Made by a program: the position numbers and the translations under genes
Shown: positions 1-64,000 of the stretch, one piece after another
Numbering within the stretch: the first letter of the stretch is position 1
Layout of the letters: each line of letters begins with the position of its first letter
Source: Echinicola vietnamensis DSM 17526
GTDB lineage: Bacteria; Bacteroidota; Bacteroidia; Cytophagales; Cyclobacteriaceae
Length of the DNA: 64,000 nt
Reading direction: 5' to 3'
Assembly (NCBI RefSeq): GCF_000325705.1
Contig: NC_019904.1
Location: 4,757,501-4,821,500 of the forward strand
The notes under the pieces: generated by a model
Database searches by the model: none
The model's input: the letters and a program-made list of their open reading frames with translations, nothing else
Told to the model about the DNA's origin: nothing

Positions 1-702
1 CACACCGTAATCAGGATAGTCCTTCCATTTTCCTTCTGATTTTCTCTTTTCCCAGTCCTCAGACCAAGGATCAAATGAAACGGTCATTTTACCATTAAGA
101 TAATACTCCGCTTTGTCCTCAGTAAAAACGATCCTGGTCGTATTCCATTCTCCTGCCGGCTTTACGGCTCCTTCAAAATCCGGTGTATACATCCCGTAAT
201 CCGCACCGATGGATTGCCACATTTCTAATTTCTGCGGAAAACCAATCTGGTCGATCACTTGGTATTCTGGAGCGGTATTATAAGGAGCTTCATGGGTAGA
301 TTCATCCACGATATGATAGAATATACCGCTGTTTCCTCCTTCAGCTATTTTCCAGTCTACCATCAATTCAAACTCTCCAAACTCTTCAGACCCGTAAACC
401 ACATCTCCACCGATATCTCCTCCTTTTCCTAAAGCAATAAAGTTACCATCTTCGATAATCCACCCGGAAGGAAGCTCTTCAGCATCATAGCCTCTCCACC
501 CTTCGGCACTTCGCCCATCAAACAGCAGCTGCCATCCGGCAGATTTTTCATCTTCAGTAAGGGTATTGTCCTTGGCTTCAGCTCCTACATCGGAAGCCTT
601 TACCTCGGAAACCTCTGTTTCTACTGCACCCTCCTTTTTCTCGCCATCGCAAGCCGCCATCAATGTGGCCAATGCGAAAATGCTCAGTGTTGTCTTTTTC
701 AT
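1..702 (-). CDS. DUF1080 (3-keto-disaccharide hydrolase-like) lipoprotein, 3' end cut by window edge
   Basis: The reading frame is open from an ATG at 702 to the window edge (234 codons, no stop), so the C-terminus is missing. The N-terminus is a lipoprotein signal with the cysteine in LMAAC. The motif GWQLLFDGRSAEGWRGY, followed by GWIIEDGNFIALG, EFELMVDWKIAEGGNSGIF and EMWQSIGADYG, is the classic DUF1080 jelly-roll fold. Members occur in glycan-degradation loci of Bacteroidota and Planctomycetota and some act on 3-keto-glycosides. The protein should be periplasmic or outer-membrane anchored. Its substrate cannot be told from the window. About 40-50 residues are probably missing compared with the usual domain end. 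Confidence 0.88.
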   Translation of the reverse strand, partial: MKKTTLSIFALATLMAACDGEKKEGAVETEVSEVKASDVGAEAKDNTLTEDEKSAGWQLLFDGRSAEGWRGYDAEELPSGWIIEDGNFIALGKGGDIGGDVVYGSEEFGEFELMVDWKIAEGGNSGIFYHIVDESTHEAPYNTAPEYQVIDQIGFPQKLEMWQSIGADYGMYTPDFEGAVKPAGEWNTTRIVFTEDKAEYYLNGKMTVSFDPWSEDWEKRKSEGKWKDYPDYGV

Positions 703-1130
703 TATTCAGGTTTTAGTTTATGATATCTTTAATTTTGTTCCCTAATTTTATATAACGAAATGCACCCTTTAAATAATCAATATCAAAAGAACGCTGATCA
801 CCTGGTTACATTGCCTTTTATCTGTTCAGCATATTATTCAAAATCTAAGAGCATAAATATAATATTTTTAAACATATATTCGCTCTTTGTTTATTTTTTT
901 TGATAAATAACTTATTGAATCGGTCTAAATCAAAGACGAAAATACCTCCCACCCTATTTTCGACCTGGTTAATGATACAAAAAATCAACTGCTCCTCTTC
1001 ATCAAATCAATTAACTACTCTTTAACCGTTTGATTTAGTATCACGTAATATTTCTGGGGGATGATTTTCGACATGTTTTTATTAAAGGAAATTTCACACC
1101 GCTAAAACGATGGTTTTCCGCTATCCGCTC

Positions 1131-1240
1131 GAATGGGTTTTAGCGGGAATTTATGCGGAATAGTTAGGCCCATGCCGCTAAAACGGGAAACGTTGGATGG
1201 GCAACTTTACCATGAGCTTCACCCATGGCTAAGAATGTGT
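1131..1240 (+). repeat. Interspersed repeat family 1, copy A
   Basis: This stretch aligns over about 110 bases with the reverse complement of 47810-47921. Shared blocks include AATGGGTTTTAGCGG near the start, a central GCTAAAAC, then TTTACCATG and CCCATGGCTA near the end. It contains internal palindromes and lies between genes. The two copies are clearly diverged, so it is an old or mobilised non-coding repeat rather than a recent duplication. Confidence 0.6.
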
Positions 1241-1261
1241 CGAGTTTTTCTCATAACTCCT

Positions 1262-1354
1262 CGTCATTTCGATTCCGATGGATATCGGAAGAAGCAATCT
1301 CCTCATACGTGCAATGCAAACACATCGAGATCACTTCACTCCGCTCGTGATGAC
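1262..1354. repeat. REP-like palindromic element, degenerate
   Basis: The outer arms are CGTCATTTCG on the left and CGTGATGACA on the right, with AAGCAATCTC inside. This matches the plan of the better-preserved element at 21799-21890, whose arms are CGTCATTGCG and CGCAATGACG. Such elements are widespread in bacteria, intergenic and often moved by RAYT-type transposases; no RAYT gene is in this window. Confidence 0.55.
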
Positions 1355-1672
1355 AGATTATTTATTTATGAGACAGCCTCTGGCTTTCGAGCGTATATCA
1401 GACATAATGCTAACTACAAAACACCTTATATCTTGTGTTTCAGCTCTCCTCAGAATATACCATGGATAAAATGTGATCAAGTGATAATCATGAAGTCTTT
1501 ATGCGAGGGCATGACAAATGCCCTTCTCTGCAGTCCACATTTCAAATGCGGACCAGATGATGAATTTAGTTTTCAGAGCAATGATACGCCGCCAAAGCCA
1601 ACATGCACTTGGTGCCTTGATGTCTTTGTGACGTTTTTTTTCCGTGGTTTTGCCAATAAGTAAAACTGGCAG

Positions 1673-1710
1673 TCCCCAGCTTTTCCGCTTGATCCAAAAA
1701 ACAATGCATG
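1673..1710. repeat. Interspersed repeat family 2, copy A
   Basis: The block TCCCCAGCTTTTCCGCTTGA continues to an AATGCATG end. Related blocks occur at 33758-33805 (ending AGTGCATG) and 52209-52245. All three are intergenic and lie close to the 3' end of a minus-strand gene. Confidence 0.5.
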
Positions 1711-1730
1711 ATCACTTCACCTGGTCAATA

Positions 1731-1758
1731 AAAAAATCCGGCAAACTTAACCGGATTT
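1731..1758 (-). terminator. Rho-independent terminator of the S24 repressor gene
   Basis: On the minus strand the stem AAATCCGG / CCGGATTT (8 bp, 9-base loop) is followed by TTTTATT. The left arm is made by the last codons of the repressor gene (Lys-Ser-Gly-stop), so coding sequence and terminator overlap. Confidence 0.75.
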
Positions 1759-2514
1759 CGTAATGCTGTATTTTAATTGTGAAATCATTTCTGCCAAATC
1801 CTCTAATGTGACGGCCTTGTTCTTATCCTTCGGATTAGGGAAATCCGTACTGATAAAGGCCTTGGCCTCCCAAACTTCCTCTACCTCTTCACCGGGAATT
1901 TCATAAGGCTTATACATGTCGTTATCTGAAACCAAAAACAGCTTGCCATTTTCATCAAGGTAGTTAAAGACCCTTTTATAAACAATACCTTCTGAGGCCG
2001 TAATAAGAATGTAGGTTTTACCACTTCTGATCTGTGAAAGCTGCTCGATATATGCCCCCACGATCACCGTCCCTGACGGCAAGGGCAACATACTGTCCCC
2101 GCTAATTTCAAAGGCACGGTAAGTGGTGTTTTTGGCTAGATTGGGCAAATGGAACTGCGGGAGTTGCTGCATGTACTCTGGATCGGCATAACCGTTAAGG
2201 TAGCCCGCCGAGGCTTTTTGGGGAACCATCGTGATATTTTCGTTTTCCTCTTGATCCAGTGATACCGTCAACACCTTGATGTCCCGTTTTTGGGAAGCTC
2301 TTCTCCCCTTTTCCTCAATATCATGAAACAGCAATTCGTCGATGGAAACTGAGAGGATATCTCCTATTACTTTCAGCGTAGCCAATTTAGGTTCAGACCT
2401 CCCATCTTCATAAGCGGAAATCATCGTCCTTTTGATCCCTAATTGATCCGATAGGTTCTCTTGGGTCATTTGCTTTTGCTTCCTTAAATATCTTAGGTTT
2501 TTCCCTAGTAGCAT
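1747..2514 (-). CDS. XRE/LexA-like transcriptional repressor with S24 self-cleavage domain
   Basis: 255 residues. Residues 5-62 form a helix-turn-helix of the Cro/CI type (LGIKRTMISAYEDGRSEP is the recognition part). Residues 95-225 are a peptidase S24 domain with nucleophile Ser141 in ISGDSM, general base Lys180 in IVYKRV, and a cleavable Ala103-Gly104 bond in KASAGYL. All parts needed for RecA-stimulated or spontaneous self-cleavage are therefore present. It lies 12 bases downstream of an 85-residue gene in the same direction, probably one operon, and ends in its own terminator. No prophage genes lie nearby. Its targets are unknown; its own operon and the divergent receptor gene at 3074 are the obvious candidates. 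Confidence 0.88.
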   Translation of the reverse strand: MLLGKNLRYLRKQKQMTQENLSDQLGIKRTMISAYEDGRSEPKLATLKVIGDILSVSIDELLFHDIEEKGRRASQKRDIKVLTVSLDQEENENITMVPQKASAGYLNGYADPEYMQQLPQFHLPNLAKNTTYRAFEISGDSMLPLPSGTVIVGAYIEQLSQIRSGKTYILITASEGIVYKRVFNYLDENGKLFLVSDNDMYKPYEIPGEEVEEVWEAKAFISTDFPNPKDKNKAVTLEDLAEMISQLKYSITKSG

Positions 2515-2526
2515 TTTTAGTGATTG

Positions 2527-2784
2527 TTAAGCACTATAAAGATAAAAATTATGATCATCCCTCCACTGGCTTTTAAACGAAAACCGGTTTAAATCCATTT
2601 TCGATCGCTCCATCGATTCCATACGCTCACGGATTTCCTCGATAACATCAGAAACGGCCCGATCCCCATGAACCAACAAATAGCCATAACGTGGATGCAC
2701 TTCATCTTCTACGAAGAATTTTACCTGATGGTTTCCAGAAGCAAGAAGCTTGCTTACGATTCTGATTTTGGGAGACTTTTCCAT
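2527..2784 (-). CDS. Hypothetical protein, 85 aa, upstream partner of the S24 repressor
   Basis: A small soluble, charged protein with a predicted N-terminal beta part (KIRIVSKLLASGNHQVKFFV) and a helical middle (DVIEEIRERMESMERSK). No family was recognised. It is the first gene of a two-gene operon with the LexA-like repressor (12-base gap), and the AT-rich region upstream carries a candidate promoter. The co-location suggests a role linked to the repressor, such as a co-regulator, but nothing in the sequence proves this. Coding-like composition and tight packing make it likely to be real. Confidence 0.6.
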   Translation of the reverse strand: MEKSPKIRIVSKLLASGNHQVKFFVEDEVHPRYGYLLVHGDRAVSDVIEEIRERMESMERSKMDLNRFSFKSQWRDDHNFYLYSA

Positions 2785-2848
2785 ATGCCTTAAGTGTCTA
2801 TTATGATTACGATTACAACCGCTAATCTATTGATGTTACTAATATAAA

Positions 2849-2856
2849 CAAAATTA
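2849..2856 (-). promoter_or_regulatory. Candidate Bacteroidota -7 box for the 85-aa/S24 operon
   Basis: On the minus strand TAATTTTG matches TAnnTTTG about 65 bases before the ATG at 2784. No well-spaced -33 TTG was found. Two direct copies of ATATAAACA (2842-2850 and 2862-2870) flank it and could be operator half-sites for the adjacent self-cleaving repressor; that is inference. Confidence 0.35.
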
Positions 2857-3037
2857 AGTTCATATAAACAACTAATATATGACGCTAATTGTCACAATAA
2901 TTCCATCCTTCATCATGCAACTCCATTTTTCCGGTATAACAATGGATTATCGCCCTCCTGCTACCTTTATAGGTACCGCAAATCAGCTCATTTCCCCATT
3001 GATCCAAAAGCATCCTTAATCCTAAACCCATCCAACC

Positions 3038-3045
3038 TAATTTTG
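3038..3045 (+). promoter_or_regulatory. Candidate -7 box for the outer-membrane receptor gene
   Basis: TAATTTTG matches TAnnTTTG. It would give a start site near 3052 and a leader of about 22 bases before the ATG at 3074. No matching -33 TTG is seen at the usual spacing. Confidence 0.4.
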
Positions 3046-3073
3046 GTTATCATTAGTATAAACCTGACAAACG

Positions 3074-5401
3074 ATGAAACCATTTAACTACATTCTTTTC
3101 TTATTTTTATGCCTATCGCCGTTGATAGCATCTGCCCAGTTGACCGTTTCTGGAAAAATTGTGGATGGCGAGAATGATGAGCCCCTGCTTTTTGCTCAAG
3201 TGGCACTTTTTGAAGCTGGTGGTGAGGAAACCATCACCTATACCCAATCTGATGAAAACGGGGATTTCGCCCTCGGAACGGAAAGCGGCACTTATGATGT
3301 CAAAGTGTTTTTGATCGGTTATGAGAATAAAAAAATCGAAAACCTTCAAATAAACGAAGACCGCAACCTTGGTAAAATCACCCTGACTTCTGAAGGAAAG
3401 CAGCTGGATGAAGTGGTCGTCCAATCCAACACCATTCCCATGCGGACTGATGTCGAAGGACTGGTCATCACGCCTGAACAAAACCTGGCCAATGTTGGAG
3501 GTACCTTATTGGACATTTTGAGGAATACTCCTTCCATCAGTGTATCCGATGATGGTTCTATTTCCCTTAGGGGCAGCTCCGGCACCAACATTCTGATAAA
3601 CGGCAGGAATTCTTCCCTAACGCAAAACCTCGATCAGATCCCGGCCAGCGCAATTGAGCAGATCAAAGTCGTGAACAATCCAAATGCCCGTTATGATGCC
3701 GAAGCCGAAGGTGGTGTCATCAACATCATCTTGAAACGTGGTGAAGACATGGGTACTCACGGCGGTGCGGAACTAACCTATGGCACACGTAACCGGCTAA
3801 ATACCGGTGCCAGGTTTAACCATACCACTACGAAGTACAATGTGTATGCAGGTTACAATTACCGAGATTGGAAAGGGGTGAGTGAACGCTCCACTTTCCG
3901 AGAGGTATATGAAGACAACGAACTCCTCAACCAACAAGGAAATAATCGCGATAGGCGCCAAAACCATAATTTTAATTATGGCGCTGACTATTACTTTGGC
4001 AAAAACATCCTGAGCTATCAAGGGGTATATTTCACCGGGAAAGACTCGGAAAACAATTCCCTGTATTCCAAAATGACCGATAGTGAAACCGATGACCTAT
4101 TGCTCCAATACGTGAGGCAAAATAACGAATCTGAAACGGATGATGGCTATGACAATGCCTTGATCTATGAGCGGACGTTTGATGATAAGAACCGCGAATT
4201 GAAAATCAGTGCAAACAACTCTTATCAGAACCAGTACAAAACCCAGAACATCAACATTTACCGAAATACTTCAGAAGCTACACCGGAAAACCTTAATGGT
4301 CAAGAACGGGCACTGACGGATGAAAAACGATACACCTCTGTCATCCAAGCCGACTATATCCATCCTGTAAATGAAAGGGTAAAACTGGAAATGGGTTTAA
4401 AATCAACCTTTAGAAAATTTGACAACGACTACAAATATTACCAGTTGTCAGAAAGTGAAAACGACTTCGTAGAAAATACTGATATCAGCAATCACTTTCT
4501 CTACAAAGACCAAATTCACGCGGCCTATTTCATCTATTCCAGATCCGGAGAAAAGTGGGACATTTCCTTGGGGACAAGGGCAGAACAGACCCATGTGGAA
4601 GGATTGCTATACAACACCAATGAACTGAACGAACAGGATTACCTGAACCTCTTCCCCAGTGTCCAAGCCCTGTACAAGCTGAATGAGGAAAACAGCCTGA
4701 AATTTACCTACAGCCGGAGAATCGACAGACCGACTGCTTGGAGGCTTAATCCTTTTCCAGATATCACCGACTCCCTCAGCGTTAGAAGAGGTAATCCCAA
4801 CCTCCAACCCGAAATGATCAACTCGTTGGAAGTAGGACACATGATCAACATGGAAAAGGCCAGCTTGACCACCAACTTATTCTATAGACATGTCGATGGG
4901 GTGTTGGACTATATCACCTTGGTGGAAGATGGCATTTCCTATCAACAGCCAGCCAACCTGAATACAGGCCAAGCGTATGGATTGGAATTTATCGGGATGG
5001 CCGAGCTGACCGACTGGTGGAACATCAATGGAAGTGTCTCGCTCTTCCAAAGCAAAGTAGATGGCTCCAATGTCGGTGAGGAGTTTGTCAGCAAAGGGTT
5101 CTCCTGGAATTCTAAAATCACCACTGATTTTACCCTTCCTTATGCCTTTACCCTTCAACTGGTGGGTGATTATGAGTCTCCTGAAGTAGAAGCACAAGGA
5201 CGGGATTTTGCTCGATACAGCATGGACGCCACTTTACTGAAAAAGTTGATGGACAACAAACTGCAGCTATCGCTTAGTGTCCGCGATGTCTTCAATACCC
5301 GAAACTTCGGTGGCTACAACCAATCCAATGATTTCTACCAGGAATTCAGAGCGGAGTGGGAAAGCAGGATTGCACTATTTAGTGCACGGTACAATTTTTA
5401 A
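3074..5401 (+). CDS. TonB-dependent-receptor-like outer-membrane beta-barrel protein
   Basis: 775 residues with a cleavable signal peptide ending ASAQ (about residue 22). Residues 25-95 form a carboxypeptidase-regulatory-like (CarboxypepD_reg) beta domain. A plug domain follows (about 110-225) with LDILRNTPSISVSDDGSISL and EGGVINIILKRG. The rest is a C-terminal barrel ending in an aromatic residue (SARYNF), as expected for BAM-dependent insertion. The combination is the outer membrane beta-barrel family (OMP_b-brl_3) related to TonB receptors, with no SusD partner next door. Ligand unknown. It is divergently transcribed from the S24 repressor operon across a 289-base gap, so joint regulation is possible but unproven. 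Confidence 0.85.
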   Translation: MKPFNYILFLFLCLSPLIASAQLTVSGKIVDGENDEPLLFAQVALFEAGGEETITYTQSDENGDFALGTESGTYDVKVFLIGYENKKIENLQINEDRNLGKITLTSEGKQLDEVVVQSNTIPMRTDVEGLVITPEQNLANVGGTLLDILRNTPSISVSDDGSISLRGSSGTNILINGRNSSLTQNLDQIPASAIEQIKVVNNPNARYDAEAEGGVINIILKRGEDMGTHGGAELTYGTRNRLNTGARFNHTTTKYNVYAGYNYRDWKGVSERSTFREVYEDNELLNQQGNNRDRRQNHNFNYGADYYFGKNILSYQGVYFTGKDSENNSLYSKMTDSETDDLLLQYVRQNNESETDDGYDNALIYERTFDDKNRELKISANNSYQNQYKTQNINIYRNTSEATPENLNGQERALTDEKRYTSVIQADYIHPVNERVKLEMGLKSTFRKFDNDYKYYQLSESENDFVENTDISNHFLYKDQIHAAYFIYSRSGEKWDISLGTRAEQTHVEGLLYNTNELNEQDYLNLFPSVQALYKLNEENSLKFTYSRRIDRPTAWRLNPFPDITDSLSVRRGNPNLQPEMINSLEVGHMINMEKASLTTNLFYRHVDGVLDYITLVEDGISYQQPANLNTGQAYGLEFIGMAELTDWWNINGSVSLFQSKVDGSNVGEEFVSKGFSWNSKITTDFTLPYAFTLQLVGDYESPEVEAQGRDFARYSMDATLLKKLMDNKLQLSLSVRDVFNTRNFGGYNQSNDFYQEFRAEWESRIALFSARYNF

Positions 5402-5430
5402 ACTATAATTGATCTTTCGTCAAGTGTAGT

Positions 5431-5502
5431 GGAACCACATAGGGACATAGACAACATAGGGCCTTCGCTGTGCTATGTGTCCTTATGTAACTATGTGGTT
5501 CC
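5431..5502. repeat. Long imperfect inverted repeat
   Basis: Perfect 12-base outer arms GGAACCACATAG (5431-5442) and CTATGTGGTTCC (5491-5502) enclose imperfect ACATAG/CTATGT pairings. It sits just after the receptor gene and could act as a transcript end, but has no T-tract. The ACATAG-rich pattern suggests an interspersed palindromic repeat. Confidence 0.55.
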
Positions 5503-5563
5503 TAAAACAAAGTGATTTCAATTTTCTTATATCAAGAAACACATTACTGAATCTGATCCCCCA

Positions 5564-5755
5564 TTATTTTTTAAAAGAAGCAATACAAACTGAGGTGAGG
5601 ATTGCTATAATCCCCGCAGTTAAAACACTCATCCAAAACCCTATTATAGTTGGATTAAATGATCCATAGGGCATTAACCACATAAAAATTAATGCCATGA
5701 CCAGCCATGATATCCAAAATCTGGCCTTATGTTTTTTATTGATGAATAGTTTCAT
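5564..5755 (-). CDS. Small two-helix membrane protein, possible immunity protein
   Basis: 63 residues from an ATG at 5755; a TTG nine codons upstream is less likely because that DNA belongs to the end of the preceding gene in the locus before IS insertion. Two hydrophobic helices (about WISWLVMALIFMWLM and IIGFWMSVLTAGIIAILTSV) follow a basic N-terminus (KLFINKKHKARF). No family recognised. With the insertion sequence removed it would start about 14 bases after the stop of the bacteriocin-like gene, a position typical of immunity proteins. The IS982 element now separates it from its original promoter, so it may be silent or driven from the insertion sequence. Confidence 0.5.
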   Translation of the reverse strand: MKLFINKKHKARFWISWLVMALIFMWLMPYGSFNPTIIGFWMSVLTAGIIAILTSVCIASFKK

Positions 5756-5789
5756 AGCTACCAAGAATTTTATCTTCCACAACTTGTGA

Positions 5790-6920
5790 ACCTGAGTTCG
5801 ATTTTAAAACAGGGCTATTTGGTTAGTTTGGACTGTTTGGTATTTGATTGCGGGCTTTTTAGGGAAAAATGAGTAGGCAATGAGTCCTGAAATCATGTTG
5901 GTGATGAAATTTCCAAAAGAGCGGTGCCTGGAATGTTCGATCTGACACATGTTTTTCAATTCATCATTTACCGTTTCAATAACAGATCGTTTTCTGAGCA
6001 TGATTTTGTCCTTCATTTCCATAAGGACATTCTTCATATTATTCCTAATATTGGCAATTAGGTGAAGCCCGTCTGAAAACAACAATTCGGTCAAATCCTT
6101 TGAAACATAGCCTTTGTCCGCATATAATTTCCCCTTTAGGTTATTTACGAAACTTTTGTTCCTAAGCGGCTCCCTGTCATCAACATTGGCCTGGGTGACC
6201 ACAAAGTTTAACAGCTCCCCTTTGTCATTGATGACCAGGTGGAGCTTGAAGCCGAAGAAATATCCCATGGTGGATTTGCCCACCTGGGCAATATCTTTGA
6301 AAACCTTGTTCCTTTTTATCCTTTTGTTTTTGCATACCCTGATCGGAGTTGAGTCGATAAACGCAATACCTGTCCCCTCTCCTAAACAACAGGTTTTCAG
6401 GAATATAGTCATCGGAAGGGTGGCGGATTGCATCAGTTCAACAAACCTGTTGTAGGAAACGGTCTGGGGGAAAAGGTGTTTTTTATGGACTTTGATAAAA
6501 TAGAGATAAAAGTGTTTCATGTTTCGGAATCCCCCGGTATGGAACATCACCATAATGGTAATGACTTCGCTCAGGCTCATTCTGGGCCTTCTCTTGGGCC
6601 TGTTTCCAAGAATATGTTTTTCAGTGGATTTTTCAAATTGGATGCAGAATTCATCGATAAGATAGAAAATTTCGGTAATTTTGGAGTCAGTTAAGGTCAT
6701 GTTTTAGTAGTTAATGTATTGAACTTCAACACTTTAATATAACGAAAAAACATGGCTTTTTCTATGTTTCTAATTATAGTTTTTAATTAAATACATAGAA
6801 AATATTATCTATATATGTGAATTTTTTTATAAAATAAATTTTAACATTAATTTTTGTGTTATTCTTGCTTGAACGTTTCTTGGCGGACAATTTATGGGGA
6901 ATTATTAATCGAACTCAGGT
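5790..6920 (-). mobile_element. IS982-family insertion sequence, complete
   Basis: The 1131-base element has perfect 14-base terminal inverted repeats, ACCTGAGTTCGATT (5790-5803) and AATCGAACTCAGGT (6907-6920). It is flanked by a 5-base target duplication TGTGA (5785-5789 and 6921-6925). It carries one full-length transposase gene. About 200 AT-rich bases lie between the transposase start and the right end, which makes it slightly longer than most family members. Intact ends, duplication and open frame suggest a recent, possibly active insertion. Confidence 0.88.
5804..6700 (-). CDS. IS982-family DDE transposase
   Basis: 298 residues, the full family length. The DDE triad is visible as Asp116 (GIAFIDSTPIRV), Asp195 (KLYADKGYVS) and Glu242 (RKRSVIETVNDELKN), with the typical IEHSRHRS block after the glutamate and a PKKP tail. 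It catalyses cut-and-paste or copy-out movement of the element at 5790-6920. The stop codon directly abuts the left inverted repeat. No frameshift or internal stop, so the enzyme looks functional. Confidence 0.93.
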   Translation of the reverse strand: MTLTDSKITEIFYLIDEFCIQFEKSTEKHILGNRPKRRPRMSLSEVITIMVMFHTGGFRNMKHFYLYFIKVHKKHLFPQTVSYNRFVELMQSATLPMTIFLKTCCLGEGTGIAFIDSTPIRVCKNKRIKRNKVFKDIAQVGKSTMGYFFGFKLHLVINDKGELLNFVVTQANVDDREPLRNKSFVNNLKGKLYADKGYVSKDLTELLFSDGLHLIANIRNNMKNVLMEMKDKIMLRKRSVIETVNDELKNMCQIEHSRHRSFGNFITNMISGLIAYSFFPKKPAIKYQTVQTNQIALF

Positions 6921-7220
6921 TGTGAGTAATTCAGCCGCTGTGGCACTAACTCCCCCAGTGACAAAGCCTATTGCTCCTCCAACAACTCCCCCACTAACAC
7001 CTCCTGTTACAGCCCCTACTACTGGAAAAGTCACTGTACCTGCTGTTGGTTCAGTATAGGCTCCTGTCGTCGCTCCCGTTACTAATCCAACGACTGCACC
7101 CGCCCAAACGTTCCTCCAATTAACAGAACATCCTCCTCCCCCTTCCAAATCATCCTTTTTTGATAACTTATAACTACCTCCTTTTTCTTTATCACAGTCA
7201 TCACTTTCGCATAATCTCAT
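6915..7220 (-). CDS. Bacteriocin-like glycine-rich peptide precursor, 3' end altered by IS982
   Basis: 101 residues. A polar N-terminus ends in LEGGGG at about residues 25-30, resembling a double-glycine leader, followed by CSVNWRNVWAGAVVGL and a long Gly/Val/Thr segment with GxxxG-type zippers (GGVSGGVVGGAIGF). This composition is typical of class II two-peptide bacteriocins; membrane insertion is inferred. The ATG overlaps the upstream stop (ATGA), so it is translationally coupled to the 72-residue gene. The stop codon and final Thr come from the IS982 right end. Removing the element restores a tail of LLTSCGR followed by a stop. No export peptidase or ABC transporter is in the window. It could alternatively be another glycine-zipper membrane peptide. 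Confidence 0.6.
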   Translation of the reverse strand: MRLCESDDCDKEKGGSYKLSKKDDLEGGGGCSVNWRNVWAGAVVGLVTGATTGAYTEPTAGTVTFPVVGAVTGGVSGGVVGGAIGFVTGGVSATAAELLTT

Positions 7221-7435
7221 TCCGCTTCTTTCAAAGTAGGCACCAATGTAGAAATAGCCGAAATACCGTCCTCTACTAAATATTCATGCAATGCATAAGA
7301 ATATTCAACTATGGACAGCAACTGTAACCTTTGTTCTTTACTAAGTTCTTCTTCATTGAACACTCTTGTTCTAAATTGCCTAATTACATAATATAATTCT
7401 GTAGAATCTCTAACCTCCATCATAGACTTATTCAT
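7217..7435 (-). CDS. Hypothetical protein, 72 aa, first gene of the bacteriocin-like operon
   Basis: A small, mostly helical acidic protein (STELYYVIRQFRTRVFNEEE, then QRLQLLSIVEYSYALHEYLV). No signal peptide and no recognised family. Its stop codon overlaps the start of the glycine-rich peptide gene by four bases (ATGA), showing translational coupling. It may be a helper, leader-binding or regulatory protein for that peptide, but this is only from context. The region upstream (7436-7634) is AT-rich and should hold the promoter. Confidence 0.5.
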   Translation of the reverse strand: MNKSMMEVRDSTELYYVIRQFRTRVFNEEELSKEQRLQLLSIVEYSYALHEYLVEDGISAISTLVPTLKEAE

Positions 7436-7634
7436 GACTTCATTGTCTCATCAAGATGATTGCTATTCGATATTTTTTTGAAAGAAGAGAACTTTGAAAA
7501 CTATAGTCAAAATTTATATTCAAATTTTGACTATAGTTTGATTGTAAGAACTTATTAAGTTAAGATCGTCAGAAATCGAAATCTCTTTTCAGTCTGTAAC
7601 AAGTCAAGAACAAACTACTTGCTCTTATGCTTTA

Positions 7635-9887
7635 TCACTTCCCAAACTTCCCTTTCAGCATGGCCAGCTTGGCGGCCAGGTCACCTTCGGGTTCCTTTTC
7701 TTTTCTTCTTTCACGCTTGGCACCACCGGATTTTCCTTTGCTCCGCTCCGCAAATGGGGCGGATTTCATGCTCAGTCCGATACGCTTGCGGTTCAGGTCT
7801 ACCTCCATCACGGTAACTTCTACTTTTTGGTTGACGGTGACCACCTCGTTGGGATCGGAGATATAGCGGTCCGCCAAGTGGCTCAGGTGCACCAATCCAT
7901 CTTGGTGAACGCCCACATCCACAAATGCTCCAAAGTTTGTGATATTGGTAATGATGCCCGGCAGCTTCATGCCCACCTTGAGGTCTTTCATCTCATTTAC
8001 GCCTTCCTGGAAGCTGAACACTTCAAAGGTCTCCCTGGGATCTCTTCCCGGTTTGGCCAGTTCCTCCATAATGTCCTGCAAGGTCGGCAAACCTACCGTT
8101 TCCGTGACATAATTCTTCAACACCACCTTAGACCGTAGCTCTTCGTCTTTGATCAGGTCTGACACATTGGAACCCAAATCAGTGGCCATTTGCTGTACAA
8201 GGTCATAGCGCTCCGGGTGCACGGCACTTCTGTCCAGGGGATTGGGGGCATTTTGGATGCGGAGGAAACCTGCCGCCTGCTCATAGGCCTTGTCGCCCAA
8301 TCTTGGCACCTTACGGATATCTTCACGGCTTTTGAAAGGGCCGTTTTCATTTCTGAAGTTGACGATGTTTTGTGCCAGTGCCGGGCCCAATCCTGAGACA
8401 TAGGTAAGCAGCTGCTTGGAAGCCGTATTGACTTCTACCCCTACCCCGTTAACACAGCTCATGACCGTATCATCAAGGGAGTTTTTAAGGGCAGATTGGT
8501 CCACATCGTGCTGGTATTGGCCTACCCCGATGGATTTAGGGTCAATCTTCACCAATTCCGCCAACGGATCCATCAGCCTGCGGCCAATGGAGACCGCTCC
8601 CCTGATCGTAAGGTCTAGATCCGGAAATTCCTCCCGGGCCACTTCAGAAGCCGAATAAATGGAGGCTCCACTTTCATTTACCATTACGATCAAGACATTC
8701 TGGGGCAAGCCAATGGATTTGAAAAACTGCTCTGTCTCCCTACTGGCCGTCCCATTTCCAATCGCAATGGCTTCCACCTGATGCTTTTCCACCAAGTGCT
8801 TCACCAAGGCTGCGGACTCCGCCTTTTTGCGCTGAGGCTCATTGGGATAAATGGCATCATAGTGCAACACCTGCCCCTGTGGGCCAAGACAAGCCAGTTT
8901 ACAACCTGTCCTAAAGCCAGGATCGATGGCCATCACTGATTTTTCGCCTAAAGGAGCCCCTAGGAGTAATTGCCTCAAGTTTTCCGCAAAGACCTTAATG
9001 GCATCTTCGTCTGCCTTTTTCTTGGTGTACAGCCTTACTTCTGTTTCCATGGAAGGCTTCATCAAACGTTTATAGCAGTCTTTTATGGCCAGCTTTACTT
9101 GCTCGGAACTGGTGTTTTGAGCCGTGACGGTCATTTTCTCCATCAACGCCAAAGCATCCAGTTCTTCCGGGCAAGAATCCAGCATCAAAAACAATTCTTT
9201 CTCCCCTCTTCGCATGGCCAATACCCGGTGGGATGGTGCCGTTTTGATGGGCTCCGACCATTCGAAGTAATCCTTATATTTGATCGCTTCTTCCTCCTTG
9301 CCTGGAATCACCTTGGACACAAACTTCCCTTCTTCGATGAAAAGGTCCCGCATTTTTTTACGTAGCTCCGCATTTTCATTGACCCATTCAGCAATGATGT
9401 CCCTAGCTCCTTGCAAGGCTTCCTCTGTACTCCCCACTTCCTTTTCCTCATCAATATACGCTTTGGCTTCTTCTTCCAGGTCACAAGATTCCTGTCCGAA
9501 AATTTTCTCCGCCAGCGGCTCCAGCCCCTTTTCACGGGCGATGGTCGCCTTGGTCCGCCTTTTGGGCTTGTAGGGAAGGTATAAATCCTCCAAGGCTGCC
9601 ATGGTCTCGGCGTCGTTGATTTTACCTTCCAGCTCTGGAGTAAGCTTCTCCTGTTCCTTAATGGACTTTAATATCGCCTCTCTCCTTTTATCCAAATCGC
9701 GAAGTTGCTGTACACGATCACGGATAGCAGCTACCTGTACTTCGTCGAGTGAACCGGTCACTTCCTTCCGATACCTGGATATAAAGGGAACAGTAGCTCC
9801 TTCATCCAATAATTCAATTGTATCAGACACTTGCTTCTGCCTGATATTTAGCTCCTCGGCTATTTTTAGATAATGGTTGATATTCAT
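7635..9887 (-). CDS. tex: Tex family RNA-binding protein
   Basis: 750 residues, the normal length for Tex. An N-terminal helical Tex_N domain leads to a YqgF/RuvX-like nuclease fold (SVMAIDPGFRTGCKLACL about residue 320), tandem helix-hairpin-helix motifs (VSGLGPALAQNIVNFR, VPRLGDKAYEQAAGFL) and an S1 RNA-binding domain near residues 640-710 (LPGIITNITNFGAFVDVGV, GLVHLSHLADRYI). A basic tail follows. Tex binds nucleic acid and affects transcription and RNA turnover; in other bacteria it influences toxin or stress gene expression. It is a single-gene unit, divergent from the TlpA gene. Confidence 0.95.
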   Translation of the reverse strand: MNINHYLKIAEELNIRQKQVSDTIELLDEGATVPFISRYRKEVTGSLDEVQVAAIRDRVQQLRDLDKRREAILKSIKEQEKLTPELEGKINDAETMAALEDLYLPYKPKRRTKATIAREKGLEPLAEKIFGQESCDLEEEAKAYIDEEKEVGSTEEALQGARDIIAEWVNENAELRKKMRDLFIEEGKFVSKVIPGKEEEAIKYKDYFEWSEPIKTAPSHRVLAMRRGEKELFLMLDSCPEELDALALMEKMTVTAQNTSSEQVKLAIKDCYKRLMKPSMETEVRLYTKKKADEDAIKVFAENLRQLLLGAPLGEKSVMAIDPGFRTGCKLACLGPQGQVLHYDAIYPNEPQRKKAESAALVKHLVEKHQVEAIAIGNGTASRETEQFFKSIGLPQNVLIVMVNESGASIYSASEVAREEFPDLDLTIRGAVSIGRRLMDPLAELVKIDPKSIGVGQYQHDVDQSALKNSLDDTVMSCVNGVGVEVNTASKQLLTYVSGLGPALAQNIVNFRNENGPFKSREDIRKVPRLGDKAYEQAAGFLRIQNAPNPLDRSAVHPERYDLVQQMATDLGSNVSDLIKDEELRSKVVLKNYVTETVGLPTLQDIMEELAKPGRDPRETFEVFSFQEGVNEMKDLKVGMKLPGIITNITNFGAFVDVGVHQDGLVHLSHLADRYISDPNEVVTVNQKVEVTVMEVDLNRKRIGLSMKSAPFAERSKGKSGGAKRERRKEKEPEGDLAAKLAMLKGKFGK

Positions 9888-10006
9888 AAAATTAGGTTAC
9901 TATTGCCATGCGTTATAAGCTGCAATTTAAAGCTTCTGGAAGAGTTTTCTGAGGGGAATCCTGTTTTATTAAGGCCACGGACAATAAAGGATTGTAAATC
10001 AAAACA

Positions 10007-10014
10007 TAACTTTG
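10007..10014 (+). promoter_or_regulatory. Candidate -7 box for the TlpA gene
   Basis: TAACTTTG matches the Bacteroidota TAnnTTTG consensus. It would place the start site near 10021 and leave a leader of about 70 bases. No correctly spaced TTG at -33 was found. Confidence 0.35.
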
Positions 10015-10090
10015 CACTTCACTTCCCGTACGCTAAAAAAGTTACAAACCTTAATTTTCAAATCAACAGCACTTTCTAATATACCGAAAA

Positions 10091-10666
10091 ATGAATTGGA
10101 AGAAAGAAATAAAAAGCTGGAGCGTGATACTCGGGGTATTCGCCTTACTTTATGTAATGGGATGGTATGCGCCGATTGTAGGTAAAATCCAATCCATCAT
10201 CCTCTCCACTGGGCTCATCAAACCGAATGTGGAAAAGCGCTATGAAGTGGGCAATGATTTCGACTATAGTGTAAAATTTACGGACCTTGAGGGAAATCTC
10301 GTGGACATGCAAAACTTCCGGGACAAAACGGTTTTTATTAACCTGTGGGCCACATGGTGTCCTCCTTGCCGGGCTGAAATGCCTCATATTGCTTCTTTAT
10401 ATGAAAAATTAAAAGACCAAAAGGACATCGCTTTTCTCATGGTCAGCTTGGACAAAGAAGTTGAAAAACCTGAAAAATACATTAAAGCCCAAGGCTTTAC
10501 TTTTCCTGTGGTCCATGCCACTTACGGGCTCAATGCCTCCCTGAAACATTCCTCTATTCCCACCACTTTGGTGATCAGCCCTAAAGGAAAAATTCTTTTC
10601 AGACAGGAAGGCATGAGTAATTTTGATACGGAAGCATTCAGGGATTTTCTTCAAACCCAGCATTAA
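10091..10666 (+). CDS. TlpA/ResA-type membrane-anchored thioredoxin
   Basis: 191 residues. A single N-terminal membrane helix (residues 10-30) anchors a periplasmic thioredoxin fold. The active site is Cys90-Pro-Pro-Cys93 in NLWATWCPPCRAEMPH, and the cis-proline loop is SIPTT. The domain is of the AhpC-TSA/Redoxin type. Proteins of this kind reduce disulfides in the periplasm, often for cytochrome c maturation. No cytochrome biogenesis gene is adjacent, so the substrate is open, although the window does encode c-type di-heme proteins at 58 and 60 kb. It stands alone as a transcription unit. Confidence 0.9.
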   Translation: MNWKKEIKSWSVILGVFALLYVMGWYAPIVGKIQSIILSTGLIKPNVEKRYEVGNDFDYSVKFTDLEGNLVDMQNFRDKTVFINLWATWCPPCRAEMPHIASLYEKLKDQKDIAFLMVSLDKEVEKPEKYIKAQGFTFPVVHATYGLNASLKHSSIPTTLVISPKGKILFRQEGMSNFDTEAFRDFLQTQH

Positions 10667-11000
10667 TAATCACCAGATTACCGCACAATAAGCCTATATA
10701 ATTTACAAATTCCCTAACAAAAAATATTTTCAGCTTCTAATTCGACAATCAATTACGGATAATTTTGATTTCAAGTAATTTAAAATATCTTTGTTAACAA
10801 CATTTTAAAAAGTACAAAAATCATTTTATATAATTCAAAATGAAAAATCCTACCATTTATCAGAAAACAAAATACAGAAAATAAGGGGGGACTAAAGGCT
10901 TAATCATCCACACAATAATTAACTTATCTGCTCTTAGTTTTATTAAAACCTATCTGGACATAAGGTCTAAATAGGCTTTCTGAAGGAGGTTTAAGCGTAG
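10667..11000. other. AT-rich intergenic region
   Basis: Converging genes end on both sides. A weak hairpin (CCTAT / ATAGG around 10950-10976) could be a transcript end. No reading frame longer than about 14 codons with a plausible start was seen, and no RNA gene is recognised. Confidence 0.5.
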
Positions 11001-11912
11001 TCACCCCTCCTTATTTTCCACAAATTTATATATAAGTTTACTGATCTGGGCCATTACTTGAATGCCCTTTTCAGGTGCCTTGAGGTTCTTGGACAGCAAT
11101 ACAAGCACATATCGTTCCCCAGATGGCAATTCTACTATTCCAGAATCGTGCCGAACTCCCGTAATGGAACCCGTTTTATGCGCCACCGTCACATTTTCAG
11201 GAAGCAAGCCCGGAATTATCTCATTGAAATGCTGGGCTTTCAGTACCTCAAACATTGCTGCTGAAGCTTCTTTACTGACTGCTTTTCCCGCTGCTATGGC
11301 TTCCATGATCACCATCAGGTCATAGGCCGTGGTGGTATTGCTCAGTCCTTGTTCATACGCTTTCAGGTCCTCTACCCCCCTGAGCACTTCAATATCCTTC
11401 GCCCCTAAGTCCCGCATGGTCTGGGTAACCTTCTTCGCATCCAATTTATCGATGAGGATATTGGTCGCTAAATTGCTGCTCATGGTGATCATCTGAAAAT
11501 TGAGCGCTTTGTAGGTGCTTTTCTGGCCTATTTTCCCGTACAGGCCCTCTTGACTATCTACAGATAAATCCATACTGAAAGGACTGCCATCTACGATACT
11601 CTTAAATTCATTCACCACCGTAATCGAGTCATCCAAAGAGATATTTCCCAAGGCCACCTGCTTATAAAGTTCAATCATTACCGGGGTCTTCATCGTGCTG
11701 GCCGCATGAAACGACTCCTTCTCATTGATCATTAACGAAAGGGTGTCTGATCCCAAGGATCTAAAGGCTACAGCAAAATCACCTTGTACCTCGGAAAGGT
11801 GAGCGGTGATCTGATTCCTAAGTGTTTCGAGTTGGTCCTCGGTGGATGGGCCGGATTGGCAAGATGCCATCATCAAACCTATCAAACTGATTAAAAGGTA
11901 TTTTATCTGCAT
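11001..11912 (-). CDS. Class A beta-lactamase-fold serine hydrolase, lipoprotein
   Basis: 303 residues from the ATG at 11912; a TTG four codons earlier is less likely. The lipobox ends LMMASC18. Active-site motifs are Ser72-Thr-Met-Lys75 (SxxK), Ser145-Ser-Asn147 (SxN) and Lys246-Thr-Gly248 in HKTGS. A possible omega-loop glutamate lies near 181 (RGVED), but the usual ExxLN pattern is not clear. It could be a class A-type beta-lactamase or a related hydrolase of unknown substrate; the atypical omega loop makes true lactamase activity uncertain. The lipid anchor places it in the periplasm or outer membrane. It follows an ECF sigma gene by about 60 bases, so the two may share a transcript. Confidence 0.85.
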   Translation of the reverse strand: MQIKYLLISLIGLMMASCQSGPSTEDQLETLRNQITAHLSEVQGDFAVAFRSLGSDTLSLMINEKESFHAASTMKTPVMIELYKQVALGNISLDDSITVVNEFKSIVDGSPFSMDLSVDSQEGLYGKIGQKSTYKALNFQMITMSSNLATNILIDKLDAKKVTQTMRDLGAKDIEVLRGVEDLKAYEQGLSNTTTAYDLMVIMEAIAAGKAVSKEASAAMFEVLKAQHFNEIIPGLLPENVTVAHKTGSITGVRHDSGIVELPSGERYVLVLLSKNLKAPEKGIQVMAQISKLIYKFVENKEG

Positions 11913-11972
11913 GGGTCGGGGCAAGGGTTAAGAAATACTGGTCAACACAATGCCGTAATTTCCACATTCCTC

Positions 11973-12584
11973 CTAACTTATCAAACCCAACAGCATTAAA
12001 ATAAGACCAAAAGGAACTTCTTCAGCAGCATTAAATCGATGGCGAAGGGACTTGGTGGCCCTATAAAGCTGATTTTCGACGGTTCGAACAGAAAGGTTGA
12101 GCTGGGCGGCGATTTCTTCTGCGGTCATGTGGTTAACCGTTTTCATGATAAACACCTCACGTTGTTTTACGGGCAAGGTATCAATGGCTTTCGAGGCATA
12201 GGCATGGAGGTCCCGATAGATGACCGTATCCTCGGTCACGTTGGAAAAATCCTTGTTCATCGGAACCGAATATTGCTGAAAGGCCGTAAAACGTGCCTTT
12301 TTCTGACATCGATTGATCACCAAACTCCGAACAATAGAAAAAATATAAGCATTGATGGACAGGTCTGATCTTAGTTCATTCCGCTTCTTCCATAGGTACA
12401 AAAACACCTCTTGAACGACCTCTTCCGCATCGTGATGTGACAATTCCATCTTTCTGCTTACATGATAGATCTTGGAAGCATATCGTTCATAGAGATGATA
12501 ATATGCTACTTCGTCGCTTTCTTTGACCTTTTTTACAAGATCGGAATCGGTATGTTCGAGGGTTATTGGGTTATTCATGGTCAT
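11973..12584 (-). CDS. ECF sigma-70 factor (Bacteroidota SigE/FecI-like)
   Basis: About 203 residues from the ATG at 12584; GTG at 12587 is an alternative. Sigma region 2 is seen in YYHLYERYASKIYHVSRK and VVQEVFLYLWKKR, region 4 in LPVKQREVFIMKTVNHMTAE and LSVRTVENQLYRATKSLRH. The hydrophobic tail (FGLILMLLGL) is common in Bacteroidota FecI-like sigmas. It has no FecR next to it; downstream lies the beta-lactamase-fold gene. It could act with the FecR of the mannan locus at 28102-29172, since that anti-sigma also lacks a neighbour, but a second ECF gene at 33819 competes for this role. Confidence 0.9.
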   Translation of the reverse strand: MTMNNPITLEHTDSDLVKKVKESDEVAYYHLYERYASKIYHVSRKMELSHHDAEEVVQEVFLYLWKKRNELRSDLSINAYIFSIVRSLVINRCQKKARFTAFQQYSVPMNKDFSNVTEDTVIYRDLHAYASKAIDTLPVKQREVFIMKTVNHMTAEEIAAQLNLSVRTVENQLYRATKSLRHRFNAAEEVPFGLILMLLGLIS

Positions 12585-12631
12585 CACAAAAACTAATAAA
12601 TAAACTAAATCGGTTTAGCTATTTACTCAAT

Positions 12632-12651
12632 AAAAAAGGCTGCAGAGCCTT
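12632..12651 (-). terminator. Rho-independent terminator at the end of the mannan locus
   Basis: On the minus strand AAGGCT / AGCCTT forms a 6-bp stem with a 4-base loop, followed by TTTTTTA. It lies about 160 bases after the GH78 stop and 50 bases before the sigma factor start, separating the two units. Confidence 0.65.
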
Positions 12652-12808
12652 CTTTTCTTAAAAGAACATAAATGATTTATAAAAAACAAGGAATACCCCT
12701 AATAATTACACAGGTTATCAAAAACTCAAAATTATATTTCAGCCATTTACCTCAAAACCTGTTTTAAAATCCGGCTACTCATCATCAACACCTCCCCTTT
12801 GTCGTCAC

Positions 12809-15466
12809 TCACTTGATGATCCATTGATAGCTTCCTGAGCTTATGGAATAAGCGGTCTTTTGCAACGATACCTCAACGTTTGCAGGTGATTCTCCCTTAA
12901 GAAACCGCGTGCCTTTTGGTAAAATTAACGTAGCTGTGGTGTTAGCTGGGATTCTAACGGTATATTGTACCGCACCGGTTTCATCTCGTTTCCAAGAAGA
13001 AATGATTTTACCGTAAGGCCCATCATGACTGGCCTCAAAATGCTCCAATCCCTCCACAAAGTGTGGTTCCAATAGGATATTCTTAAAGCCTGGATGTTCC
13101 GGATCAGGCTTCATCCCTCCAAGTGCCTTATATATCCAGGCCCCTACTTCACCAAACATGATGTGGTTCATGGAAATGTCATGCTCTGAATCGATCTTCC
13201 AGTTTTCATAAAGGGTGGTAGCTCCATTAACTATCCACCAGCCCCATGAAGGATAGGTTTCCTGAGCCGCTACCTTATATGCGATATCAGGATAACCATT
13301 ATCACTCAGTGCATTGAGGATTGCCTTGGTTCCGAGTAAGCCCACGTCCAAGTGGAATCCGTCTGCTTCTACCCTTTTGGCTAAGTTTGCCGCCACTTTG
13401 CCCCTTAGCTCTTCGGGAACAATGTCCCACTGTAATGCCACACTCATTTCTGTCTGGTAACCACTTCCATAAACGGCTTTTTCCCGATTCAGGTACTTCT
13501 CATTAATGGCAGTCCGGATCTTATTGGCCAACTCAGTGTACTTTTCTGCCTCGGCTTCATGACCAAGTAATTTAGCTGTTTGGGCTAAAATCCTGGCATC
13601 AGTAAGGTAATAGGCAGAAGAAGTGTATTCCACTGGAGATTTGGATTTTACCGGAACCCAATCTCCCAAACCCCAAGCGGTCAACCCGTCAGGACTGATG
13701 GCCGTAAGGTGGTCCACATATCGCTTCATCGACTTGTAATTCTCTTCAAGGATACGCTTATCGCCATAAAACAAGTACACATTCCATGGTATCAAGCAAA
13801 TGGTACTTGTCCAATCCGGTCCATTTCCCCATTCATAGCCCCAGCCGGAAGTGGGGATAATGGAAGGCAAAACTCCATTGGGCTGCTGCTCGTCCCGATG
13901 GTCATCCAACCATTTTTCATAAACCTTGATCGCGTCAAATGAATATAACCCCGTTTCGATGGCGATATGCGCATCTCCTGTCCAGCCATTTTTCTCCCGC
14001 TGTGGGCAGTCCGTAGGATAGCCAAAAAGGTTGGACAAATAGGCATTGTTTGTGGCCCACCAAATGCCATCTAAGGTAGCGTTCGCAGAACTGACGGTAC
14101 CGACCGGTTCGACATCACTGTGCATGAAATAGGCTGTCAGATTTTCTTTGGTAAGGGAAATAGGCCGATCTGCCGTAACTTCCACATATTGAAAGCCCTT
14201 GTAATTAAACTTTGGGCTAAAAGTCTCTTCACCCCTCCCGCTCAAGATGTAAATATCGGTCTGGAAAGGGTCGCCGTCATCTGTGGGACGATAATGCACA
14301 TCGATATTGGACATGTCCACTCGTCCATCCTCGTGAAGCCGCTCTCCATGCTTCAAACGCAAAACTGTGCCCGCTTCACCTTTGATCTTGATTTCACTGA
14401 TTCCTGCTATATTTCTGCCCACGTCGAAAACAAAGGTCGAATCATTGATCTTATCCATTGTCGCTGCGGGAATCGTTTCGTTATACCGAATGGGAGGCAT
14501 GGCCTGCGCTGTAATTTCCTTGGCTGGTGCGGATCGATAAATCACTTCTTTCCAATCACCGGCCTCAAAACCCGGCTTATCCCATCCAGGCTGCTCCTTT
14601 CGGGCATCATAATGTTCTGCGGTATAAATGCTATTAAAAATCACTGGACCTAAAGCAGTCTTCCATCCCTTTTCCGTGCGAATGGTCTCCACTGAACCAT
14701 CCTCATAGGTAATCCGCAGGTCCAGACAAAAAGTGGGGCGATTTCGCCATGGTGCATGGTGAAAATTCCAAACGGCCGTAGACTGGTGATTGTACCAGCC
14801 ATTTCCCAATAAGACCCCCAAGGCATTTTGGCCATTTTGGAGGGCCTCAGTTACATCGTGCGTCACATACAGTACCCTTCGGTCAAAACGGGTGTAAGCA
14901 GGATCCAGCCGATGATTCCCAATGCGTTTACCATTAATGCGTAGCTCATAGAGCCCGCCTACCGCGATATAGGCCGTGGCTTTCTTAATGGGATTGGATA
15001 TGGCGAATTCCTTCCGGAAATAAGGGGCTGGCTTTACCGAAGTTCCCTGGCCGTCCCCAATCCATACGCCTTGCCAATTGGCCTCATCCATCATGCCCAT
15101 TTCAAAGTGTGCCTTTTTGGAGATTCCCAGGGAATTCCCCTCGTGATCCCACACCTCCACAGTCCAAAAATAGGCAGCAAAAGGCTCTAAGGCTTTCCCG
15201 TCATATGCTACCAACTGGCGGTCACTTGATACTTTTCCGCTATTCCACACGGATCCTGCTCCGTCTTTTGTGACCAGTATACGGTATGCACTTTGCTTTG
15301 CCCCCTGCCGGTCATCATCCATCTGCCAGGTCAACCTTGGCCGCGAAGTGTCCAAGCCCAGCGGATCTATCAGGTATTCCGTTTTAAGTGCCTTTTGGGC
15401 CAAAGCGGCAGTAAAGGTCATCAGCATTAAAAAGGTGGCAAGGCTAATTTTAGGCACGATCATCAT
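12809..15466 (-). CDS. GH78 alpha-L-rhamnosidase
   Basis: 885 residues with a signal peptide ending ALAQ (about residue 24). The N-terminal beta domain begins with the typical LKTEYLIDPLGLDTSRPRLT. The lectin-like domain has VGGLYELRINGKRIG and AYTRFDRRVLYVTHDVT. The catalytic (alpha/alpha)6 domain has YPTDCPQREKNGWTGDAHI, containing the acidic residues of the family, followed by the C-terminal beta domain (FVEGLEHFEASHDGPYGKI). It removes terminal alpha-L-rhamnose from glycans or glycosides in the periplasm. It is the last gene of the mannan locus, 113 bases after the ROK kinase, which suggests the target polysaccharide carries rhamnose. Confidence 0.93.
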   Translation of the reverse strand: MMIVPKISLATFLMLMTFTAALAQKALKTEYLIDPLGLDTSRPRLTWQMDDDRQGAKQSAYRILVTKDGAGSVWNSGKVSSDRQLVAYDGKALEPFAAYFWTVEVWDHEGNSLGISKKAHFEMGMMDEANWQGVWIGDGQGTSVKPAPYFRKEFAISNPIKKATAYIAVGGLYELRINGKRIGNHRLDPAYTRFDRRVLYVTHDVTEALQNGQNALGVLLGNGWYNHQSTAVWNFHHAPWRNRPTFCLDLRITYEDGSVETIRTEKGWKTALGPVIFNSIYTAEHYDARKEQPGWDKPGFEAGDWKEVIYRSAPAKEITAQAMPPIRYNETIPAATMDKINDSTFVFDVGRNIAGISEIKIKGEAGTVLRLKHGERLHEDGRVDMSNIDVHYRPTDDGDPFQTDIYILSGRGEETFSPKFNYKGFQYVEVTADRPISLTKENLTAYFMHSDVEPVGTVSSANATLDGIWWATNNAYLSNLFGYPTDCPQREKNGWTGDAHIAIETGLYSFDAIKVYEKWLDDHRDEQQPNGVLPSIIPTSGWGYEWGNGPDWTSTICLIPWNVYLFYGDKRILEENYKSMKRYVDHLTAISPDGLTAWGLGDWVPVKSKSPVEYTSSAYYLTDARILAQTAKLLGHEAEAEKYTELANKIRTAINEKYLNREKAVYGSGYQTEMSVALQWDIVPEELRGKVAANLAKRVEADGFHLDVGLLGTKAILNALSDNGYPDIAYKVAAQETYPSWGWWIVNGATTLYENWKIDSEHDISMNHIMFGEVGAWIYKALGGMKPDPEHPGFKNILLEPHFVEGLEHFEASHDGPYGKIISSWKRDETGAVQYTVRIPANTTATLILPKGTRFLKGESPANVEVSLQKTAYSISSGSYQWIIK

Positions 15467-15579
15467 GGGTTTTTATTGAAAGGTTGGGAAATTGGAAGGT
15501 TACAAAATTTCTCTTCCTTATTGGTTCTATTTTCTCTCATCAATCTTGATGCTTTCGTCTGGCTGCATGATACTAAACC

Positions 15580-16455
15580 TCATCCTTCATACCAGCTGCT
15601 TGCCGCACCGATAAGGGCTGACTCTTCGCCCAATATACTCTTTTTTATGGAAACGTTTGGGAGGGATTGCGCCAGGACTTTTTTTGCCTCGGGAAGAAAT
15701 AAATCCGATGCATGGGAAATACTTCCTCCCAGCACGATGATCTCAGCATGTTCTTCAAAGGCAAATTTGCTTAAAAACCTTCCCAAATTGCAGCCAAACG
15801 TTTCAAATATATCCTTCACCCAGCTTTCCTCTTTCATGTCCACTAACTCCTTTACACCGCTGAGGTCTTTCCCCGTTATTTCCAGGTATTTCTTGGCAAA
15901 CCATCTGGAGGAAAAATATTCCTCTGCGATGCTGTCTCCAAACTCCTCTCCCCAACGGGCTGCATCATGGGCTTCAGTACCGTGATAATAGGCCGTTCCC
16001 GCTCCTGTTCCCAAGGTCATGCCAATGGCCCTTTTATACCCTTTCGCAATTCCAGCAAAGAGTTCCCCTTGTAATAAGCAGGCCGCATCATTCTTAAACC
16101 GCACTTGGGCATTGGAAATCCCCAGCTTCTTGGCCAGCAGCTCCTTTACATTTTTTCCATAGAGCGCCTCATATTTGTCTTGGGTGCTGTCAATAAAACT
16201 AATACCGGCATCGTAATCAAATGGCCCGGGCATCGCAATGCCCACTTGGACAGTAGACCGTACTCCTTCGCCACAAAAAGGGGCGATGGCTCCCGCCCAG
16301 GCTTCCAAAATTTCTTCCATGCTGCCCTTGGAATCTACCGGGTGACGCACCAGCCGTTCCCTATCAATGGCGCGGGTCGTCAAATCCACTACCCCCACCG
16401 TAATGTGGGACCCTCCTACGTCTACGCCTAATACAATTGATTTATGCTCTCTCAT
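15580..16455 (-). CDS. ROK family sugar kinase
   Basis: 291 residues, cytoplasmic. The nucleotide-binding motif GVDVGGSHITVGVVD opens the protein, FKNDAACLLQGE holds the catalytic Asp, and IGMTLGTGAGTAYY is the second phosphate loop. The usual zinc-binding CxCGxxGC motif of ROK kinases is absent, with EAHDAARWGEEFGDSIAEEY in its place, so it belongs to the zinc-free subgroup. It starts 6 bases after the GH92 stop, so co-translation in one operon is likely. In this locus the substrate is probably mannose or glucose released from the glycan. Confidence 0.88.
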   Translation of the reverse strand: MREHKSIVLGVDVGGSHITVGVVDLTTRAIDRERLVRHPVDSKGSMEEILEAWAGAIAPFCGEGVRSTVQVGIAMPGPFDYDAGISFIDSTQDKYEALYGKNVKELLAKKLGISNAQVRFKNDAACLLQGELFAGIAKGYKRAIGMTLGTGAGTAYYHGTEAHDAARWGEEFGDSIAEEYFSSRWFAKKYLEITGKDLSGVKELVDMKEESWVKDIFETFGCNLGRFLSKFAFEEHAEIIVLGGSISHASDLFLPEAKKVLAQSLPNVSIKKSILGEESALIGAASSWYEG

Positions 16456-16461
16456 GTTGTT

Positions 16462-18624
16462 TTATTCAGTAATTAAAGTCACTTGTCCTCCCCGCTCCAA
16501 TACCTCATGCGGCACAAAATAACCATCTATTTGCTTTCCATCAACTTCAATCCCCTTCAAACTTCTTCCTCCTGAGGGATTGGTTATCACCAATTTCTCC
16601 CCTGATGGCATGGTCCACTCCACTTCCTCGAATACTGGTATGGTCACCAAATACTCCGGATCTGCTGGACTGAGCGGATAAAGCCCCATGGCATTCCAAG
16701 TGTACCAGGAGGACATTTCTCCGGCATCGTCCATTCCTGATAGTGCCAGTCCATGCTCGCCAATACCATAATAATCCGCCAATAACTTGTCGATTATCGC
16801 TTGGGATTTTTCAGGTTTATCGACAAAATAGTACGAAAAGGGTGCTTCATGATCAGGCTGGTTCCCATGGCAATACTGTCCCATAAACCCACTGACATTC
16901 CGCGCAATGTACTCCGGGTTCCATGGTTTGGAAAACAAGGTATCCAATTTCTTTTCGAACGGATCAGCTCCTCCGTAAAGCTCCACCAAGCCTGTCATGT
17001 CATGGGGCACATAAAAGGACAATTGCCACGCATTGGCTTCACGATACATGTATTCGTAGTAGGGATATGTTGGGTTGAACGGGCTGATCCAATCCCCATT
17101 TTCCAACCTTCCCCGCATAAAATTTACCGACGGGTCAAACACATTCCTGTAATTTTGCCCTCTCTTGATCAAGTCTTCATAATGCTCTTTATCCCCCATG
17201 ACTTTGGCAAACTGCGCCAGCGAATAATCGTCATAAGCAAATTCCAAGGTCTTGGAAACCCCGGCTTTGGCCTTGGTTTCTACGTGGGGATTTTCTACTG
17301 CCGGATCGGAAATATACCCTTTTTCGATGTACTCCTTGATATACGGACGGGTGCCGCCTTCTTTGTAGGCATTGTTCAGCAGGTATTCATAGGCCTTTTC
17401 TACCTCAAAATCCGTAATGCCCCTACGGTATGCCCCGGTGATGAAAGGGGCCGCATGATCACCATGAAAAAATGTGGGGATAAACCCTGAATGAGTGCCC
17501 CTTTCGACAAGGGACTGGATCACATCGGCCGTCACCGCTGGCTGCATGATGCTCAGCAGCACCACCTTGTTACGATAAGTATCCCAAAGCGATGGCAAGG
17601 TATAATAGCGAAAATCCGCTTTTTTGGTTTTTCCACGTTCATCCGCGAATTGCCCATTCACGTCACTGCGCAGTGCAGGCCACTGAAAGGACCGGTAAAG
17701 TGAGGTATAAAACAGGGTCTTTTCCTTGTCGCTTCCCCCTTTCACCTTGATATGCCCCAGGAGCTTGTCCCACGTCTTTACTGCCAACTGATGGATGTCT
17801 TCAAAGGACTTGTCTCCCACTTCTTGCTGCAGGTTTTCCGCTGCATTCGCTTCACTGACATATGAAAGACCGATCTTAAGCACGACAGGAGCTGAACTTC
17901 CATCGGCCAATTGGATTTTGGCATAGCCTTCTTTGCTGCCTTCCTGGATGACGTCCATCGCTGCTATATCTTGGCTGAGGGTTACATAAAAGTGGACCTT
18001 GTCCCGTCCCACCCGCTGAAAACCTTGCAGGGTCCTGACCGAAGGATTGGAAATTTCCCAGTCGGACACTCCGTTATTGGCCTTCGCCAAATCAAAGAGA
18101 ATTGTTCTGCCTTCATTGTTTTCAAAAGTGTACTCGTGAACGCCGGCACGTAAGGTGCTGGTCAGCCTTGCCTTTACCTGATAATCCTCCAGGTAAACTT
18201 CATAATACCCCGGAGAGGCCTTTTCCCGGTCATGGCTAAACGTGGATTTGAAAGGTGCCTTCGCATCGGCACTGATCGGTAAAATGGGAATATTACAGAG
18301 ATTCCAATGTCCTTTGTTGGTATGGGTAAATCCAATGATCTCGGTATCCTCATACTCATATCCTGCGCCAGACCCAAACTGGGTGATGGGGCTCAGCTGC
18401 ACCATGGCATTGGGAAGAGAGGACCCCGGATAGGTCAAACCAGCCCAGACCCGCCATCCTTCTGGCGGTGTATAGCCAATCTGCGCTGGATCTGTCAAAG
18501 GTGCCGTACCAATAAAAGGATTGACGTAGCGGGATAAGCCTGCTTCCTCTTTCGAAACAGCACCACAGCCCACCAAATGCAAGGCTAAGATGATCAGTAA
18601 GCTAAAGGACAAAGAACGCTTCAT
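16462..18624 (-). CDS. GH92 alpha-mannosidase, lipoprotein
   Basis: 720 residues with lipobox LHLVGC20. Family signatures are GAGYEYEDTEIIGFTHTNKGHW, the calcium/catalytic region GNQPDHEAPFSYYFVDKPEKSQ and GMDDAGEMSSWYTWNAMGLYPLSPADPEYL, ending with the LVITNPSGG beta domain. GH92 enzymes are calcium-dependent exo-alpha-mannosidases (alpha-1,2, -1,3, -1,4 or -1,6) that act by inversion; the linkage cannot be read from sequence alone. It should sit in the periplasm, removing side-chain mannose before GH125 acts on the backbone. A heptamer repeat array lies upstream in the 216-base gap to GH125. Confidence 0.94.
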   Translation of the reverse strand: MKRSLSFSLLIILALHLVGCGAVSKEEAGLSRYVNPFIGTAPLTDPAQIGYTPPEGWRVWAGLTYPGSSLPNAMVQLSPITQFGSGAGYEYEDTEIIGFTHTNKGHWNLCNIPILPISADAKAPFKSTFSHDREKASPGYYEVYLEDYQVKARLTSTLRAGVHEYTFENNEGRTILFDLAKANNGVSDWEISNPSVRTLQGFQRVGRDKVHFYVTLSQDIAAMDVIQEGSKEGYAKIQLADGSSAPVVLKIGLSYVSEANAAENLQQEVGDKSFEDIHQLAVKTWDKLLGHIKVKGGSDKEKTLFYTSLYRSFQWPALRSDVNGQFADERGKTKKADFRYYTLPSLWDTYRNKVVLLSIMQPAVTADVIQSLVERGTHSGFIPTFFHGDHAAPFITGAYRRGITDFEVEKAYEYLLNNAYKEGGTRPYIKEYIEKGYISDPAVENPHVETKAKAGVSKTLEFAYDDYSLAQFAKVMGDKEHYEDLIKRGQNYRNVFDPSVNFMRGRLENGDWISPFNPTYPYYEYMYREANAWQLSFYVPHDMTGLVELYGGADPFEKKLDTLFSKPWNPEYIARNVSGFMGQYCHGNQPDHEAPFSYYFVDKPEKSQAIIDKLLADYYGIGEHGLALSGMDDAGEMSSWYTWNAMGLYPLSPADPEYLVTIPVFEEVEWTMPSGEKLVITNPSGGRSLKGIEVDGKQIDGYFVPHEVLERGGQVTLITE

Positions 18625-18670
18625 AAGTATAGGTTATTTAATAGGTTGATAGTAATGAGTAGGTTAAAAA

Positions 18671-18735
18671 GTATCAAGTATTTAGTATTGAGTAATCAGT
18701 ATTGAGTATTGAGTATTGAGTGTTGAGTATTTAGT
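18671..18735. repeat. Tandem heptamer array, about nine units of GTATTGA
   Basis: Read in steps of seven from 18671 the units are GTATCAA, GTATTTA, GTATTGA, GTAATCA, GTATTGA three times, GTGTTGA, GTATTTA and a final GT. It lies 47 to 111 bases upstream of the GH92 start, where copy-number change would alter promoter or leader length. Confidence 0.85.
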
Positions 18736-18840
18736 CATAAGATGTACGGTACACTACCACGGGGCTTGATCAAATAAAATTCTCGCAGAGACATGCAAAT
18801 CTTGGCTGATTGGCGTCCCTGCAAGAATTGTAATAGTTCA

Positions 18841-20259
18841 TTAGGCCAGCAAATGCGGCTTTTCTTTGTACAAGGTATAAATCAGCTCACCAAACAAGGT
18901 ATTGGCCCATGCAAACCAACTTCTGGTGAAATTATCCGGATCATCCTTGTGGAATCCTTCATGCATAAATCCTGTCCCGGCATGGGTGGTTTTCAGCCAC
19001 TCCAGGCACTGCTTGATCTCTTCATCATCCGTCGCAGTCATGGCCTGTAGGGTGATGCTCATGTGCCAAATATAGTCCATGCCCACATGTGGGCCTCCGA
19101 TGCCTTTGGCCGCTTTTCCTGAAAAGAAGTAGGGATTATCCTCGCTCAAAACGAAATTTCTGGTGTTTTGATAGATGGGATCATCTATTTCCAAACATCC
19201 CAAATACCCCATGCTCAGCAAAGAAGGTACATTGGAATCGTCCATGAAGAGCTGGTTTCCAAATCCGTCCACTTCAAAAGCATAGATTTTCCCATGATCC
19301 AAATGCTCCGCTACCGCATATTTGTGGAGTGCCCCTTCCACTTCATTTGCAAGTTCCTCACATTCCTTGGCAGAAGCAACATCCCCCTTCACGTCCCTGT
19401 AAATGGTCGCCAACTGCCGGAGAGACTGAACAGCAAACAGGTTTGAAGGCACGAGAAATGGAAAAATGGTGGCATCATCAGACGGCCGGAAAGCCGAACA
19501 GATCAAACCAACCGGCTTTACAGGATTCCCGTAACCCTTGCCAGACAAGGTGTCCGTAGCCCTTGGCGTGGTCCTTTGGAAATGGTATGGTCCGTTGTCC
19601 TCTTTTCGCTGCTGTTCCTTGAAGGTTTTGACGACCAGCTTCATGGCCTTCTCCCATCGGTCATCGAAGATGCTGGTATCACCCGTTTCCTTCCAGTAGC
19701 CATTGGCCAAGCGGACAGCATAGCATAAGGAATCAATTTCCCATTTGCGCTCGTGTAGCTCGGGTTTCATATCGGTGTGGTCACTCTCCCACTCGCTTCC
19801 AGCCGGGCCATTGTTAAAGGCATTTGCATAAGGATCGATGATGATGCACTCGTTGTGGCGGTTGATGACCCCTTGAATAAGCTTTTTCAGCTTTTTGTCC
19901 TTGTTCACCAAGGTAACATAAGGCCAAACCTGCGCTGAAGAATCCCGCAACCACATGGCATGGATATCTCCTGTGATCACGAATGTATCTGGCTCCCCAT
20001 TATTTACCTCGTATTCCACTGTAGTATCCAGGGTATTGGGAAAACAGTTTTCAAACAACCAAGCCAGTTCCTTGTCCTTGATGTTTTTTTTAATTTCATC
20101 AATGGTATTCTCTACAGCCTTGCTGGTGAAATTCCGTTGGGCTTTTGGGGGGCGATTGGTCTCTTTAAAGGGAATTCCTGCAGCCAAGGACATGCCTGAT
20201 CCCATCGCCAATCCAAATGAAGCTGCTGCGCTTGTTTTTATAAAATCTCTTCTGATCAT
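18841..20259 (-). CDS. GH125 exo-alpha-1,6-mannosidase, Tat-exported
   Basis: 472 residues from the ATG at 20259, chosen because it begins the twin-arginine signal MIRRDFIKTSAAASFGLAMG; a longer frame upstream adds unrelated residues. Family motifs include TGDIHAMWLRDSSAQVWPYV, CSAFRPSDDATIFPFLVPSN, FLMDDSNVPSLLSMGYLG and GGPHVGMDYIWHMSI. GH125 enzymes are inverting, metal-independent exo-alpha-1,6-mannosidases that remove mannose from debranched backbone. Transport by Tat implies folding in the cytoplasm before export. It is between GH76 and GH92 in the same direction and completes the backbone-degrading set. Confidence 0.94.
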   Translation of the reverse strand: MIRRDFIKTSAAASFGLAMGSGMSLAAGIPFKETNRPPKAQRNFTSKAVENTIDEIKKNIKDKELAWLFENCFPNTLDTTVEYEVNNGEPDTFVITGDIHAMWLRDSSAQVWPYVTLVNKDKKLKKLIQGVINRHNECIIIDPYANAFNNGPAGSEWESDHTDMKPELHERKWEIDSLCYAVRLANGYWKETGDTSIFDDRWEKAMKLVVKTFKEQQRKEDNGPYHFQRTTPRATDTLSGKGYGNPVKPVGLICSAFRPSDDATIFPFLVPSNLFAVQSLRQLATIYRDVKGDVASAKECEELANEVEGALHKYAVAEHLDHGKIYAFEVDGFGNQLFMDDSNVPSLLSMGYLGCLEIDDPIYQNTRNFVLSEDNPYFFSGKAAKGIGGPHVGMDYIWHMSITLQAMTATDDEEIKQCLEWLKTTHAGTGFMHEGFHKDDPDNFTRSWFAWANTLFGELIYTLYKEKPHLLA

Positions 20260-20558
20260 TATTTTAGGGTTGTTTTGCGTCCTGCTTAGCACTAAATGAC
20301 GCACATAATTTTAAGGTTATTGATTGAATTTTTGCGTAAATTAATCGATTTAGCGTTATCAAACAAAGAATTTTACCTAAAGGATCGGCACTAAAGGAAC
20401 CTGGGGCAAATGAGGATGATAAATCCTTTCCAGCAGGCATCCATTTTGCAAACCTGGATGTGCAGCTTACCAATCCATTTGACTATTTTTTATTGAAAGG
20501 CTCGTGGTGTCCTTTGATAAAAACACCGACGGCCATTCTTCCTCAAGGAGATACCCCC
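20260..20558. other. Gap between GH76 and GH125 genes with a possible internal promoter
   Basis: The gap is large for an operon. Near 20341-20353 there is TTAATCGATTTAG, whose AATCGATT core matches the centre of LacI-family operators but whose outer bases do not. On the minus strand a TTG lies 16 bases before TAATTTAC, a weak promoter-like pair overlapping that core. No gene is seen. Confidence 0.3.
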
Positions 20559-21716
20559 CTATTCCAAGACTCCTTCTTCTTGTAACAAGGCCGCTGCTTC
20601 CATCAGCATGATCCCAGACAGTTGGGTGGAGAGGTCCACTTGATCGCCCGGCAATTGTCGCCAATTAGGACCACAGAGCATATCGGGGCGTCTTAGGCCG
20701 CTCGTGTAAAAGGTTTCAATATTGAAATTAAGAAAGGCCACCAAATCTCCTTTGTCCCCATCGGACACCGCGGGTTCTTGGATCAGTTCGGTAAAATAAC
20801 GCACAAAGATCCCTTTAAACAGCCCACCATCACCTTGGCCTTCATTTTTCAGGATCCCTTCTGTGGACAATTCAGACCTGGTCATGGCCGATTCGGCGGT
20901 TTGCAGGGCATCCGTTAAATAGCCTGTTTCACCCGTAATTTGATACAACCGCAGCCCTGACCCGATCCAGGTGCCGGCATTATAGGTAAATATCCAATCC
21001 TTTTTCACGGTTGGCTCCCCTTCGATCAGTTCGATATGGTCCCAAACCAAACCGGTTTGTGGATCGACCAAGTTAGCTTTTTGCCAATCATAAAGCTCCC
21101 TTGCCCAAGTCAAATATTTTTCATCTTGTGTCACGCGGTATAGCCTGGTGGCCAAAACGATGGTGGGGCCATTGGACACCGCATTTTTAAGGTTCGGGGT
21201 ATCTTTCTTCCAAGTAATCCCTCCTCCAAAAACGTCGCTATAGCTCTCTAGAATATCCTCCCAAAGAAACTCCGCCACTTGCAGGTATTCGGCATCGTCT
21301 GTTTCATGATAAGCCCGGACACAGGCATTGCCCAGCCAGAGCATGTCATCATTGAAAACATTCGAATAGGTTCCCCCATTCCGATCTCTAATCCCGTGCA
21401 GCAATTTTTTCATTTTGTCCAGGTAGGAGCCATCTCCCGTCCTGGAGTAGGCATCCACATACACATGAAGCGCATGGGCATTTGGCCAGTAATTTCCATA
21501 GTTCCCGCCCGGATTAAAGTTAAAAACTCCATCTTGGGCAATGTAAAGGGAGTAGAGGCTGTTTTGCATGGAATCCGCTGTTGCCGCATAATCATATTGC
21601 ACCTCCTCGACTTGATCAAAATCCTTCCGTAGCGGCCCCAAATCATCTTCTATACAAGCGGTAAACATGCCGCTTATGGCCAATAGTGACAGTACTACTT
21701 TATATGTCTTCATCAT
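20559..21716 (-). CDS. GH76 endo-alpha-1,6-mannanase, lipoprotein
   Basis: 385 residues from the ATG at 21716 (a second ATG follows directly); a longer frame upstream lacks a signal. The lipobox is GMFTAC21. The GH76 catalytic aspartate pair lies in FNDDMLWLGNACVRAYHETD. Other family blocks are YWPNAHALHVYVDAYSRTG, FGGGITWKKDTPNLKNAVSN and FTYNAGTWIGSGLRLYQITG. The enzyme hydrolyses internal alpha-1,6-mannosidic bonds of fungal-type mannan backbones with retention. As a lipoprotein next to SusE it may be displayed on the cell surface, making the first cut. A REP-like palindrome sits upstream in the 186-base gap to susE. Confidence 0.92.
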   Translation of the reverse strand: MMKTYKVVLSLLAISGMFTACIEDDLGPLRKDFDQVEEVQYDYAATADSMQNSLYSLYIAQDGVFNFNPGGNYGNYWPNAHALHVYVDAYSRTGDGSYLDKMKKLLHGIRDRNGGTYSNVFNDDMLWLGNACVRAYHETDDAEYLQVAEFLWEDILESYSDVFGGGITWKKDTPNLKNAVSNGPTIVLATRLYRVTQDEKYLTWARELYDWQKANLVDPQTGLVWDHIELIEGEPTVKKDWIFTYNAGTWIGSGLRLYQITGETGYLTDALQTAESAMTRSELSTEGILKNEGQGDGGLFKGIFVRYFTELIQEPAVSDGDKGDLVAFLNFNIETFYTSGLRRPDMLCGPNWRQLPGDQVDLSTQLSGIMLMEAAALLQEEGVLE

Positions 21717-21798
21717 GTTTATTTTTCCTATAATGGTCAATTTCTTTCGTGCTTCTCCTTGCTCTCGTGAAATGAGTGTCAAGGGGTTTCAAATCCAA

Positions 21799-21890
21799 CG
21801 TCATTGCGAAGGAGCTACGGCGGAAGGAAGAAATCTTCTCAATCAAAGGAAAGATTGCTTCTCTGCGCTATCGCTGCGATCGCAATGACG
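21799..21890. repeat. REP-like palindromic element
   Basis: Perfect 10-base outer arms CGTCATTGCG (21799-21808) and CGCAATGACG (21881-21890) enclose nested partial palindromes around GATTGCTTC. It is inside the mannan operon between susE and GH76, where a folded RNA could set the ratio of upstream to downstream transcripts. Its degenerate relative is at 1262-1354. Confidence 0.8.
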
Positions 21891-21902
21891 GATTTTTCAA
21901 CC

Positions 21903-23030
21903 TTATTCCACGCTCACGGAATGAGTGTAATTGGAAACGTCGGCATTGAAAATTATTTGGATATCAGCAGCAGCATTGTCCACCTCTGTGGCAAATTTAA
22001 AGCAGTTGTTCCAGCGGTCATTGGTGACGGGCACCATATACCAATAAGCAGGACCTGTAGACTCATTTGGTCGTTGGTTGTCTCCATTGGTGCTTCCGTA
22101 CCATTCTTCGGTGGAGTTGCCTGCTGCATCCATTACCATAAAGCGGAACTTATAGCGCTCGTCCCTACCCCAGCTCTCTTGCTTAAACTCAATCGGATAG
22201 TCTTCCACCATCCAAGTACCGTTTGACGTATAAGGCAAATCCGTAAGGAATTCCCCATTCGGAGCAAACCAAAGCTCCACCGCACCGATTTCGTGGATTT
22301 CTGTAGTACCATTGGAAAAATCCACTCGGATTCGGTAAACTTTTTCCTCCCCATCATAGGCTGTTTCTCCATCTGCCCGGAGTTTGTCCCCGTCGATGTA
22401 ATAGGTGTCCGGCTCTCCAGCATTTCTTTCTGCAAAGAAGTACGATCCAGCTTTCAAGGAAGTGTAGGCTTCAAAGGTATTGGCACTGGTTTTTTTCATC
22501 AAAATAGCATTCCCAAGGTCCTCTCCAGCTTCCGTAGCGGTTCCTGTCAGGTACAATTCATCTGGAGCAGGAAAACCAGCAGGCCTTTCCACTTCGATGG
22601 TCCTGATGTCCAGAATTTCTTGCACATTGATGCCTTTGGAAGATTGCACGGACCATTGGAGTTTCCCCACTCCTTCCGGCTGGATGCCTGCCATCTCGGC
22701 GATTCTGTTCAGCTCCGAAAAGGGCAATGTCAACCTCCGCTGCATTCCCCTTCCATCTGACGGAAGGACAAACAGTGGATCGGAAAAATCTCCATCTTCT
22801 TCATCAAACACCACATCATAGAGCACCACACCGTTATCGGCTGCTTTGGCGGCTTCCCATTCAAAAATGGCCGAACTCTGTGCGCCAAGGTTCATGTATG
22901 CATTGTTTTCTGGCGAGTAAAGGGTCTTTACCGAAGTCACTTCGGTATGCATTTCTGCATCTTCCTGACAGCCCCAAAAGGCCACCAGCATCATCACCAG
23001 CGAAAGGAATTTATAGCTTGTATTTTTCAT
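21903..23030 (-). CDS. SusE-like outer-membrane glycan-binding lipoprotein
   Basis: 375 residues from the ATG at 23030 (MKNTSYKFLSLVMMLVAF, then GC as the lipobox). An N-terminal SusE domain (TLYSPENNAYMNLGAQSSAIFEWEAAKAADNGVVLYDVVFD) is followed by two beta-sandwich modules (PDELYLTGTATEAGEDLGNA and VELWFAPNGEFLTDLPYTSNG) like those of SusF/SusE starch-binding proteins. It should sit on the cell surface and hold mannan next to the SusCD complex. It starts 32 bases after the susD stop and precedes GH76. Binding specificity cannot be read from sequence. Confidence 0.85.
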   Translation of the reverse strand: MKNTSYKFLSLVMMLVAFWGCQEDAEMHTEVTSVKTLYSPENNAYMNLGAQSSAIFEWEAAKAADNGVVLYDVVFDEEDGDFSDPLFVLPSDGRGMQRRLTLPFSELNRIAEMAGIQPEGVGKLQWSVQSSKGINVQEILDIRTIEVERPAGFPAPDELYLTGTATEAGEDLGNAILMKKTSANTFEAYTSLKAGSYFFAERNAGEPDTYYIDGDKLRADGETAYDGEEKVYRIRVDFSNGTTEIHEIGAVELWFAPNGEFLTDLPYTSNGTWMVEDYPIEFKQESWGRDERYKFRFMVMDAAGNSTEEWYGSTNGDNQRPNESTGPAYWYMVPVTNDRWNNCFKFATEVDNAAADIQIIFNADVSNYTHSVSVE

Positions 23031-23062
23031 GGTACGTATTGTTTTCAGGTTATTGTTCAGGT

Positions 23063-24694
23063 TTATTCCCATCCAGGGTTTTGGGTCAAATTAGGATTCA
23101 GGTTACGCTCATCTCGAGGGATAGGCCATAGGTAATGTTTGGCGGGATCAAAGGACCTCAAGTTTACCCGCAGGTAGCCATTGTCCTCGGAAGGTGGCCC
23201 AAACTGGGCGCCATGTGCCCAGCCGTTGAGAACATCTTCGGCGATGCGCCATCTACGGATATCAAACACCCGTAAGCCTTCCATGGCCAGTTCTACCCTG
23301 CGCTCATTTCGGATTACTTCCCGTAAACCATCCTGCCCCAAATCAGCATCAAAATCCAATGCCGCTGGCGCTTCAAATCCGGCCCGTTCACGAAGCGCTC
23401 TGATGGTTTGGTCCCATGTGGCCTGATCCATTTGGTTCAATTCGTTTTTGGCCTCGGCATACATCAGCAACACATCGGCATAGCGCAAAAGCATTAAGTT
23501 TAGCCCTGATGCAAAATCCGTATTGCGTGAAGGATCAAAGTACTTCCTGGTATAATAACCCGTCGTCGTAGAGGAAGACCCCGGCACATACTCGTCCGCT
23601 GCTGATTCATCAGGATCTGTCCCCGGCTTGATATAGATGGTGTGGGTATCGCCATTGTCTTCCCATTCATATAAGTGATAAACGATGGTCGCTGTCAACC
23701 GCGGATCCCTATGATCATACGGATCATTTTCATCGTAACCCGCATTGGAATCTGTAATCGGCAATCCGTTTTCCATCAAATAGCTGTCTACCAGCTCTTG
23801 GGTCGGTGCCAAGGCATTTAGCCGTGCTCCTGCCGACAAAGGTGCCATGTCAAAAAACTCGCCCCATGTGCGCAACTGCGGCACATACTGCAGGCTGAGG
23901 ATATCTTCCTGGCTGTACTGGTTTTCAGGCATAAACAAGCCTTCATACGCAGGGAAAAGACCATAATTGCCATATTCATTTCCCATGATCAATGGCTCGG
24001 TAGTGGCGACTACCTCTTGCCATTGGCCTTCATAGAGGTGAACGCGTGCTTTGAGGGCCATGGCCGCTCCACTGGTGATGCGACCTCGTTCTGCTTCCGG
24101 CAGTTCCTGCTGGGTAGGCAACACCTCGCTGGCCGCCTCCAACTCACTCAGGATAAACTCCAATACCTGACTTTTGGGTGTTCGTGAGATGGTCTGGGCA
24201 TCCTCGATGGATATGTCTTGGTCCAATAGAGGCACATCCCCAAACCAGGTCATCAACTGGAAGTGTTGATATGCTCGGATAAAACGGGCCTCCGCTTTCA
24301 TCCGCTCTCGCTCCCCTTCATCGATATCCTCCACCCGATCGATGTTTTCGAGTAGGATGTTACAGGTTTTGATAGCGCTGTAATTATTGTCCCATTGGCT
24401 TTGGAGGCGTCCCAGTGAAGGATCATAGGTACCTGCTGCCAAGGATGCCGCACCGGCATTGTCCCCCCGGCCATTATAGGCATTATCAGAGGCTCCTTCA
24501 TTATAGAAGAAGCGATTACTGCTAAACATCTGTGAATAAGCCGTATTCAACATGCTTTCCGCTTTGGCGGCAGATGTCCAGTAGGTCAAGTCCGTAAAGG
24601 TATTTTCCGGCGCCAGGTCCAAGTCTTTGCATCCCGTCCAAAGCAAGGTGCAGCACGCCGATATCATGATGGTATAGTTCGTGAGTTTTTTCAT
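23063..24694 (-). CDS. SusD/RagB family nutrient-binding outer-membrane lipoprotein
   Basis: 543 residues with lipobox LLWTGC22. The N-terminal SusD-like part (APENTFTDLTYWTSAAKAESMLNTAYSQMF) and TPR-type helices (ARFIRAYQHFQLMTWFGDVPLL) are followed by the C-terminal RagB region (RYADVLLMYAEAKNELNQMD, RNERRVELAMEGLRVFDIRRW) and the usual end YLWPIPRDERNLNPNLTQNPGW. It forms the lid of the SusCD transporter and delivers mannan oligosaccharides. It lies 11 bases after susC. Its C-terminal pattern is also the reference for recognising the susD remnant at 34964. Confidence 0.96.
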   Translation of the reverse strand: MKKLTNYTIMISACCTLLWTGCKDLDLAPENTFTDLTYWTSAAKAESMLNTAYSQMFSSNRFFYNEGASDNAYNGRGDNAGAASLAAGTYDPSLGRLQSQWDNNYSAIKTCNILLENIDRVEDIDEGERERMKAEARFIRAYQHFQLMTWFGDVPLLDQDISIEDAQTISRTPKSQVLEFILSELEAASEVLPTQQELPEAERGRITSGAAMALKARVHLYEGQWQEVVATTEPLIMGNEYGNYGLFPAYEGLFMPENQYSQEDILSLQYVPQLRTWGEFFDMAPLSAGARLNALAPTQELVDSYLMENGLPITDSNAGYDENDPYDHRDPRLTATIVYHLYEWEDNGDTHTIYIKPGTDPDESAADEYVPGSSSTTTGYYTRKYFDPSRNTDFASGLNLMLLRYADVLLMYAEAKNELNQMDQATWDQTIRALRERAGFEAPAALDFDADLGQDGLREVIRNERRVELAMEGLRVFDIRRWRIAEDVLNGWAHGAQFGPPSEDNGYLRVNLRSFDPAKHYLWPIPRDERNLNPNLTQNPGWE

Positions 24695-24705
24695 TTTTAG
24701 ATGCT

Positions 24706-27700
24706 TTAAAAGGTGATGTCCAATCCAAAACCATAATAGACCATGGTCGGGTATGCGCGGGCACTGTTGGCTCCTCCATTTCTCATGCTGTTGTCAAATT
24801 CCGATAATTCCGGATCCACAAAGTCCACTTTGGAAAGCGTAAAGAGGTTCTGGCCAGACAGGTAAGCCCGGCAATTTTGCATGCCCAGCTTGTCAGCAAG
24901 GGACTTTGGCAAGGTATAGCCCACCTGTACATTCTTCAACCGTAAATATGCCGCATCAAACAAATACATGTCCGATCCCCTTCTGAAGTTATTGGTATTG
25001 GACTGGCTGCCATTATCCGCCAAGCGGGGAAACCGGGCATCGGGGTTTTGGGGCGTCCAATAGTCGAGCTGGTGCTCGTACATGGTCATGCCGTAGTTAT
25101 AGTGAAACGGCTCCACCATCTCGCCACGGATCATCATGGTCCTGCTGCCGACCCCTTGGGCGAAGACATTCAGGTCGAAACCCTTCACGCGAACATTATA
25201 GGTCAGACCAAAAGTCATCCTTGGAAAGGGATTTCCAAAAACGTATTTATCCTCGTCGTTAATGATTCCATTTCCGTCCACATCCACATAGCGGTTATCA
25301 CCGGGCTGGACATTGAGTCCTTCTGGCTTGGGGCCGTTTTCTGCTTCAACGATGGTCTGAAAATAACCGTCTCTTTTCAGCCCTACATAGGAATTGAACG
25401 GATAACCTTCCTTCAGCAGCACTTGTAGTTCTTCCACGCCGGTAAGCCTTTCCTCTCCCTGAAAATCCAGCACTTTATTTTTGGAATCAGCAAGGTTAAA
25501 GGAGAAGGTATGCTCAAATAGTTCTCCCCGATGGCGGTAGGTGGTGGTCACTTCCCAGCCTTTATTGCCCACTTTTCCGTTGTTAAAATCCGGCAAAGAG
25601 GTCCCGAAGACACCAGGGACAGCTGGCGGCACCAAAATATCTGAGGTCACCTTATCAAAATAATCCAAACTCAACGTCAGCGCACCGTCCAAAAAGTCCA
25701 GGTCTGCACCGATATTGAAAGTGGCGGCTCTTTCCCACTGAATGTTGGGGTTGGCATAATTAAACCCTGTGCCTCCCACCGCGTCATTGTTAAAGCCATA
25801 GGCATTCTGGAAGGTGAAGAAGGTGGTTTGGTACTGGTAATTTCCCACATTCTGGTTTCCCAGCACCCCATAAGAAGACCTGATTTTCACCTCGCCAAAT
25901 CGATCGCGGTAATTGCGCATAAAATCCTCCTCTGAAATCCGATAGCCGATGGAGGCGGATGGGAAAAATCCCCAGCGGATGTCCTCGCGGAATTTGGAAG
26001 ACCCATCATACCGGAAGCTAAACTCGGCAAAATATTTCTTATCCAAATCATAGGAAACCCGGCCAAAAAGGGAATTTAAGCTGTTTTCTGATGAACTTTG
26101 GTTGGAGTTATAAGAATCCGGATTGATAATGGTTTCAGTAATGGGAGTTCCCAATTCTGGATCTGTGAGCCGCTTATAAATCCCAACTCCCCTATCGGTG
26201 TGGTTTTCATTGGAAACCCCTACAAGGGCATTTATTTCATGACGGTCGGAAAACACCTTATTATATTGCAGCATCAGCTGGGAGTTAAGGTCCAGGCCTT
26301 TCCTATTTTCGTCCCTGGTATTGCGATCACCGCCATAAATCCCTCTTGGATAAAAATCCACTTGGAGGGTCCTCGCATACATATTGTTGGAATACATGTT
26401 AAATCCAAACACCCCTCGCATGGTAAGGTCATCGGTCAGCTTCAGTTCACCGCTGAGGTTACCAAAGACATTATCGTCCGTATGCTCCCGAAAACCGCCC
26501 TTTTCCAAAATCCCAAGGGGATTGAATTGCTGCAGGATGTCATTGGTCAGGTACCTGCCCAATGAATCTTTCTGTGTGTAATACAGCGGAACCCTGTTGG
26601 CATCTGCCATCAAGGTGCCACTGGAAAAGCTGTGGTCCTTGATCAATCTTCTGGTATAGGCTAACCGGGAACTCATCTTGAACCTTCCAAATTCGTTGGT
26701 AAGGTTCATGCGGAAATTGTAGCGGGTATAGCCTTTTTCAGGCCCTACAAAGTTGCTGCGTTGGTCGGTATAACCTGCCGATACCAGATAAGTGGAGTTT
26801 TCACTGCCTCCGGAAACCGAGAGGTTATGATTTTGCTGCAGGGCATTTTTAAAAATTTCCTTCGCAAACCACTCGGTATCGCCATTTTCCCTTATTTGTC
26901 GAATTTCTTCAGGACTAAATACCGCCTCACTCCTGCCTGCATTGAAAGCAGACTCATTGCGGAGCATGGCATTTTGATAGCCGTGAACCGGCTGGGTAAA
27001 AAACTGCGGGGTATTGACGCCTACCAAGCCATTGTACGTGACTTTTGGGCGGGTATTTTTCTTGCCTTGCTTGGTTGTGATCAGCACCACCCCGTTGTTG
27101 GCACGGGAACCATAAATAGCGGCACTCCCTGCATCCTTCAGCACAGACACACTTTCGATATCTGAAGGATTCAGCAGGTTTATATCCCCCCCAATCACTC
27201 CGTCAATCACAATCAATGGACTATTATCGCCCAAGGTGCTGATACCTCTGATATTGAGGTTGATGCCCGCGCCGGGCTCAGAATTTCGCTGCTGCACGAT
27301 CAAGTTGGCCGAAACACCTTGAAGGGCTTGGCTCATCGTGGCCACAGGGCGTCCTTCGAGCTTTTCTTGGCCCACTTGGTCCACTGCTCCAGTCACACTG
27401 AGTTTTTTCTGTGTACCATAACCCACCACTACAACTTCCTCAAGCGAGGAGGTGCTCATGGCCAAGGTGACGTTGATGGAAGACTGGGAACCGACGACGA
27501 CCTTCTTGGACTCAAAACCAATATAGGAAAACACCAACGTAGCCCCTTCTGGAGCATCAATCGTGTAATTGCCGTCCATATCCGTCACGGTTCCTCTACT
27601 GGGTTCCCCTTCCACGACCACCGATGCCCCGGGCAAAGGAGCCCCGGTATCGTCCAGTACTTTGCCCGTGACCTCCACTATCTCCAGCTGAACGGGGCCG

Positions 27701-28077
27701 ACCTTGGATTTGGTAGTTGGGGCAGCCTTAGAAACATGGATCGTGTTATTGATCTGTTTAAACTTTAGCTGGGTCTTGGAAGAAATAGCTTCCAGTACCG
27801 AAAGCAGGGATTGCTCTTTGGCTTCGATGCTTACCATCGCTGAATTTCTGACTTGATCCAAGTCATAGGCAAACCTAAATTCCGTTTTTTGTTCGATGAC
27901 ATAGAGCACCTTTTCCACAGGCTCATCCTCTATCGACAAGGTTACGAAAACACTTTCCAGGTCTTTTTGCTGACTTCCGAAAGTGTGCTGATGGGCCAAT
28001 CCTCCTGTCATACACATCAAGAGGAACAAACAACGCATCAGCAGCTTCCTCCTGAAAACGAGTAGTTGTTGTTTCAT
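24706..28077 (-). CDS. SusC/RagA TonB-linked outer-membrane transporter with N-terminal STN domain
   Basis: 1123 residues. After the signal peptide, residues about 40-115 form a secretin/TonB short N-terminal (STN) domain (VTLSIEDEPVEKVLYVIEQKTEFRF), the module that contacts a FecR anti-sigma factor. Residues about 130-215 are a CarboxypepD_reg domain. Then comes the SusC signature SLEEVVVVGYGTQKK, the plug (ANLIVQQRNSEPGAGINLNI, GSRANNGVVLITTKQGKK) and a 22-strand barrel ending in GFGLDITF. It imports glycan together with SusD in a TonB-dependent way. FecR lies 24 bases upstream, so substrate-induced control through FecR and an ECF sigma factor is expected. Confidence 0.97.
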   Translation of the reverse strand: MKQQLLVFRRKLLMRCLFLLMCMTGGLAHQHTFGSQQKDLESVFVTLSIEDEPVEKVLYVIEQKTEFRFAYDLDQVRNSAMVSIEAKEQSLLSVLEAISSKTQLKFKQINNTIHVSKAAPTTKSKVGPVQLEIVEVTGKVLDDTGAPLPGASVVVEGEPSRGTVTDMDGNYTIDAPEGATLVFSYIGFESKKVVVGSQSSINVTLAMSTSSLEEVVVVGYGTQKKLSVTGAVDQVGQEKLEGRPVATMSQALQGVSANLIVQQRNSEPGAGINLNIRGISTLGDNSPLIVIDGVIGGDINLLNPSDIESVSVLKDAGSAAIYGSRANNGVVLITTKQGKKNTRPKVTYNGLVGVNTPQFFTQPVHGYQNAMLRNESAFNAGRSEAVFSPEEIRQIRENGDTEWFAKEIFKNALQQNHNLSVSGGSENSTYLVSAGYTDQRSNFVGPEKGYTRYNFRMNLTNEFGRFKMSSRLAYTRRLIKDHSFSSGTLMADANRVPLYYTQKDSLGRYLTNDILQQFNPLGILEKGGFREHTDDNVFGNLSGELKLTDDLTMRGVFGFNMYSNNMYARTLQVDFYPRGIYGGDRNTRDENRKGLDLNSQLMLQYNKVFSDRHEINALVGVSNENHTDRGVGIYKRLTDPELGTPITETIINPDSYNSNQSSSENSLNSLFGRVSYDLDKKYFAEFSFRYDGSSKFREDIRWGFFPSASIGYRISEEDFMRNYRDRFGEVKIRSSYGVLGNQNVGNYQYQTTFFTFQNAYGFNNDAVGGTGFNYANPNIQWERAATFNIGADLDFLDGALTLSLDYFDKVTSDILVPPAVPGVFGTSLPDFNNGKVGNKGWEVTTTYRHRGELFEHTFSFNLADSKNKVLDFQGEERLTGVEELQVLLKEGYPFNSYVGLKRDGYFQTIVEAENGPKPEGLNVQPGDNRYVDVDGNGIINDEDKYVFGNPFPRMTFGLTYNVRVKGFDLNVFAQGVGSRTMMIRGEMVEPFHYNYGMTMYEHQLDYWTPQNPDARFPRLADNGSQSNTNNFRRGSDMYLFDAAYLRLKNVQVGYTLPKSLADKLGMQNCRAYLSGQNLFTLSKVDFVDPELSEFDNSMRNGGANSARAYPTMVYYGFGLDITF

Positions 28078-28101
28078 TATTTTGGGATTATTTAGTGAAT
28101 A

Positions 28102-29172
28102 CTATTCGACACCGGGTCGGTTACTTGTTTTATTGCTGATTCTTACTTTTCCATTTTGTATTTCATATGTAAACTTTAAGGAATACTCCATGCCCTTGAG
28201 CACGTTTTCCAAGCTTTCGTTTTTAAACTCACCGCTATATTTCCCTGGAAACTCCACCCCTTCTGCCAGTTCAAAATCCACATTGTACCACCTGGCCAAG
28301 CGGTCAAAAACATGTTGATAGGATTCTTCCCGAAACTTCAGGATGCGCTCTTTCCAGCCGATCAGCTGGTCATAGTCGTAGGTTCCTTTGGTGAGGGACT
28401 GGTCATCTATATCAAAAAATGTCGCTTCATCCGGAAAAATAGTGGCCGAGACGCCATTGTCAGTCCTTACAGCTACCTTTCCTGTCACCACTGCCACATG
28501 AAAACCTTTGTCTCCCGGATATGCCCCGATGTCAAAGGAAGTTCCTAGAACCGTGGTATACAGCTGACCGCTCTTTACACGAAAAGGCCTGTCTGGATCC
28601 TTTACCACTTCAAAAAAGGCTTGCCCTTCCAATTCCACCGTGCGCGCTCCTTCAAAACTAGAAGGAAACCGGATTTCACTGTCAGAATTTACCGTCACTT
28701 GGGAGCCATCCGGAAGCCTAAATACTTTCTTCATTCCCTTGGGGACTTTTTTGACGATCCATTCATCAACCTGCTGCGACTTCCCCTGTTCTGCATCCCC
28801 TATTTCGAAATAACTCAATACCAATAGGCCCATGACCAGCACCGCCGCAGCCATTGGCAGCCACCACTTTTTCATACTGTTTGAATGCCTAAAATGACTC
28901 CGATCAATTTCCTGATATTGTGCTTGCTTTGCATGATACAGCATCAGGTTGTCCTTGATCCGGCTGAAGTCTTCCGTAGGCATCCGGTGTTGCTCCTTCC
29001 ATGAAAGGGATTCTGCCAGATCCTTGGCCCTTATTAAGAAGACTTTCTTCTCAGGGTTTTTCTTCAGCCAGTTGTTCCAATAGTCATCCAGCTCGACACT
29101 GGAACCGGATATCCACTTTATAAAAAGCGGGTGCTTTAAAAGGTCTGCTTCATCTTTTGGCTCAAAGCTCAT
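28102..29172 (-). CDS. FecR family anti-sigma factor
   Basis: 356 residues. The cytoplasmic N-terminal helical part (residues 1-100) is followed by one membrane helix (about 103-122) and a periplasmic FecR domain (KVFRLPDGSQVTVNSDSEIR, VELEGQAFFEVVKDPDRPFR) and a C-terminal DUF4974-type segment that meets the STN domain (LARWYNVDFELAEGVEFPGK). It transmits glycan binding at SusC to a sigma factor. Unlike the usual arrangement no sigma gene directly precedes it; the candidates are the ECF genes at 33819-34493 (same strand, beyond the Anbu operon) and 11973-12584. Confidence 0.93.
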   Translation of the reverse strand: MSFEPKDEADLLKHPLFIKWISGSSVELDDYWNNWLKKNPEKKVFLIRAKDLAESLSWKEQHRMPTEDFSRIKDNLMLYHAKQAQYQEIDRSHFRHSNSMKKWWLPMAAAVLVMGLLVLSYFEIGDAEQGKSQQVDEWIVKKVPKGMKKVFRLPDGSQVTVNSDSEIRFPSSFEGARTVELEGQAFFEVVKDPDRPFRVKSGQLYTTVLGTSFDIGAYPGDKGFHVAVVTGKVAVRTDNGVSATIFPDEATFFDIDDQSLTKGTYDYDQLIGWKERILKFREESYQHVFDRLARWYNVDFELAEGVEFPGKYSGEFKNESLENVLKGMEYSLKFTYEIQNGKVRISNKTSNRPGVE

Positions 29173-29489
29173 GGGGAAATTTGGTTTATTGCCTACATGC
29201 TATATACAAAGAGACCGCCCCCTCAGAAGTGACCCCACCATGAAATATATTTTTTAAAAATAAATGCAAGCTTCCTTTCCGATAAGCCAATATTTGCTCC
29301 TGGCCAGACTAGTAAAAAACAATTATACCTAATAGTAAACACCTAAAAACACCAAATAAAACACACAAATATCACCATAAAAGCAAAAACCTCCTGCCGA
29401 TTTATTACAAAAAACGAAATAGATTTTGCATTTTATTTAATTTTAGTTAAATTATAGCTACATTTTTTACCAACTCAAACAATTCATTA
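29173..29489. other. Divergent promoter region between the mannan locus and the Anbu operon
   Basis: AT-rich, 317 bases. It must hold the promoter for FecR-SusC on the minus strand and for the ATP-grasp gene on the plus strand. TTTTG (29424-29428) and TAATTTTA (29438-29445) resemble a plus-strand promoter but are spaced too closely to be confident. No gene or RNA is recognised. Confidence 0.5.
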
Positions 29490-30914
29490 ATGGATTTAAG
29501 CAATTACCAATGCATGGGACTTTACGATGAAATGTTTCAAGAAGATGGCATTTGTAGAGCCCACTATCATCCTTTCGAAAAATTACTGAGAAAAACACAC
29601 CCCAAGAAACTTAAACAATTACAATTTTCGGCCAACAAGAGCCAGCTGGCCATGGGCATGACCTTTAATGTTTACCATAATGAAGAAGGATTGGAAAAGA
29701 TCCTCCACTTGGACATTATTCCGAGGATTATCCCAAATTCGGAATGGCTCCAGCTTGAAGCAGGGCTTAAGCAACGCATCAACGCCCTCAACCATTTCAT
29801 TCAAGACATTTACAACGACCAACACATTCTTAATGATGGTATTGTGCCCCGGGACCTGATCGAAAACAGCAAGGATTTTTTGAAACCTTGCATGGGGCTC
29901 ACCCCTCCAAAAGGGATCTGGTGCCACATCACGGGAACTGACCTGATCCGGGATAAAAGCGGAGAATATTTTGTATTGGAAGATAATTTAAGGTGCCCCT
30001 CAGGAGTTTCCTACATGCTGGAAAGCCGAGAGATTATCAAACGGGCATTTCCGAATATCCTCAACAAAGCCGGTGTGATGCCGGTTTCAAATTACCCTGC
30101 CAGGCTTCTTGACATGCTCCAAAACCTGAGTACCAAAGAAAAGCCCGTTGTCGGAGTCCTCACCCCTGGAATTTATAATTCGGCTTACTTCGAACATTCC
30201 TATTTGGCCTTGCAAATGGGTGCCGAACTGGTCACTGGAGAAGACTTGATCGTAAAGGATAAAAAAGTGTACATGCAGACCACTCAAGGTTTCGAGCAGA
30301 TCGATGTAATTTATCGGCGAATAGACGATACTTTTCTGGATCCAGAAGTGTTTAATCCCGATTCCCTCTTGGGCGTACCCGGGCTATTTGAAGCATATAA
30401 GGCCGGAAATATCGCGCTGGCCAATGCTCCCGGAACCGGTGTAGCAGATGACAAAGCCGTGTATGCCTATGTGCCGGAGATCATTAAGTATTATTTAAAT
30501 GAAACCCCTATCCTGAACAATGTCCCCACCTATCTCTGCAGGAAGCCGGAAGATCGCCAATATGTACTTGACCATATCGAGGAGCTGGTGGTCAAGGAAA
30601 CCAATGCCGCAGGAGGATATGGGATGTTGATCGGTCCGAAATCCACTCCAAAAGAACATGAAAAATTCAGGAATTTAATCAAATCAAACCCCAACAATTA
30701 CATTGCCCAACCCACTTTGAACCTTTCCACCGTTCCCACGCTGATAGAAGACAGTGTGGAATGCAGGCATGTCGACCTGCGCCCATACGTCCTCTATGGT
30801 GAGGAAATTGATGTAGTGCCCGGAGCACTCTCAAGGGTGGCCTTAAAAAAAGGGTCGCTGGTCGTAAACAGCTCCCAAGGGGGCGGAAGCAAGGATACTT
30901 GGGTACTTTATTAA
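29490..30914 (+). CDS. Circularly permuted ATP-grasp protein of the Anbu cluster
   Basis: 474 residues, soluble. The family (CP_ATPgrasp, formerly DUF404/DUF407) is recognised from YDEMFQEDGICRAHYHPF, EDNLRCPSGVSYMLESRE, VIYRRIDDTFLDPEVF and the ATP-binding end VVKETNAAGGYGML plus RPYVLYGEEIDVVPGALSRVALK. These proteins probably ligate an amine to a carboxylate using ATP; the substrate is unknown. It is the first gene of a four-gene operon with alpha-E, Anbu and transglutaminase, the standard partner set of the Anbu protease. Ten bases separate it from the next gene. Confidence 0.92.
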   Translation: MDLSNYQCMGLYDEMFQEDGICRAHYHPFEKLLRKTHPKKLKQLQFSANKSQLAMGMTFNVYHNEEGLEKILHLDIIPRIIPNSEWLQLEAGLKQRINALNHFIQDIYNDQHILNDGIVPRDLIENSKDFLKPCMGLTPPKGIWCHITGTDLIRDKSGEYFVLEDNLRCPSGVSYMLESREIIKRAFPNILNKAGVMPVSNYPARLLDMLQNLSTKEKPVVGVLTPGIYNSAYFEHSYLALQMGAELVTGEDLIVKDKKVYMQTTQGFEQIDVIYRRIDDTFLDPEVFNPDSLLGVPGLFEAYKAGNIALANAPGTGVADDKAVYAYVPEIIKYYLNETPILNNVPTYLCRKPEDRQYVLDHIEELVVKETNAAGGYGMLIGPKSTPKEHEKFRNLIKSNPNNYIAQPTLNLSTVPTLIEDSVECRHVDLRPYVLYGEEIDVVPGALSRVALKKGSLVVNSSQGGGSKDTWVLY

Positions 30915-30924
30915 AAAAACCACT

Positions 30925-31902
30925 ATGTTAAGTCGCGTTGCAAATTCAATTTATTGGTTGGGAAGATATCTCGAGCGGGCAGAAAACTACGCCCGTTTCA
31001 TTGACGTAAACTTTAACCTGATGCTAGACCTGCCTCCTGGTCTAAAGGCTCAATGGGAACCGTTAGTGCTCGCTACTGGGGACCAAGCCCTTTACCTGAA
31101 AAGCCATCAGGATTTTGACAAACGGTCCGTCATTTATTTTATGACATTGGACCGCTCGAATCCTAACTCTATTCTATCTACGATTACCTACGCCCGTGAA
31201 AATGGGCGAATCGTCCGGGAGCACCTCAGCAAAGAAACATGGGAAAAGATCAATGAACTCTACCACATGCTCAACAATGCCTCGGAACGAAAAATATGGG
31301 GCAAAAAAGACCCTAGAAGCTTTTTTGAAAACATCAAATATCAAATTCAATTGCTCTACGGATTGGCGGACAGCACGGTAGCCCGAACCGAAGCATGGTA
31401 CTTCAGGAGTTTGGGCATGTACCTGGAAAGGGGTGACAAAACCAGTAGGATCCTAGATGTGAAATACCACATGCTCCTTCCCTCTCCACAAGAAGTCGGC
31501 AGCCCGTTGGATTTTCTCCATTGGACGGCCTTGCTAAAATCCGTATCGGCGTTCAACACGTACAGAAGGCTTTACGGAAACATCGAATCCAGTGGCCTTT
31601 TGGAGTTCCTAATGTTCAACAGGCGATTCCCTCGATCCATTTATTTCTGTATCAAAGAAGCTGAAGATTGCCTACACATGATTTCTGACAGCCAAAATTA
31701 CGATTATAAAAACAGTGCGGAAAAAGAAATTGGAGCTTTGCGCTCAAAACTGGCATTTAGTGATATTTCTGATATCATCAAGGATGGCCTCCACGAGTCG
31801 ATCGATGAAATTCAACAAAAAATAAATATTATTTCGTCAAAAATTGAGTTAAATTTCTTCCAGATTAAGCACGAACCCTTTACCCAAAACCAATCACAGT
31901 AA
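30925..31902 (+). CDS. Alpha-E domain protein (DUF403) of the Anbu cluster
   Basis: 325 residues, nearly all alpha-helical. The opening MLSRVANSIYWLGRYLERAENYARFIDVN is the hallmark of the alpha-E family, with ARTEAWYFRSLGMYLERGDKTSRILDVKYH in the middle. The repeated ER motifs are conserved in the family. Function is not established; it is nearly always next to the circularly permuted ATP-grasp and transglutaminase genes and may form a complex with them. Its stop codon overlaps the Anbu start by one base (TAATG), so translation is coupled. Confidence 0.92.
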   Translation: MLSRVANSIYWLGRYLERAENYARFIDVNFNLMLDLPPGLKAQWEPLVLATGDQALYLKSHQDFDKRSVIYFMTLDRSNPNSILSTITYARENGRIVREHLSKETWEKINELYHMLNNASERKIWGKKDPRSFFENIKYQIQLLYGLADSTVARTEAWYFRSLGMYLERGDKTSRILDVKYHMLLPSPQEVGSPLDFLHWTALLKSVSAFNTYRRLYGNIESSGLLEFLMFNRRFPRSIYFCIKEAEDCLHMISDSQNYDYKNSAEKEIGALRSKLAFSDISDIIKDGLHESIDEIQQKINIISSKIELNFFQIKHEPFTQNQSQ

Positions 31903-32645
31903 TGACCTTTTGTTTAGGAATAAAGACCAAGCACGGTATTGTCGGGCTTTCCGATACCAGAATCACCTCTGGAAGCGAAACGACCACCTCCAAGAAAGTA
32001 TATGTGGTCAATAAAAAGAAGCATTCCTTTTTTGTCATGACTTCAGGCCTCCGTTCGGTGAGGGACAAGGCCATTACTTATTTTACGGAGGTTATTGAAC
32101 AACAGGATGATCAGTTCAACAAACTCTATAAAACGGTCAATGAATTGGGCAACCAAATCAAACGAGTGGCCAAGGAAGACAAAAAGGATTTAGACGAATC
32201 CGGATTGGATTTTAACCTCCATGCCATCATCGGGGGACAACTTGAAGAGGATTCCGAGCCCAAGCTGTACTTGCTTTATCCCCAAGGAAACTGGATAGAG
32301 ATCCGCCGGGGAACGCCCTTTGTGATCATCGGGAATTCGGGTTTTGGGAACCCGGTGCTCCGCCGTTCCATCACCTATGAAGAAACCCTTGATTTTGCCA
32401 TCAAAAGTGCTTTTTTGGCATTCGATGCCACCCGTATTTCTGCAAATGACGTAGATTTCCCCATCGATACGGTAACGATGGAAAACGGGGCATTTCATAT
32501 TCACGAAAACCGGTTTGAGCAGAATGAATTGCTGCATATTTCAGATTTCTGGAATAGCAGGTTAAAAAAGGCCGTTTCTGATCTTCCTGCTGACATTTTA
32601 AATAGAGCATTACAGGATAGCGAATCACCGATAGATGAATTCTGA
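31902..32645 (+). CDS. Anbu, proteasome-like Ntn-hydrolase
   Basis: 247 residues. It starts MTFCLGIKTKHGIVGLSDTRI; Thr2, exposed after removal of Met, is the likely nucleophile as in proteasome beta subunits. The SDTR motif is characteristic of this family, and a lysine (SGSETTTSKKVYVV) fits the catalytic Lys33 position. Anbu (bacterial proteasome-related hydrolase) forms large helical or open-ring assemblies; its physiological substrate is unknown. It overlaps the alpha-E gene by one base and the transglutaminase gene by 11 bases. The four-gene order matches Anbu operons known from Proteobacteria and cyanobacteria. Confidence 0.9.
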   Translation: MTFCLGIKTKHGIVGLSDTRITSGSETTTSKKVYVVNKKKHSFFVMTSGLRSVRDKAITYFTEVIEQQDDQFNKLYKTVNELGNQIKRVAKEDKKDLDESGLDFNLHAIIGGQLEEDSEPKLYLLYPQGNWIEIRRGTPFVIIGNSGFGNPVLRRSITYEETLDFAIKSAFLAFDATRISANDVDFPIDTVTMENGAFHIHENRFEQNELLHISDFWNSRLKKAVSDLPADILNRALQDSESPIDEF

Positions 32646-33498
32646 AAAACGTCTCCAAATCATTCATAACACCTGCTACAGGTATGCTGGAAAGGTAAAG
32701 CTCAGTCCACAAAAGATTTTGCTTTCCCCTTCCAACAGACGCTATTTTCAAGTGCATTCGGTCCATACCAGTTTTTCACCAGCACCCAAAGGGATTAACC
32801 AACGGCTGGACATGGAGGGAAATCTATTCCAACAGGTTTGGTTTGACCAGGAAGTGGAAAAATTTGAGATCAACACCCAAATGGAACTGACCGTATTTCC
32901 CGTCAACCCTTTTGAATTCATTATCGAGAAAAGCTTCGAAAAACGAAATGAAGCAGGCGAACTGAGCTTTCGTTATGATGAGGAAAAGCAAGCCTACCTT
33001 AGGCCTTTCCTAACCCATGACAGCTCGGGAAACATCTGTGACCTTGCTCGCCAATTCATGGGCGAAAGTACCAATGCGGTAGATTTTCTCGTAAAAATCA
33101 CCGCACATATTCACCATTTGTGCACCCACATCATCCGAGAAGATCCAGGGATATGGTCCCCGCAAAAAACACTCTCGGAAAAGAAAGGGTCTTGTCGTGA
33201 CCTGGCCTGGCTCCTCATCACCATTCTTCGGGGAGTAGGAATAGCTAGCCGGTTTGTAAGTGGTTATGCTTATAACCCTGACTTGGAAGAAAATCACGAG
33301 CTGCACGCTTGGGTAGAGGCTTATTGCCCAGGTGCTGGATGGATCGGATTGGATCCAAGCTTAGGACTACTGACGGATGCTGGCTATATACCACTTGCTG
33401 CCAGTTTCCTTCCCCACCTTACGTTACCCGTGGACGGTACCTATACCGGAAACTATTCTTCCCATCTTGAAAGCAGTGTAGAGATAAAAGAACTTTAA
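32635..33498 (+). CDS. Transglutaminase-like protein of the Anbu cluster
   Basis: 287 residues. An N-terminal beta domain (YRYAGKVKLSPQKILLSPSN) precedes the transglutaminase core with Cys187 (KKGSCRDLAWLL), His224 (HELHAWVEAY) and Asp240 (WIGLDPSLGLL) forming the catalytic triad. Bacterial members of this group are probably proteases or amide-bond-forming enzymes that work with the ATP-grasp and alpha-E proteins. No signal peptide, so it is cytoplasmic. It overlaps the Anbu gene by 11 bases and ends the operon. No clear terminator follows. Confidence 0.92.
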   Translation: MNSEKRLQIIHNTCYRYAGKVKLSPQKILLSPSNRRYFQVHSVHTSFSPAPKGINQRLDMEGNLFQQVWFDQEVEKFEINTQMELTVFPVNPFEFIIEKSFEKRNEAGELSFRYDEEKQAYLRPFLTHDSSGNICDLARQFMGESTNAVDFLVKITAHIHHLCTHIIREDPGIWSPQKTLSEKKGSCRDLAWLLITILRGVGIASRFVSGYAYNPDLEENHELHAWVEAYCPGAGWIGLDPSLGLLTDAGYIPLAASFLPHLTLPVDGTYTGNYSSHLESSVEIKEL

Positions 33499-33592
33499 AA
33501 AGCATCAAGAAATGAATGTTTGTCATGAGACAAGTGTCATCGGCTACTTCACACCAGCTAACAATTACTCAACCTTGTACACTGCGGTCAAA

Positions 33593-33606
33593 ATAGGCTA
33601 ATGCAT
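33593..33606 (-). repeat. 14-base interspersed repeat, copy A
   Basis: On the minus strand this reads ATGCATTAGCCTAT, identical to 42206-42219 and 47567-47580 on the plus strand. All three are intergenic. Confidence 0.6.
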
Positions 33607-33757
33607 AAATCGGGCAAAAGTCAATTAAGTCCCACATAAAAGGAATGAACGCAGATTTGCAATGACTCAAGCTCCTATCTGTATTTATCAGGGCTCATCC
33701 TAGGCCAAATAGAGACCACCGGTAGCAAGGAATGAATTTACCCATCGGAATAGACTA

Positions 33758-33805
33758 GCCCCCGACTTTTCCGCTTGCTCCACTTTTCCCTAGAAATAGT
33801 GCATG
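33758..33805. repeat. Interspersed repeat family 2, copy B
   Basis: It reads GCCCCCGACTTTTCCGCTTG and continues to AGTGCATG. Compare 1673-1710 and 52209-52245. It lies 14 bases from the 3' end of the sigma factor gene. Confidence 0.5.
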
Positions 33806-33818
33806 TACGCTCTTCCCC

Positions 33819-34493
33819 TTACGTTCCCATTAGCATCAGAAGCAATCGCAGGACCTCTTTGTGTTTGCCCAACATTCCCTGAAGGTTGTCTAATGTCCTA
33901 TAGAGCAATTTTCGAGCTGATTTCACCTGGGAAAAGCCCATGATATGTGCGATTTCCTTGTAGGACAATCCCTCAAAAAAGTACAGTGCCAAAATTTCCC
34001 GCTGTCTCACAGGAAGGCGATCACAGGCTTCTTCCAAGATTTTACGTTGATCCAAGGTGAATTGGGTGCTGATGGAATGGTAATCCGGATCAATCCACAA
34101 CTGGAAGCCATGGGTCTGCTCAAAATCTCCATCGAGGACTATTCGCTTTCGCTGCTTGAGTAACCGTAACAATCTCCGCCTAAAACTGCTGAAAAGATAA
34201 TACTTTATGGAAATGGCCAACCCCAATTTATGTTTACTTCTAATGACCTGATAAAAAACGTCTTGGACAGCGTCATTAATGATTTCAGCATCCTTGGTAA
34301 ACTGCTTTCCATAATGGAAAAGTTTATGGGCATATCGCTCAAAAATGGTGGCCAATGCAGCATCACTCCCCTGCTGAAACTCCAACCAAAGGGTTGATTC
34401 TGTAGGTTCATTCGAAAGGGCTGTTGCCGAACCTTGCTTACGAGTAGTCGATTGGGCTCCATTTAACGGTTTAATTTGATCCGAAAAGGTCAT
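33819..34493 (-). CDS. ECF sigma-70 factor
   Basis: 224 residues, longer than usual because of an N-terminal extension of about 40 polar residues. Region 2 is seen in LATIFERYAHKLFHYGKQF and DAVQDVFYQVIRSKHKL; region 4 in LPVRQREILALYFFEGLSYKEIAHIMG. The hydrophobic tail (LRLLLMLMG) is typical for the phylum. It has no anti-sigma partner beside it. It points toward FecR-SusCD on the same strand but is separated from them by the oppositely oriented Anbu operon, so it may be the missing sigma factor of the mannan locus. Confidence 0.9.
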   Translation of the reverse strand: MTFSDQIKPLNGAQSTTRKQGSATALSNEPTESTLWLEFQQGSDAALATIFERYAHKLFHYGKQFTKDAEIINDAVQDVFYQVIRSKHKLGLAISIKYYLFSSFRRRLLRLLKQRKRIVLDGDFEQTHGFQLWIDPDYHSISTQFTLDQRKILEEACDRLPVRQREILALYFFEGLSYKEIAHIMGFSQVKSARKLLYRTLDNLQGMLGKHKEVLRLLLMLMGT

Positions 34494-34730
34494 TTTGGGT
34501 GTCTTGGTTAAGGGTATAACAAAAGATTTAAAATCTATTTTATCCCTGTTTCATGTTACCAATATATATCTTCCGATCCAAGAATCAAAATAACTAAACC
34601 ATTTTAGCAAACCAATAAACGTAATATCGACAGGTAACTTTTTCTTTTGGTTCCCCATCTATTATTATTGGGAGAATTTACCATCCACTTAAATTATTAA
34701 CTTTTTCTTAATTGAATTCCTAATCGTCGA

Positions 34731-34963
34731 GTGGTTCTTAACGCTACTTTTGGAGTAAATAATTTCCCCATGGCAAACAGCAGGTCAAGTGATACCGAAC
34801 TTTTAGGACTGATGGCATCACGTAACGATCAGAGGGCTTTTAACGTCATCTTTGATCGTTACTGGGACGAATTATACCAGATAGCGCTTGCCAAAGCCAA
34901 ATGTCCTGATTTGGCCCAGGACTTGGCGCAGGAGGTTTTCATCAACCTCTGGAAGTACCGTAG
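34731..34963 (+). pseudogene. 5' fragment of an ECF sigma factor gene
   Basis: The frame opens like a normal ECF sigma factor: LLGLMASRNDQRAFNVIFD, then RYWDELYQIALAKAK and DLAQDLAQEVFINLWKYR, that is region 2 up to the DNA-melting helix. A likely start is the ATG of MANSRSS at 34770. After about residue 78 the homology ends and the frame stops at 34997. Region 4 is missing, so the product cannot work as a sigma factor. The break point coincides with the start of susD-like sequence in another frame. Confidence 0.85.
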
Positions 34964-35032
34964 GACCTCTACCCCATCCCTGAAAATGACTTGCTGATTA
35001 ACCCTGCATTGGGACAAAATCCAGGCTGGTAA
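34964..35032 (+). pseudogene. 3' remnant of a susD gene
   Basis: In the frame beginning at 34964 the DNA encodes DLYPIPENDLLINPALGQNP, then Gly-Trp and a stop at 35030-35032. This is the conserved C-terminal end of SusD proteins; the intact SusD at 23063 ends PIPRDERNLNPNLTQNPGW. Only about 22 codons remain, joined directly to the sigma factor fragment. This is the expected product of one deletion running from the sigma gene through FecR and susC into the end of susD. Confidence 0.8.
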
Positions 35033-35155
35033 ATCAAAAAATAACCAGTAAATTGGTCGCGGAATTGGCGGGTTACCAAGCCGGTCATTTTCGCGGCCAT
35101 TTATCCATTTACTCATACAATCAAACCTTAATCCAAATCCTAAAAATCTTACGAC

Positions 35156-36028
35156 GTGACCAGAAACCGATTTAAAACCTATTTGATAGCTGCCTGTGCC
35201 CTGTTGGGAGCATTTCTCCTGTCCCTGAATGCTCAAGCACAACATGAACAAATGACCGTCGCTACGTTTAACATTCGCTATGACAATCCGGGCGATGCTC
35301 CCAATCACTGGGACCACCGTAAGGAAGTGGTGGTCAACTTGATCCAATTCCACGGATTTGACATCTTTGGCATACAGGAAGGACTGCACCATCAAGTGCA
35401 ATATTTGGACGAACACCTCCCTACATTTGACTATGTTGGTGTAGGCCGGGACAATGGCCAGGAAAAAGGCGAATATTCCGCCATTTTTTACAATAAGGAA
35501 AAATTCAACGTGCTCGAAAGCAACACCTTCTGGCTCTCCACAGACACCACCCAGCCCAACAAAGGTTGGGATGCGGCACTCCCTAGAATCTGTACTTGGG
35601 CAAAACTGGAGGATAAAGCCAGCGGCCAGCAGTTTTATTTCTTCAATACCCACTTTGACCATGTGGGCACAGAAGCCCGGCAAGAAAGTGGTAAGCTGAT
35701 CCTCAGCAAAATCAAAGAAGCCGATAAGGCCGGAATACCGGTGATGCTTACCGGCGACTTCAACGTGGACCAGGAAAACCCTGCTTACCTGCTTTTGGAA
35801 AATTCATCCGAGCTTAAGGACTGTTATGAAGCCGCTGACTTGCGCTACGCCAATAACGGTACCTTCAATAGCTTTGACAATACCAAAAGCACAGATAGAC
35901 GAATCGATCATGTTTTTGTCAGTGAATTTCTAAATGTCAAAAAATATGGTATCCTTACCGATACCTACCATAACCTCTACCCTTCGGATCACTTTCCTGT
36001 CATGGCGGTAATCGAGTGGAATTATTAA
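35156..36028 (+). CDS. Endonuclease/exonuclease/phosphatase family protein, exported
   Basis: 290 residues from a GTG start, chosen because it opens a signal peptide ending LNAQAQ (about residue 29). The EEP fold is shown by MTVATFNIRYDNPGDAPNHW, FGIQEGLHHQVQYLDEHL (metal-binding Glu), NTHFDHVGTEARQES, MLTGDFNVDQENPAY and RRIDHVF plus YPSDHFPVMAVI at the end. The fold covers metal-dependent phosphodiesterases acting on nucleic acids, phospholipids or sugars. Being periplasmic and directly after the susD remnant, it was probably the next gene of the deleted glycan locus. Substrate unknown. Confidence 0.9.
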   Translation: MTRNRFKTYLIAACALLGAFLLSLNAQAQHEQMTVATFNIRYDNPGDAPNHWDHRKEVVVNLIQFHGFDIFGIQEGLHHQVQYLDEHLPTFDYVGVGRDNGQEKGEYSAIFYNKEKFNVLESNTFWLSTDTTQPNKGWDAALPRICTWAKLEDKASGQQFYFFNTHFDHVGTEARQESGKLILSKIKEADKAGIPVMLTGDFNVDQENPAYLLLENSSELKDCYEAADLRYANNGTFNSFDNTKSTDRRIDHVFVSEFLNVKKYGILTDTYHNLYPSDHFPVMAVIEWNY

Positions 36029-36061
36029 AATTTTCTCTTTTTTAATAACCAAAAAATAATC

Positions 36062-36087
36062 AGGTCCGAGTCTGCAGACTCGGACCT
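36062..36087. repeat. Perfect 26-base palindrome
   Basis: A self-complementary 26-mer centred on CTGCAG with outer arms AGGTCCGAGTCTG. It lies between the end of the EEP gene and the convergent DinB gene. Further hairpins follow (CCAGTCTGAAGACTGG near 36124; CCAAGTCT ... AGACTTGG near 36153-36179), so the whole stretch 36060-36182 is a cluster of palindromes. Confidence 0.85.
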
Positions 36088-36272
36088 AAACTTGCAAAAG
36101 GCTGCAGACTTTAAATATCACCCCAGTCTGAAGACTGGTAATAGTAATTGTCCAAGTCTCCACTACGTTAAAGACTTGGACGATGGCTACAAAGCAAAAT
36201 CCACCTGTCGCTTCCTTAAAAGCAACAAATGGATTATGCTCGATACGCTATACTGACTACTCCAAACTCATA

Positions 36273-36776
36273 TTACCTCTCCCAGAAGAATGGTGGCTCG
36301 ATGCCCAAACTCCTCAAGTAGACATATCCCTGACCACGGTGATGGATTTCATTGTCCACAAAGTACAGCAAGGTAGCATAATTACTGTTCTCATATTGGC
36401 CAAAGGCAACTTCCACTTGCTGAAAACGCTCGGAAGTGATGCGCGGCCAGGTCTCGTCGATGACCTTGGTGACCTTGTCCCACAGTTCCAGCAGGCCTGC
36501 CTTAGTGCTGGGCATGGACTTGGTATGGTCAAATTCCTCGACTTTTTCCCACTTTCCAGAGGCCAGTCCTTCTACTCCCGGTAAGGCTATATCGATCATC
36601 TCCATGACCAACTGGGCAAATGGCCGCATGCCTCCAATGGAATAATCAAACAATTTGTCCTCAGGGAACAACTCAATGGTCCTTCTGGTGAGGTTCCGGT
36701 GACCTTGCCAATGTGCCAACATGGCTTCTGTGGAAATAAACAATTCCTGACTGGTTGCAACTGATTCGGTTTTCAT
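36273..36776 (-). CDS. DinB family putative metal-dependent hydrolase
   Basis: 167 residues forming a four-helix bundle. The expected metal-binding histidines are seen as WQGHRNLTRR near residue 26 and EIHHRGQGYVYLRSLG near 143. The DinB/YfiT-like superfamily includes thiol-dependent transferases; some are DNA-damage inducible in Bacillus, but individual substrates are mostly unknown. Monocistronic. The upstream region carries a good inverted repeat (36834-36853), so it is likely to be under its own regulator. Confidence 0.88.
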   Translation of the reverse strand: MKTESVATSQELFISTEAMLAHWQGHRNLTRRTIELFPEDKLFDYSIGGMRPFAQLVMEMIDIALPGVEGLASGKWEKVEEFDHTKSMPSTKAGLLELWDKVTKVIDETWPRITSERFQQVEVAFGQYENSNYATLLYFVDNEIHHRGQGYVYLRSLGIEPPFFWER

Positions 36777-36833
36777 AATGGTGTTTCTTTAAAAGGTTTA
36801 AGATCAATTTCTATAACAAAGAAAACACCCACC

Positions 36834-36853
36834 ACTGACAGCCCTATGTCAGT
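36834..36853. promoter_or_regulatory. Inverted repeat, candidate operator of the DinB gene
   Basis: ACTGACA-N6-TGTCAGT with perfect 7-base arms, about 58-77 bases upstream of the DinB start on the minus strand. The TGACA-N6-TGTCA layout resembles sites bound by dimeric regulators such as YafY/WYL-type proteins; that identification is only suggestive. No regulator gene lies next to it. Confidence 0.45.
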
Positions 36854-37024
36854 AGGTCCTGCTAAAATTGAATTTTTTTTTTAATAGGAAGATGAAATGG
36901 CCATAAGGGATTACAAATCGCATCTGCTTTGGGTTTATGATCACTCCAAAAGAACAGTTATGGAAAAGCCATATCGCTGCTCCTCTGGTTCATTTTTTTA
37001 AAGTGACCAGAGGCAGAAAAATCA

Positions 37025-37867
37025 CTATTTATATTCCCCAAAAACTGCCGAAGTCATGGTCAAAGAACCTCCGACCACCTTGTCATTAAAGAATGCCGTC
37101 GGTTCAGCTTCACTTTTCAACCCTAACGTATACAATAAAGGGATATAATGATCCGGAGTGGGGATGGCCAGTTGTGCAGGTTTTCCGAGTTTATGATAAT
37201 CCATCAAGGCCCTGTGATCACCCTTTACAATCAACTCCTTAAACTGCTCATTCATCTCAATGGCCCAATCATATCCATATTCAGGTTCATTCAGCTTGTC
37301 CCAAGCGACCATACGGAGATTGTGAACCATATTGCCACTGCCAATGATCAATACGCCTTTTTGGCGAAGGTGGTGAAGTTCTTTGGCAAGTTCATAATGG
37401 TAAGAGAGCGATTGCCCATAATCGATGCTCAGTTGGAGCACAGGGATATTAGCGGCCGGGTACATATGCCGTACGACTGTCCAAGTTCCATGATCCAGCC
37501 CCCATTCATGGTCAAGGGCCACTTGAGCAGTGGAAATGTTTTCGGCCGTCGATTTAGCCAAATCAGGCTGACCTGGCGCAGGATAATTGACCTCAAAAAG
37601 CTCCCTTGGAAACCCACCAAAATCGTGGATGGTTCTTGGGAAATCCATGGCGGTAATTCGCGTACCACGGCTTAGCCAATGGGCAGAAACCACCAAAACG
37701 GCTGACGGCTTTGGAATCTTTTGACCAAGTTGCTTCCAATAATCCGAAAACACATTGTCCTCTATCCCGTTCATAGGTGATCCATGTCCGATAAATACTA
37801 CTGGCATCAAGGTATCCTTTTCCTGCAAGTCCCCTGCAAATCGTTTAAATTCATTCAAATTCTTCAT
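37025..37867 (-). CDS. ygiD: Extradiol ring-cleavage dioxygenase, LigB/DODA type (YgiD-like)
   Basis: 280 residues. Metal-binding histidines are seen as His28 in VVFIGHGSPMNG and His63 in VVSAHWLSRG; another is in HEWGLDHGTWTVVRHMYP. The family includes 4,5-DOPA dioxygenase and E. coli YgiD, which open catechol rings using zinc or iron. YgiD-like enzymes in bacteria have uncertain natural substrates. It is a single-gene unit, and the neighbouring DinB gene has its own regulatory palindrome. Confidence 0.92.
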   Translation of the reverse strand: MKNLNEFKRFAGDLQEKDTLMPVVFIGHGSPMNGIEDNVFSDYWKQLGQKIPKPSAVLVVSAHWLSRGTRITAMDFPRTIHDFGGFPRELFEVNYPAPGQPDLAKSTAENISTAQVALDHEWGLDHGTWTVVRHMYPAANIPVLQLSIDYGQSLSYHYELAKELHHLRQKGVLIIGSGNMVHNLRMVAWDKLNEPEYGYDWAIEMNEQFKELIVKGDHRALMDYHKLGKPAQLAIPTPDHYIPLLYTLGLKSEAEPTAFFNDKVVGGSLTMTSAVFGEYK

Positions 37868-38063
37868 CTATATCAGCCTTTCTCTTCTTTCATAACAAAA
37901 AGAAGCGTTATTACTTTTTATCAACAAAATCACTAAACTTAAAATTCATGTATATACATTAAAAAACGAGGCTTAAGGTTATTATCACATAAACTTGACC
38001 CCAAAGGCTTCCTATGTTACCTTTATAATCACTTCTTACTGACAATTATTTTTACTGCTTTTC

Positions 38064-38756
38064 ATGGACCTACAAGCACATTACCACTCACTTTTCACAA
38101 AAGCCCGCCAAGAACTGATCATAAAAGGAAATGAGGTGGATAAAAAAATCAACGATCCAAGTGATAGCAGACGGGGCATTACCCTTTTGGCACGCCCTGA
38201 CGATCGCTGCAAATCCCATATTGTTGACTTTTTGGAAACCTTACACCAAATCGATCCTTATCAGTACTTTTACCCAAGCACCGACCTGCACATCACGGTG
38301 ATGTCCATTATTTCCTGCTATCCTGAATTTAAGCTGGAACACATCAATATAGACGATTATGCTGCCATCATTAGGGAAAGCCTATCCCAAATCCCTCCCT
38401 TTGAGATCCACTTTAAGGGAGTTACGCTCAGTAAAGCGGGAGTACTTCTGCAAGGATACCCCTCCACGGACGCGTTGGAGCGGTTGAGGGATTCCTTACG
38501 CCAGCACTTTAAATCCTCCACCCTCCAGCAGAGCTTGGACAAGCGCTATGCCATCCAAACCGCCCACAGCACCATCATGCGCTACCCACAACCCTTAAAA
38601 AACATTTCCGATTTTATCCAGGTATTAGAAAAGAACAGAGCGACTCATTTTGGCACCTTCACCATCAATAACCTAGAGCTGGTGTATAATGACTGGTATC
38701 AACGGCAAGAAAACGTAAAGGTTCTCCAACAATTCCCGCTTCGCACAAACCCTTGA
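38064..38756 (+). CDS. 2H phosphoesterase superfamily protein (2'-5' RNA ligase-like)
   Basis: 230 residues, soluble. The two HxT/S motifs that define the fold are His76-Ile-Thr78 (STDLHITVMS) and His168-Ser-Thr170 (QTAHSTIMRY), about 90 residues apart. Family members open 2',3'-cyclic phosphates or act as RNA ligases, tRNA phosphodiesterases or 2-5A phosphodiesterases. An N-terminal helical segment of about 35 residues precedes the core. It is followed after about 145 bases by an EEP-family gene in the same direction; whether they work together is unknown. Confidence 0.82.
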   Translation: MDLQAHYHSLFTKARQELIIKGNEVDKKINDPSDSRRGITLLARPDDRCKSHIVDFLETLHQIDPYQYFYPSTDLHITVMSIISCYPEFKLEHINIDDYAAIIRESLSQIPPFEIHFKGVTLSKAGVLLQGYPSTDALERLRDSLRQHFKSSTLQQSLDKRYAIQTAHSTIMRYPQPLKNISDFIQVLEKNRATHFGTFTINNLELVYNDWYQRQENVKVLQQFPLRTNP

Positions 38757-38901
38757 TCAACAATCACTTAATACAAAATACCCTGATCACGGTATTTCGG
38801 ATATGCATTAGTCTTCGTACCTTGCTCTCAGTATTGTAAGTGAATAAAAAGAAACTACTACTCCTTTTAACAGTGTTTTGTTTTGCTAAACTCACTTCGC
38901 C

Positions 38902-39930
38902 ATGCCCAATTTACGAGCTTTCAGCCTGGTTACGTTTAACCTCTATAATCTCAACCTACCGGGGCATTCCATGTATCGCGATTATGACGGATGGAGCAGC
39001 GAACAGTATGAAAATAAAATTGTTTGGACTTCCTATATGCTCCACCTGCTACAGCCGGATATTTTTGGCTTTCAGGAACTTTGGCACGAGGATGCATTGA
39101 CAGCTGCCTTCGAGCGAGCAGGTCTGTTGGAAGCATACGACATCCTCACTCCTCCCCATCACGATGGCAATAAAATCATCTGTGCCGGAGCGGTCAAAAA
39201 AGGGCTGCTAGAAGAAACACCGGAATGGATAGAGACCTTCCCCGAAAAGTTTATTTTGGAAAGTGCGGGGGATGATCCCCAAACCCCTGATATTTCGGTA
39301 AAAATCAGCAGCTTTTCCCGACCGGTACTTCATTTTAGGATAAAACCCAGGGAAGACCGCGATGCCGTCTCAGTGTTTGTTGCCCATCTAAAGTCCAAGG
39401 CACCCACGGCCATTTACAGAGAAGGGTGGTATAGGGATGAATATGATTATTATAAAAAACATTCTGAAACGCTCGGATATACCCTTTCTACCATTAGGAG
39501 ATCCGCAGAAGCAGCGGCCCTGCGAATGATCCTCCTGGACAAACTTAAGGATACCGATCAGTCTGTGATCATTCTAGGCGATCTCAATAATTCCCAACTC
39601 AGCGATACATTGAACATCATGACGGGCCAACCGCGCTATCTCCATGGACTCTATGCAGGAGGCGGGGATGTGGATCTTTACACGGTGGCTACCCTTCAGG
39701 AATACCGGAGTCTCCGAGACGTTTATTATACCCATATCTATCAAAATATCCGGGAATCCCTTGACCATATTTTGGTTTCCCAAGAATTTTATGACAACTC
39801 CCGAAAGCGGATTTGGGCCTTTGATGGTATGGAAATTTATAATGACCACTTGGCAGATGAAGACCATAAAAATACCGGTACAAACGACCACGGCATCGTC
39901 AAAGCGACTTTTAAATATGCTCCTGCCTAA
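38902..39930 (+). CDS. Endonuclease/exonuclease/phosphatase family protein, cytoplasmic
   Basis: 342 residues without a signal peptide. EEP motifs are SLVTFNLYNLNLPG, DIFGFQELWHEDAL (catalytic Glu), VFVAHLKSKAPTA, VIILGDLNNSQLSD and SLDHILVSQEFYD, with NDHGIVKATF at the end. It lacks the export signal of the related gene at 35156, so it acts inside the cell, perhaps on nucleic acids or phosphoesters. The nearest upstream gene is the 2H phosphoesterase on the same strand. Substrate unknown. Confidence 0.87.
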   Translation: MPNLRAFSLVTFNLYNLNLPGHSMYRDYDGWSSEQYENKIVWTSYMLHLLQPDIFGFQELWHEDALTAAFERAGLLEAYDILTPPHHDGNKIICAGAVKKGLLEETPEWIETFPEKFILESAGDDPQTPDISVKISSFSRPVLHFRIKPREDRDAVSVFVAHLKSKAPTAIYREGWYRDEYDYYKKHSETLGYTLSTIRRSAEAAALRMILLDKLKDTDQSVIILGDLNNSQLSDTLNIMTGQPRYLHGLYAGGGDVDLYTVATLQEYRSLRDVYYTHIYQNIRESLDHILVSQEFYDNSRKRIWAFDGMEIYNDHLADEDHKNTGTNDHGIVKATFKYAPA

Positions 39931-40105
39931 GTTTGATTGGAGATGTAATTGATTAGTGTCAAAAGGGTTAGGCAATGGTTTTCTTGGTTATGGCAAGAGT
40001 CGTGATCATTTATGAAAAATTCTTCTTGTACCCTTTCTTCTTCCACTAAAAACCGCACCAAACCTCCCCGCTATGCCGGGAAGCATGTCCTGCATTTTAA
40101 GTACT

Positions 40106-40139
40106 AAAAAAGCCCTCCCAGAAATACATCCGGGAAGGC
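40106..40139 (-). terminator. Rho-independent terminator of the kduI-kduD unit
   Basis: On the minus strand GCCTTCCCGG pairs with CTGGGAGGGC (10 bp including two G-T pairs, 8-base loop), followed directly by TTTTTT. It lies 26 bases after the kduD-like stop. Confidence 0.85.
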
Positions 40140-40164
40140 CTCTCATCAGTTAATTTTCAATTGT

Positions 40165-40953
40165 TTATTCTTCGCCATGTGGTTTGCCAATCGAGGCAAG
40201 GATACCTCCGTCTACGTATACAATTTGTCCATTAACGAAGTTACTGGCTTGGCTGGCCAAGAAGACCATCGTACCCTGCAAGTCCTCTGGGTCTCCCCAT
40301 CTGCCTGCAGGCGTTCTGTTGATGATAAAGTCATTGAACGGATGGCCGTCCACACGGATGGGAGCGGTTTGCTCCGTGGCAAAGTAGCCCGGACCAATGC
40401 CGTTTACCTGGATATTGTATTTTGCCCATTCCGTGGCCAAGTTTCTGGTCAGCATTTTCAGGCCACCTTTGGCCGCTGCGTATCCAGAAACGGTATTACG
40501 ACCGAGTTCACTCATCATGGAACAGATATTGATGATCTTGCCACCACCTTTTTCCTTCATGCCTTTGGCTACGCGCTTGGACATCAAGAAAGGGGAAACA
40601 AGGTCCATATTCACTACCTTGGCAAAATCTGCCACTTCCATTTCCATGGCAGGAGTTCGCTGGATCATGCCGGCGTTATTGACCAGAATATCCACCGTGC
40701 CGAATTTGCCTTCTATTTCAGATAGCTTCTCATCGACTTCCTTTTCATTGGTGACATCAAAAAGATAACCGTGTGCTTCGATGCCATCGGCAGCATATTC
40801 TTCCAATGCTTTCTCCATCTTGGCCGGAGTATGTCCATTTACAATCAGGGTGGCGCCGCTTTTGGCAAGGGCCTTCGCCATGGCCATTCCTAGGCCATGA
40901 GTGGCGCCCGTCACTAGCGCTACTTTTCCTGATAGATCAAATAATTCCTTCAT
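40165..40953 (-). CDS. kduD: Short-chain dehydrogenase, gluconate/2-deoxygluconate dehydrogenase type
   Basis: 262 residues, a classical SDR. The nucleotide-binding motif is TGATHGLG (residues 15-22), NNAG is present, and the catalytic Ser145, Tyr158 and Lys162 are in ICSMMSEL and SGYAAAKGG. The sequence is close to the KduD / gluconate 5-dehydrogenase group. With kduI upstream (105-base gap) it should reduce 3-deoxy-D-glycero-2,5-hexodiulosonate to 2-keto-3-deoxygluconate with NAD(P)H during uronate breakdown. The same group also includes IdnO-like gluconate dehydrogenases, so the symbol rests mainly on context. Confidence 0.85.
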   Translation of the reverse strand: MKELFDLSGKVALVTGATHGLGMAMAKALAKSGATLIVNGHTPAKMEKALEEYAADGIEAHGYLFDVTNEKEVDEKLSEIEGKFGTVDILVNNAGMIQRTPAMEMEVADFAKVVNMDLVSPFLMSKRVAKGMKEKGGGKIINICSMMSELGRNTVSGYAAAKGGLKMLTRNLATEWAKYNIQVNGIGPGYFATEQTAPIRVDGHPFNDFIINRTPAGRWGDPEDLQGTMVFLASQASNFVNGQIVYVDGGILASIGKPHGEE

Positions 40954-41058
40954 GTTTGCTTATTGGTTAATAGTTATTTGGATAGGGTGTTATTTGCTAA
41001 AACGTCCACTGCTATCAGCATTGTCAAGCGGCCTTAGGGACTGTCGCACTCCGTCCCC

Positions 41059-41898
41059 TTACTTCATATCGGTTACAGCCACTTTGTCCATATCGCCATA
41101 ATCAAGGTTTTCGCCCGCCATACCCCAGATAAAGGTATAGTTTGAAGTACCTGAACCTGCGTGGATAGACCAAGCTGGAGATAGCACTGCCTCATGGTTC
41201 TTCATCCAGATATGACGTGTTTCATGCGGCTGTCCCATATAGTGGCACACAGCTGCTGTTTCGGCAAGATCAAAATAGAAATAGGCCTCCATACGTCTGT
41301 CATGCGTATGTGCCGGCATGGTATTCCATACACTTCCTGGCTTAAGTTGGGTCATGCCCATCTGCAACTGGCAGGATTTTACGACACTGTTTACGATCAG
41401 CTTGTTGATCACGCGATGATTGGACTCTTCCATGGATCCGAGTTCTACTTTTTCGGCATCTTCCAGTCCTACCTTTTTGGTGGGATATGAAGTGTGCGCT
41501 GGCGCAGAATTGAAGTACAAGAATGCCTGGCCTTCTGAGGATGGATTAAAAATCACCTCTTTTACACCACGTCCCACATAAAGCGCTTCCCGCGTATTTA
41601 ATTTATGATCGGTACCATCTACGGTAATCAAGGTAGGGGCACCTACATTGATCACACCTAGCTCACGACGCTCCAAGAAGTAGTCGGCTTTTAGCTGATC
41701 TACGGTTTCCAGCTCCAAGGCTTTGTTTACAGGTGCAATTCCGCCAACAATATAGCGGTCAAACATGGAATAAACGCCGGTGATCTTATCGTCCTGAAAG
41801 ATATTCTCAAGTAAAAAATGATCCCTTAGCTTTTGGGTGTCATAGCTCTTGACATCATCAGGATGTGCTCCGTATCTGGTTACGATGTTCGTATGCAT
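41059..41898 (-). CDS. kduI: 5-dehydro-4-deoxy-D-glucuronate isomerase
   Basis: 279 residues, full length for KduI. The zinc site is complete: His197, His199 and Glu204 in MPAHTHDRRMEAYFYF, and His246 in WSIHAGSG. MHTNIVTRYGAHPDDVKSYDT and FDRYIVGGIAPV at the N-terminus are family signatures. It isomerises the unsaturated uronate product of polysaccharide lyases on the way to 2-keto-3-deoxygluconate. The upstream region holds a LacI-type operator (41954-41967). Next to kduD and a DUF4861 gene, it points to use of a uronic-acid polysaccharide such as pectin, although no lyase gene is in the window. Confidence 0.95.
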   Translation of the reverse strand: MHTNIVTRYGAHPDDVKSYDTQKLRDHFLLENIFQDDKITGVYSMFDRYIVGGIAPVNKALELETVDQLKADYFLERRELGVINVGAPTLITVDGTDHKLNTREALYVGRGVKEVIFNPSSEGQAFLYFNSAPAHTSYPTKKVGLEDAEKVELGSMEESNHRVINKLIVNSVVKSCQLQMGMTQLKPGSVWNTMPAHTHDRRMEAYFYFDLAETAAVCHYMGQPHETRHIWMKNHEAVLSPAWSIHAGSGTSNYTFIWGMAGENLDYGDMDKVAVTDMK

Positions 41899-41953
41899 GT
41901 TAATTGTTTATTTATATAATTAGAAAATAATTTTTTCACTTTTATGTAGCTTG

Positions 41954-41967
41954 TGCAATCGATTACC
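41954..41967. promoter_or_regulatory. LacI-family-type operator upstream of kduI
   Basis: TGCAATCGATTACC matches the LacI/GalR consensus TGnAAnCGnTTnCA at all defined positions but the last. It is centred about 62 bases before the kduI start. No LacI-type regulator gene is in the window. Confidence 0.55.
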
Positions 41968-42205
41968 CAAGTGACCAAAACAATCTTTTTCATTTTCCTA
42001 TATCCCTTTTCAGCTTATCCGCAAAAAGAATAGAGAAACAAGCAATAATGCAATTGTCCAGCATGGGCCTGCTATTTTTGCGTCTCTGGAAAACAAAACT
42101 AACATATTTCGCGAGAAAAGAAACCCACACAGTCTGGTCAAGGCTTGGCATATTTCCGAAATTAATGCCGTTTGATTTGACAATTTTAATGGTATTCCCC
42201 GGAAA

Positions 42206-42219
42206 ATGCATTAGCCTAT
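42206..42219 (+). repeat. 14-base interspersed repeat, copy B
   Basis: ATGCATTAGCCTAT, identical to copies at 33593-33606 (minus strand) and 47567-47580. Confidence 0.6.
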
Positions 42220-42390
42220 TATGGTAATAACTGGGAGCGTTATAAATCTGGAACAGCTTAATTGGGTCAGAGACTCAAAACTTGCAAGTGCTGGGGCAGA
42301 GACCCAGCACAACCCAGAGATCGGCACAAACCAGTATTTGTAAAGTGATACATGGCTCTTGGCTCTTATCTCTCCTTTATATACCATCCA

Positions 42391-43617
42391 TCACTTTACA
42401 CTTACTTCCAATGGTTTTTCCAGGCCTTTTGCAAAATCCTCCAAATAGGCATCCCATTCAGCAGCATTGGCAAATTGGCCACTTTTCTTCCAGCCAAATC
42501 CAGCATAATAACTGACTTTCCCTTCGGCAGGTTTGGCCATCACCAACAATTGGCTACCATCTCGGTAGTCCACTCGATGGTCTTTGGAAGCGGTTACCTT
42601 AGCAGGATCGACTACCACACCCAAGCCAAGTTCACTGTTGTCCATGGGCTCCCAGTAACGGTAAATGCCCGCTTCATCATTGATGGAGACTTCCCCTTCT
42701 TTTTGGTGTAAGGTAATGCCAATGGTGACATTGGGTACCGGTGCATCACTTTTCACCGTCGATTCAAAATGGGTTAAGTTACTGCCCAAGTCCAAACTGA
42801 TGCGCTTGGTTTCGGAAACCATTTTTCCATTTACCTCCCAAGGAGCATAGGTCAGCTCAAAAATAGTCCTGATCGGCCCCACAGCAATGCGCTTGTAGTC
42901 CACGAAGTTCCGTGAAGTATAAAGGGAGTCATTTTCCCAAATGCCGATCCCGCCAATACCACGGCTGGACCCTACATGATAGGGATCATACCCCTCTCCT
43001 GTGTCTACGTGGTAGGCGCCGACGTTCTCTTCGTTTTCTTTGTACCATTTATCGATTATCGGATAGTCCACACGCTTTAGCCAGCAGTCCATACCACTCG
43101 AAAGAGTTCCTCCCGGTTCGTTCTGCTCTATCCTGCGCTGAGCATCAGGTCCATAAGTACGAAAGGCTACCCGATCATTTTCCCAAGTATAATCGTCCGT
43201 CCGCTCAGGCACAAATCGAGAAAAGGTCTGCTGCTTGGAGCTAGGTTGCACCTCCCCTTCCTTCAAGGGACGAACAGTATACTGGCCTGATGCTCCTGCT
43301 TCCAAATCCACTTGAAACAACCACTGGTCCATGGTTTGGTCTCCGTCGAGATCCACCCACTGATTCAGCAGGGTACCGCCTTCGCTATCGGTAACTACGA
43401 GTTTTTCGGTACCGTATTTTTCGATCAACGATTGCAGTTTTTTTACTGGGATTTCCACGGTAGCAGCACTTTTGGCCACCGCAGCGGGATTTTTCACTTC
43501 TATGGTGACCGTATCCTTATTTTCTTGGCAGCTCCCCAACATAACTGCTGCTCCAATTAAGAACGTGCCGACTTTTAGACCTGGGAACTTGTCCCCAAAG
43601 TGTTTGGTATACTTCAT
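42391..43617 (-). CDS. DUF4861 family lipoprotein
   Basis: 408 residues. A lipoprotein signal ends AAVMLGSC. The family is recognised from WVDLDGDQTMDQWLFQVDL, RVAFRTYGPDAQRRIEQNEPGG, MDCWLKRVDYPIIDKWY and DTGEGYDPYHVGSSRG. It is a beta-sandwich protein of unknown activity that often occurs in pectin, rhamnogalacturonan or ulvan utilisation loci; a role in binding or trimming acidic glycans is inferred. It lies upstream of kduI in the same direction but across a 490-base gap with its own regulatory site, so it is probably a separate transcript. Periplasmic or surface-exposed. Confidence 0.82.
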   Translation of the reverse strand: MKYTKHFGDKFPGLKVGTFLIGAAVMLGSCQENKDTVTIEVKNPAAVAKSAATVEIPVKKLQSLIEKYGTEKLVVTDSEGGTLLNQWVDLDGDQTMDQWLFQVDLEAGASGQYTVRPLKEGEVQPSSKQQTFSRFVPERTDDYTWENDRVAFRTYGPDAQRRIEQNEPGGTLSSGMDCWLKRVDYPIIDKWYKENEENVGAYHVDTGEGYDPYHVGSSRGIGGIGIWENDSLYTSRNFVDYKRIAVGPIRTIFELTYAPWEVNGKMVSETKRISLDLGSNLTHFESTVKSDAPVPNVTIGITLHQKEGEVSINDEAGIYRYWEPMDNSELGLGVVVDPAKVTASKDHRVDYRDGSQLLVMAKPAEGKVSYYAGFGWKKSGQFANAAEWDAYLEDFAKGLEKPLEVSVK

Positions 43618-43780
43618 GAAATTTCGATTACTAATAAATACTAAAAAACGGTTTGTCCTCCTAAGTTAAGCTTGGTTCGGGGGCAAGTGCAAGCAATGGA
43701 GAAAATATATGCAATATCCGCTAAAATTAGTTTCTATCCTGACAAAAATAGGCATGGACCCCATGGTGAGCCTTTACAGT

Positions 43781-43815
43781 AAAAGGACAGCGCTTAAACC
43801 ATGCGCTGTCCTTTC
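43781..43815. terminator. Rho-independent terminator after the DoxDA/DsrE genes
   Basis: A perfect 10-bp stem AGGACAGCGC / GCGCTGTCCT with a 9-base loop and A/T flanks on both sides (TTTT on the minus strand). It ends the minus-strand DoxDA unit 20 bases after its stop and could work in both directions. Confidence 0.88.
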
Positions 43816-43834
43816 TTTGTTCAAGAACACAACC

Positions 43835-44854
43835 TTATTCCTTTCGCATTCGATATTTCCAGCTGGCTCCGCTGATATCTGTGATTTTCAAAGTGTATGA
43901 TCCCCTTTCTATCCCTTCCAAAGCCGGTGCTCGAAGGGCAATGGTTGCCTTGGCTCCAAGGGGCACCACCAAACTGTGCTTGCCTGGTTTTACCTTTGCC
44001 ACATAGTGATTCGTGATGGCGGAGGGATCCATGTTGGACATAGCTTTATTGGACAAGGCGTAGATTTCTTTTCCGGTGTCATTTTTTATCTCCATGCCAA
44101 TGATCCAAGCACCGTAAACATCCACACCTTCAGTTCTGAAAACATCAAATTCAAGCCCTTTCTGGGTAAACTTTCCTGCTGAAATTTCCAGTTTTGGCTT
44201 CACTGACTTGTTATGCAATGGCCCCCATAAACCTCCATGGAAAACTTGATTGGTCATCAGGGTAATGCCCAATATGGCCAGCGAACCAGCAAGCACCAAT
44301 TTAGGGTAATGACCTGCCTTTACGGGCAATTCCCCAGAGGCTACCCACGGGAACCATCGTTTTCTCGTAAATGGCAGTTGCTGCTGAAGCACGTAATGGT
44401 CCATGGAATACTTCCCACTTCCGGTCAAAAAAAGCACAAATCCGGCCGCAATGCCCAGGACTCCAATTTGCCATTCGTCCAAGCAAGTGGTGCCTATCCA
44501 TCCTGATCCGAGCAATATCCCCATGGCCAAACCAAAGACCCCTACACTCATCAAACGGGTAAAAGCCCCCATCATGATCATGAAGCCCACGATCCCTTCC
44601 ACTATCGTAAAGGTCACCATTGCCCACCAGAGTAGATCGGGATGGGTTACCAAATACTGAATGATCGGCTTGATGCCAAGGGCATGGGGCAAAAAATGAT
44701 TGAACTTCTCTCCAATGTATCCGCTGATTTCCGGATCAAGTTTATCGGCTAAAATAGTCCTCCGGTAAAGGGCTGAAAAGTAAGTCCAACCCACCACCAA
44801 TCTTAGTGCCAGCGACATCAGGCCAGCATCATGTTTTATGTTCGTTTTTAGCAT
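43835..44854 (-). CDS. DoxD-DoxA fusion, thiosulfate:quinone oxidoreductase-like membrane protein
   Basis: 339 residues. The N-terminal DoxX/DoxD part has four or five membrane helices (LALRLVVGWTYFSALYRR, TFTIVEGIVGFMIMMGAF, GVFGLAMGILLGSGWIG, IGVLGIAAGFVLFLTG). After another helix near residue 190 comes a DoxA-like periplasmic domain (GLWGPLHNKSVKPKLEIS through VPLGAKATIALRAP). Such fusions correspond to the two subunits of archaeal thiosulfate:quinone oxidoreductase, which passes electrons from thiosulfate to quinone. It follows a DsrE-like gene by 11 bases, forming a sulfur-related operon. Enzymatic activity in Bacteroidota is not established. Confidence 0.85.
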   Translation of the reverse strand: MLKTNIKHDAGLMSLALRLVVGWTYFSALYRRTILADKLDPEISGYIGEKFNHFLPHALGIKPIIQYLVTHPDLLWWAMVTFTIVEGIVGFMIMMGAFTRLMSVGVFGLAMGILLGSGWIGTTCLDEWQIGVLGIAAGFVLFLTGSGKYSMDHYVLQQQLPFTRKRWFPWVASGELPVKAGHYPKLVLAGSLAILGITLMTNQVFHGGLWGPLHNKSVKPKLEISAGKFTQKGLEFDVFRTEGVDVYGAWIIGMEIKNDTGKEIYALSNKAMSNMDPSAITNHYVAKVKPGKHSLVVPLGAKATIALRAPALEGIERGSYTLKITDISGASWKYRMRKE

Positions 44855-44865
44855 AATGGTCTTTT

Positions 44866-45288
44866 TTAAAGGGTAATGGTGTAAAATCCTCTTTTTTGCA
44901 ATTGGAATCCATAAAGGATTCCATTTTCGGTGACACTGATTCCAAGTGGCAGTTCATCGGGATTTATATCAAACTTCTGCAATGAAAAGCCACAAGCCAA
45001 TAAGGTTACCTTGTATTTTTTCGCCTTGCTCAGAATGGGGCTTAAGGCTTTCTCGTCCAAAAGATCTTTTACGGCTTTGCCGCAAATAACCACGTGAAAT
45101 TCCCCAAACTGCTCTCCGTCTGACGCGGCCAATGTTTTAGCCGTTAGCAAAATGGGTTGCAGTTGTTTAATATTTCTGGTCAGCACAAAGTAATTTGACT
45201 TTTCTTTAAAGTGATTTTGTGCCTCCACTTGGCCGGCCAGCATTAGAGATACCATGGCCAAAAGGGCAATTTTAAGTTTCATTTTCAT
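44866..45288 (-). CDS. DsrE/DsrF-like protein with signal peptide
   Basis: 140 residues. A signal peptide ends GQVEAQ (about residue 24), so the protein is periplasmic. The DsrE fold is shown by SNYFVLTRNIKQLQPILLTA and FGEFHVVICGKAVKDLLD, with cysteines in VICGKAV and LLACGFSLQKF in positions that carry persulfide in sulfur-transfer relatives. It is the first gene of a two-gene unit with the DoxDA fusion; together they suggest handling of thiosulfate or sulfane sulfur at the membrane. Substrate and partner are inferred from context only. Confidence 0.8.
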   Translation of the reverse strand: MKMKLKIALLAMVSLMLAGQVEAQNHFKEKSNYFVLTRNIKQLQPILLTAKTLAASDGEQFGEFHVVICGKAVKDLLDEKALSPILSKAKKYKVTLLACGFSLQKFDINPDELPLGISVTENGILYGFQLQKRGFYTITL

Positions 45289-45559
45289 AGTTTTTTTGAA
45301 TGCCCCAGATACAATTGCATCAGGGTGTTTAAAAATGGCTTAGATCAAAACCCACTGGTCATCAAAACCTTTTGAGAAAACCGTATAGATGCTCGAGTCA
45401 TGGCTAAAAGAGTGCTTTTGACCTGAACCCAACGGTTTAATGCCCTTCTATAACATGAAGGGTCGATAAATGGGAAGTGGGAAAAACAGAAAATGCCACA
45501 TCAACTCCTGGAATGGAAGTGATACATTTCCCGAAAGGCTTAGATGACTAAAAAATGCC

Positions 45560-45946
45560 TTAGAGGTGGAGCCTCAGGTTTTGGTACAAAATGTAAAAGG
45601 GAACCGTCAATACAGCCCCAAAATTATGTGGTGAATATATGGAAGACTGTTGCTGCCCGTTCCACGTCATCATTGGCAATGCCGCCGTCACAGGCAATAC
45701 AGGTGTGTATTCAAAGGCTACCTCCACCCCTTCATGTACCGTAAGATGCTCTTGAGCAGCATGACAGGAAGGGGAAGGCTGAACAGTTTTGCTCTTGTTG
45801 AGCACCTGGGTCTGTGGAGTGCCTATCGCCTGCTGAAGGGCATTTCTAACATTACAAGGGGAGCACAGCAAAAGCACCACCAACGTCAATATGGTGATTG
45901 GATGCCCCTGCCGATTGCTTCGCTCTTTTTCCACGTCATTTGTCAT
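45560..45946 (-). CDS. Hypothetical small membrane or exported protein, 128 aa
   Basis: The N-terminus is polar and then has one hydrophobic stretch (ITILTLVVLLLCSPCNVRN) that could be a signal or anchor. Cysteines occur as CSPC and later PSCHAA. The C-terminus ends in VPFYILYQNLRLHL. Family not recognised with certainty; similar short cysteine-bearing proteins are found in other Bacteroidota, often beside metal or receptor genes. It lies between DsrE (271-base gap) and ClC, in the same direction as both. No function is assigned. Confidence 0.5.
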   Translation of the reverse strand: MTNDVEKERSNRQGHPITILTLVVLLLCSPCNVRNALQQAIGTPQTQVLNKSKTVQPSPSCHAAQEHLTVHEGVEVAFEYTPVLPVTAALPMMTWNGQQQSSIYSPHNFGAVLTVPFYILYQNLRLHL

Positions 45947-46024
45947 TTATAATCTCCCAACGGCAGGAAGCAAAAAAAGTTTACTTCATCCCTAATCAGC
46001 CATATTAAATGACCAACGGGAGTT

Positions 46025-47293
46025 TCATTCCTTGACCATCTGTGAACCGATAAACGGTATTTTTGGAGCCAGAAAGTATCCCGTCAAGCTCGCAAACAAT
46101 ATGGGAATAAAGTGGCCAAAACCAGTCAAAGTAGCCAGCAAAATGGTGGTGCTCATAGGCGTACGGGTAACACACGCGTTGATGGCCGCCATACAGCTTA
46201 CAATTGCCAAGGTCAAGTTGATGCTCGGAAACAATTGGTAAATAATAAGGCCCATCGTAGCCCCGACAAAAAACAAGGGAATGATAAATCCCCCTCTCCA
46301 GCCCGAAGTCACGGTGATCACGATGGCAATGATCTTGAAGGCCAAAATCCCGAACAATAAGGCCAACGAAAAATCACTTGACAACAGTTCATTTATTTCA
46401 TGATGGCCAAAATACCGTGTAATCGGAAAATAAAATGCAATAACGCCAAGCAAAAAACCTCCCATCAACGTCTTGATATAAATCGGGATCGGTTTCCTTT
46501 CGAAAGCGGATTTAAGAAACTTTGTACAAAAAATAAACAGCCACCCTACCGCTGCCCCGATGATGGCAAACAGTACGGCAAATCCAAAATCAAATACCCC
46601 GGAATATTCATATGCTGACAAATCCCATGTCGGCCCCAGGCCCAAATGAACGATCAGGGCAAACACCAAATAGCTAAAGCAGCTTGCCACAAATGCCGGA
46701 ATAATGGCTTTGTAATATTCGACAGCATGCTTATGATGGAGTATTTCCAATGAAAACAAGCTTCCTCCCAAAGGAGCCCCAAACAATGCCGTAAAACCAG
46801 AAGCCATTCCAGCAATGCTCAGCGACCTTAACTCTTCACCCTTCAAGCGCAGCATCTTGCCCAACCAAGTCCCCGTGGAACCGGTCACTTGCACCAGCGG
46901 AGCCTCTGGTCCAAGGCTGCCACCCGATGCCACACACAGCAAGGAAGAAAGCACCATCGAGGGGTTGTTTTTAGGATCAAGCTTGCCTTTGTTAAACCGA
47001 ATGTTGTTCACGATCAGGTGGATCTCTCCAGGGTCACCGATAAAATGAATGACCAAACCGGCCAGTAAGCCACAGATGGCCATCAAAGGAATGACCTGCC
47101 AGCCAGTAAAATAGGCCAACTTGTGCATCAGAAATTCAAGCCCAATCCAATATCCTCCCGCTATAATTCCACCTATCAGCCCCAGAAAGGCCCAAAGTAA
47201 AAATGTCCGGCTAAATACAAACGGGTTGAAGCGGGCGGGTTGGTCCAAAATATCCAAATACCTTACCAGCTTCCTTTTTTGCTTTAATTTCAT
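46025..47293 (-). CDS. ClC family chloride channel/antiporter
   Basis: 422 residues with about 10 membrane helices. Selectivity-filter motifs are GSLGPEAPLVQ, with Glu130 of GPEAP at the position of the gating glutamate of GREGP in E. coli ClC, then FGAPLGGSLFSLEI and GWRGGFIIPLFFVGA, plus a C-terminal TPMSTTILL segment. No CBS domains follow, as in short prokaryotic ClCs. It exchanges or conducts chloride (or a similar anion) across the inner membrane, often for acid or anion stress. It appears to be transcribed alone. Confidence 0.93.
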   Translation of the reverse strand: MKLKQKRKLVRYLDILDQPARFNPFVFSRTFLLWAFLGLIGGIIAGGYWIGLEFLMHKLAYFTGWQVIPLMAICGLLAGLVIHFIGDPGEIHLIVNNIRFNKGKLDPKNNPSMVLSSLLCVASGGSLGPEAPLVQVTGSTGTWLGKMLRLKGEELRSLSIAGMASGFTALFGAPLGGSLFSLEILHHKHAVEYYKAIIPAFVASCFSYLVFALIVHLGLGPTWDLSAYEYSGVFDFGFAVLFAIIGAAVGWLFIFCTKFLKSAFERKPIPIYIKTLMGGFLLGVIAFYFPITRYFGHHEINELLSSDFSLALLFGILAFKIIAIVITVTSGWRGGFIIPLFFVGATMGLIIYQLFPSINLTLAIVSCMAAINACVTRTPMSTTILLATLTGFGHFIPILFASLTGYFLAPKIPFIGSQMVKE

Positions 47294-47566
47294 CTTGGCA
47301 ACCCTATTTCCTTTGTTTTCTAATTATACCCAAAGCCAAAATTAAGAAAAAGCCTCCCCCTACTAAAAAATATTCCAAATTTTTTCATCTGTTTATAAAA
47401 TCAAAAGAAGAACATATAGGAAGAAGGACATTCCGTTTTCGATAGGTGTGGTTATTTTTATCGCGGGTTCAATGCCGTTTTGTTAAGGGGGACGAAAATT
47501 TGTTATTTGACATAGCCACCAAGTCTCAAAGGTACTAAGTTTTTCCGGAAAAGTTAAACCCTCATT

Positions 47567-47580
47567 ATGCATTAGCCTAT
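47567..47580 (+). repeat. 14-base interspersed repeat, copy C
   Basis: ATGCATTAGCCTAT; see 33593-33606 and 42206-42219. Confidence 0.6.
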
Positions 47581-47809
47581 CTACACCACGGTGCACAAGT
47601 ACAGAAACCTGAAACTACTTCAAAATCAGTCGATTAACTGCTGTTTTCGATTCTAACTAGCGGCAGACAGGTTCACCATCCGCGGCGGATGATTCTATCT
47701 CCAAACAGCCTGATTTTCTTGCAGTTTCAGCTCTCATAACGATTCCTAATGCAAAAAGCGGGTTAAATTAATATAATCCAAGCGAAACACCCCAAGCCCT
47801 GAAAGGGCA

Positions 47810-47921
47810 TCATCATCATAGCCATGGGCATCGTCCATGGTAAACGCCACATTGCTAAACCATTGGTTTTAGCCGGAGATATTTTCCTACCTCCCACAAA
47901 TTTCCGCTAAAACCCATTTCC
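47810..47921 (-). repeat. Interspersed repeat family 1, copy B
   Basis: Reverse-complement relative of 1131-1240. On the minus strand it has AAATGGGTTTTAGCGG, GGCTAAAACC, TTTACCATGG and CCCATGGCTA in the same order and spacing as copy A. Confidence 0.6.
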
Positions 47922-48505
47922 AATCCTAGGGTTAAATATACGGATCAAGCAACATTCTGTGGGGAAAGGTTATTTTAATCCTGAATGGACAAAGGTCTTC
48001 CGCAGCCACAAGTACCACGGATTTACCTTTTCAAAAGCCTAAATCTGTGTTCATACCTTTTATCCCTATACTCAGGGCAAACACATTTAAAGAAATCATC
48101 CCCATTTTGGTTTCTAAGCCTGATGGTGTCCTCAAGCCTGGTTTTTATCCCAAAACACCACCAGAAGCCAAAGGCTGAAAGCCTTACTGACCTTAGCCCA
48201 AGGCAATGCCTTGGGGTATTTCCCAGTCCCATTGCCTCCAACAGGTTGAAAGCCCAGCTCACCTTTTTTGCCGCAACGTCCCAATTTAAGCATATCATTT
48301 TTTTACTGCACTTACAGGGTGCAAATGGTCATTACCCGTTTATTTGTCCCTATGTGTTGCATTGGGCTTATATGAGTTCCCTTACAGGAGATAATTTCCC
48401 TTATACTGCAATTAGCACATACTTGGACACGGCAAATTCGAGAATGGCCGTAAACTGGATTTTCTAAATGCGTTTGCCTTATCCCGATTAAGGCATATTT
48501 CGAAG

Positions 48506-49987
48506 TTATTCACATCTACTAAAATCAAGGTCCTGAAAGTCAAAACTAAAGTCGATATCAGGTGAGATTCCTTCCATGCTGATTTTTTGGCCAATCCCCT
48601 TTTCATCCAATATAAAGTGAACGAACGCATCTGCATTCATGTCTTGGTATTCCCATTTTACAGCAAAGGTACTGCCCTTATAGTACTGCAGCTCCCCATT
48701 GAGTTTTGGGGCTCTGTAGGATTTGATCCACAAAAGTTCTCCTTTCTCAAATACGGCTACCTTTCCAAACCAAGGGTCTTCATAAATCCCTAAAAAGTTT
48801 TTAGGATCTGGTCGGTCTGTGGCAGAAATGGCCACTGTTTTCCACACGTTTTGGGAGACACTATCCGTTTTCTGTTGGGTTCCTTTCATTCCTTCTGCCA
48901 TTTTAGCTACCCAATGCTGGTCGGGCACACCAAGATAACTGTCCAAAATAGCAAAGGAAATAGGTTCGACGCTCCAACCGCGATTGGCCAAAACCACAAT
49001 GCCCAAATCCATATCGGGAACCAACATGATCTGTGTGCTGATGCCCGGCAAGCCTCCACTGTGATAGGCCACAAAGTGGCCTTGGACATCAGTGAGCACC
49101 CAACCTAGTCCATAGCCGCTGAAATTCACAAAGTACGGCTCAGTGGGATGGGACACAAAGGAGATGTACGGTTTCCACATTTCCCTTTGTCGCTCTTCGC
49201 TAAAAAGTTCCTTTTCCAGATCATTGCCATATTTGCCCCGGTTCAAATGCACCAGCATCCATTTGCAAAAATCGTCCACATTCGAAAAAATCCCACTGGC
49301 AGCACCATTGCCGGTTCGTTTGAAATTTTCGATGGGCTCCAAAACAGCATCATCCTTTTCTACATGGGGAGATGCCAAATTGCCTTTGTCCGTAATCAGG
49401 GAAATTTCCGAAAAGGAATTGTCCATCTCCAGTGGAACTAAAATATTGTCCCTGACAAATACCTTCCACGACTGGCCAGTCACCCTTTTGATCAGCTCCC
49501 CTGCCACGATATACAGCAAATTGTCATAATCATACTGGGTCCTGAACGCTGACACAGGCTCAAAGTGCTGAAAACTGGCCAAAATATCATCAATGGTGAA
49601 ATCATTATCATCCGGTTTGAACATCAGGTCACCTACTCCCAGTCCCAGCCCACTCCGGTGGGTCAGCAGATCTTCAATGATAAAATTGTCTAGGACATAG
49701 CTATTGTACATGGTAAATTCGGGGATATAATCGATGACTCGGTCCTTCCAGGAAATCTCTCCCCGATCGACCAAAATGGCCAGGGCTGTAGTGGTAAATG
49801 CTTTGGAAACAGATGCCAAGGTAAATTGGGTATGTCGGTCCACCCTCTTCCCTGAAGCCAACGAACTGACACCATAACCTTTTACATGAACCACTTCGCC
49901 GTCTTTTACTACCCCCACCGCAATACCAGGAAAATCAAGCCTTGTCCTGGCATCGTCCACAAGGTGGTCGATGTGGTCAGAGGTCAT
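48506..49987 (-). CDS. Class C beta-lactamase-like serine hydrolase, signal peptide possibly frameshifted
   Basis: 493 residues. Active-site Ser59-Val-Ser-Lys62 (TLASVSKAF) and a YxN motif (Tyr-Asp-Asn in YDYDNLLYIVAGEL) place it in the beta-lactamase/penicillin-binding-protein AmpC family; the last 120 residues resemble a DUF3471 beta domain (FLGIYEDPWFGKVAVFEKGE). It may cleave D-amino-acid peptides or esters. The given start has no signal peptide although relatives have one. Just upstream, in another frame, an ATG at 50049 encodes MILRTLLLLLAG before a stop, while the gene's own frame reads LTAGYSQ before the ATG, which suggests a small indel in the signal region. Confidence 0.87.
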   Translation of the reverse strand: MTSDHIDHLVDDARTRLDFPGIAVGVVKDGEVVHVKGYGVSSLASGKRVDRHTQFTLASVSKAFTTTALAILVDRGEISWKDRVIDYIPEFTMYNSYVLDNFIIEDLLTHRSGLGLGVGDLMFKPDDNDFTIDDILASFQHFEPVSAFRTQYDYDNLLYIVAGELIKRVTGQSWKVFVRDNILVPLEMDNSFSEISLITDKGNLASPHVEKDDAVLEPIENFKRTGNGAASGIFSNVDDFCKWMLVHLNRGKYGNDLEKELFSEERQREMWKPYISFVSHPTEPYFVNFSGYGLGWVLTDVQGHFVAYHSGGLPGISTQIMLVPDMDLGIVVLANRGWSVEPISFAILDSYLGVPDQHWVAKMAEGMKGTQQKTDSVSQNVWKTVAISATDRPDPKNFLGIYEDPWFGKVAVFEKGELLWIKSYRAPKLNGELQYYKGSTFAVKWEYQDMNADAFVHFILDEKGIGQKISMEGISPDIDFSFDFQDLDFSRCE

Positions 49988-50233
49988 TTGTGAATAACCT
50001 GCTGTAAGTTTTATCCAGCCAACAACAATAACAGTGTACGTAAAATCATCTTTCTATTCATTTTTCGCCTTATTTTCAATAGTTTATATTGATTTTATAG
50101 CTAAAGATAATATTTTTCCCTTCTTACCCCCGTCCACGCCGCCTTCCATAACAAAATCAATGAATATCTGTGAAATCTGCCCATTTTCCCCTATTTTCTC
50201 CATTGATTGCATAAACCTATTAAAACCTAAACC

Positions 50234-51598
50234 ATGATAACCAACAACACCATCAATCGCCGCCACTTTATCAAAGGTGCTGGAGCTTCTCTTGCCCTTG
50301 CTTCGTTAGGAGCCTTTAATATTAGTCTTGCAAATACTGATAAAACCTACCGTGTAGCCCTTATCGGAACAGGTTGGTATGGCAAAAGCGACCTGTTTAA
50401 ACTGATCCAAGTGGCTCCAGTGGAAGTGGTGGCCCTCTGTGATGTGGACCGCATTCGCCTCAGGGAGGCGGGTGAACTGGTTCGTCAGCGGCAGCTTTCC
50501 GGCAAAACCCCTAAGCTCTACAGCAATTACCAGCAACTGCTTGATGAAAATAAATTGGACATCGTCCTGATCGGCTCACCTGATCATTGGCATGCCTTGC
50601 AGGCCATCGCTGCCATCGAAGCGGGTGCACACCTTTACCTCCAAAAACCCATCAGTGTGGACGTACTCGAAGGAGAAGCCATCCTCGCCGCTGCACGCAA
50701 ACACCATCGAACCGTCCAAGTAGGCACGCAGCGTAAAAGTACCCCGCACCTCATTGAGGCCAAAAAGGAAATTGTGGACAAAGGCCTGCTCGGAAAGATT
50801 TCCCACGTGGAAATGTGTTGCTATTACCACATGCGCGCCAATGGTAATCCCCCCACCCAGCCGGTTCCGGATTATCTGGATTATGAAAACTGGACTGGCC
50901 CTGCCCCACTTCGTCCTTACGATAAGCTCCCGCACGGCAGTTGGTGGCGAACCTTTATGGCATATGGTAATGGAATCATGGGCGATATGTGTGTACACAT
51001 GCTGGACACTGTAAGGTGGATGCTGGACCTCGGGTGGCCCAAAAAAGTCTCTTCCACCGGGGGCATTTACGTACAGAAAGACGGTAAATCGACCATCGCG
51101 GACACCCAAACGGCCATCTTCGAATATGCTGAACTCAACTGTGTCTGGCAGCACCGTACTTGGGGAAATCCAGATGATCCTGAATACCCTTGGGCGTTTA
51201 TCCTCCATGGCGAAAAAGGCACCCTCAAAGGCAGTGTGATGCAATATGACTTTATTCCACATGATGAGGGATCCCCGATTCATGGTGATGTGGTCTACGA
51301 AAAGGAAAAGTATCCTGAAGACCTCAACGAAGAGCAAATAGAATTGCATGCTGCTCCCGCTACCCGAAACCATTTCAAAAACTTTCTACAAGCAATTGAA
51401 AACAATTCCAAGCCGATTGCCGATATTGAAGAAGGCCATATTTCTTCGGCTTCATGCATCCTGGCCAATCTTTCTATGGAATTGGGCAGGCCGGTTTCCT
51501 ATGATCCGATCAAAAAAATCATCAAAAATGACCCAGAAGCCACTTCCCTACTGAAACGGAATTACCGGGACGGATGGACGCATCCCTGGAAAGGATAA
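50234..51598 (+). CDS. Gfo/Idh/MocA family oxidoreductase, Tat-exported
   Basis: 454 residues. A twin-arginine signal (INRRHFIKGAGASLALASLG) directs export. The NAD(P) Rossmann fold follows (YRVALIGTGWYGKSDLFKLI) and the Lys-Pro motif appears as LYLQKPISVDVLEGEA; WTGPAPLRPYDKLPHGSWW and MGDMCVHMLDTVRWMLDLG are in the substrate domain. Family members oxidise or epimerise sugars and cyclitols. Exported versions are common in Bacteroidota and Planctomycetota next to glycan-degrading genes. It is monocistronic; its sugar is unknown. Confidence 0.92.
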   Translation: MITNNTINRRHFIKGAGASLALASLGAFNISLANTDKTYRVALIGTGWYGKSDLFKLIQVAPVEVVALCDVDRIRLREAGELVRQRQLSGKTPKLYSNYQQLLDENKLDIVLIGSPDHWHALQAIAAIEAGAHLYLQKPISVDVLEGEAILAAARKHHRTVQVGTQRKSTPHLIEAKKEIVDKGLLGKISHVEMCCYYHMRANGNPPTQPVPDYLDYENWTGPAPLRPYDKLPHGSWWRTFMAYGNGIMGDMCVHMLDTVRWMLDLGWPKKVSSTGGIYVQKDGKSTIADTQTAIFEYAELNCVWQHRTWGNPDDPEYPWAFILHGEKGTLKGSVMQYDFIPHDEGSPIHGDVVYEKEKYPEDLNEEQIELHAAPATRNHFKNFLQAIENNSKPIADIEEGHISSASCILANLSMELGRPVSYDPIKKIIKNDPEATSLLKRNYRDGWTHPWKG

Positions 51599-51941
51599 GC
51601 CTAGGAAATTTGTGGAGATAATATAGGGCAAAAGCTTTAAAAAAAATGTTCCTATTTGCATTTATATCTGCCGTTCCTACGGAACTCACCCTTTGTGTAT
51701 AATCATTTTTGGTGCAGGTAGTCACCTGCACCTTCTATATGACCCTCCGCCAAAGGCTGATTAGGCAAGATGCTCAGTTACCAGCGCATATCCAGGGTTT
51801 AACCTCAACCAAACCAACCACAATACATGAGCAGATAGCTGGGACGGCTTGTACGATCCAAATCAACTAATCATTCTTTCAGCCTATTCCGCCATTCGGC
51901 ACAATAGGCTACTGCAGTTTCCAATGTACAAATCGTGGCAA

Positions 51942-52034
51942 AGTGCCAGCGGCACGGTAAATTATGTAACCTGCGGATTCATCCGCAGGAACTTAAGCGC
52001 TCCTCAACTTCCCGAAGGAGTGCCAGCGGCACGG
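51942..52034. repeat. Paired 16-base direct repeats flanking a hairpin
   Basis: AGTGCCAGCGGCACGG occurs at 51942-51957 and 52019-52034; each copy is itself a small hairpin (GTGCC/GGCAC). Between them lies CCTGCGG-ATTCAT-CCGCAGG (51970-51989). The composition is GC-richer than the surroundings. Confidence 0.8.
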
Positions 52035-52208
52035 ATGATAGCTCATCTACACGAAATTATTATTAAATGCGTTTGCCACATTTGACAAACCATCAGGGAA
52101 ATCGCTTTTAGCCCCTTGAAGTTCTTTAATTCAGGCTGACATCTCTTTATTAACAGTTTAAAAGTGTTTGCCCTGGGGGAACTACCAATTTTCATTATGG
52201 TATAAAAT

Positions 52209-52245
52209 GCCCCAACTTTTCGGCTTGATCCGAAACATCGTTTGA
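52209..52245. repeat. Interspersed repeat family 2, copy C
   Basis: GCCCCAACTTTTCGGCTTGA, related to 1673-1710 and 33758-33805. It immediately precedes a terminator hairpin. Confidence 0.45.
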
Positions 52246-52261
52246 CCTGTTTTATCGAAAA

Positions 52262-52286
52262 AAAAGGCGTCCCCAAAACGCCTTTT
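52262..52286 (-). terminator. Rho-independent terminator of the sulfatase gene
   Basis: On the minus strand AAAAGGCGT pairs with ACGCCTTTT (9 bp, 7-base loop), followed by a run of T. It lies about 160 bases after the sulfatase stop. Confidence 0.85.
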
Positions 52287-52443
52287 CTAGTTGGTGCCCA
52301 ATCTGGCCTGTCTCCAAAGCTAGTTTACCTTGCTGAGCCAGATCAGGACTTATTGTCTTATGGATTTCCAAATCCTTAATATTTCAACGACAACTTATGC
52401 TCACTAGTATCAGTATTTGGTAAAAATAACCTATCAGACCCAC

Positions 52444-53808
52444 TCACTTTATACGTTCCTCCATGATGGAGGGAGGCGGGGTGAAACTGTTCACATGTTT
52501 CTGATAGATTTCCGTAAGTGAGGCTACTATTGCCGGAAATTCTTCGTTTACATTATATTGCTCTGAAGGATCCTCTTCCAAGTTATAAAGTAATGGAATT
52601 TCATGGTCCTGAGCCTTTTCACGACTGTAGGAGGGCTTGGTTGTAAAATGAGCCTTCCAAGGTCCCTTTCGGACAGCATGAAGCTTATTGCGGTGATAAT
52701 AAAACATTATTTCACGTACTTCATCTGTTTCGTTCCTCAAAATAGGCAAAATATTATCCCCATCCAACGTTTTATCCTGAGGCATATTCAGCCCGGCCAT
52801 GGTCAAAAAAGTAGGATATAGGTCCATGGATGCCACCAAAGCGGTACTGATCTGATTGGGCTTTATGGTGCCCGGCCACCAGGCAATTGCCGGCACGCGC
52901 ATTCCCCCTTCATAGGTAGAAGCCTTGCCTTCAAAGAGCAACCCTGCTGATCCTCCCTTTTCCTTTTGAGAAAGCCATGGGCCGTTATCACTGGTAAAAA
53001 TCACCAAAGTGTTTTCTGCAAGGTCCAAGGCCTTTAACTTTTCCAATATTCTTCCCACACTCCAATCGAGTTCCGATACCACATCCCCATAAATTCCACG
53101 CTTGCTCTTTCCTTCAAAATCCGACGAAGCGTACAAAGGCACATGGGGGAAATTATTGGGGTAGTACAGGAAAAAAGGCCTTTCCTGGTTTTCTTCTATA
53201 AACCTGATCGCCTCCTTAGTATACCGTTTGGTCAGCTGACGTTGGTCGATGTCAAGGTCAATGACCTCTTCGTTACGGTATAGCGGCAATGGCGGTACAT
53301 GGTTGTGAGGATTGGGCCGCATATCATTGGAATAGGGAATCCCAAAATAGAAGTCAAAACCGTGAGTGGTCGGAAGATATTCCGGCAAGTGGCCGAGGTG
53401 CCATTTGCCCACAATGCCCGTCCTGTATCCGGCCGCTTTTAAGGCAGAAGCCATGGTTGCCTCCGTGTGGGGCAGGCCTTTGGAAGAATCCGGGAAAAGA
53501 ACGCCCCGCTCCTCCCCCGCCATGCCATAGCGAATGGGCAACCTGCCGGTAAGCAGTGCTGCACGACTGGGCGTACACACATCCGCTCCTACATAAAACT
53601 GCGTGAAGCGCATCCCTTCTTTGGCCATCCGGTCGAGATATGGGGTCTGGATGGTGGGATGGCCATAGCAACCCAAATCGCCATACCCCAGATCATCGGC
53701 AAAAATCACAATGATGTTGGGCGGTCTTTTGGGTGTCTGGGCAACTAAAACGGAGCATTGCAGAAGCAGGCCCAAACAAAGCAGTGGGCGCCAAAATGAT
53801 GCGTTCAT
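52444..53808 (-). CDS. Type I (S1) sulfatase, exported
   Basis: 454 residues from the ATG at 53808; a GTG eight codons upstream is less likely. A signal peptide ends LVAQ. The formylglycine signature is Cys-Thr-Pro-Ser-Arg in GADVCTPSRAALLTGRLPIR; the cysteine must be converted by an anaerobic or aerobic maturase not found here. Metal-binding Asp-Asp is in IFADDLGYGDLGCYG, and FTSDNGPW plus GIVGKWHLGH complete the active site. It removes sulfate esters from glycans in the periplasm, perhaps from a marine polysaccharide. It is a single gene with its own terminator. Confidence 0.93.
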   Translation of the reverse strand: MNASFWRPLLCLGLLLQCSVLVAQTPKRPPNIIVIFADDLGYGDLGCYGHPTIQTPYLDRMAKEGMRFTQFYVGADVCTPSRAALLTGRLPIRYGMAGEERGVLFPDSSKGLPHTEATMASALKAAGYRTGIVGKWHLGHLPEYLPTTHGFDFYFGIPYSNDMRPNPHNHVPPLPLYRNEEVIDLDIDQRQLTKRYTKEAIRFIEENQERPFFLYYPNNFPHVPLYASSDFEGKSKRGIYGDVVSELDWSVGRILEKLKALDLAENTLVIFTSDNGPWLSQKEKGGSAGLLFEGKASTYEGGMRVPAIAWWPGTIKPNQISTALVASMDLYPTFLTMAGLNMPQDKTLDGDNILPILRNETDEVREIMFYYHRNKLHAVRKGPWKAHFTTKPSYSREKAQDHEIPLLYNLEEDPSEQYNVNEEFPAIVASLTEIYQKHVNSFTPPPSIMEERIK

Positions 53809-53968
53809 AAGCGGTTTGTATTTTAATAACACCTCAAAAGATACAAAAACTTATTCCAAATATGACTAGAAGTTCCCAAAGACAGCGGTCAAAGGCCACC
53901 CGCTAGCGCCGCGTTCAGGCAAGCCCAACATCTACTTCCCTTGCACGCCTTATGGGAAGATTTCATTT

Positions 53969-55006
53969 TTAAAACGCCCACGGATCTTCCTTCGGATAGA
54001 TCATTCCTTGGTCCCAAAGTACTTTATAAACCGCTTGCTTTTGGGCAATATCCCCTTCCAAAAATGCCTGAACAAACCTGACAAAGGCAGGATAATGCCG
54101 ATAATGTGGTAAACCATGGCCATCATTAAACAGAAAAAAATCTCCGTCCCGATAATGTGCCGCCAACACCTGATCCACCCTTTGGTCCGTCAAACTGTCC
54201 TGCACACCTGAAAAAACCACCGATTTTCCCTCAAACGTAGCCACCTGATCGTAATGAATGCCTTTTACCTGAAATGGACGTTGTGAATACGCCTTCATTA
54301 CCGGGAGGGCCTTTTCTCCCATCCATCCGGTATTTTTGGGCGGGTACTCACTTTCTTTTCCGATAGGCTGCAAGGCAAATAAATGCTCAAAACACCGGAT
54401 GGCCACCGCCACTGCTGTGGCTTTTCCGCCTGCCGCTGCCTTCATGTTGGAAAAGATGCTTTCAGGGGCTTTTTTAGGGGTTATCCCCATGGAATGCTGT
54501 AATTCCAGCAACAGCGGATCGATGCTAATGGCTCCATCCACCCGTTTAGGATATCTGGCGACATATCGGTGCAACAACTCAGCGGAAGATGAAACCCCAA
54601 ACAAGGTGACTTTTTGGCCATTGGCCACCGCATCCCTCACCGCTTCCAGGTCATTTACCAGTTGGTCGGCTTCAAACACGCGGTAAGCCATGGACCAGTC
54701 GATACGGTCCTTTTGCCATAGCTTTTCGCCAAAGCCAAACTGCTCCGCCCTCCCCATTACCCTGACGACGTTGAATTTGAGTCGAAGGGGAGCTGGCCAC
54801 GCATCATCTGCTGTAATTGAGGTAATGGCATCAGAAACCACCAAAACAGTCGGTTTGGAGGAATCATAGGGAGCGCCGTACGCATAGTAAATTCTGCCCC
54901 ATCCCCATTCCGGTTTCCCATATACATACGGTACCTCAATCGCGTGGAACCCTTTAGGCCCACTCAAGGCCAAGCCAATCATCCAAAAAATCATCGAAAA
55001 CTTCAT
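53969..55006 (-). CDS. Predicted alpha/beta hydrolase-fold protein, exported
   Basis: 345 residues with a short signal peptide. A nucleophile-elbow-like motif GVSSSAE is near residue 144, after a VTLFGV strand, and a possible catalytic histidine is in FNDGHGLPHYRHYP near the C-terminus; an aspartate could come from SGVQDSLTD. The N-terminus has TVLVVSDAITSITADDAW. It looks like an alpha/beta hydrolase or esterase of unknown substrate. The assignment is weaker than for other genes. It has the same direction as the sulfatase, about 160 bases away; shared function is possible but not shown. Confidence 0.6.
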   Translation of the reverse strand: MKFSMIFWMIGLALSGPKGFHAIEVPYVYGKPEWGWGRIYYAYGAPYDSSKPTVLVVSDAITSITADDAWPAPLRLKFNVVRVMGRAEQFGFGEKLWQKDRIDWSMAYRVFEADQLVNDLEAVRDAVANGQKVTLFGVSSSAELLHRYVARYPKRVDGAISIDPLLLELQHSMGITPKKAPESIFSNMKAAAGGKATAVAVAIRCFEHLFALQPIGKESEYPPKNTGWMGEKALPVMKAYSQRPFQVKGIHYDQVATFEGKSVVFSGVQDSLTDQRVDQVLAAHYRDGDFFLFNDGHGLPHYRHYPAFVRFVQAFLEGDIAQKQAVYKVLWDQGMIYPKEDPWAF

Positions 55007-55155
55007 ATCTCAAATAAATGGATTTTTTCCAAAAAGCTGCTGCACAGCATCTTAAAATTCGTTAACACCATATCTTCCACCATTGCCCTTGGCCATCACC
55101 TGGAATTTCTCTCCTGATTTTATAACTTTGCTTTTCACCTATCAATCCCCAAACT

Positions 55156-55440
55156 ATGGATCTTGCCTTTTTTAAAAAGAGTCTTTCCCAACCCCAACCA
55201 CCTGCTGGCATCAGCATCATGCTGGAGGCGCTTTGGTACGACGGAAAAGGAAATTGGGAGCATGCACACGACCTTGTGAATGACTTGGGTGGCCAAGATG
55301 CCGCCTACGTCCATGCCTACCTCCACCGAAAGGAAGGAGATGAATGGAATGCCGCATATTGGTACCGTAATGCCGGAAAAACCAAACCCTCTTGTAGCTT
55401 AGAAGAAGAATGGGAAAACATCGTCAATTTTTTCCTTTGA
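55156..55440 (+). CDS. Conserved hypothetical protein, 94 aa
   Basis: A small soluble protein. The pattern MLEALWYDGKGNWEHAHDLV followed by DAAYVHAYLHRKEGDEWNAAYWYRNAG is strongly conserved in short proteins of many bacteria, so the gene is real, but no function is known to me. The repeated helix pattern WxxAHxLV and WNAxYWYRxAG resembles a single tetratricopeptide-like unit. It stands alone, divergent from the alpha/beta hydrolase gene. Confidence 0.8.
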   Translation: MDLAFFKKSLSQPQPPAGISIMLEALWYDGKGNWEHAHDLVNDLGGQDAAYVHAYLHRKEGDEWNAAYWYRNAGKTKPSCSLEEEWENIVNFFL

Positions 55441-55678
55441 AGGCATTACTTTTTAGACAAGAAAACGTATCCATTTAGTAGTACTTATGACGTATGCTTT
55501 GAGCATGTCTTGACAAAGGAAAATGCTGATAAAAAGCATGGTGATTATCACAAAAACAGCCATTACCATATACATTTTTCATGTGATATTTACTTGTATC
55601 ATTCTAATACAAACACATTATCACCAATAAAAATAAATTAATACCTGTTTTAGTTATTTTTCACCTTAAACCAACCTG

Positions 55679-55696
55679 GACTGACATTTATCAGTC
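55679..55696. promoter_or_regulatory. Crp/Fnr-type inverted repeat upstream of hemN
   Basis: GACTGA-CATTTA-TCAGTC has perfect 6-base arms and contains TGA-N6-TCA, the core spacing of Crp/Fnr sites. It is centred about 80 bases before the hemN start. Oxygen control of hemN by Fnr-like proteins is common, so this fits, but no regulator gene is in the window. Confidence 0.45.
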
Positions 55697-55738
55697 TTCA
55701 ACCTGACCTCCGTCACCCCTAATCGTCGTCGCATTCAA

Positions 55739-55746
55739 TAGCTTTG
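55739..55746 (+). promoter_or_regulatory. Candidate -7 box for hemN
   Basis: TAGCTTTG matches TAnnTTTG 22 bases before the ATG, giving a leader of about 15 bases and placing the Crp/Fnr-type palindrome near -65. A -33 TTG is not obvious. Confidence 0.4.
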
Positions 55747-55767
55747 TGTCATTAATCGAATGATTTT

Positions 55768-57117
55768 ATGAAGATTTCTGCTGACCTGATCGCTAAATAT
55801 GACGTCGCTGTACCCCGTTATACGAGCTATCCGACGGTACCGCTTTGGGAAAACAATGTGGACGCCCCCACTTGGAAAAACAATGTCCTAAAAGCCTATC
55901 AGCAATTTGGGCAAAAAGAAGGCATAAGCCTCTATATCCATTTGCCCTATTGCGACAGCCTGTGCACCTACTGCGGTTGCAACAAATACATTACCAGAAA
56001 CCATGAAAAGGAAGTGCCCTATTTGGAGGCATTGAAAAGGGAGTGGGACATGTATCTTCAAATGTTACCGGCACGCCCTAAGCTCGCGACCATCCATTTG
56101 GGAGGGGGCACCCCAACGTTTTTCTCTGCTGATAACCTAAGATCTTTGATCAAATACATTTGTGGGACATCCGATGTGGTTCCAAAGGCAAAGTTCAGTT
56201 TTGAAGGCCACCCGAACAATACCACGTTGGAACACCTGTTGACCTTAAAGGAAGTTGGATTTGAACGGGTAAGTTATGGCATTCAGGATTTGAACCTGAA
56301 GGTGCAGCAGGCCATCCATAGGATCCAACCGCTATCGACAGTGAGAGAAGCTACTTATCATGCTCAATTGGCAGGATTCTCACAGATCAATTTTGACTTG
56401 ATCTATGGTTTGCCCCACCAAACTGAAGAAACCATCGAAACCACCTTGGATGAAATCAGTAAGCTCATGCCCAGCCGGATTGCCTTTTACAGCTATGCCC
56501 ACGTACCCTCGGTCTTTCAGGCGCAAAAAAGTTTTGAGCAGCACCTACCCTTAAAGTCAGCAAAGCGAAAGCTTTATGAAACCGGCAAAAGAAAGCTCAT
56601 GGCCATGGGGTATGAGGAAATCGGCATGGACCATTTTGCCTTGCCGGGAGATGAGCTGCTCACCGCCAAGGCCACGGGAAAACTCCATCGAAATTTCATG
56701 GGATATACCAATTTCAGTTCCCACATGTTGATCGGTTTGGGCAGCAGTGCCATCAGTGATGTTTATTACGCCTACGCTCAAAATACCAAAAACATCGAAC
56801 TGTATGAGGAACAAAGCATGCTGGGCCATTTCTCCCATTCCAAAGGTCACCTGATGACTACAGAGGACATCAAAACACGAAAAACCATCTTGGACCTGAT
56901 CTGCACCGGCACGACAGAAGAAGCCAGTATCATTTGGAAAATGGACAACCTCAAGCTGCTCAACGAACTGCAGGAAGATGGCCTGCTCAGCATGCGTGAA
57001 AACCGCATCATCGTCACGCCATTGGGAAGGGCCTTTATCCGCAATATTTGTTCGGCCTTTGACCATAGAATGAAAAGTAAGAAATCCCAAACCTTTGTCT
57101 TCAGCAAAGCTATTTAA
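55768..57117 (+). CDS. hemN: Oxygen-independent coproporphyrinogen III oxidase
   Basis: 449 residues, a radical SAM enzyme. The iron-sulfur motif is Cys62-xxx-Cys66-xx-Cys69 followed by Cys71 (YCDSLCTYCGCNK), as in true HemN rather than HemW. The N-terminal RYTSYPTVPLW and the GGGTPTFFS loop are family signatures; IGMDHFALPGDEL and NFMGYTNF are in the substrate part. It decarboxylates coproporphyrinogen III to protoporphyrinogen IX without oxygen, supporting haem synthesis. A Crp/Fnr-type site lies upstream. The next gene cluster downstream encodes di-heme proteins, which need this haem, but it has its own start region. Confidence 0.95.
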   Translation: MKISADLIAKYDVAVPRYTSYPTVPLWENNVDAPTWKNNVLKAYQQFGQKEGISLYIHLPYCDSLCTYCGCNKYITRNHEKEVPYLEALKREWDMYLQMLPARPKLATIHLGGGTPTFFSADNLRSLIKYICGTSDVVPKAKFSFEGHPNNTTLEHLLTLKEVGFERVSYGIQDLNLKVQQAIHRIQPLSTVREATYHAQLAGFSQINFDLIYGLPHQTEETIETTLDEISKLMPSRIAFYSYAHVPSVFQAQKSFEQHLPLKSAKRKLYETGKRKLMAMGYEEIGMDHFALPGDELLTAKATGKLHRNFMGYTNFSSHMLIGLGSSAISDVYYAYAQNTKNIELYEEQSMLGHFSHSKGHLMTTEDIKTRKTILDLICTGTTEEASIIWKMDNLKLLNELQEDGLLSMRENRIIVTPLGRAFIRNICSAFDHRMKSKKSQTFVFSKAI

Positions 57118-57308
57118 ACGGCAATGGATACACCATAAATCAACCCCTATCCCGGAAAAACACACCAAGTTTTTCGTTTTCTGACAGCCCAATTTGGTGC
57201 TGGCCCAGGTTTGTTTGCAGACAGGCCTGGGCTTTTAGTTGATTTTAATCCCATCTTAACCCCAGAGCTGCTTCTTTTTAGAGAATTTATCCTTATTTTT
57301 GTGCGCAA

Positions 57309-57701
57309 ATGCTGAAATCCTTGTTTCATATATGGCTTTCCATGATCGTGGTCCTGAACAGTATGGTGTTTTCAGTGATCCAGATGGACTATGTCCTCAA
57401 CAAGGAGTACATCGCCGAAAACCTATGCATCAACAGGGACAAACCGGAACTGCACTGTGATGGAAAATGCTTTCTGGCAGAGAAGCTAAAGGAAGCCCAA
57501 GACCAACAAGAGCAACAACCCGGCAGTATCGATGTCAGCCGAGATTTTGGCCTTTACATTTTGCAAGAAAACCATTTTGGATTTCAGCAACTTACTATCC
57601 CCCCATTTTCGAACACTTCATTTTACCAAAGGGGTAAGTATTATAACACGACCACAGATATTTTTCACCCACCTCAGGACGCAGTTTCCCCATTGGTATA
57701 A
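57309..57701 (+). CDS. Small exported CX9CX3C protein, copy 1
   Basis: 130 residues. An N-terminal hydrophobic stretch (LFHIWLSMIVVLNSMVFSVI) looks like a signal or anchor. It is followed by Cys40-x9-Cys50-x3-Cys54 in ENLCINRDKPELHCDGKCFL, then a charged helix (AEKLKEAQDQQEQQ). The protein at 62123 has the same cysteine spacing and the same following L-x2-KL pattern, so the two are related. The histidine before Cys50 adds another possible metal ligand. A TATTTTTG box sits directly before the ATG, which would give a nearly leaderless transcript. Function unknown; it opens the di-heme/MbnP region. Confidence 0.7.
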   Translation: MLKSLFHIWLSMIVVLNSMVFSVIQMDYVLNKEYIAENLCINRDKPELHCDGKCFLAEKLKEAQDQQEQQPGSIDVSRDFGLYILQENHFGFQQLTIPPFSNTSFYQRGKYYNTTTDIFHPPQDAVSPLV

Positions 57702-58055
57702 CCCGTTTAATGCATGAAGAATCGTTATGTGTAAAAGCGTAGCGACTGACTTTGATGCCATTTTAGGCCACAACTTCTATGAGCCGTGGCCTGGAGAGGC
57801 CAATGCATCTTATGGGTTCAAGTGCTTTTGGCTTTCCCAGGAGAAAAAGGAGTAACCATCATTCCTTGCTTCTAAATTGCCGAAAGCCGTAAGCTAATTT
57901 CTATTTCTAAATATTATCCATTGGAAATGTCCCCAGATGGGCAATTTGATTGCTGTATTTCTACAGGAAATGGGCATCCACCTACGCTGCAATTTCGCGG
58001 TGTGGCTGCACGGACCATGCCTTGAGGGAACATTTACCTTGTATCCAAACCGACC
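57702..58055. other. Gap before the first di-heme gene
   Basis: 354 bases. No protein-like frame and no RNA gene is seen. It probably contains the promoter of the downstream genes, but no convincing -7 box was found. Confidence 0.45.
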
Positions 58056-59180
58056 ATGCGATACCAAGCCCCATGTTTTATGGGAACAGTACTCTTGTGC
58101 TTGCTGATGTGGGCCTGTAGCAAGGAAGAGCCCGAAGAGCCTTCTACGCCAAACCCAGTGATCACCTTGGAGCATCCCGAGTACTTCCCCAATGATGTGC
58201 CCATGCCGGCCAATAATCCGTTGACCGAAGAGGGTGTGGCACTCGGCCGAATGCTGTTTTATGAAAAACAACTCTCCATAGACGGCACCATGGCGTGCGC
58301 CTCTTGCCATCAACAGGCCAAAGCCTTCACGGACGGCAAGAAAATCAGCACTGGGGTGAACGGTACCCCTGGCGACAAAAATGCCATGTCACTGGCCAAC
58401 CTGCACTGGACATCCCGGTTCTTTTGGGACGGAAGGGCGGCCAGCCTGGAGGAGCAAGCCTTGCAACCCATTGAGGACCATCGGGAAATGAATTTGCCCA
58501 TAGCAGAAGCTGTGGCCCGACTCCAAGCCGACGAAAATTACCCTGAGCGATTTGAGAAAGCATTTGGCTCAAATCAAATCACGGAAACCATGATCGGAAA
58601 GGCCCTTGCGCAGTTCATGCGCACTTTGATCTCAGGTGATTCGAGGTTTGACCAGTGGATCAGGGGTGAGGTGGAATTTACCGAACAAGAGCAACTGGGG
58701 ATGGAGCTTTTCTTCACCCACCCAGAACCTTCCCTGCACATTCGCGGCGGTAACTGCGGAGACTGTCACTTGGGCTTTTTGACCTCTGGTGACCGCAATA
58801 ACCTTCTGGGCTTTCATAACAATGGCCTTGACCAAGACGCCTACCTTGAGGAAGGTTTGGCCGCAGTAACCGGACTTCCCAAGGACAAAGGAAAATTCAA
58901 AGCCCCTACCCTCCGGAACATCGCCCTTACAGCACCTTATATGCATGATGGACGGTTTGAAACACTAACGGAAGTCCTGGAGCACTATGATGAACACATC
59001 CAGATGAACAGCACGTTGGATATCCTCATTTTGGAGGCCAGCAATGAGACGATTGCTCCTGGAGAGAACATCAAACTATACCTGACGGACGGAGAAAAAG
59101 AAGCCATACTGTCCTTTCTGCACACCCTGACGGATGAAAAATTCATTACCAATCCGAAATTCTCGGATCCATTTAATTAA
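58056..59180 (+). CDS. Di-heme cytochrome c peroxidase/MauG family lipoprotein, copy 1
   Basis: 374 residues with lipobox LLMWAC21. Two haem-c motifs: Cys81-Ala-Ser-Cys-His85 and Cys234-Gly-Asp-Cys-His238. Family blocks are GRMLFYEKQLSIDGTMACAS, WDGRAASLEEQA, FMRTLISGDSRFDQW and APYMHDGRFETLTEVLEHY; the Tyr and Met of YMHDG are candidate axial ligands. Members reduce peroxide or, as in MauG and MbnH, oxidise aromatic side chains of a partner. An MbnP-type lipoprotein starts 9 bases downstream, which favours the MbnH-like role. It is anchored in the periplasm. Confidence 0.9.
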   Translation: MRYQAPCFMGTVLLCLLMWACSKEEPEEPSTPNPVITLEHPEYFPNDVPMPANNPLTEEGVALGRMLFYEKQLSIDGTMACASCHQQAKAFTDGKKISTGVNGTPGDKNAMSLANLHWTSRFFWDGRAASLEEQALQPIEDHREMNLPIAEAVARLQADENYPERFEKAFGSNQITETMIGKALAQFMRTLISGDSRFDQWIRGEVEFTEQEQLGMELFFTHPEPSLHIRGGNCGDCHLGFLTSGDRNNLLGFHNNGLDQDAYLEEGLAAVTGLPKDKGKFKAPTLRNIALTAPYMHDGRFETLTEVLEHYDEHIQMNSTLDILILEASNETIAPGENIKLYLTDGEKEAILSFLHTLTDEKFITNPKFSDPFN

Positions 59181-59189
59181 ACAAACGAC

Positions 59190-59930
59190 ATGAAAAAGAT
59201 ATTCATTATTGTATTGACACTCATCGCCTTTACGGGCTGTAATGACCAAGAGGAAACCCCTTCAAACATCGCGGTGACCTTTAACTTTTCCCATAGCCTG
59301 GATGGCACTCCACTGGCCTTGGAGGGACCTGCCTTTGCCTTGCCTTCTGGCGAAAGCTTTACCCCGCGAAAGTTCAAATATTACGTTTCCAACATCACCT
59401 TTACGAACAGTACCTCCGGCAATCGCTTTTCGGTACCAGATGGCTATTTCCTGATCGATGAGGCAGGGAAAAAGCAATTCAGCGTAGAAATTCCCTCAGA
59501 CCGTTACGACCAATTGACCTTTTATATCGGCATTGACAAGGCCCGAAACCTCTCCACTGACCAAGTGGGCGATTTGGATCCCAGCAACGACATGGCCTGG
59601 AACTGGAATACCGGCTATAAGTTTTTCGTTTTGGAGGGGGAATGGGAATTTGAGGGTTCAGCCCGCCAAGGACTTATCGTCCACATCGGTAATAATGACC
59701 CTGAAAGCGAACAAAACTTTAAGGCCATTGATTTTGACCTCGCGTCAGCCGGGAAAACCTTAGGAAAAGAAGTAGTGGTGGAGCTTGACTTCGAGGCCAA
59801 CCTAGATCAGTTGTTTACGGCTCCTCATGAAATTGTCGTCCATGACTTGGAAAACACCAGCATCATGGGCGGAGAAACAGCCATCAGCATCGCCAATAAT
59901 TATCAGGAAGGTTTTTTCAGCCTTCAGTAG
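59190..59930 (+). CDS. MbnP-family lipoprotein, copy 1
   Basis: 246 residues with lipobox IAFTGC17. The MbnP signature SNDMAWNWNTGYKFFVLEGE is present, with Trp137 and Trp139, after YYVSNITFTNSTSG and a YIGID turn. In the methanotroph family member a conserved tryptophan is converted to kynurenine by MbnH and helps bind Cu(I); whether that happens here is not known. It lies between two di-heme genes (9 and 15 bases away), so either or both could be its modifying enzyme. Predicted to be periplasmic and beta-rich. Confidence 0.85.
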   Translation: MKKIFIIVLTLIAFTGCNDQEETPSNIAVTFNFSHSLDGTPLALEGPAFALPSGESFTPRKFKYYVSNITFTNSTSGNRFSVPDGYFLIDEAGKKQFSVEIPSDRYDQLTFYIGIDKARNLSTDQVGDLDPSNDMAWNWNTGYKFFVLEGEWEFEGSARQGLIVHIGNNDPESEQNFKAIDFDLASAGKTLGKEVVVELDFEANLDQLFTAPHEIVVHDLENTSIMGGETAISIANNYQEGFFSLQ

Positions 59931-59945
59931 TCAAATCATTCGGGA

Positions 59946-61007
59946 TTGAAAACAACCGTCACATATCGCCTTATCTTGGCCTTGGCTGTGGGAAGTTTGC
60001 TCTCAGGATGCTTGCAAGACGCTGCGGAAACCATGAAACCAAACCCGGAATATTACCTTCCCGAGGTTTCTGCTACCCTGCAACAGCCAGCATTTCCACA
60101 GCCCTCCAGAAACCCCATTAGCGAGGAGGGCGTCCTATTGGGCAAAACCCTCTTCTATGACCCGAGGCTTTCGGCCAATGGCCAAGTAGCCTGTAGCAGC
60201 TGCCATCTGCCTGCGCTGGCCTTCGGTGACGGGGTAGACTTGACTGCAGCGGGGGTGTCCGGCAAAACACTCCACAGGCACTCCCCTACGCTGTTTAACC
60301 TCGCTTGGCACGATGGCTTGTTTTGGGACGGGGGAGCGACCAACTTGGAATCACTGGTTTTTGGTCCCTTGACCCATCCAGATGAAATGGGGGCAGACCT
60401 GAACAAGGTCATTCCATACCTGCGTGAAAGCCCAGCATACCCTTCGCTCTTCAAGGCTGCTTTTCAGACAGATTCCATTACCAGCGCCCTTATGGGCAGG
60501 GCCTTGGCCCAATTTGTCCGAACACTCATCTCTCAAGACAGTCGCTACGACCAATGGAAAAGGAATGAGGCCACCCTTAGTGAGGAAGAAATCCAAGGGT
60601 ATCGCCTCTATCAGCAGCACTGCAGCAGCTGCCATAAGGAAGGCTTGTTTACCGACCTGCGTTACCATAACAACGGGTTGGACCAAACTTATCCTGATCC
60701 TTATGAACTGGAAGGCCTGTTGCTGGGGAGATACCGAATTTCTTTTGACGAAATGGACCGTGGAGCCTATAAGACCCCTTCATTGAGAAACCTCCTATTC
60801 ACCGCTCCTTATATGCATGACGGGAGGTTTGCTACCTTGGACGAGGTGCTGGACCATTATGAAAAAGGCATACAGCTCAACGAAAGCCTTGCCCCGGAGC
60901 TGGAAAATGGCATTCGACTATCCCATACAGAGCGGGAGGCCCTTTTGGCTTTCTTGGCCACCCTCAGCGATCACCAATTTATCCATAATAAAGCTTATCA
61001 AGAGTAA
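59946..61007 (+). CDS. Di-heme cytochrome c peroxidase/MauG family lipoprotein, copy 2 (MbnH-like)
   Basis: 353 residues from a TTG start, chosen because it opens the lipoprotein signal (SLLSGC22). Two haem-c motifs: Cys83-Ser-Ser-Cys-His87 and Cys226-Ser-Ser-Cys-His230. WHDGLFWDGGATNLESLV, FVRTLISQDSRYDQW and APYMHDGRFATLDEVLDHY mark the family. It is clearly a paralogue of the gene at 58056, with the same order of motifs. It directly follows MbnP copy 1, which is the usual MbnP-MbnH order, and precedes the barrel gene by 9 bases, so the cluster reads as one operon. Confidence 0.9.
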   Translation: MKTTVTYRLILALAVGSLLSGCLQDAAETMKPNPEYYLPEVSATLQQPAFPQPSRNPISEEGVLLGKTLFYDPRLSANGQVACSSCHLPALAFGDGVDLTAAGVSGKTLHRHSPTLFNLAWHDGLFWDGGATNLESLVFGPLTHPDEMGADLNKVIPYLRESPAYPSLFKAAFQTDSITSALMGRALAQFVRTLISQDSRYDQWKRNEATLSEEEIQGYRLYQQHCSSCHKEGLFTDLRYHNNGLDQTYPDPYELEGLLLGRYRISFDEMDRGAYKTPSLRNLLFTAPYMHDGRFATLDEVLDHYEKGIQLNESLAPELENGIRLSHTEREALLAFLATLSDHQFIHNKAYQE

Positions 61008-61016
61008 GCCAATATC

Positions 61017-62108
61017 ATGAAAAAAACATTATCCATACTATTTATTCTGCTTTCCCTTCCTTTACTGTCCAAGGAAGCCCAGGCTTGTGACAGCTGCAAC
61101 TTCTTTGAATACAGCTTGCTGCAAAACCGGAGCTATATTGGGCTGTTTTACCGGCACCGGCAATTTGGCGGATACGACCGATACGGCTACACCTCCCCCA
61201 ACCCGGGCACCGCGGTGGTCACGAGCAGCTTGGCCAATGGATTCGAAAATGGAGCCACGGCAAAATATGCCCCCCAAGCCAGAACGGCGGTAACCCCATC
61301 CCTCGATCAGGACATGATCGTCATGCATGAACCCGAAGGCACCGGACTGTATGTCAACAAGACGGATCAAGACTGGGAAACCTATGAAACCGTAGAGCTA
61401 AGGGGAAATTTCACTTGGAAAAACCAATGGAACTTTACTTTTCTCCTTCCCTATGAGTCCAACAGGGTCCATTACCAAAAAATGCTGGACCTGCCCAATC
61501 CCGTGCAAGACACCACCTTGAACGTACATGGCTGGGGTGACCTGACCATTGCGGCAGATTTTATCCACTACATTTATCAGGACAAGGCACGTCACACCTT
61601 CCGTCCTGGACTGGCGATCGTCGCCCCCACCGGTCAATCCCGTCAAATCGCTGCAAATGGTGATGCGTTTGACCCAATCATCCAGCCTGGAACGGGATCT
61701 TGGAGCTATGTGGCCAGGCTGAATTACCAATTGTTCTACACCAAAACAGGGCTAAATGCCGGGTTCAGTTACAAGCAGTCTACTGAAGGAGCCCAAAACT
61801 ATCAATTTGGCAACAGTATTAATGCCTCGGCCATTGGTTTTCACCAATTATCATTCAAGGGAGATTGGCTCTTGGTGCCCAATGTCGGTGCCTACTACGA
61901 GCAGTCCCAGAAGGATCACTGGAAAGGGGAAGAACAGCAGCTTACCGGCGGAAAGGTTGCCTTTGCCCAAGCGGGGTTGGATGTCAACCGGCAAGAATGG
62001 ACCCTTAGCGTGATGTGGCAAACACCGGTCTACCAAAACCTGAATGGAAACCAAATCCAGCATCAAAACCGCCTCAGCATCGGGCTGATCAAAGCATTCA
62101 AACTATAA
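61017..62108 (+). CDS. Outer-membrane beta-barrel, transporter-like, with N-terminal Cys motif
   Basis: 363 residues. The signal peptide ends EAQA, and the mature chain begins CDSCNFFEYSLLQN. This Cys-x2-Cys at the very start is unusual for a barrel and could bind metal; a lipid anchor on the first Cys is unlikely because no lipobox is seen. The rest is a beta-barrel of the MetA-pathway/transporter-like type (VELRGNFTWKNQWNFTFLLPYE, HTFRPGLAIVAPTGQ) ending KAFKL. It may pass a small molecule or metal complex across the outer membrane. It is 9 bases after the second di-heme gene, so probably part of the same system. Confidence 0.7.
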   Translation: MKKTLSILFILLSLPLLSKEAQACDSCNFFEYSLLQNRSYIGLFYRHRQFGGYDRYGYTSPNPGTAVVTSSLANGFENGATAKYAPQARTAVTPSLDQDMIVMHEPEGTGLYVNKTDQDWETYETVELRGNFTWKNQWNFTFLLPYESNRVHYQKMLDLPNPVQDTTLNVHGWGDLTIAADFIHYIYQDKARHTFRPGLAIVAPTGQSRQIAANGDAFDPIIQPGTGSWSYVARLNYQLFYTKTGLNAGFSYKQSTEGAQNYQFGNSINASAIGFHQLSFKGDWLLVPNVGAYYEQSQKDHWKGEEQQLTGGKVAFAQAGLDVNRQEWTLSVMWQTPVYQNLNGNQIQHQNRLSIGLIKAFKL

Positions 62109-62122
62109 ACCAATCAGCCATC

Positions 62123-62491
62123 ATGAACCTAAAGTTTCTTGCTTTGGTGGCCTTACTGATGGTCAAGATCCTGGCCGCTCCGATTGTTTACGTGGATTTT
62201 AAAATTCATCAGGAACAGTTGGCAAAAGTGGCATGTGTGGACAGGAATGCCCCCATTACCGTATGCAGGGCAAACTGTGTGCTGGTCAGTAAACTCCAGC
62301 TCACTGCTGATGCCTCGGATGAAGAAAAAAACCTAAAAGGTGAAAGACACCAGGAAATACTCTATTTTTCGAATTTCCCTGTTTTTCAATTCTTCAGTAA
62401 GGTTCCAATCATCAAAATGGCATGGGGGAAGGGAATTCCATGCAAGGGTTTTGACCACAGGCCGATTAAACCACCAAACATCTTTTTATAA
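62123..62491 (+). CDS. Small exported CX9CX3C protein, copy 2
   Basis: 122 residues from the ATG at 62123; the frame is open further upstream but that part overlaps the barrel gene. A signal peptide ends ILAAP. Cys38-x9-Cys48-x3-Cys52 in ACVDRNAPITVCRANCVL has the same spacing as Cys40/50/54 of the protein at 57309, followed by the same L-x2-KL. Three cysteines can form one disulfide and leave one free thiol, or bind a metal. It sits between the barrel and MbnP copy 2 in the same direction. Function unknown. Confidence 0.72.
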   Translation: MNLKFLALVALLMVKILAAPIVYVDFKIHQEQLAKVACVDRNAPITVCRANCVLVSKLQLTADASDEEKNLKGERHQEILYFSNFPVFQFFSKVPIIKMAWGKGIPCKGFDHRPIKPPNIFL

Positions 62492-62551
62492 CCTGAAACG
62501 TTCGTAGGGTCTCCCTACACTTACTTCATTCATCAAACCATAAAAAGAAAA

Positions 62552-63352
62552 ATGAAAAATATCTTAAATAGATTATTAGTAGCATTTTTAGTCGTTGGAG
62601 CCATGGCTTCATGTACCAATGACACTGATGACGCCATGACCATCGAAAATCAATCGGCGCTTTCCATTCGTATAGACCACGCTTTTGGGGAAGAGGCCTT
62701 TGAGCTTGGGAAAACCTTTACAACCGAAAACGGCACTGCGCTAACGTTCAATGAACTACGCTATTGGATTTCAAATGTAGAACTGACTCATGAAAACGGC
62801 ACTAAGTATCAGGTACCTGAATCTTATTATTTGGTCCAGCACATGAAGGAACAATTGGTTCAGGACACCTTCGTGCTACCGGATTCCGTACGTGAGACCA
62901 TTGTGCTCAAAAACATCCCCGATGGCACATATACGGGAGTCAGCTTTGCACTGGGAATAGATCCCGAATATAATGATGACTTGACACGCACCGCTGGTGA
63001 ACTAAACGCCCTCCAGAATATGGCCTATTCTTCTTGGATGTGGTTTACCAGTTACATTTTCTCCAAAACAAAGGGTACTGTTGGTCAAGGAGAGGATGCC
63101 GTGGAATTTGCCTTCGAAACAGGTTCAAATGATAGCTTCAGAACGGTATCCCTCCAATTGGCAAGTCCAGTAACGGTAAAAACGGATGCCGAAAATGTCA
63201 TCAGGATAAAAAATGATGTCCAATCATTATTTGCAGAAATTACATTTGACGAAGCATTGATGTCCGGAACCAAGTACATGATCGGGGCCTCCAATCCCGA
63301 TATGATGATGAAACTTTCCAACAACTACCAAGCAGCATTTACTGCAGAATAA
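62552..63352 (+). CDS. MbnP-family lipoprotein, copy 2
   Basis: 266 residues with lipobox GAMASC21. The family pattern is shown by NELRYWISNVELTHENGTKY, TYTGVSFALGIDPEYND and NMAYSSWMWFTSYIFSKTKG, which aligns with DMAWNWNTGYKFFVLEG of copy 1; here Trp162 and Trp164 replace that Trp pair in a shifted context. The motif is more divergent than in copy 1, so the modification or metal site may differ. It ends the cluster and is followed 3 bases later by a strong terminator. Confidence 0.8.
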   Translation: MKNILNRLLVAFLVVGAMASCTNDTDDAMTIENQSALSIRIDHAFGEEAFELGKTFTTENGTALTFNELRYWISNVELTHENGTKYQVPESYYLVQHMKEQLVQDTFVLPDSVRETIVLKNIPDGTYTGVSFALGIDPEYNDDLTRTAGELNALQNMAYSSWMWFTSYIFSKTKGTVGQGEDAVEFAFETGSNDSFRTVSLQLASPVTVKTDAENVIRIKNDVQSLFAEITFDEALMSGTKYMIGASNPDMMMKLSNNYQAAFTAE

Positions 63353-63355
63353 TAA

Positions 63356-63386
63356 AAAAGGTGAAGGCCATTAGCCTTCACCTTTT
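63356..63386 (+). terminator. Rho-independent terminator of the di-heme/MbnP cluster
   Basis: AAAAGGTGAAGGC pairs with GCCTTCACCTTTT: a perfect 13-bp stem with the 5-base loop CATTA, followed by T-rich sequence. It starts three bases after the MbnP copy 2 stop. Confidence 0.92.
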
Positions 63387-63430
63387 CACATTTTACCTTA
63401 ACCCTTATATAAATTTTTAATGATTTTTGA

Positions 63431-64000
63431 TCACAGCGCCACTTGGAACTGCATCACGGCCATTCCTTTGCGCTCATCCACGACATAGCTCCCTTGGCTG
63501 TTGGCAGCAAAGATGGGCCGGCTTTGATAGCTAAAGGACAATTTCACCCGATTCCCTTCGATTAACCAATTTACCCCGCCGTCATACATCGCCATAGGGT
63601 CATCCAAGCGGTCAAACTGGGAATACTGGCTGCTGACATAGGGCTGCAAGGTCCCGGCATTACCGAGCAGGTCCCTCCTGAAGAGATAGCCAAACTGCGC
63701 ATAAAAGGTGCTTCCGGTACCAATCGTAGGAAAAGCGCTTCCTGGGCCATTCAGAGTTCCTTCAGCATTGACACCTGTGGCCGGATTCATGGCGCCGACA
63801 TTCCTGATGTAGTTTTTTCCATAATCGCTGTACGTATAGGCAGCATATGCCGTAATAGCATTTCCCTTGCTTCGATTTATGGGCCTGTCATAGAAGGCAT
63901 CGATGGCCATTATCCCCAAGTTGGTCCTGACCGTATCGGTAGAACTTTCGGCATAATGCCACATGGCATCCTTTTGGGCCATAAAGCCCGCGCCTATATT
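63431..64000 (-). CDS. C-terminal part of an outer-membrane porin-like protein, cut by window edge
   Basis: The frame stays open to the right edge, so the N-terminus is outside the window; an internal Met at 63982 is not the start. About 189 residues are visible, with alternating beta-strand pattern (ITAYAAYTYSDYGKNYIRN, GSTFYAQFGYLFRRDLLGN, QPYVSSQYSQFDRLDDPMA, KLSFSYQSRPIF) and the end MAVMQFQVAL. This resembles phosphate-selective porin (OprP/O-type) barrels. It converges on the MbnP cluster, separated by the 63356 terminator. Confidence 0.7.
   Translation of the reverse strand, partial: NIGAGFMAQKDAMWHYAESSTDTVRTNLGIMAIDAFYDRPINRSKGNAITAYAAYTYSDYGKNYIRNVGAMNPATGVNAEGTLNGPGSAFPTIGTGSTFYAQFGYLFRRDLLGNAGTLQPYVSSQYSQFDRLDDPMAMYDGGVNWLIEGNRVKLSFSYQSRPIFAANSQGSYVVDERKGMAVMQFQVAL

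Follow-up and report, generated by a model that had tools for sequence, protein, structure and literature searches.

What is built by seven adjoining genes that bring together two di-heme enzymes, two MbnP-type lipoproteins, an outer-membrane barrel and two small exported proteins with a CX9CX3C motif? The question arises from a window of 64,000 nucleotides, the whole stretch of Echinicola vietnamensis DSM 17526 DNA analysed here, in which an earlier note had described a duplicated operon for metal handling. To our knowledge, little is established about the passage of copper across the outer membrane in Bacteroidota, or about the way in which these bacteria sense it. We propose, at a probability of roughly 0.58, that the locus is a Bacteroidota copper-acquisition cassette controlled by copper-sensing leader proteins. 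That it is a copper module of some kind seems very probable, and a role in acquisition rather than detoxification is modestly favoured.

All seven open frames were verified on the + strand, in the co-directional order that had been claimed: the first small protein (c1), enzyme H1, lipoprotein P1, enzyme H2, the barrel, the second small protein (c2) and lipoprotein P2. The remark that most gaps from position 58056 onward span 9-15 bases also agrees with measurement (9, 15, 9 and 14 bases, then 60). Upstream lies a radical-SAM gene (55768-57117, Radical_SAM PF04055), followed in the intergenic region by a terminator-like hairpin with a 14-pair stem, a consensus match only (57202..57233, + strand). 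Seven bases 5′ of the c1 start codon stands the element TAnnTTTG (57294..57301, + strand), which we take to be the Bacteroidota −7 promoter consensus; by eye, it is also found exactly 5′ of c1 in three of five other aligned Echinicola loci. Promoter-like sites in a sigma-70 scan did not exceed those in shuffled sequence (7 versus 8.5). The c1-H1 gap (57702..58055, + strand, 354 bases) has no conserved RNA element visible by eye in six Echinicola loci, which we counted against the copper-leader reading, and an Rfam search of 56900-64000 gave no match. Its best 80 bases have a C/G ratio of 2.2, equalled or beaten by 7.5% of same-strand 80-mers in the window, so that a Rho-type C-over-G stretch is unsupported, a point also counted against that reading. 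As for the strong terminator reported after P2, a hairpin with a 15-pair stem does lie 3′ of the operon (63355..63387, flagged on the − strand, the stem reading on both), but with 12 terminator-like sites in the window against 8.3 ± 3.5 in shuffles the hairpin is unusual in stem length only.

The core of this arrangement is a four-gene cassette of Bacteroidota consisting of c, MbnP, an MbnH-like enzyme and the outer-membrane barrel. Among 80 loci found through the barrel sequence, MbnP and MbnH adjoin in 75 and c is present as well in 66, counts to be read with a bias toward MbnP-linked barrels, since the barrel alignment was built from MbnP neighbourhoods. In a phylum-wide sample, all four genes were present at 17 of the 20 loci examined. 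Co-occurrence in other genomes, on which the earlier note had staked its reading, was thus found, and its picture of a device that is exported, of MbnP/MbnH type and joined by an outer-membrane barrel is borne out, with conservation across Bacteroidota. Barrel loci that carry c away from any nearby MbnP and MbnH number four in the family survey and two in the phylum sample, and these six were also counted against the copper-leader reading; at one locus of this kind, L095, an outer-membrane efflux gene (OEP) lies three genes on. Compared with the core, the window has two enzyme genes flanking one MbnP, an extra leader and a second MbnP class. Among the papers searched, none joined MbnP, Bacteroidetes and copper or contained "metallo-mystery pair", and within titles and the beginnings of abstracts no description of this cassette appeared; an earlier mention is possible, PMC9973294 having been covered in its main text.

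Is the operon, then, a duplicated one? H1 and H2 are 39% identical, P1 and P2 22%, and both couples divide between separate clades in the trees, which rules out recent duplication of one MbnP/MbnH operon. The idea of two enzyme/partner pairs arising by duplication fares no better: in three of the six genus genomes examined, two enzymes occur with a single MbnP, and the H1 and H2 clades, which co-occur in 13 loci, are, judged from their sequences, old and separate. H1 (58056..59180, + strand, 374 aa, H1 clade) and H2 (59946..61007, + strand, TTG start, 353 aa, H2 clade) are di-heme MauG/MbnH-like lipoproteins with two CXXCH motifs each and CCP_MauG matches of 1.3e-62 and 3.9e-54, far over the curated cut-offs. 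The CCP_MauG domain, both CXXCH motifs, an inter-heme Trp and a Tyr at the distal ligand position are all present in 52 of 52 rows of an enzyme alignment (A3, a chosen and incomplete set of 52 of 74 enzymes); the roles of the Trp and Tyr positions are presumably those in MauG. The exported H1 and H2 would share the Tyr-ligand position of MauG and MbnH, and a peroxidase role for them is disfavoured by Tyr where a Met ligand would sit. Neither reaches the NCBI equivalog cut-off of TIGR04039 (281.2 and 223.5 bits against 362.85) or of the MauG model TIGR03791 (175.8 and 209.9 bits against 443.85).

P1 (59190..59930, + strand, 246 aa) and P2 (62552..63352, + strand, 266 aa) are the sole MbnP matches in the genome, with PF20243 at 1.6e-42 (146 bits) and 2.2e-42 (145.6 bits) for a gathering score of 27; together with the CCP_MauG values, these matches confirm the assignments that had been made for enzymes and lipoproteins. 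On the NCBI equivalog TIGR04052 they score 45 and 30.2 bits, below the 140-bit cut-off, and by their scores they are Pfam-level MbnP relatives distinct from that equivalog; the shortfall of H1, H2, P1 and P2 on the NCBI models was likewise counted against the copper-leader reading. In described MbnP proteins the first Trp of the WxW motif becomes kynurenine, and a 2021 paper reportedly concerned MbnP, copper and kynurenine. WxW is present as WNW in P1 (W137, W139) and WMW in P2; W137 is kept in 53 of 53 rows and W139 in 52 of 53 in alignment A1, a chosen 53 of the 74 MbnPs collected by then. Across all MbnP matches it occurs in 170 of 193, the 23 without it being a further count against the copper-leader reading. 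His165 of P1 aligns with the HVGS His of 7l6g, in an alignment search that matched weakly (E 0.012); a PDB search with the single P1 sequence gave nothing up to E 1. We consider tryptophan modification of P1 likely. In P2, an MbnP of the WMW/ETG type, Glu occupies the usual His position, as in 5 of 53 A1 rows, P2 included, and on this showing P2 belongs to another MbnP class than P1. At loci with a P2-class MbnP, an enzyme of the H2 clade is present as well (all 6 of those in the tree, plus L044 through a near-identical copy), which makes an H1-P1/H2-P2 pairing in the window possible. Where the Cys could be scored, 135 of 164 MbnPs have at least two acidic residues among the six that follow it, versus 39 of 110 control lipoprotein-like frames; we take such residues to be a surface-export motif, and the support that they give for a surface location of MbnP is weak.

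The predicted model of the barrel (61017..62108, + strand, 363 aa) has about 12 strands in a COG4313-like 12-stranded fold, and we liken it to the COG4313/PF13557 outer-membrane channels (Pput2725, PDB 4rl8; FapF). The PF13557 profile did not match the window barrel, and among 48 relatives it matched one (1.1e-9). The mature chain probably starts CDSC, a CxxC where most relatives have CxxCxC; the underlying alignment (A2) holds 48 of 52 barrels, after removal of a broken frame and of three sequences that were fragments or belonged to a different type of barrel. In the model the first 30 residues are of low confidence, with pLDDT below 50 for residues 15-30. Hydrophobic molecules are the presumed cargo of COG4313 channels, and copper is unmentioned in the COG4313 paper; this cargo and the low-confidence N-terminus were also entered against the copper-leader reading. 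That the barrel passes copper is a tentative proposal, somewhat short of even odds.

The small proteins are c1 (57309..57701, + strand, 130 aa, ending ..IFHPPQDAVSPLV) and c2 (62123..62491, + strand, 122 aa, ending ..RPIKPPNIFL, 5′ of P2). The CX9CX3C motif that both contain is exact in 151 of 167 unique members of their family, the other 16 again counting against the copper-leader reading. A Pro-Pro near the C-terminus is present in 166 of 167, versus 22 of 666 control genes (mechanical open frames), in most members 2-4 residues ahead of the stop and mostly as FHPP. The distance from Cys motif to Pro-Pro is near-fixed, at about 67.7 residues when counted from the final Cys, and a long gap separates c from the next gene: c1 has 8 residues after the Pro-Pro and a gap of 354, c2 has 4 and a gap of 60. 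All three Cys are present in 46 of 46 rows of alignment A4, which took 46 of 68 c proteins and had omitted Cys-less ones. No Pfam or NCBIfam family matched c1 over cut-off. In the operon c1 comes after a terminator-like stem and c2 is internal; a same-strand gene lies 5′ of 114 of 168 c genes, within 40 bases in 17, and c therefore does not stand out everywhere as the first gene, another point counted against the copper-leader reading. The Pro-Pro, the near-fixed spacing and the long downstream gap fit copper-sensing leaders better than the metal-handling parts envisaged by the earlier note, and we consider it likely that the c genes are regulatory leaders.

Two known systems offer comparisons. 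CruR (DUF2946) is a copper-responsive upstream regulator that precedes copper-uptake genes in Bordetella pertussis; like it, c is a small exported protein with a Cys motif, a Pro-Pro at near-fixed distance in the C-terminal region and a long gap to the next gene, and partners common to both include TIGR01778 receptors, PepSY_TM and MbnPH (PMC9426467). In contrast to CruR, c has CX9CX3C rather than CXXC, mostly FHPP rather than RAPP, and about 67.7 residues where CruR has 45 intervening residues; PF11162, the CruR family, matched neither the 46 A4 members nor anything in 39 related genomes, and this and the differing Cys motif were set down against the copper-leader reading. c1 and c2 also pass three filters of a survey of CutF-like leaders (below 150 aa, PP within 15 C-terminal residues, a same-strand next gene within 1,000 nt) and contain the CxxxC of Rhodobacter capsulatus CutF and the survey family, as the available part of PMC9973294 gives them. 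There, 19% of the proteins came from Bacteroidota (40% normalised); we saw no MbnP or porin in the main text, and the part available describes no experiment on a protein from Bacteroidota (PMC9973294).

In the mechanism that we propose, transcription would start just 5′ of c1. At low copper, ribosomes on c1 would pause at the C-terminal ..FHPP and the downstream genes would be expressed; copper on the nascent CX9CX3C would alter the pause and cut expression, as described for CruR, and c2 may be a separate copy of the switch for the added P2. H1 and H2 would oxidise the first Trp of the MbnP WxW to kynurenine, creating a copper site, H1 most likely acting on P1 and H2 on P2 or on both. The MbnP lipoproteins, which may sit on the cell surface, could then capture copper, and the barrel could let it through the outer membrane, the CxxC at its putatively plug-forming N-terminus perhaps acting as a metal gate or relay. 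The fullest version, a phylum-wide copper-acquisition machine in which a non-DUF2946 nascent-chain copper sensor controls a kynurenine-forming pair and a channel with a cysteine-gate lumen plug, and in which two non-redundant MbnH of Echinicola and several other lineages serve His-type and Glu-type MbnPs, is speculative and, taken whole, doubtful.

Unlike the proposed c switch, CutF, a similar leader, raises its target with copper (PMC9973294, in its available part), so the c switch could work in either direction. Copper detoxification, with the parts switched on by copper, CutF-like leaders, and MbnP and barrel binding and exporting or sequestering the excess, would draw on that response, on the frequent position of CutF-like proteins 5′ of detoxification genes in the same source, on the efflux gene at L095 and on the short gap between c and some barrels (median 91.5 bases, n=12). 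We consider it unlikely: the characterised kynurenine copper proteins CorA and MopE are copper-repressed (PMC3912023, in the part available), and c genes elsewhere stand before uptake genes. At 20 loci hand-picked among c matches for their distance from MbnP, c lies 5′ of a TonB receptor in 19 and of a copper-, siderophore- or PqqU-type one in 18. The copper-receptor model is the best match for 12 of those 19 receptors, and SCO1 and YHS genes occur as neighbours, which speaks against the cassette handling another metal or a metallophore, as does the binding of copper by known kynurenine sites. For six of the 19 receptors the best model is a siderophore- or PqqU-type one, PepSY_TM genes follow the three of these six that were scanned, and CutF-like proteins may serve further metals (PMC9973294, available part); even so, such a role seems very improbable.

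It is rather improbable that the small proteins are periplasmic copper-binding parts such as chaperones instead of regulators. Their prevalent CX9CX3C and an N-terminal hydrophobic segment suit that role, which leaves the Pro-Pro, the near-fixed Cys distance and the long downstream gaps unexplained; all 16 members that lack the exact Cys motif retain the Pro-Pro, and the predicted fold of c1 is poor (pTM 0.29, with an N-terminal helix at 2-39 in the model). Improbable, too, is another product of the enzymes (a Trp-Trp crosslink, Tyr modification or plain H2O2 removal) with MbnP no copper protein. The sub-threshold MbnH scores, the nearly equal score of H2 on the MauG model, the missing His of P2 and a clade of 24 MbnP-like rows without the usual WxW, most adjoining MbnH-like genes, lean that way; the weak alignment of the P1 WxW and His to solved 7l6g, and, for the peroxidase role, the Tyr in place of a Met ligand, lean against it.

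The cassette resembles methanotroph MbnH/MbnP, the "metallo-mystery pair" (TIGR04039/TIGR04052), in that a di-heme CCP/MauG-type lipoprotein adjoins a WxW MbnP with PF20243 far over cut-off. It differs in that no methanobactin genes were seen alongside, two enzymes flank one MbnP, the NCBI equivalog cut-offs are missed, and leader genes and a barrel with a Cys tip are added, as is an MbnP of a second class, in which Glu replaces His. In CorA/CorB and MopE/SACCP, likewise, the gene of an exported di-heme protein accompanies that of a copper protein; in CorA and MopE, which are copper-repressed, Trp is turned into kynurenine (PMC3912023 and PMC3621798, in the parts available). Those parts mention no barrel or leader, unlike the window cassette, and report no marked sequence similarity of CorA and MopE to MbnP (PMC3621798). 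The cassette would join three lines of research, on MbnH/MbnP, CruR/CutF and COG4313 channels, in a small recurrent set: a candidate leader-peptide copper switch, a possible Trp-oxidising writer of copper sites and a candidate cysteine-tipped copper channel. The two-enzyme form and the Glu-for-His class suggest more than one kind of modified site. Among the loci away from MbnP, L222 has two c genes, the second of which precedes the receptor.

Seven open frames lie co-directionally on the forward strand of the window, which is part of one 5.6-Mb contig: c1 (57309-57701), H1 (58056-59180), P1 (59190-59930), H2 (59946-61007), the barrel (61017-62108), c2 (62123-62491) and P2 (62552-63352). The c genes encode small CX9CX3C proteins, the H genes di-heme MauG/MbnH-like lipoproteins and the P genes MbnP lipoproteins; among the matches listed, the closest named barrels come from Echinicola shivajiensis (74% identity) and E. 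arenosa (75%). Successive intergenic gaps measure 354, 9, 15, 9, 14 and 60 bases, and terminator-like hairpins stand upstream of c1 (57202-57233) and at the close of the set (63355-63387). A TAnnTTTG element (57294-57301), which we take to be the Bacteroidota -7 box, lies 7 bases 5′ of c1 and, as judged by eye, is exact in four of six aligned Echinicola loci, the window counted. The cassette most likely serves copper uptake, switched by nascent-chain copper sensors and elaborated in this lineage with two enzymes; the genes and their recurrence are observed, and we infer the metal, modification, switching and transport. Downstream, in the window (63431-64000) and at L205:1935-6476, lies a convergent porin that is weakly ExtI-like (below cut-off), followed by a TonB receptor and a thioredoxin-looking gene; the order after the cassette is identical at L034, where both porin and receptor were scanned.

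The gene-neighbourhood survey across Bacteroidota that the earlier note had proposed shows that the cassette recurs. Within the family, 84 of the 196 genomes sampled carry MbnP, and the basic order around its matches is c-MbnP-MbnH-barrel. As a test starting at a different gene, a barrel alignment was used to scan named genomes; among 80 of the 90 loci found, MbnP and MbnH lie within 6 kb in the barrel's orientation in 75 and c is there too in 66, counts biased towards MbnP-linked barrels because the alignment rows were taken from MbnP neighbourhoods. MbnP with c accounts for one other locus and c alone for another, and three have nothing readable nearby because the barrel sits at a contig edge. 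The 58 family-level barrel loci, window included, comprise 47 with c, MbnP and MbnH, four with MbnP and MbnH, two with MbnP and c, one with MbnH and four with c only. Across a phylum-wide sample, 35 of 395 genomes have a barrel match with E no higher than 1e-40; 20 loci inspected out of the 34 barrel genomes besides the window's gave c, MbnP and MbnH in 17, MbnP and MbnH in one and c only in two. A TonB receptor, PepSY_TM, YHS, DJ-1 or DUF2911 gene lies inside or adjoins cassettes L136, L140, L145 and L165. Two of the family-level loci, L070 and L047, bear a different, His/Met-rich barrel; such barrels, with starts like GVMGDH.H.KGE, lie downstream of c genes at L218:5323-6378, L070:686-1684 and L047:11454-12365 and possibly form a second copper-linked type.

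Both enzymes keep the two CXXCH motifs and the inter-heme Trp, and carry a Tyr aligned with the Met of the peroxidase 1iqc, at the position of the Tyr ligand in MauG (each in 52/52 aligned rows). In a tree of 138 enzymes (194 before near copies were removed), the H1 clade has 17 members (support 100), 16 of them directly 5′ of an MbnP gene, and the H2 clade 20 (support 97). The two clades co-occur in 13 loci, window included, enclosing a single MbnP in 12 and two in L056. More broadly, 23 distinct loci have an enzyme directly before MbnP and another at most two genes after. Three first-position enzymes, from Flectobacillus, Pseudarcicella and an unclassified member of the Cytophagales, form a clade of their own (support 100) and show that the enzyme-MbnP-enzyme-barrel order also arose in another part of the tree. 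A protein of 231-255 residues stands between MbnP and the second enzyme at L050:8620-9315 and L062:9860-10627; that of L050 belongs to DUF3050 (7.7e-95) and weakly resembles iron-containing redox enzymes.

The WxW motif keeps its first Trp in 53/53 and its second in 52/53 aligned MbnPs, and among all 193 matches is present in 170 and absent from 23. A later position is His in 48 of the 53 and Glu in five; the proteins with Glu group as a single class (WMW or WAW ... ETG; seven rows, support 100) that includes P2. An H2-clade enzyme is found at 6/6 P2-class loci in the tree versus 14/109 other loci (Fisher 1.4e-5, kinship ignored). The seventh, L044, is missing because its enzymes were dropped as near copies, one of which shares 98.5% identity with L041's H2-clade enzyme. 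Since H2-clade enzymes accompany P2-class MbnPs, it is plausible from these sequences that H1 pairs with P1 and H2 with P2. Against strict pairing, H2-clade enzymes also occur at loci without a P2-class MbnP, and three of six examined genomes of the genus have a single MbnP. In one genome, G043, three equal-score MbnP matches (C5:56394, C12:55672, C19:352706) each lie on a different contig (L084, L088, L124) in the same barrel-MbnP-enzyme setting; this unit of a P2-class MbnP and an enzyme seems to have been copied recently. A well-supported MbnP-like clade (L099-L123, 24 rows) lacks the usual WxW, and most members adjoin MbnH-like genes; these may be partners without a modifiable Trp pair. 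An HxH C-terminal tail on MbnP, absent from P1 and P2, tracks the barrel, which is in the cluster of 58/60 tailed versus 29/67 untailed proteins (Fisher 9e-12, kinship ignored).

Elements of this system have precedents. MbnP/MbnH pairs are already described from outside methanobactin operons, as are kynurenine copper sites, in MopE and CorA (PMC3621798, PMC3912023); for the four-gene cassette with its Cys-tipped barrel, a literature search that key papers fell outside found no description. According to PMC9426467, the DUF2946 protein CruR of B. pertussis is exported and heads copper operons; its CXXC is the copper sensor (CXXC mutants lose copper control) and its RAPP, which lies three residues before the C-terminal end at a distance of 45 from CXXC, is required for next-gene expression without copper; homologues, mostly in Proteobacteria, lie upstream of TIGR01778 receptors and PepSY_TM, Sco and MbnPH genes. 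CutF of Rhodobacter (PMC9973294) is a related leader with the opposite direction of action, and a CutF-like survey there, using Pro-Pro and length filters, collected 5,334 proteins, 19% from Bacteroidota (see also the review PMC10502375). Because the sequences of c1 and c2 pass that survey's filters in so far as these were checked, proteins of this kind are known in outline. In contrast, they do not match the CruR family profile PF11162, and c proteins have no convincing family match in Pfam.

In 148 of 149 unique CX9CX3C members a Pro-Pro, most commonly as ..FHPP, lies 63-72 residues past the last Cys (mean 67.7, sd 1.9), and it falls within the last 13 residues of 166/167 unique c proteins versus 22/666 other nearby frames of 90-200 residues. 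Downstream of c the gap has a median of 136.5 bases where MbnP follows and 218.5 where MbnH follows; medians within the operon are 5.5 and 1. A same-strand gene precedes 114 of 168 c genes, in 17 cases by at most 40 bases, so some are internal, like c2.

Twenty loci away from MbnP, chosen out of the c-search matches, comprise 19 with TonB receptors (15 directly behind c, four after one gene) and one with a His/Met-rich barrel. The best NCBIfam model of the receptors is copper-type in 12, siderophore-type in five, PqqU-type in one and SusC in one, all scoring under the cut-offs except the SusC match. PepSY_TM follows the receptor in all three cases scanned, and neighbours of c include SCO1 at one locus and YtkA-like genes at two. 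Pro-Pro is also retained by the 16 members without an exact CX9CX3C; where that motif is lost (L037-L039, L042, L045, L046, L141, L152, L172, L174, L179, L181, L198), these c-like leaders perhaps sense another signal, and they precede, as is usual for c, an MbnP, MbnH or barrel gene.
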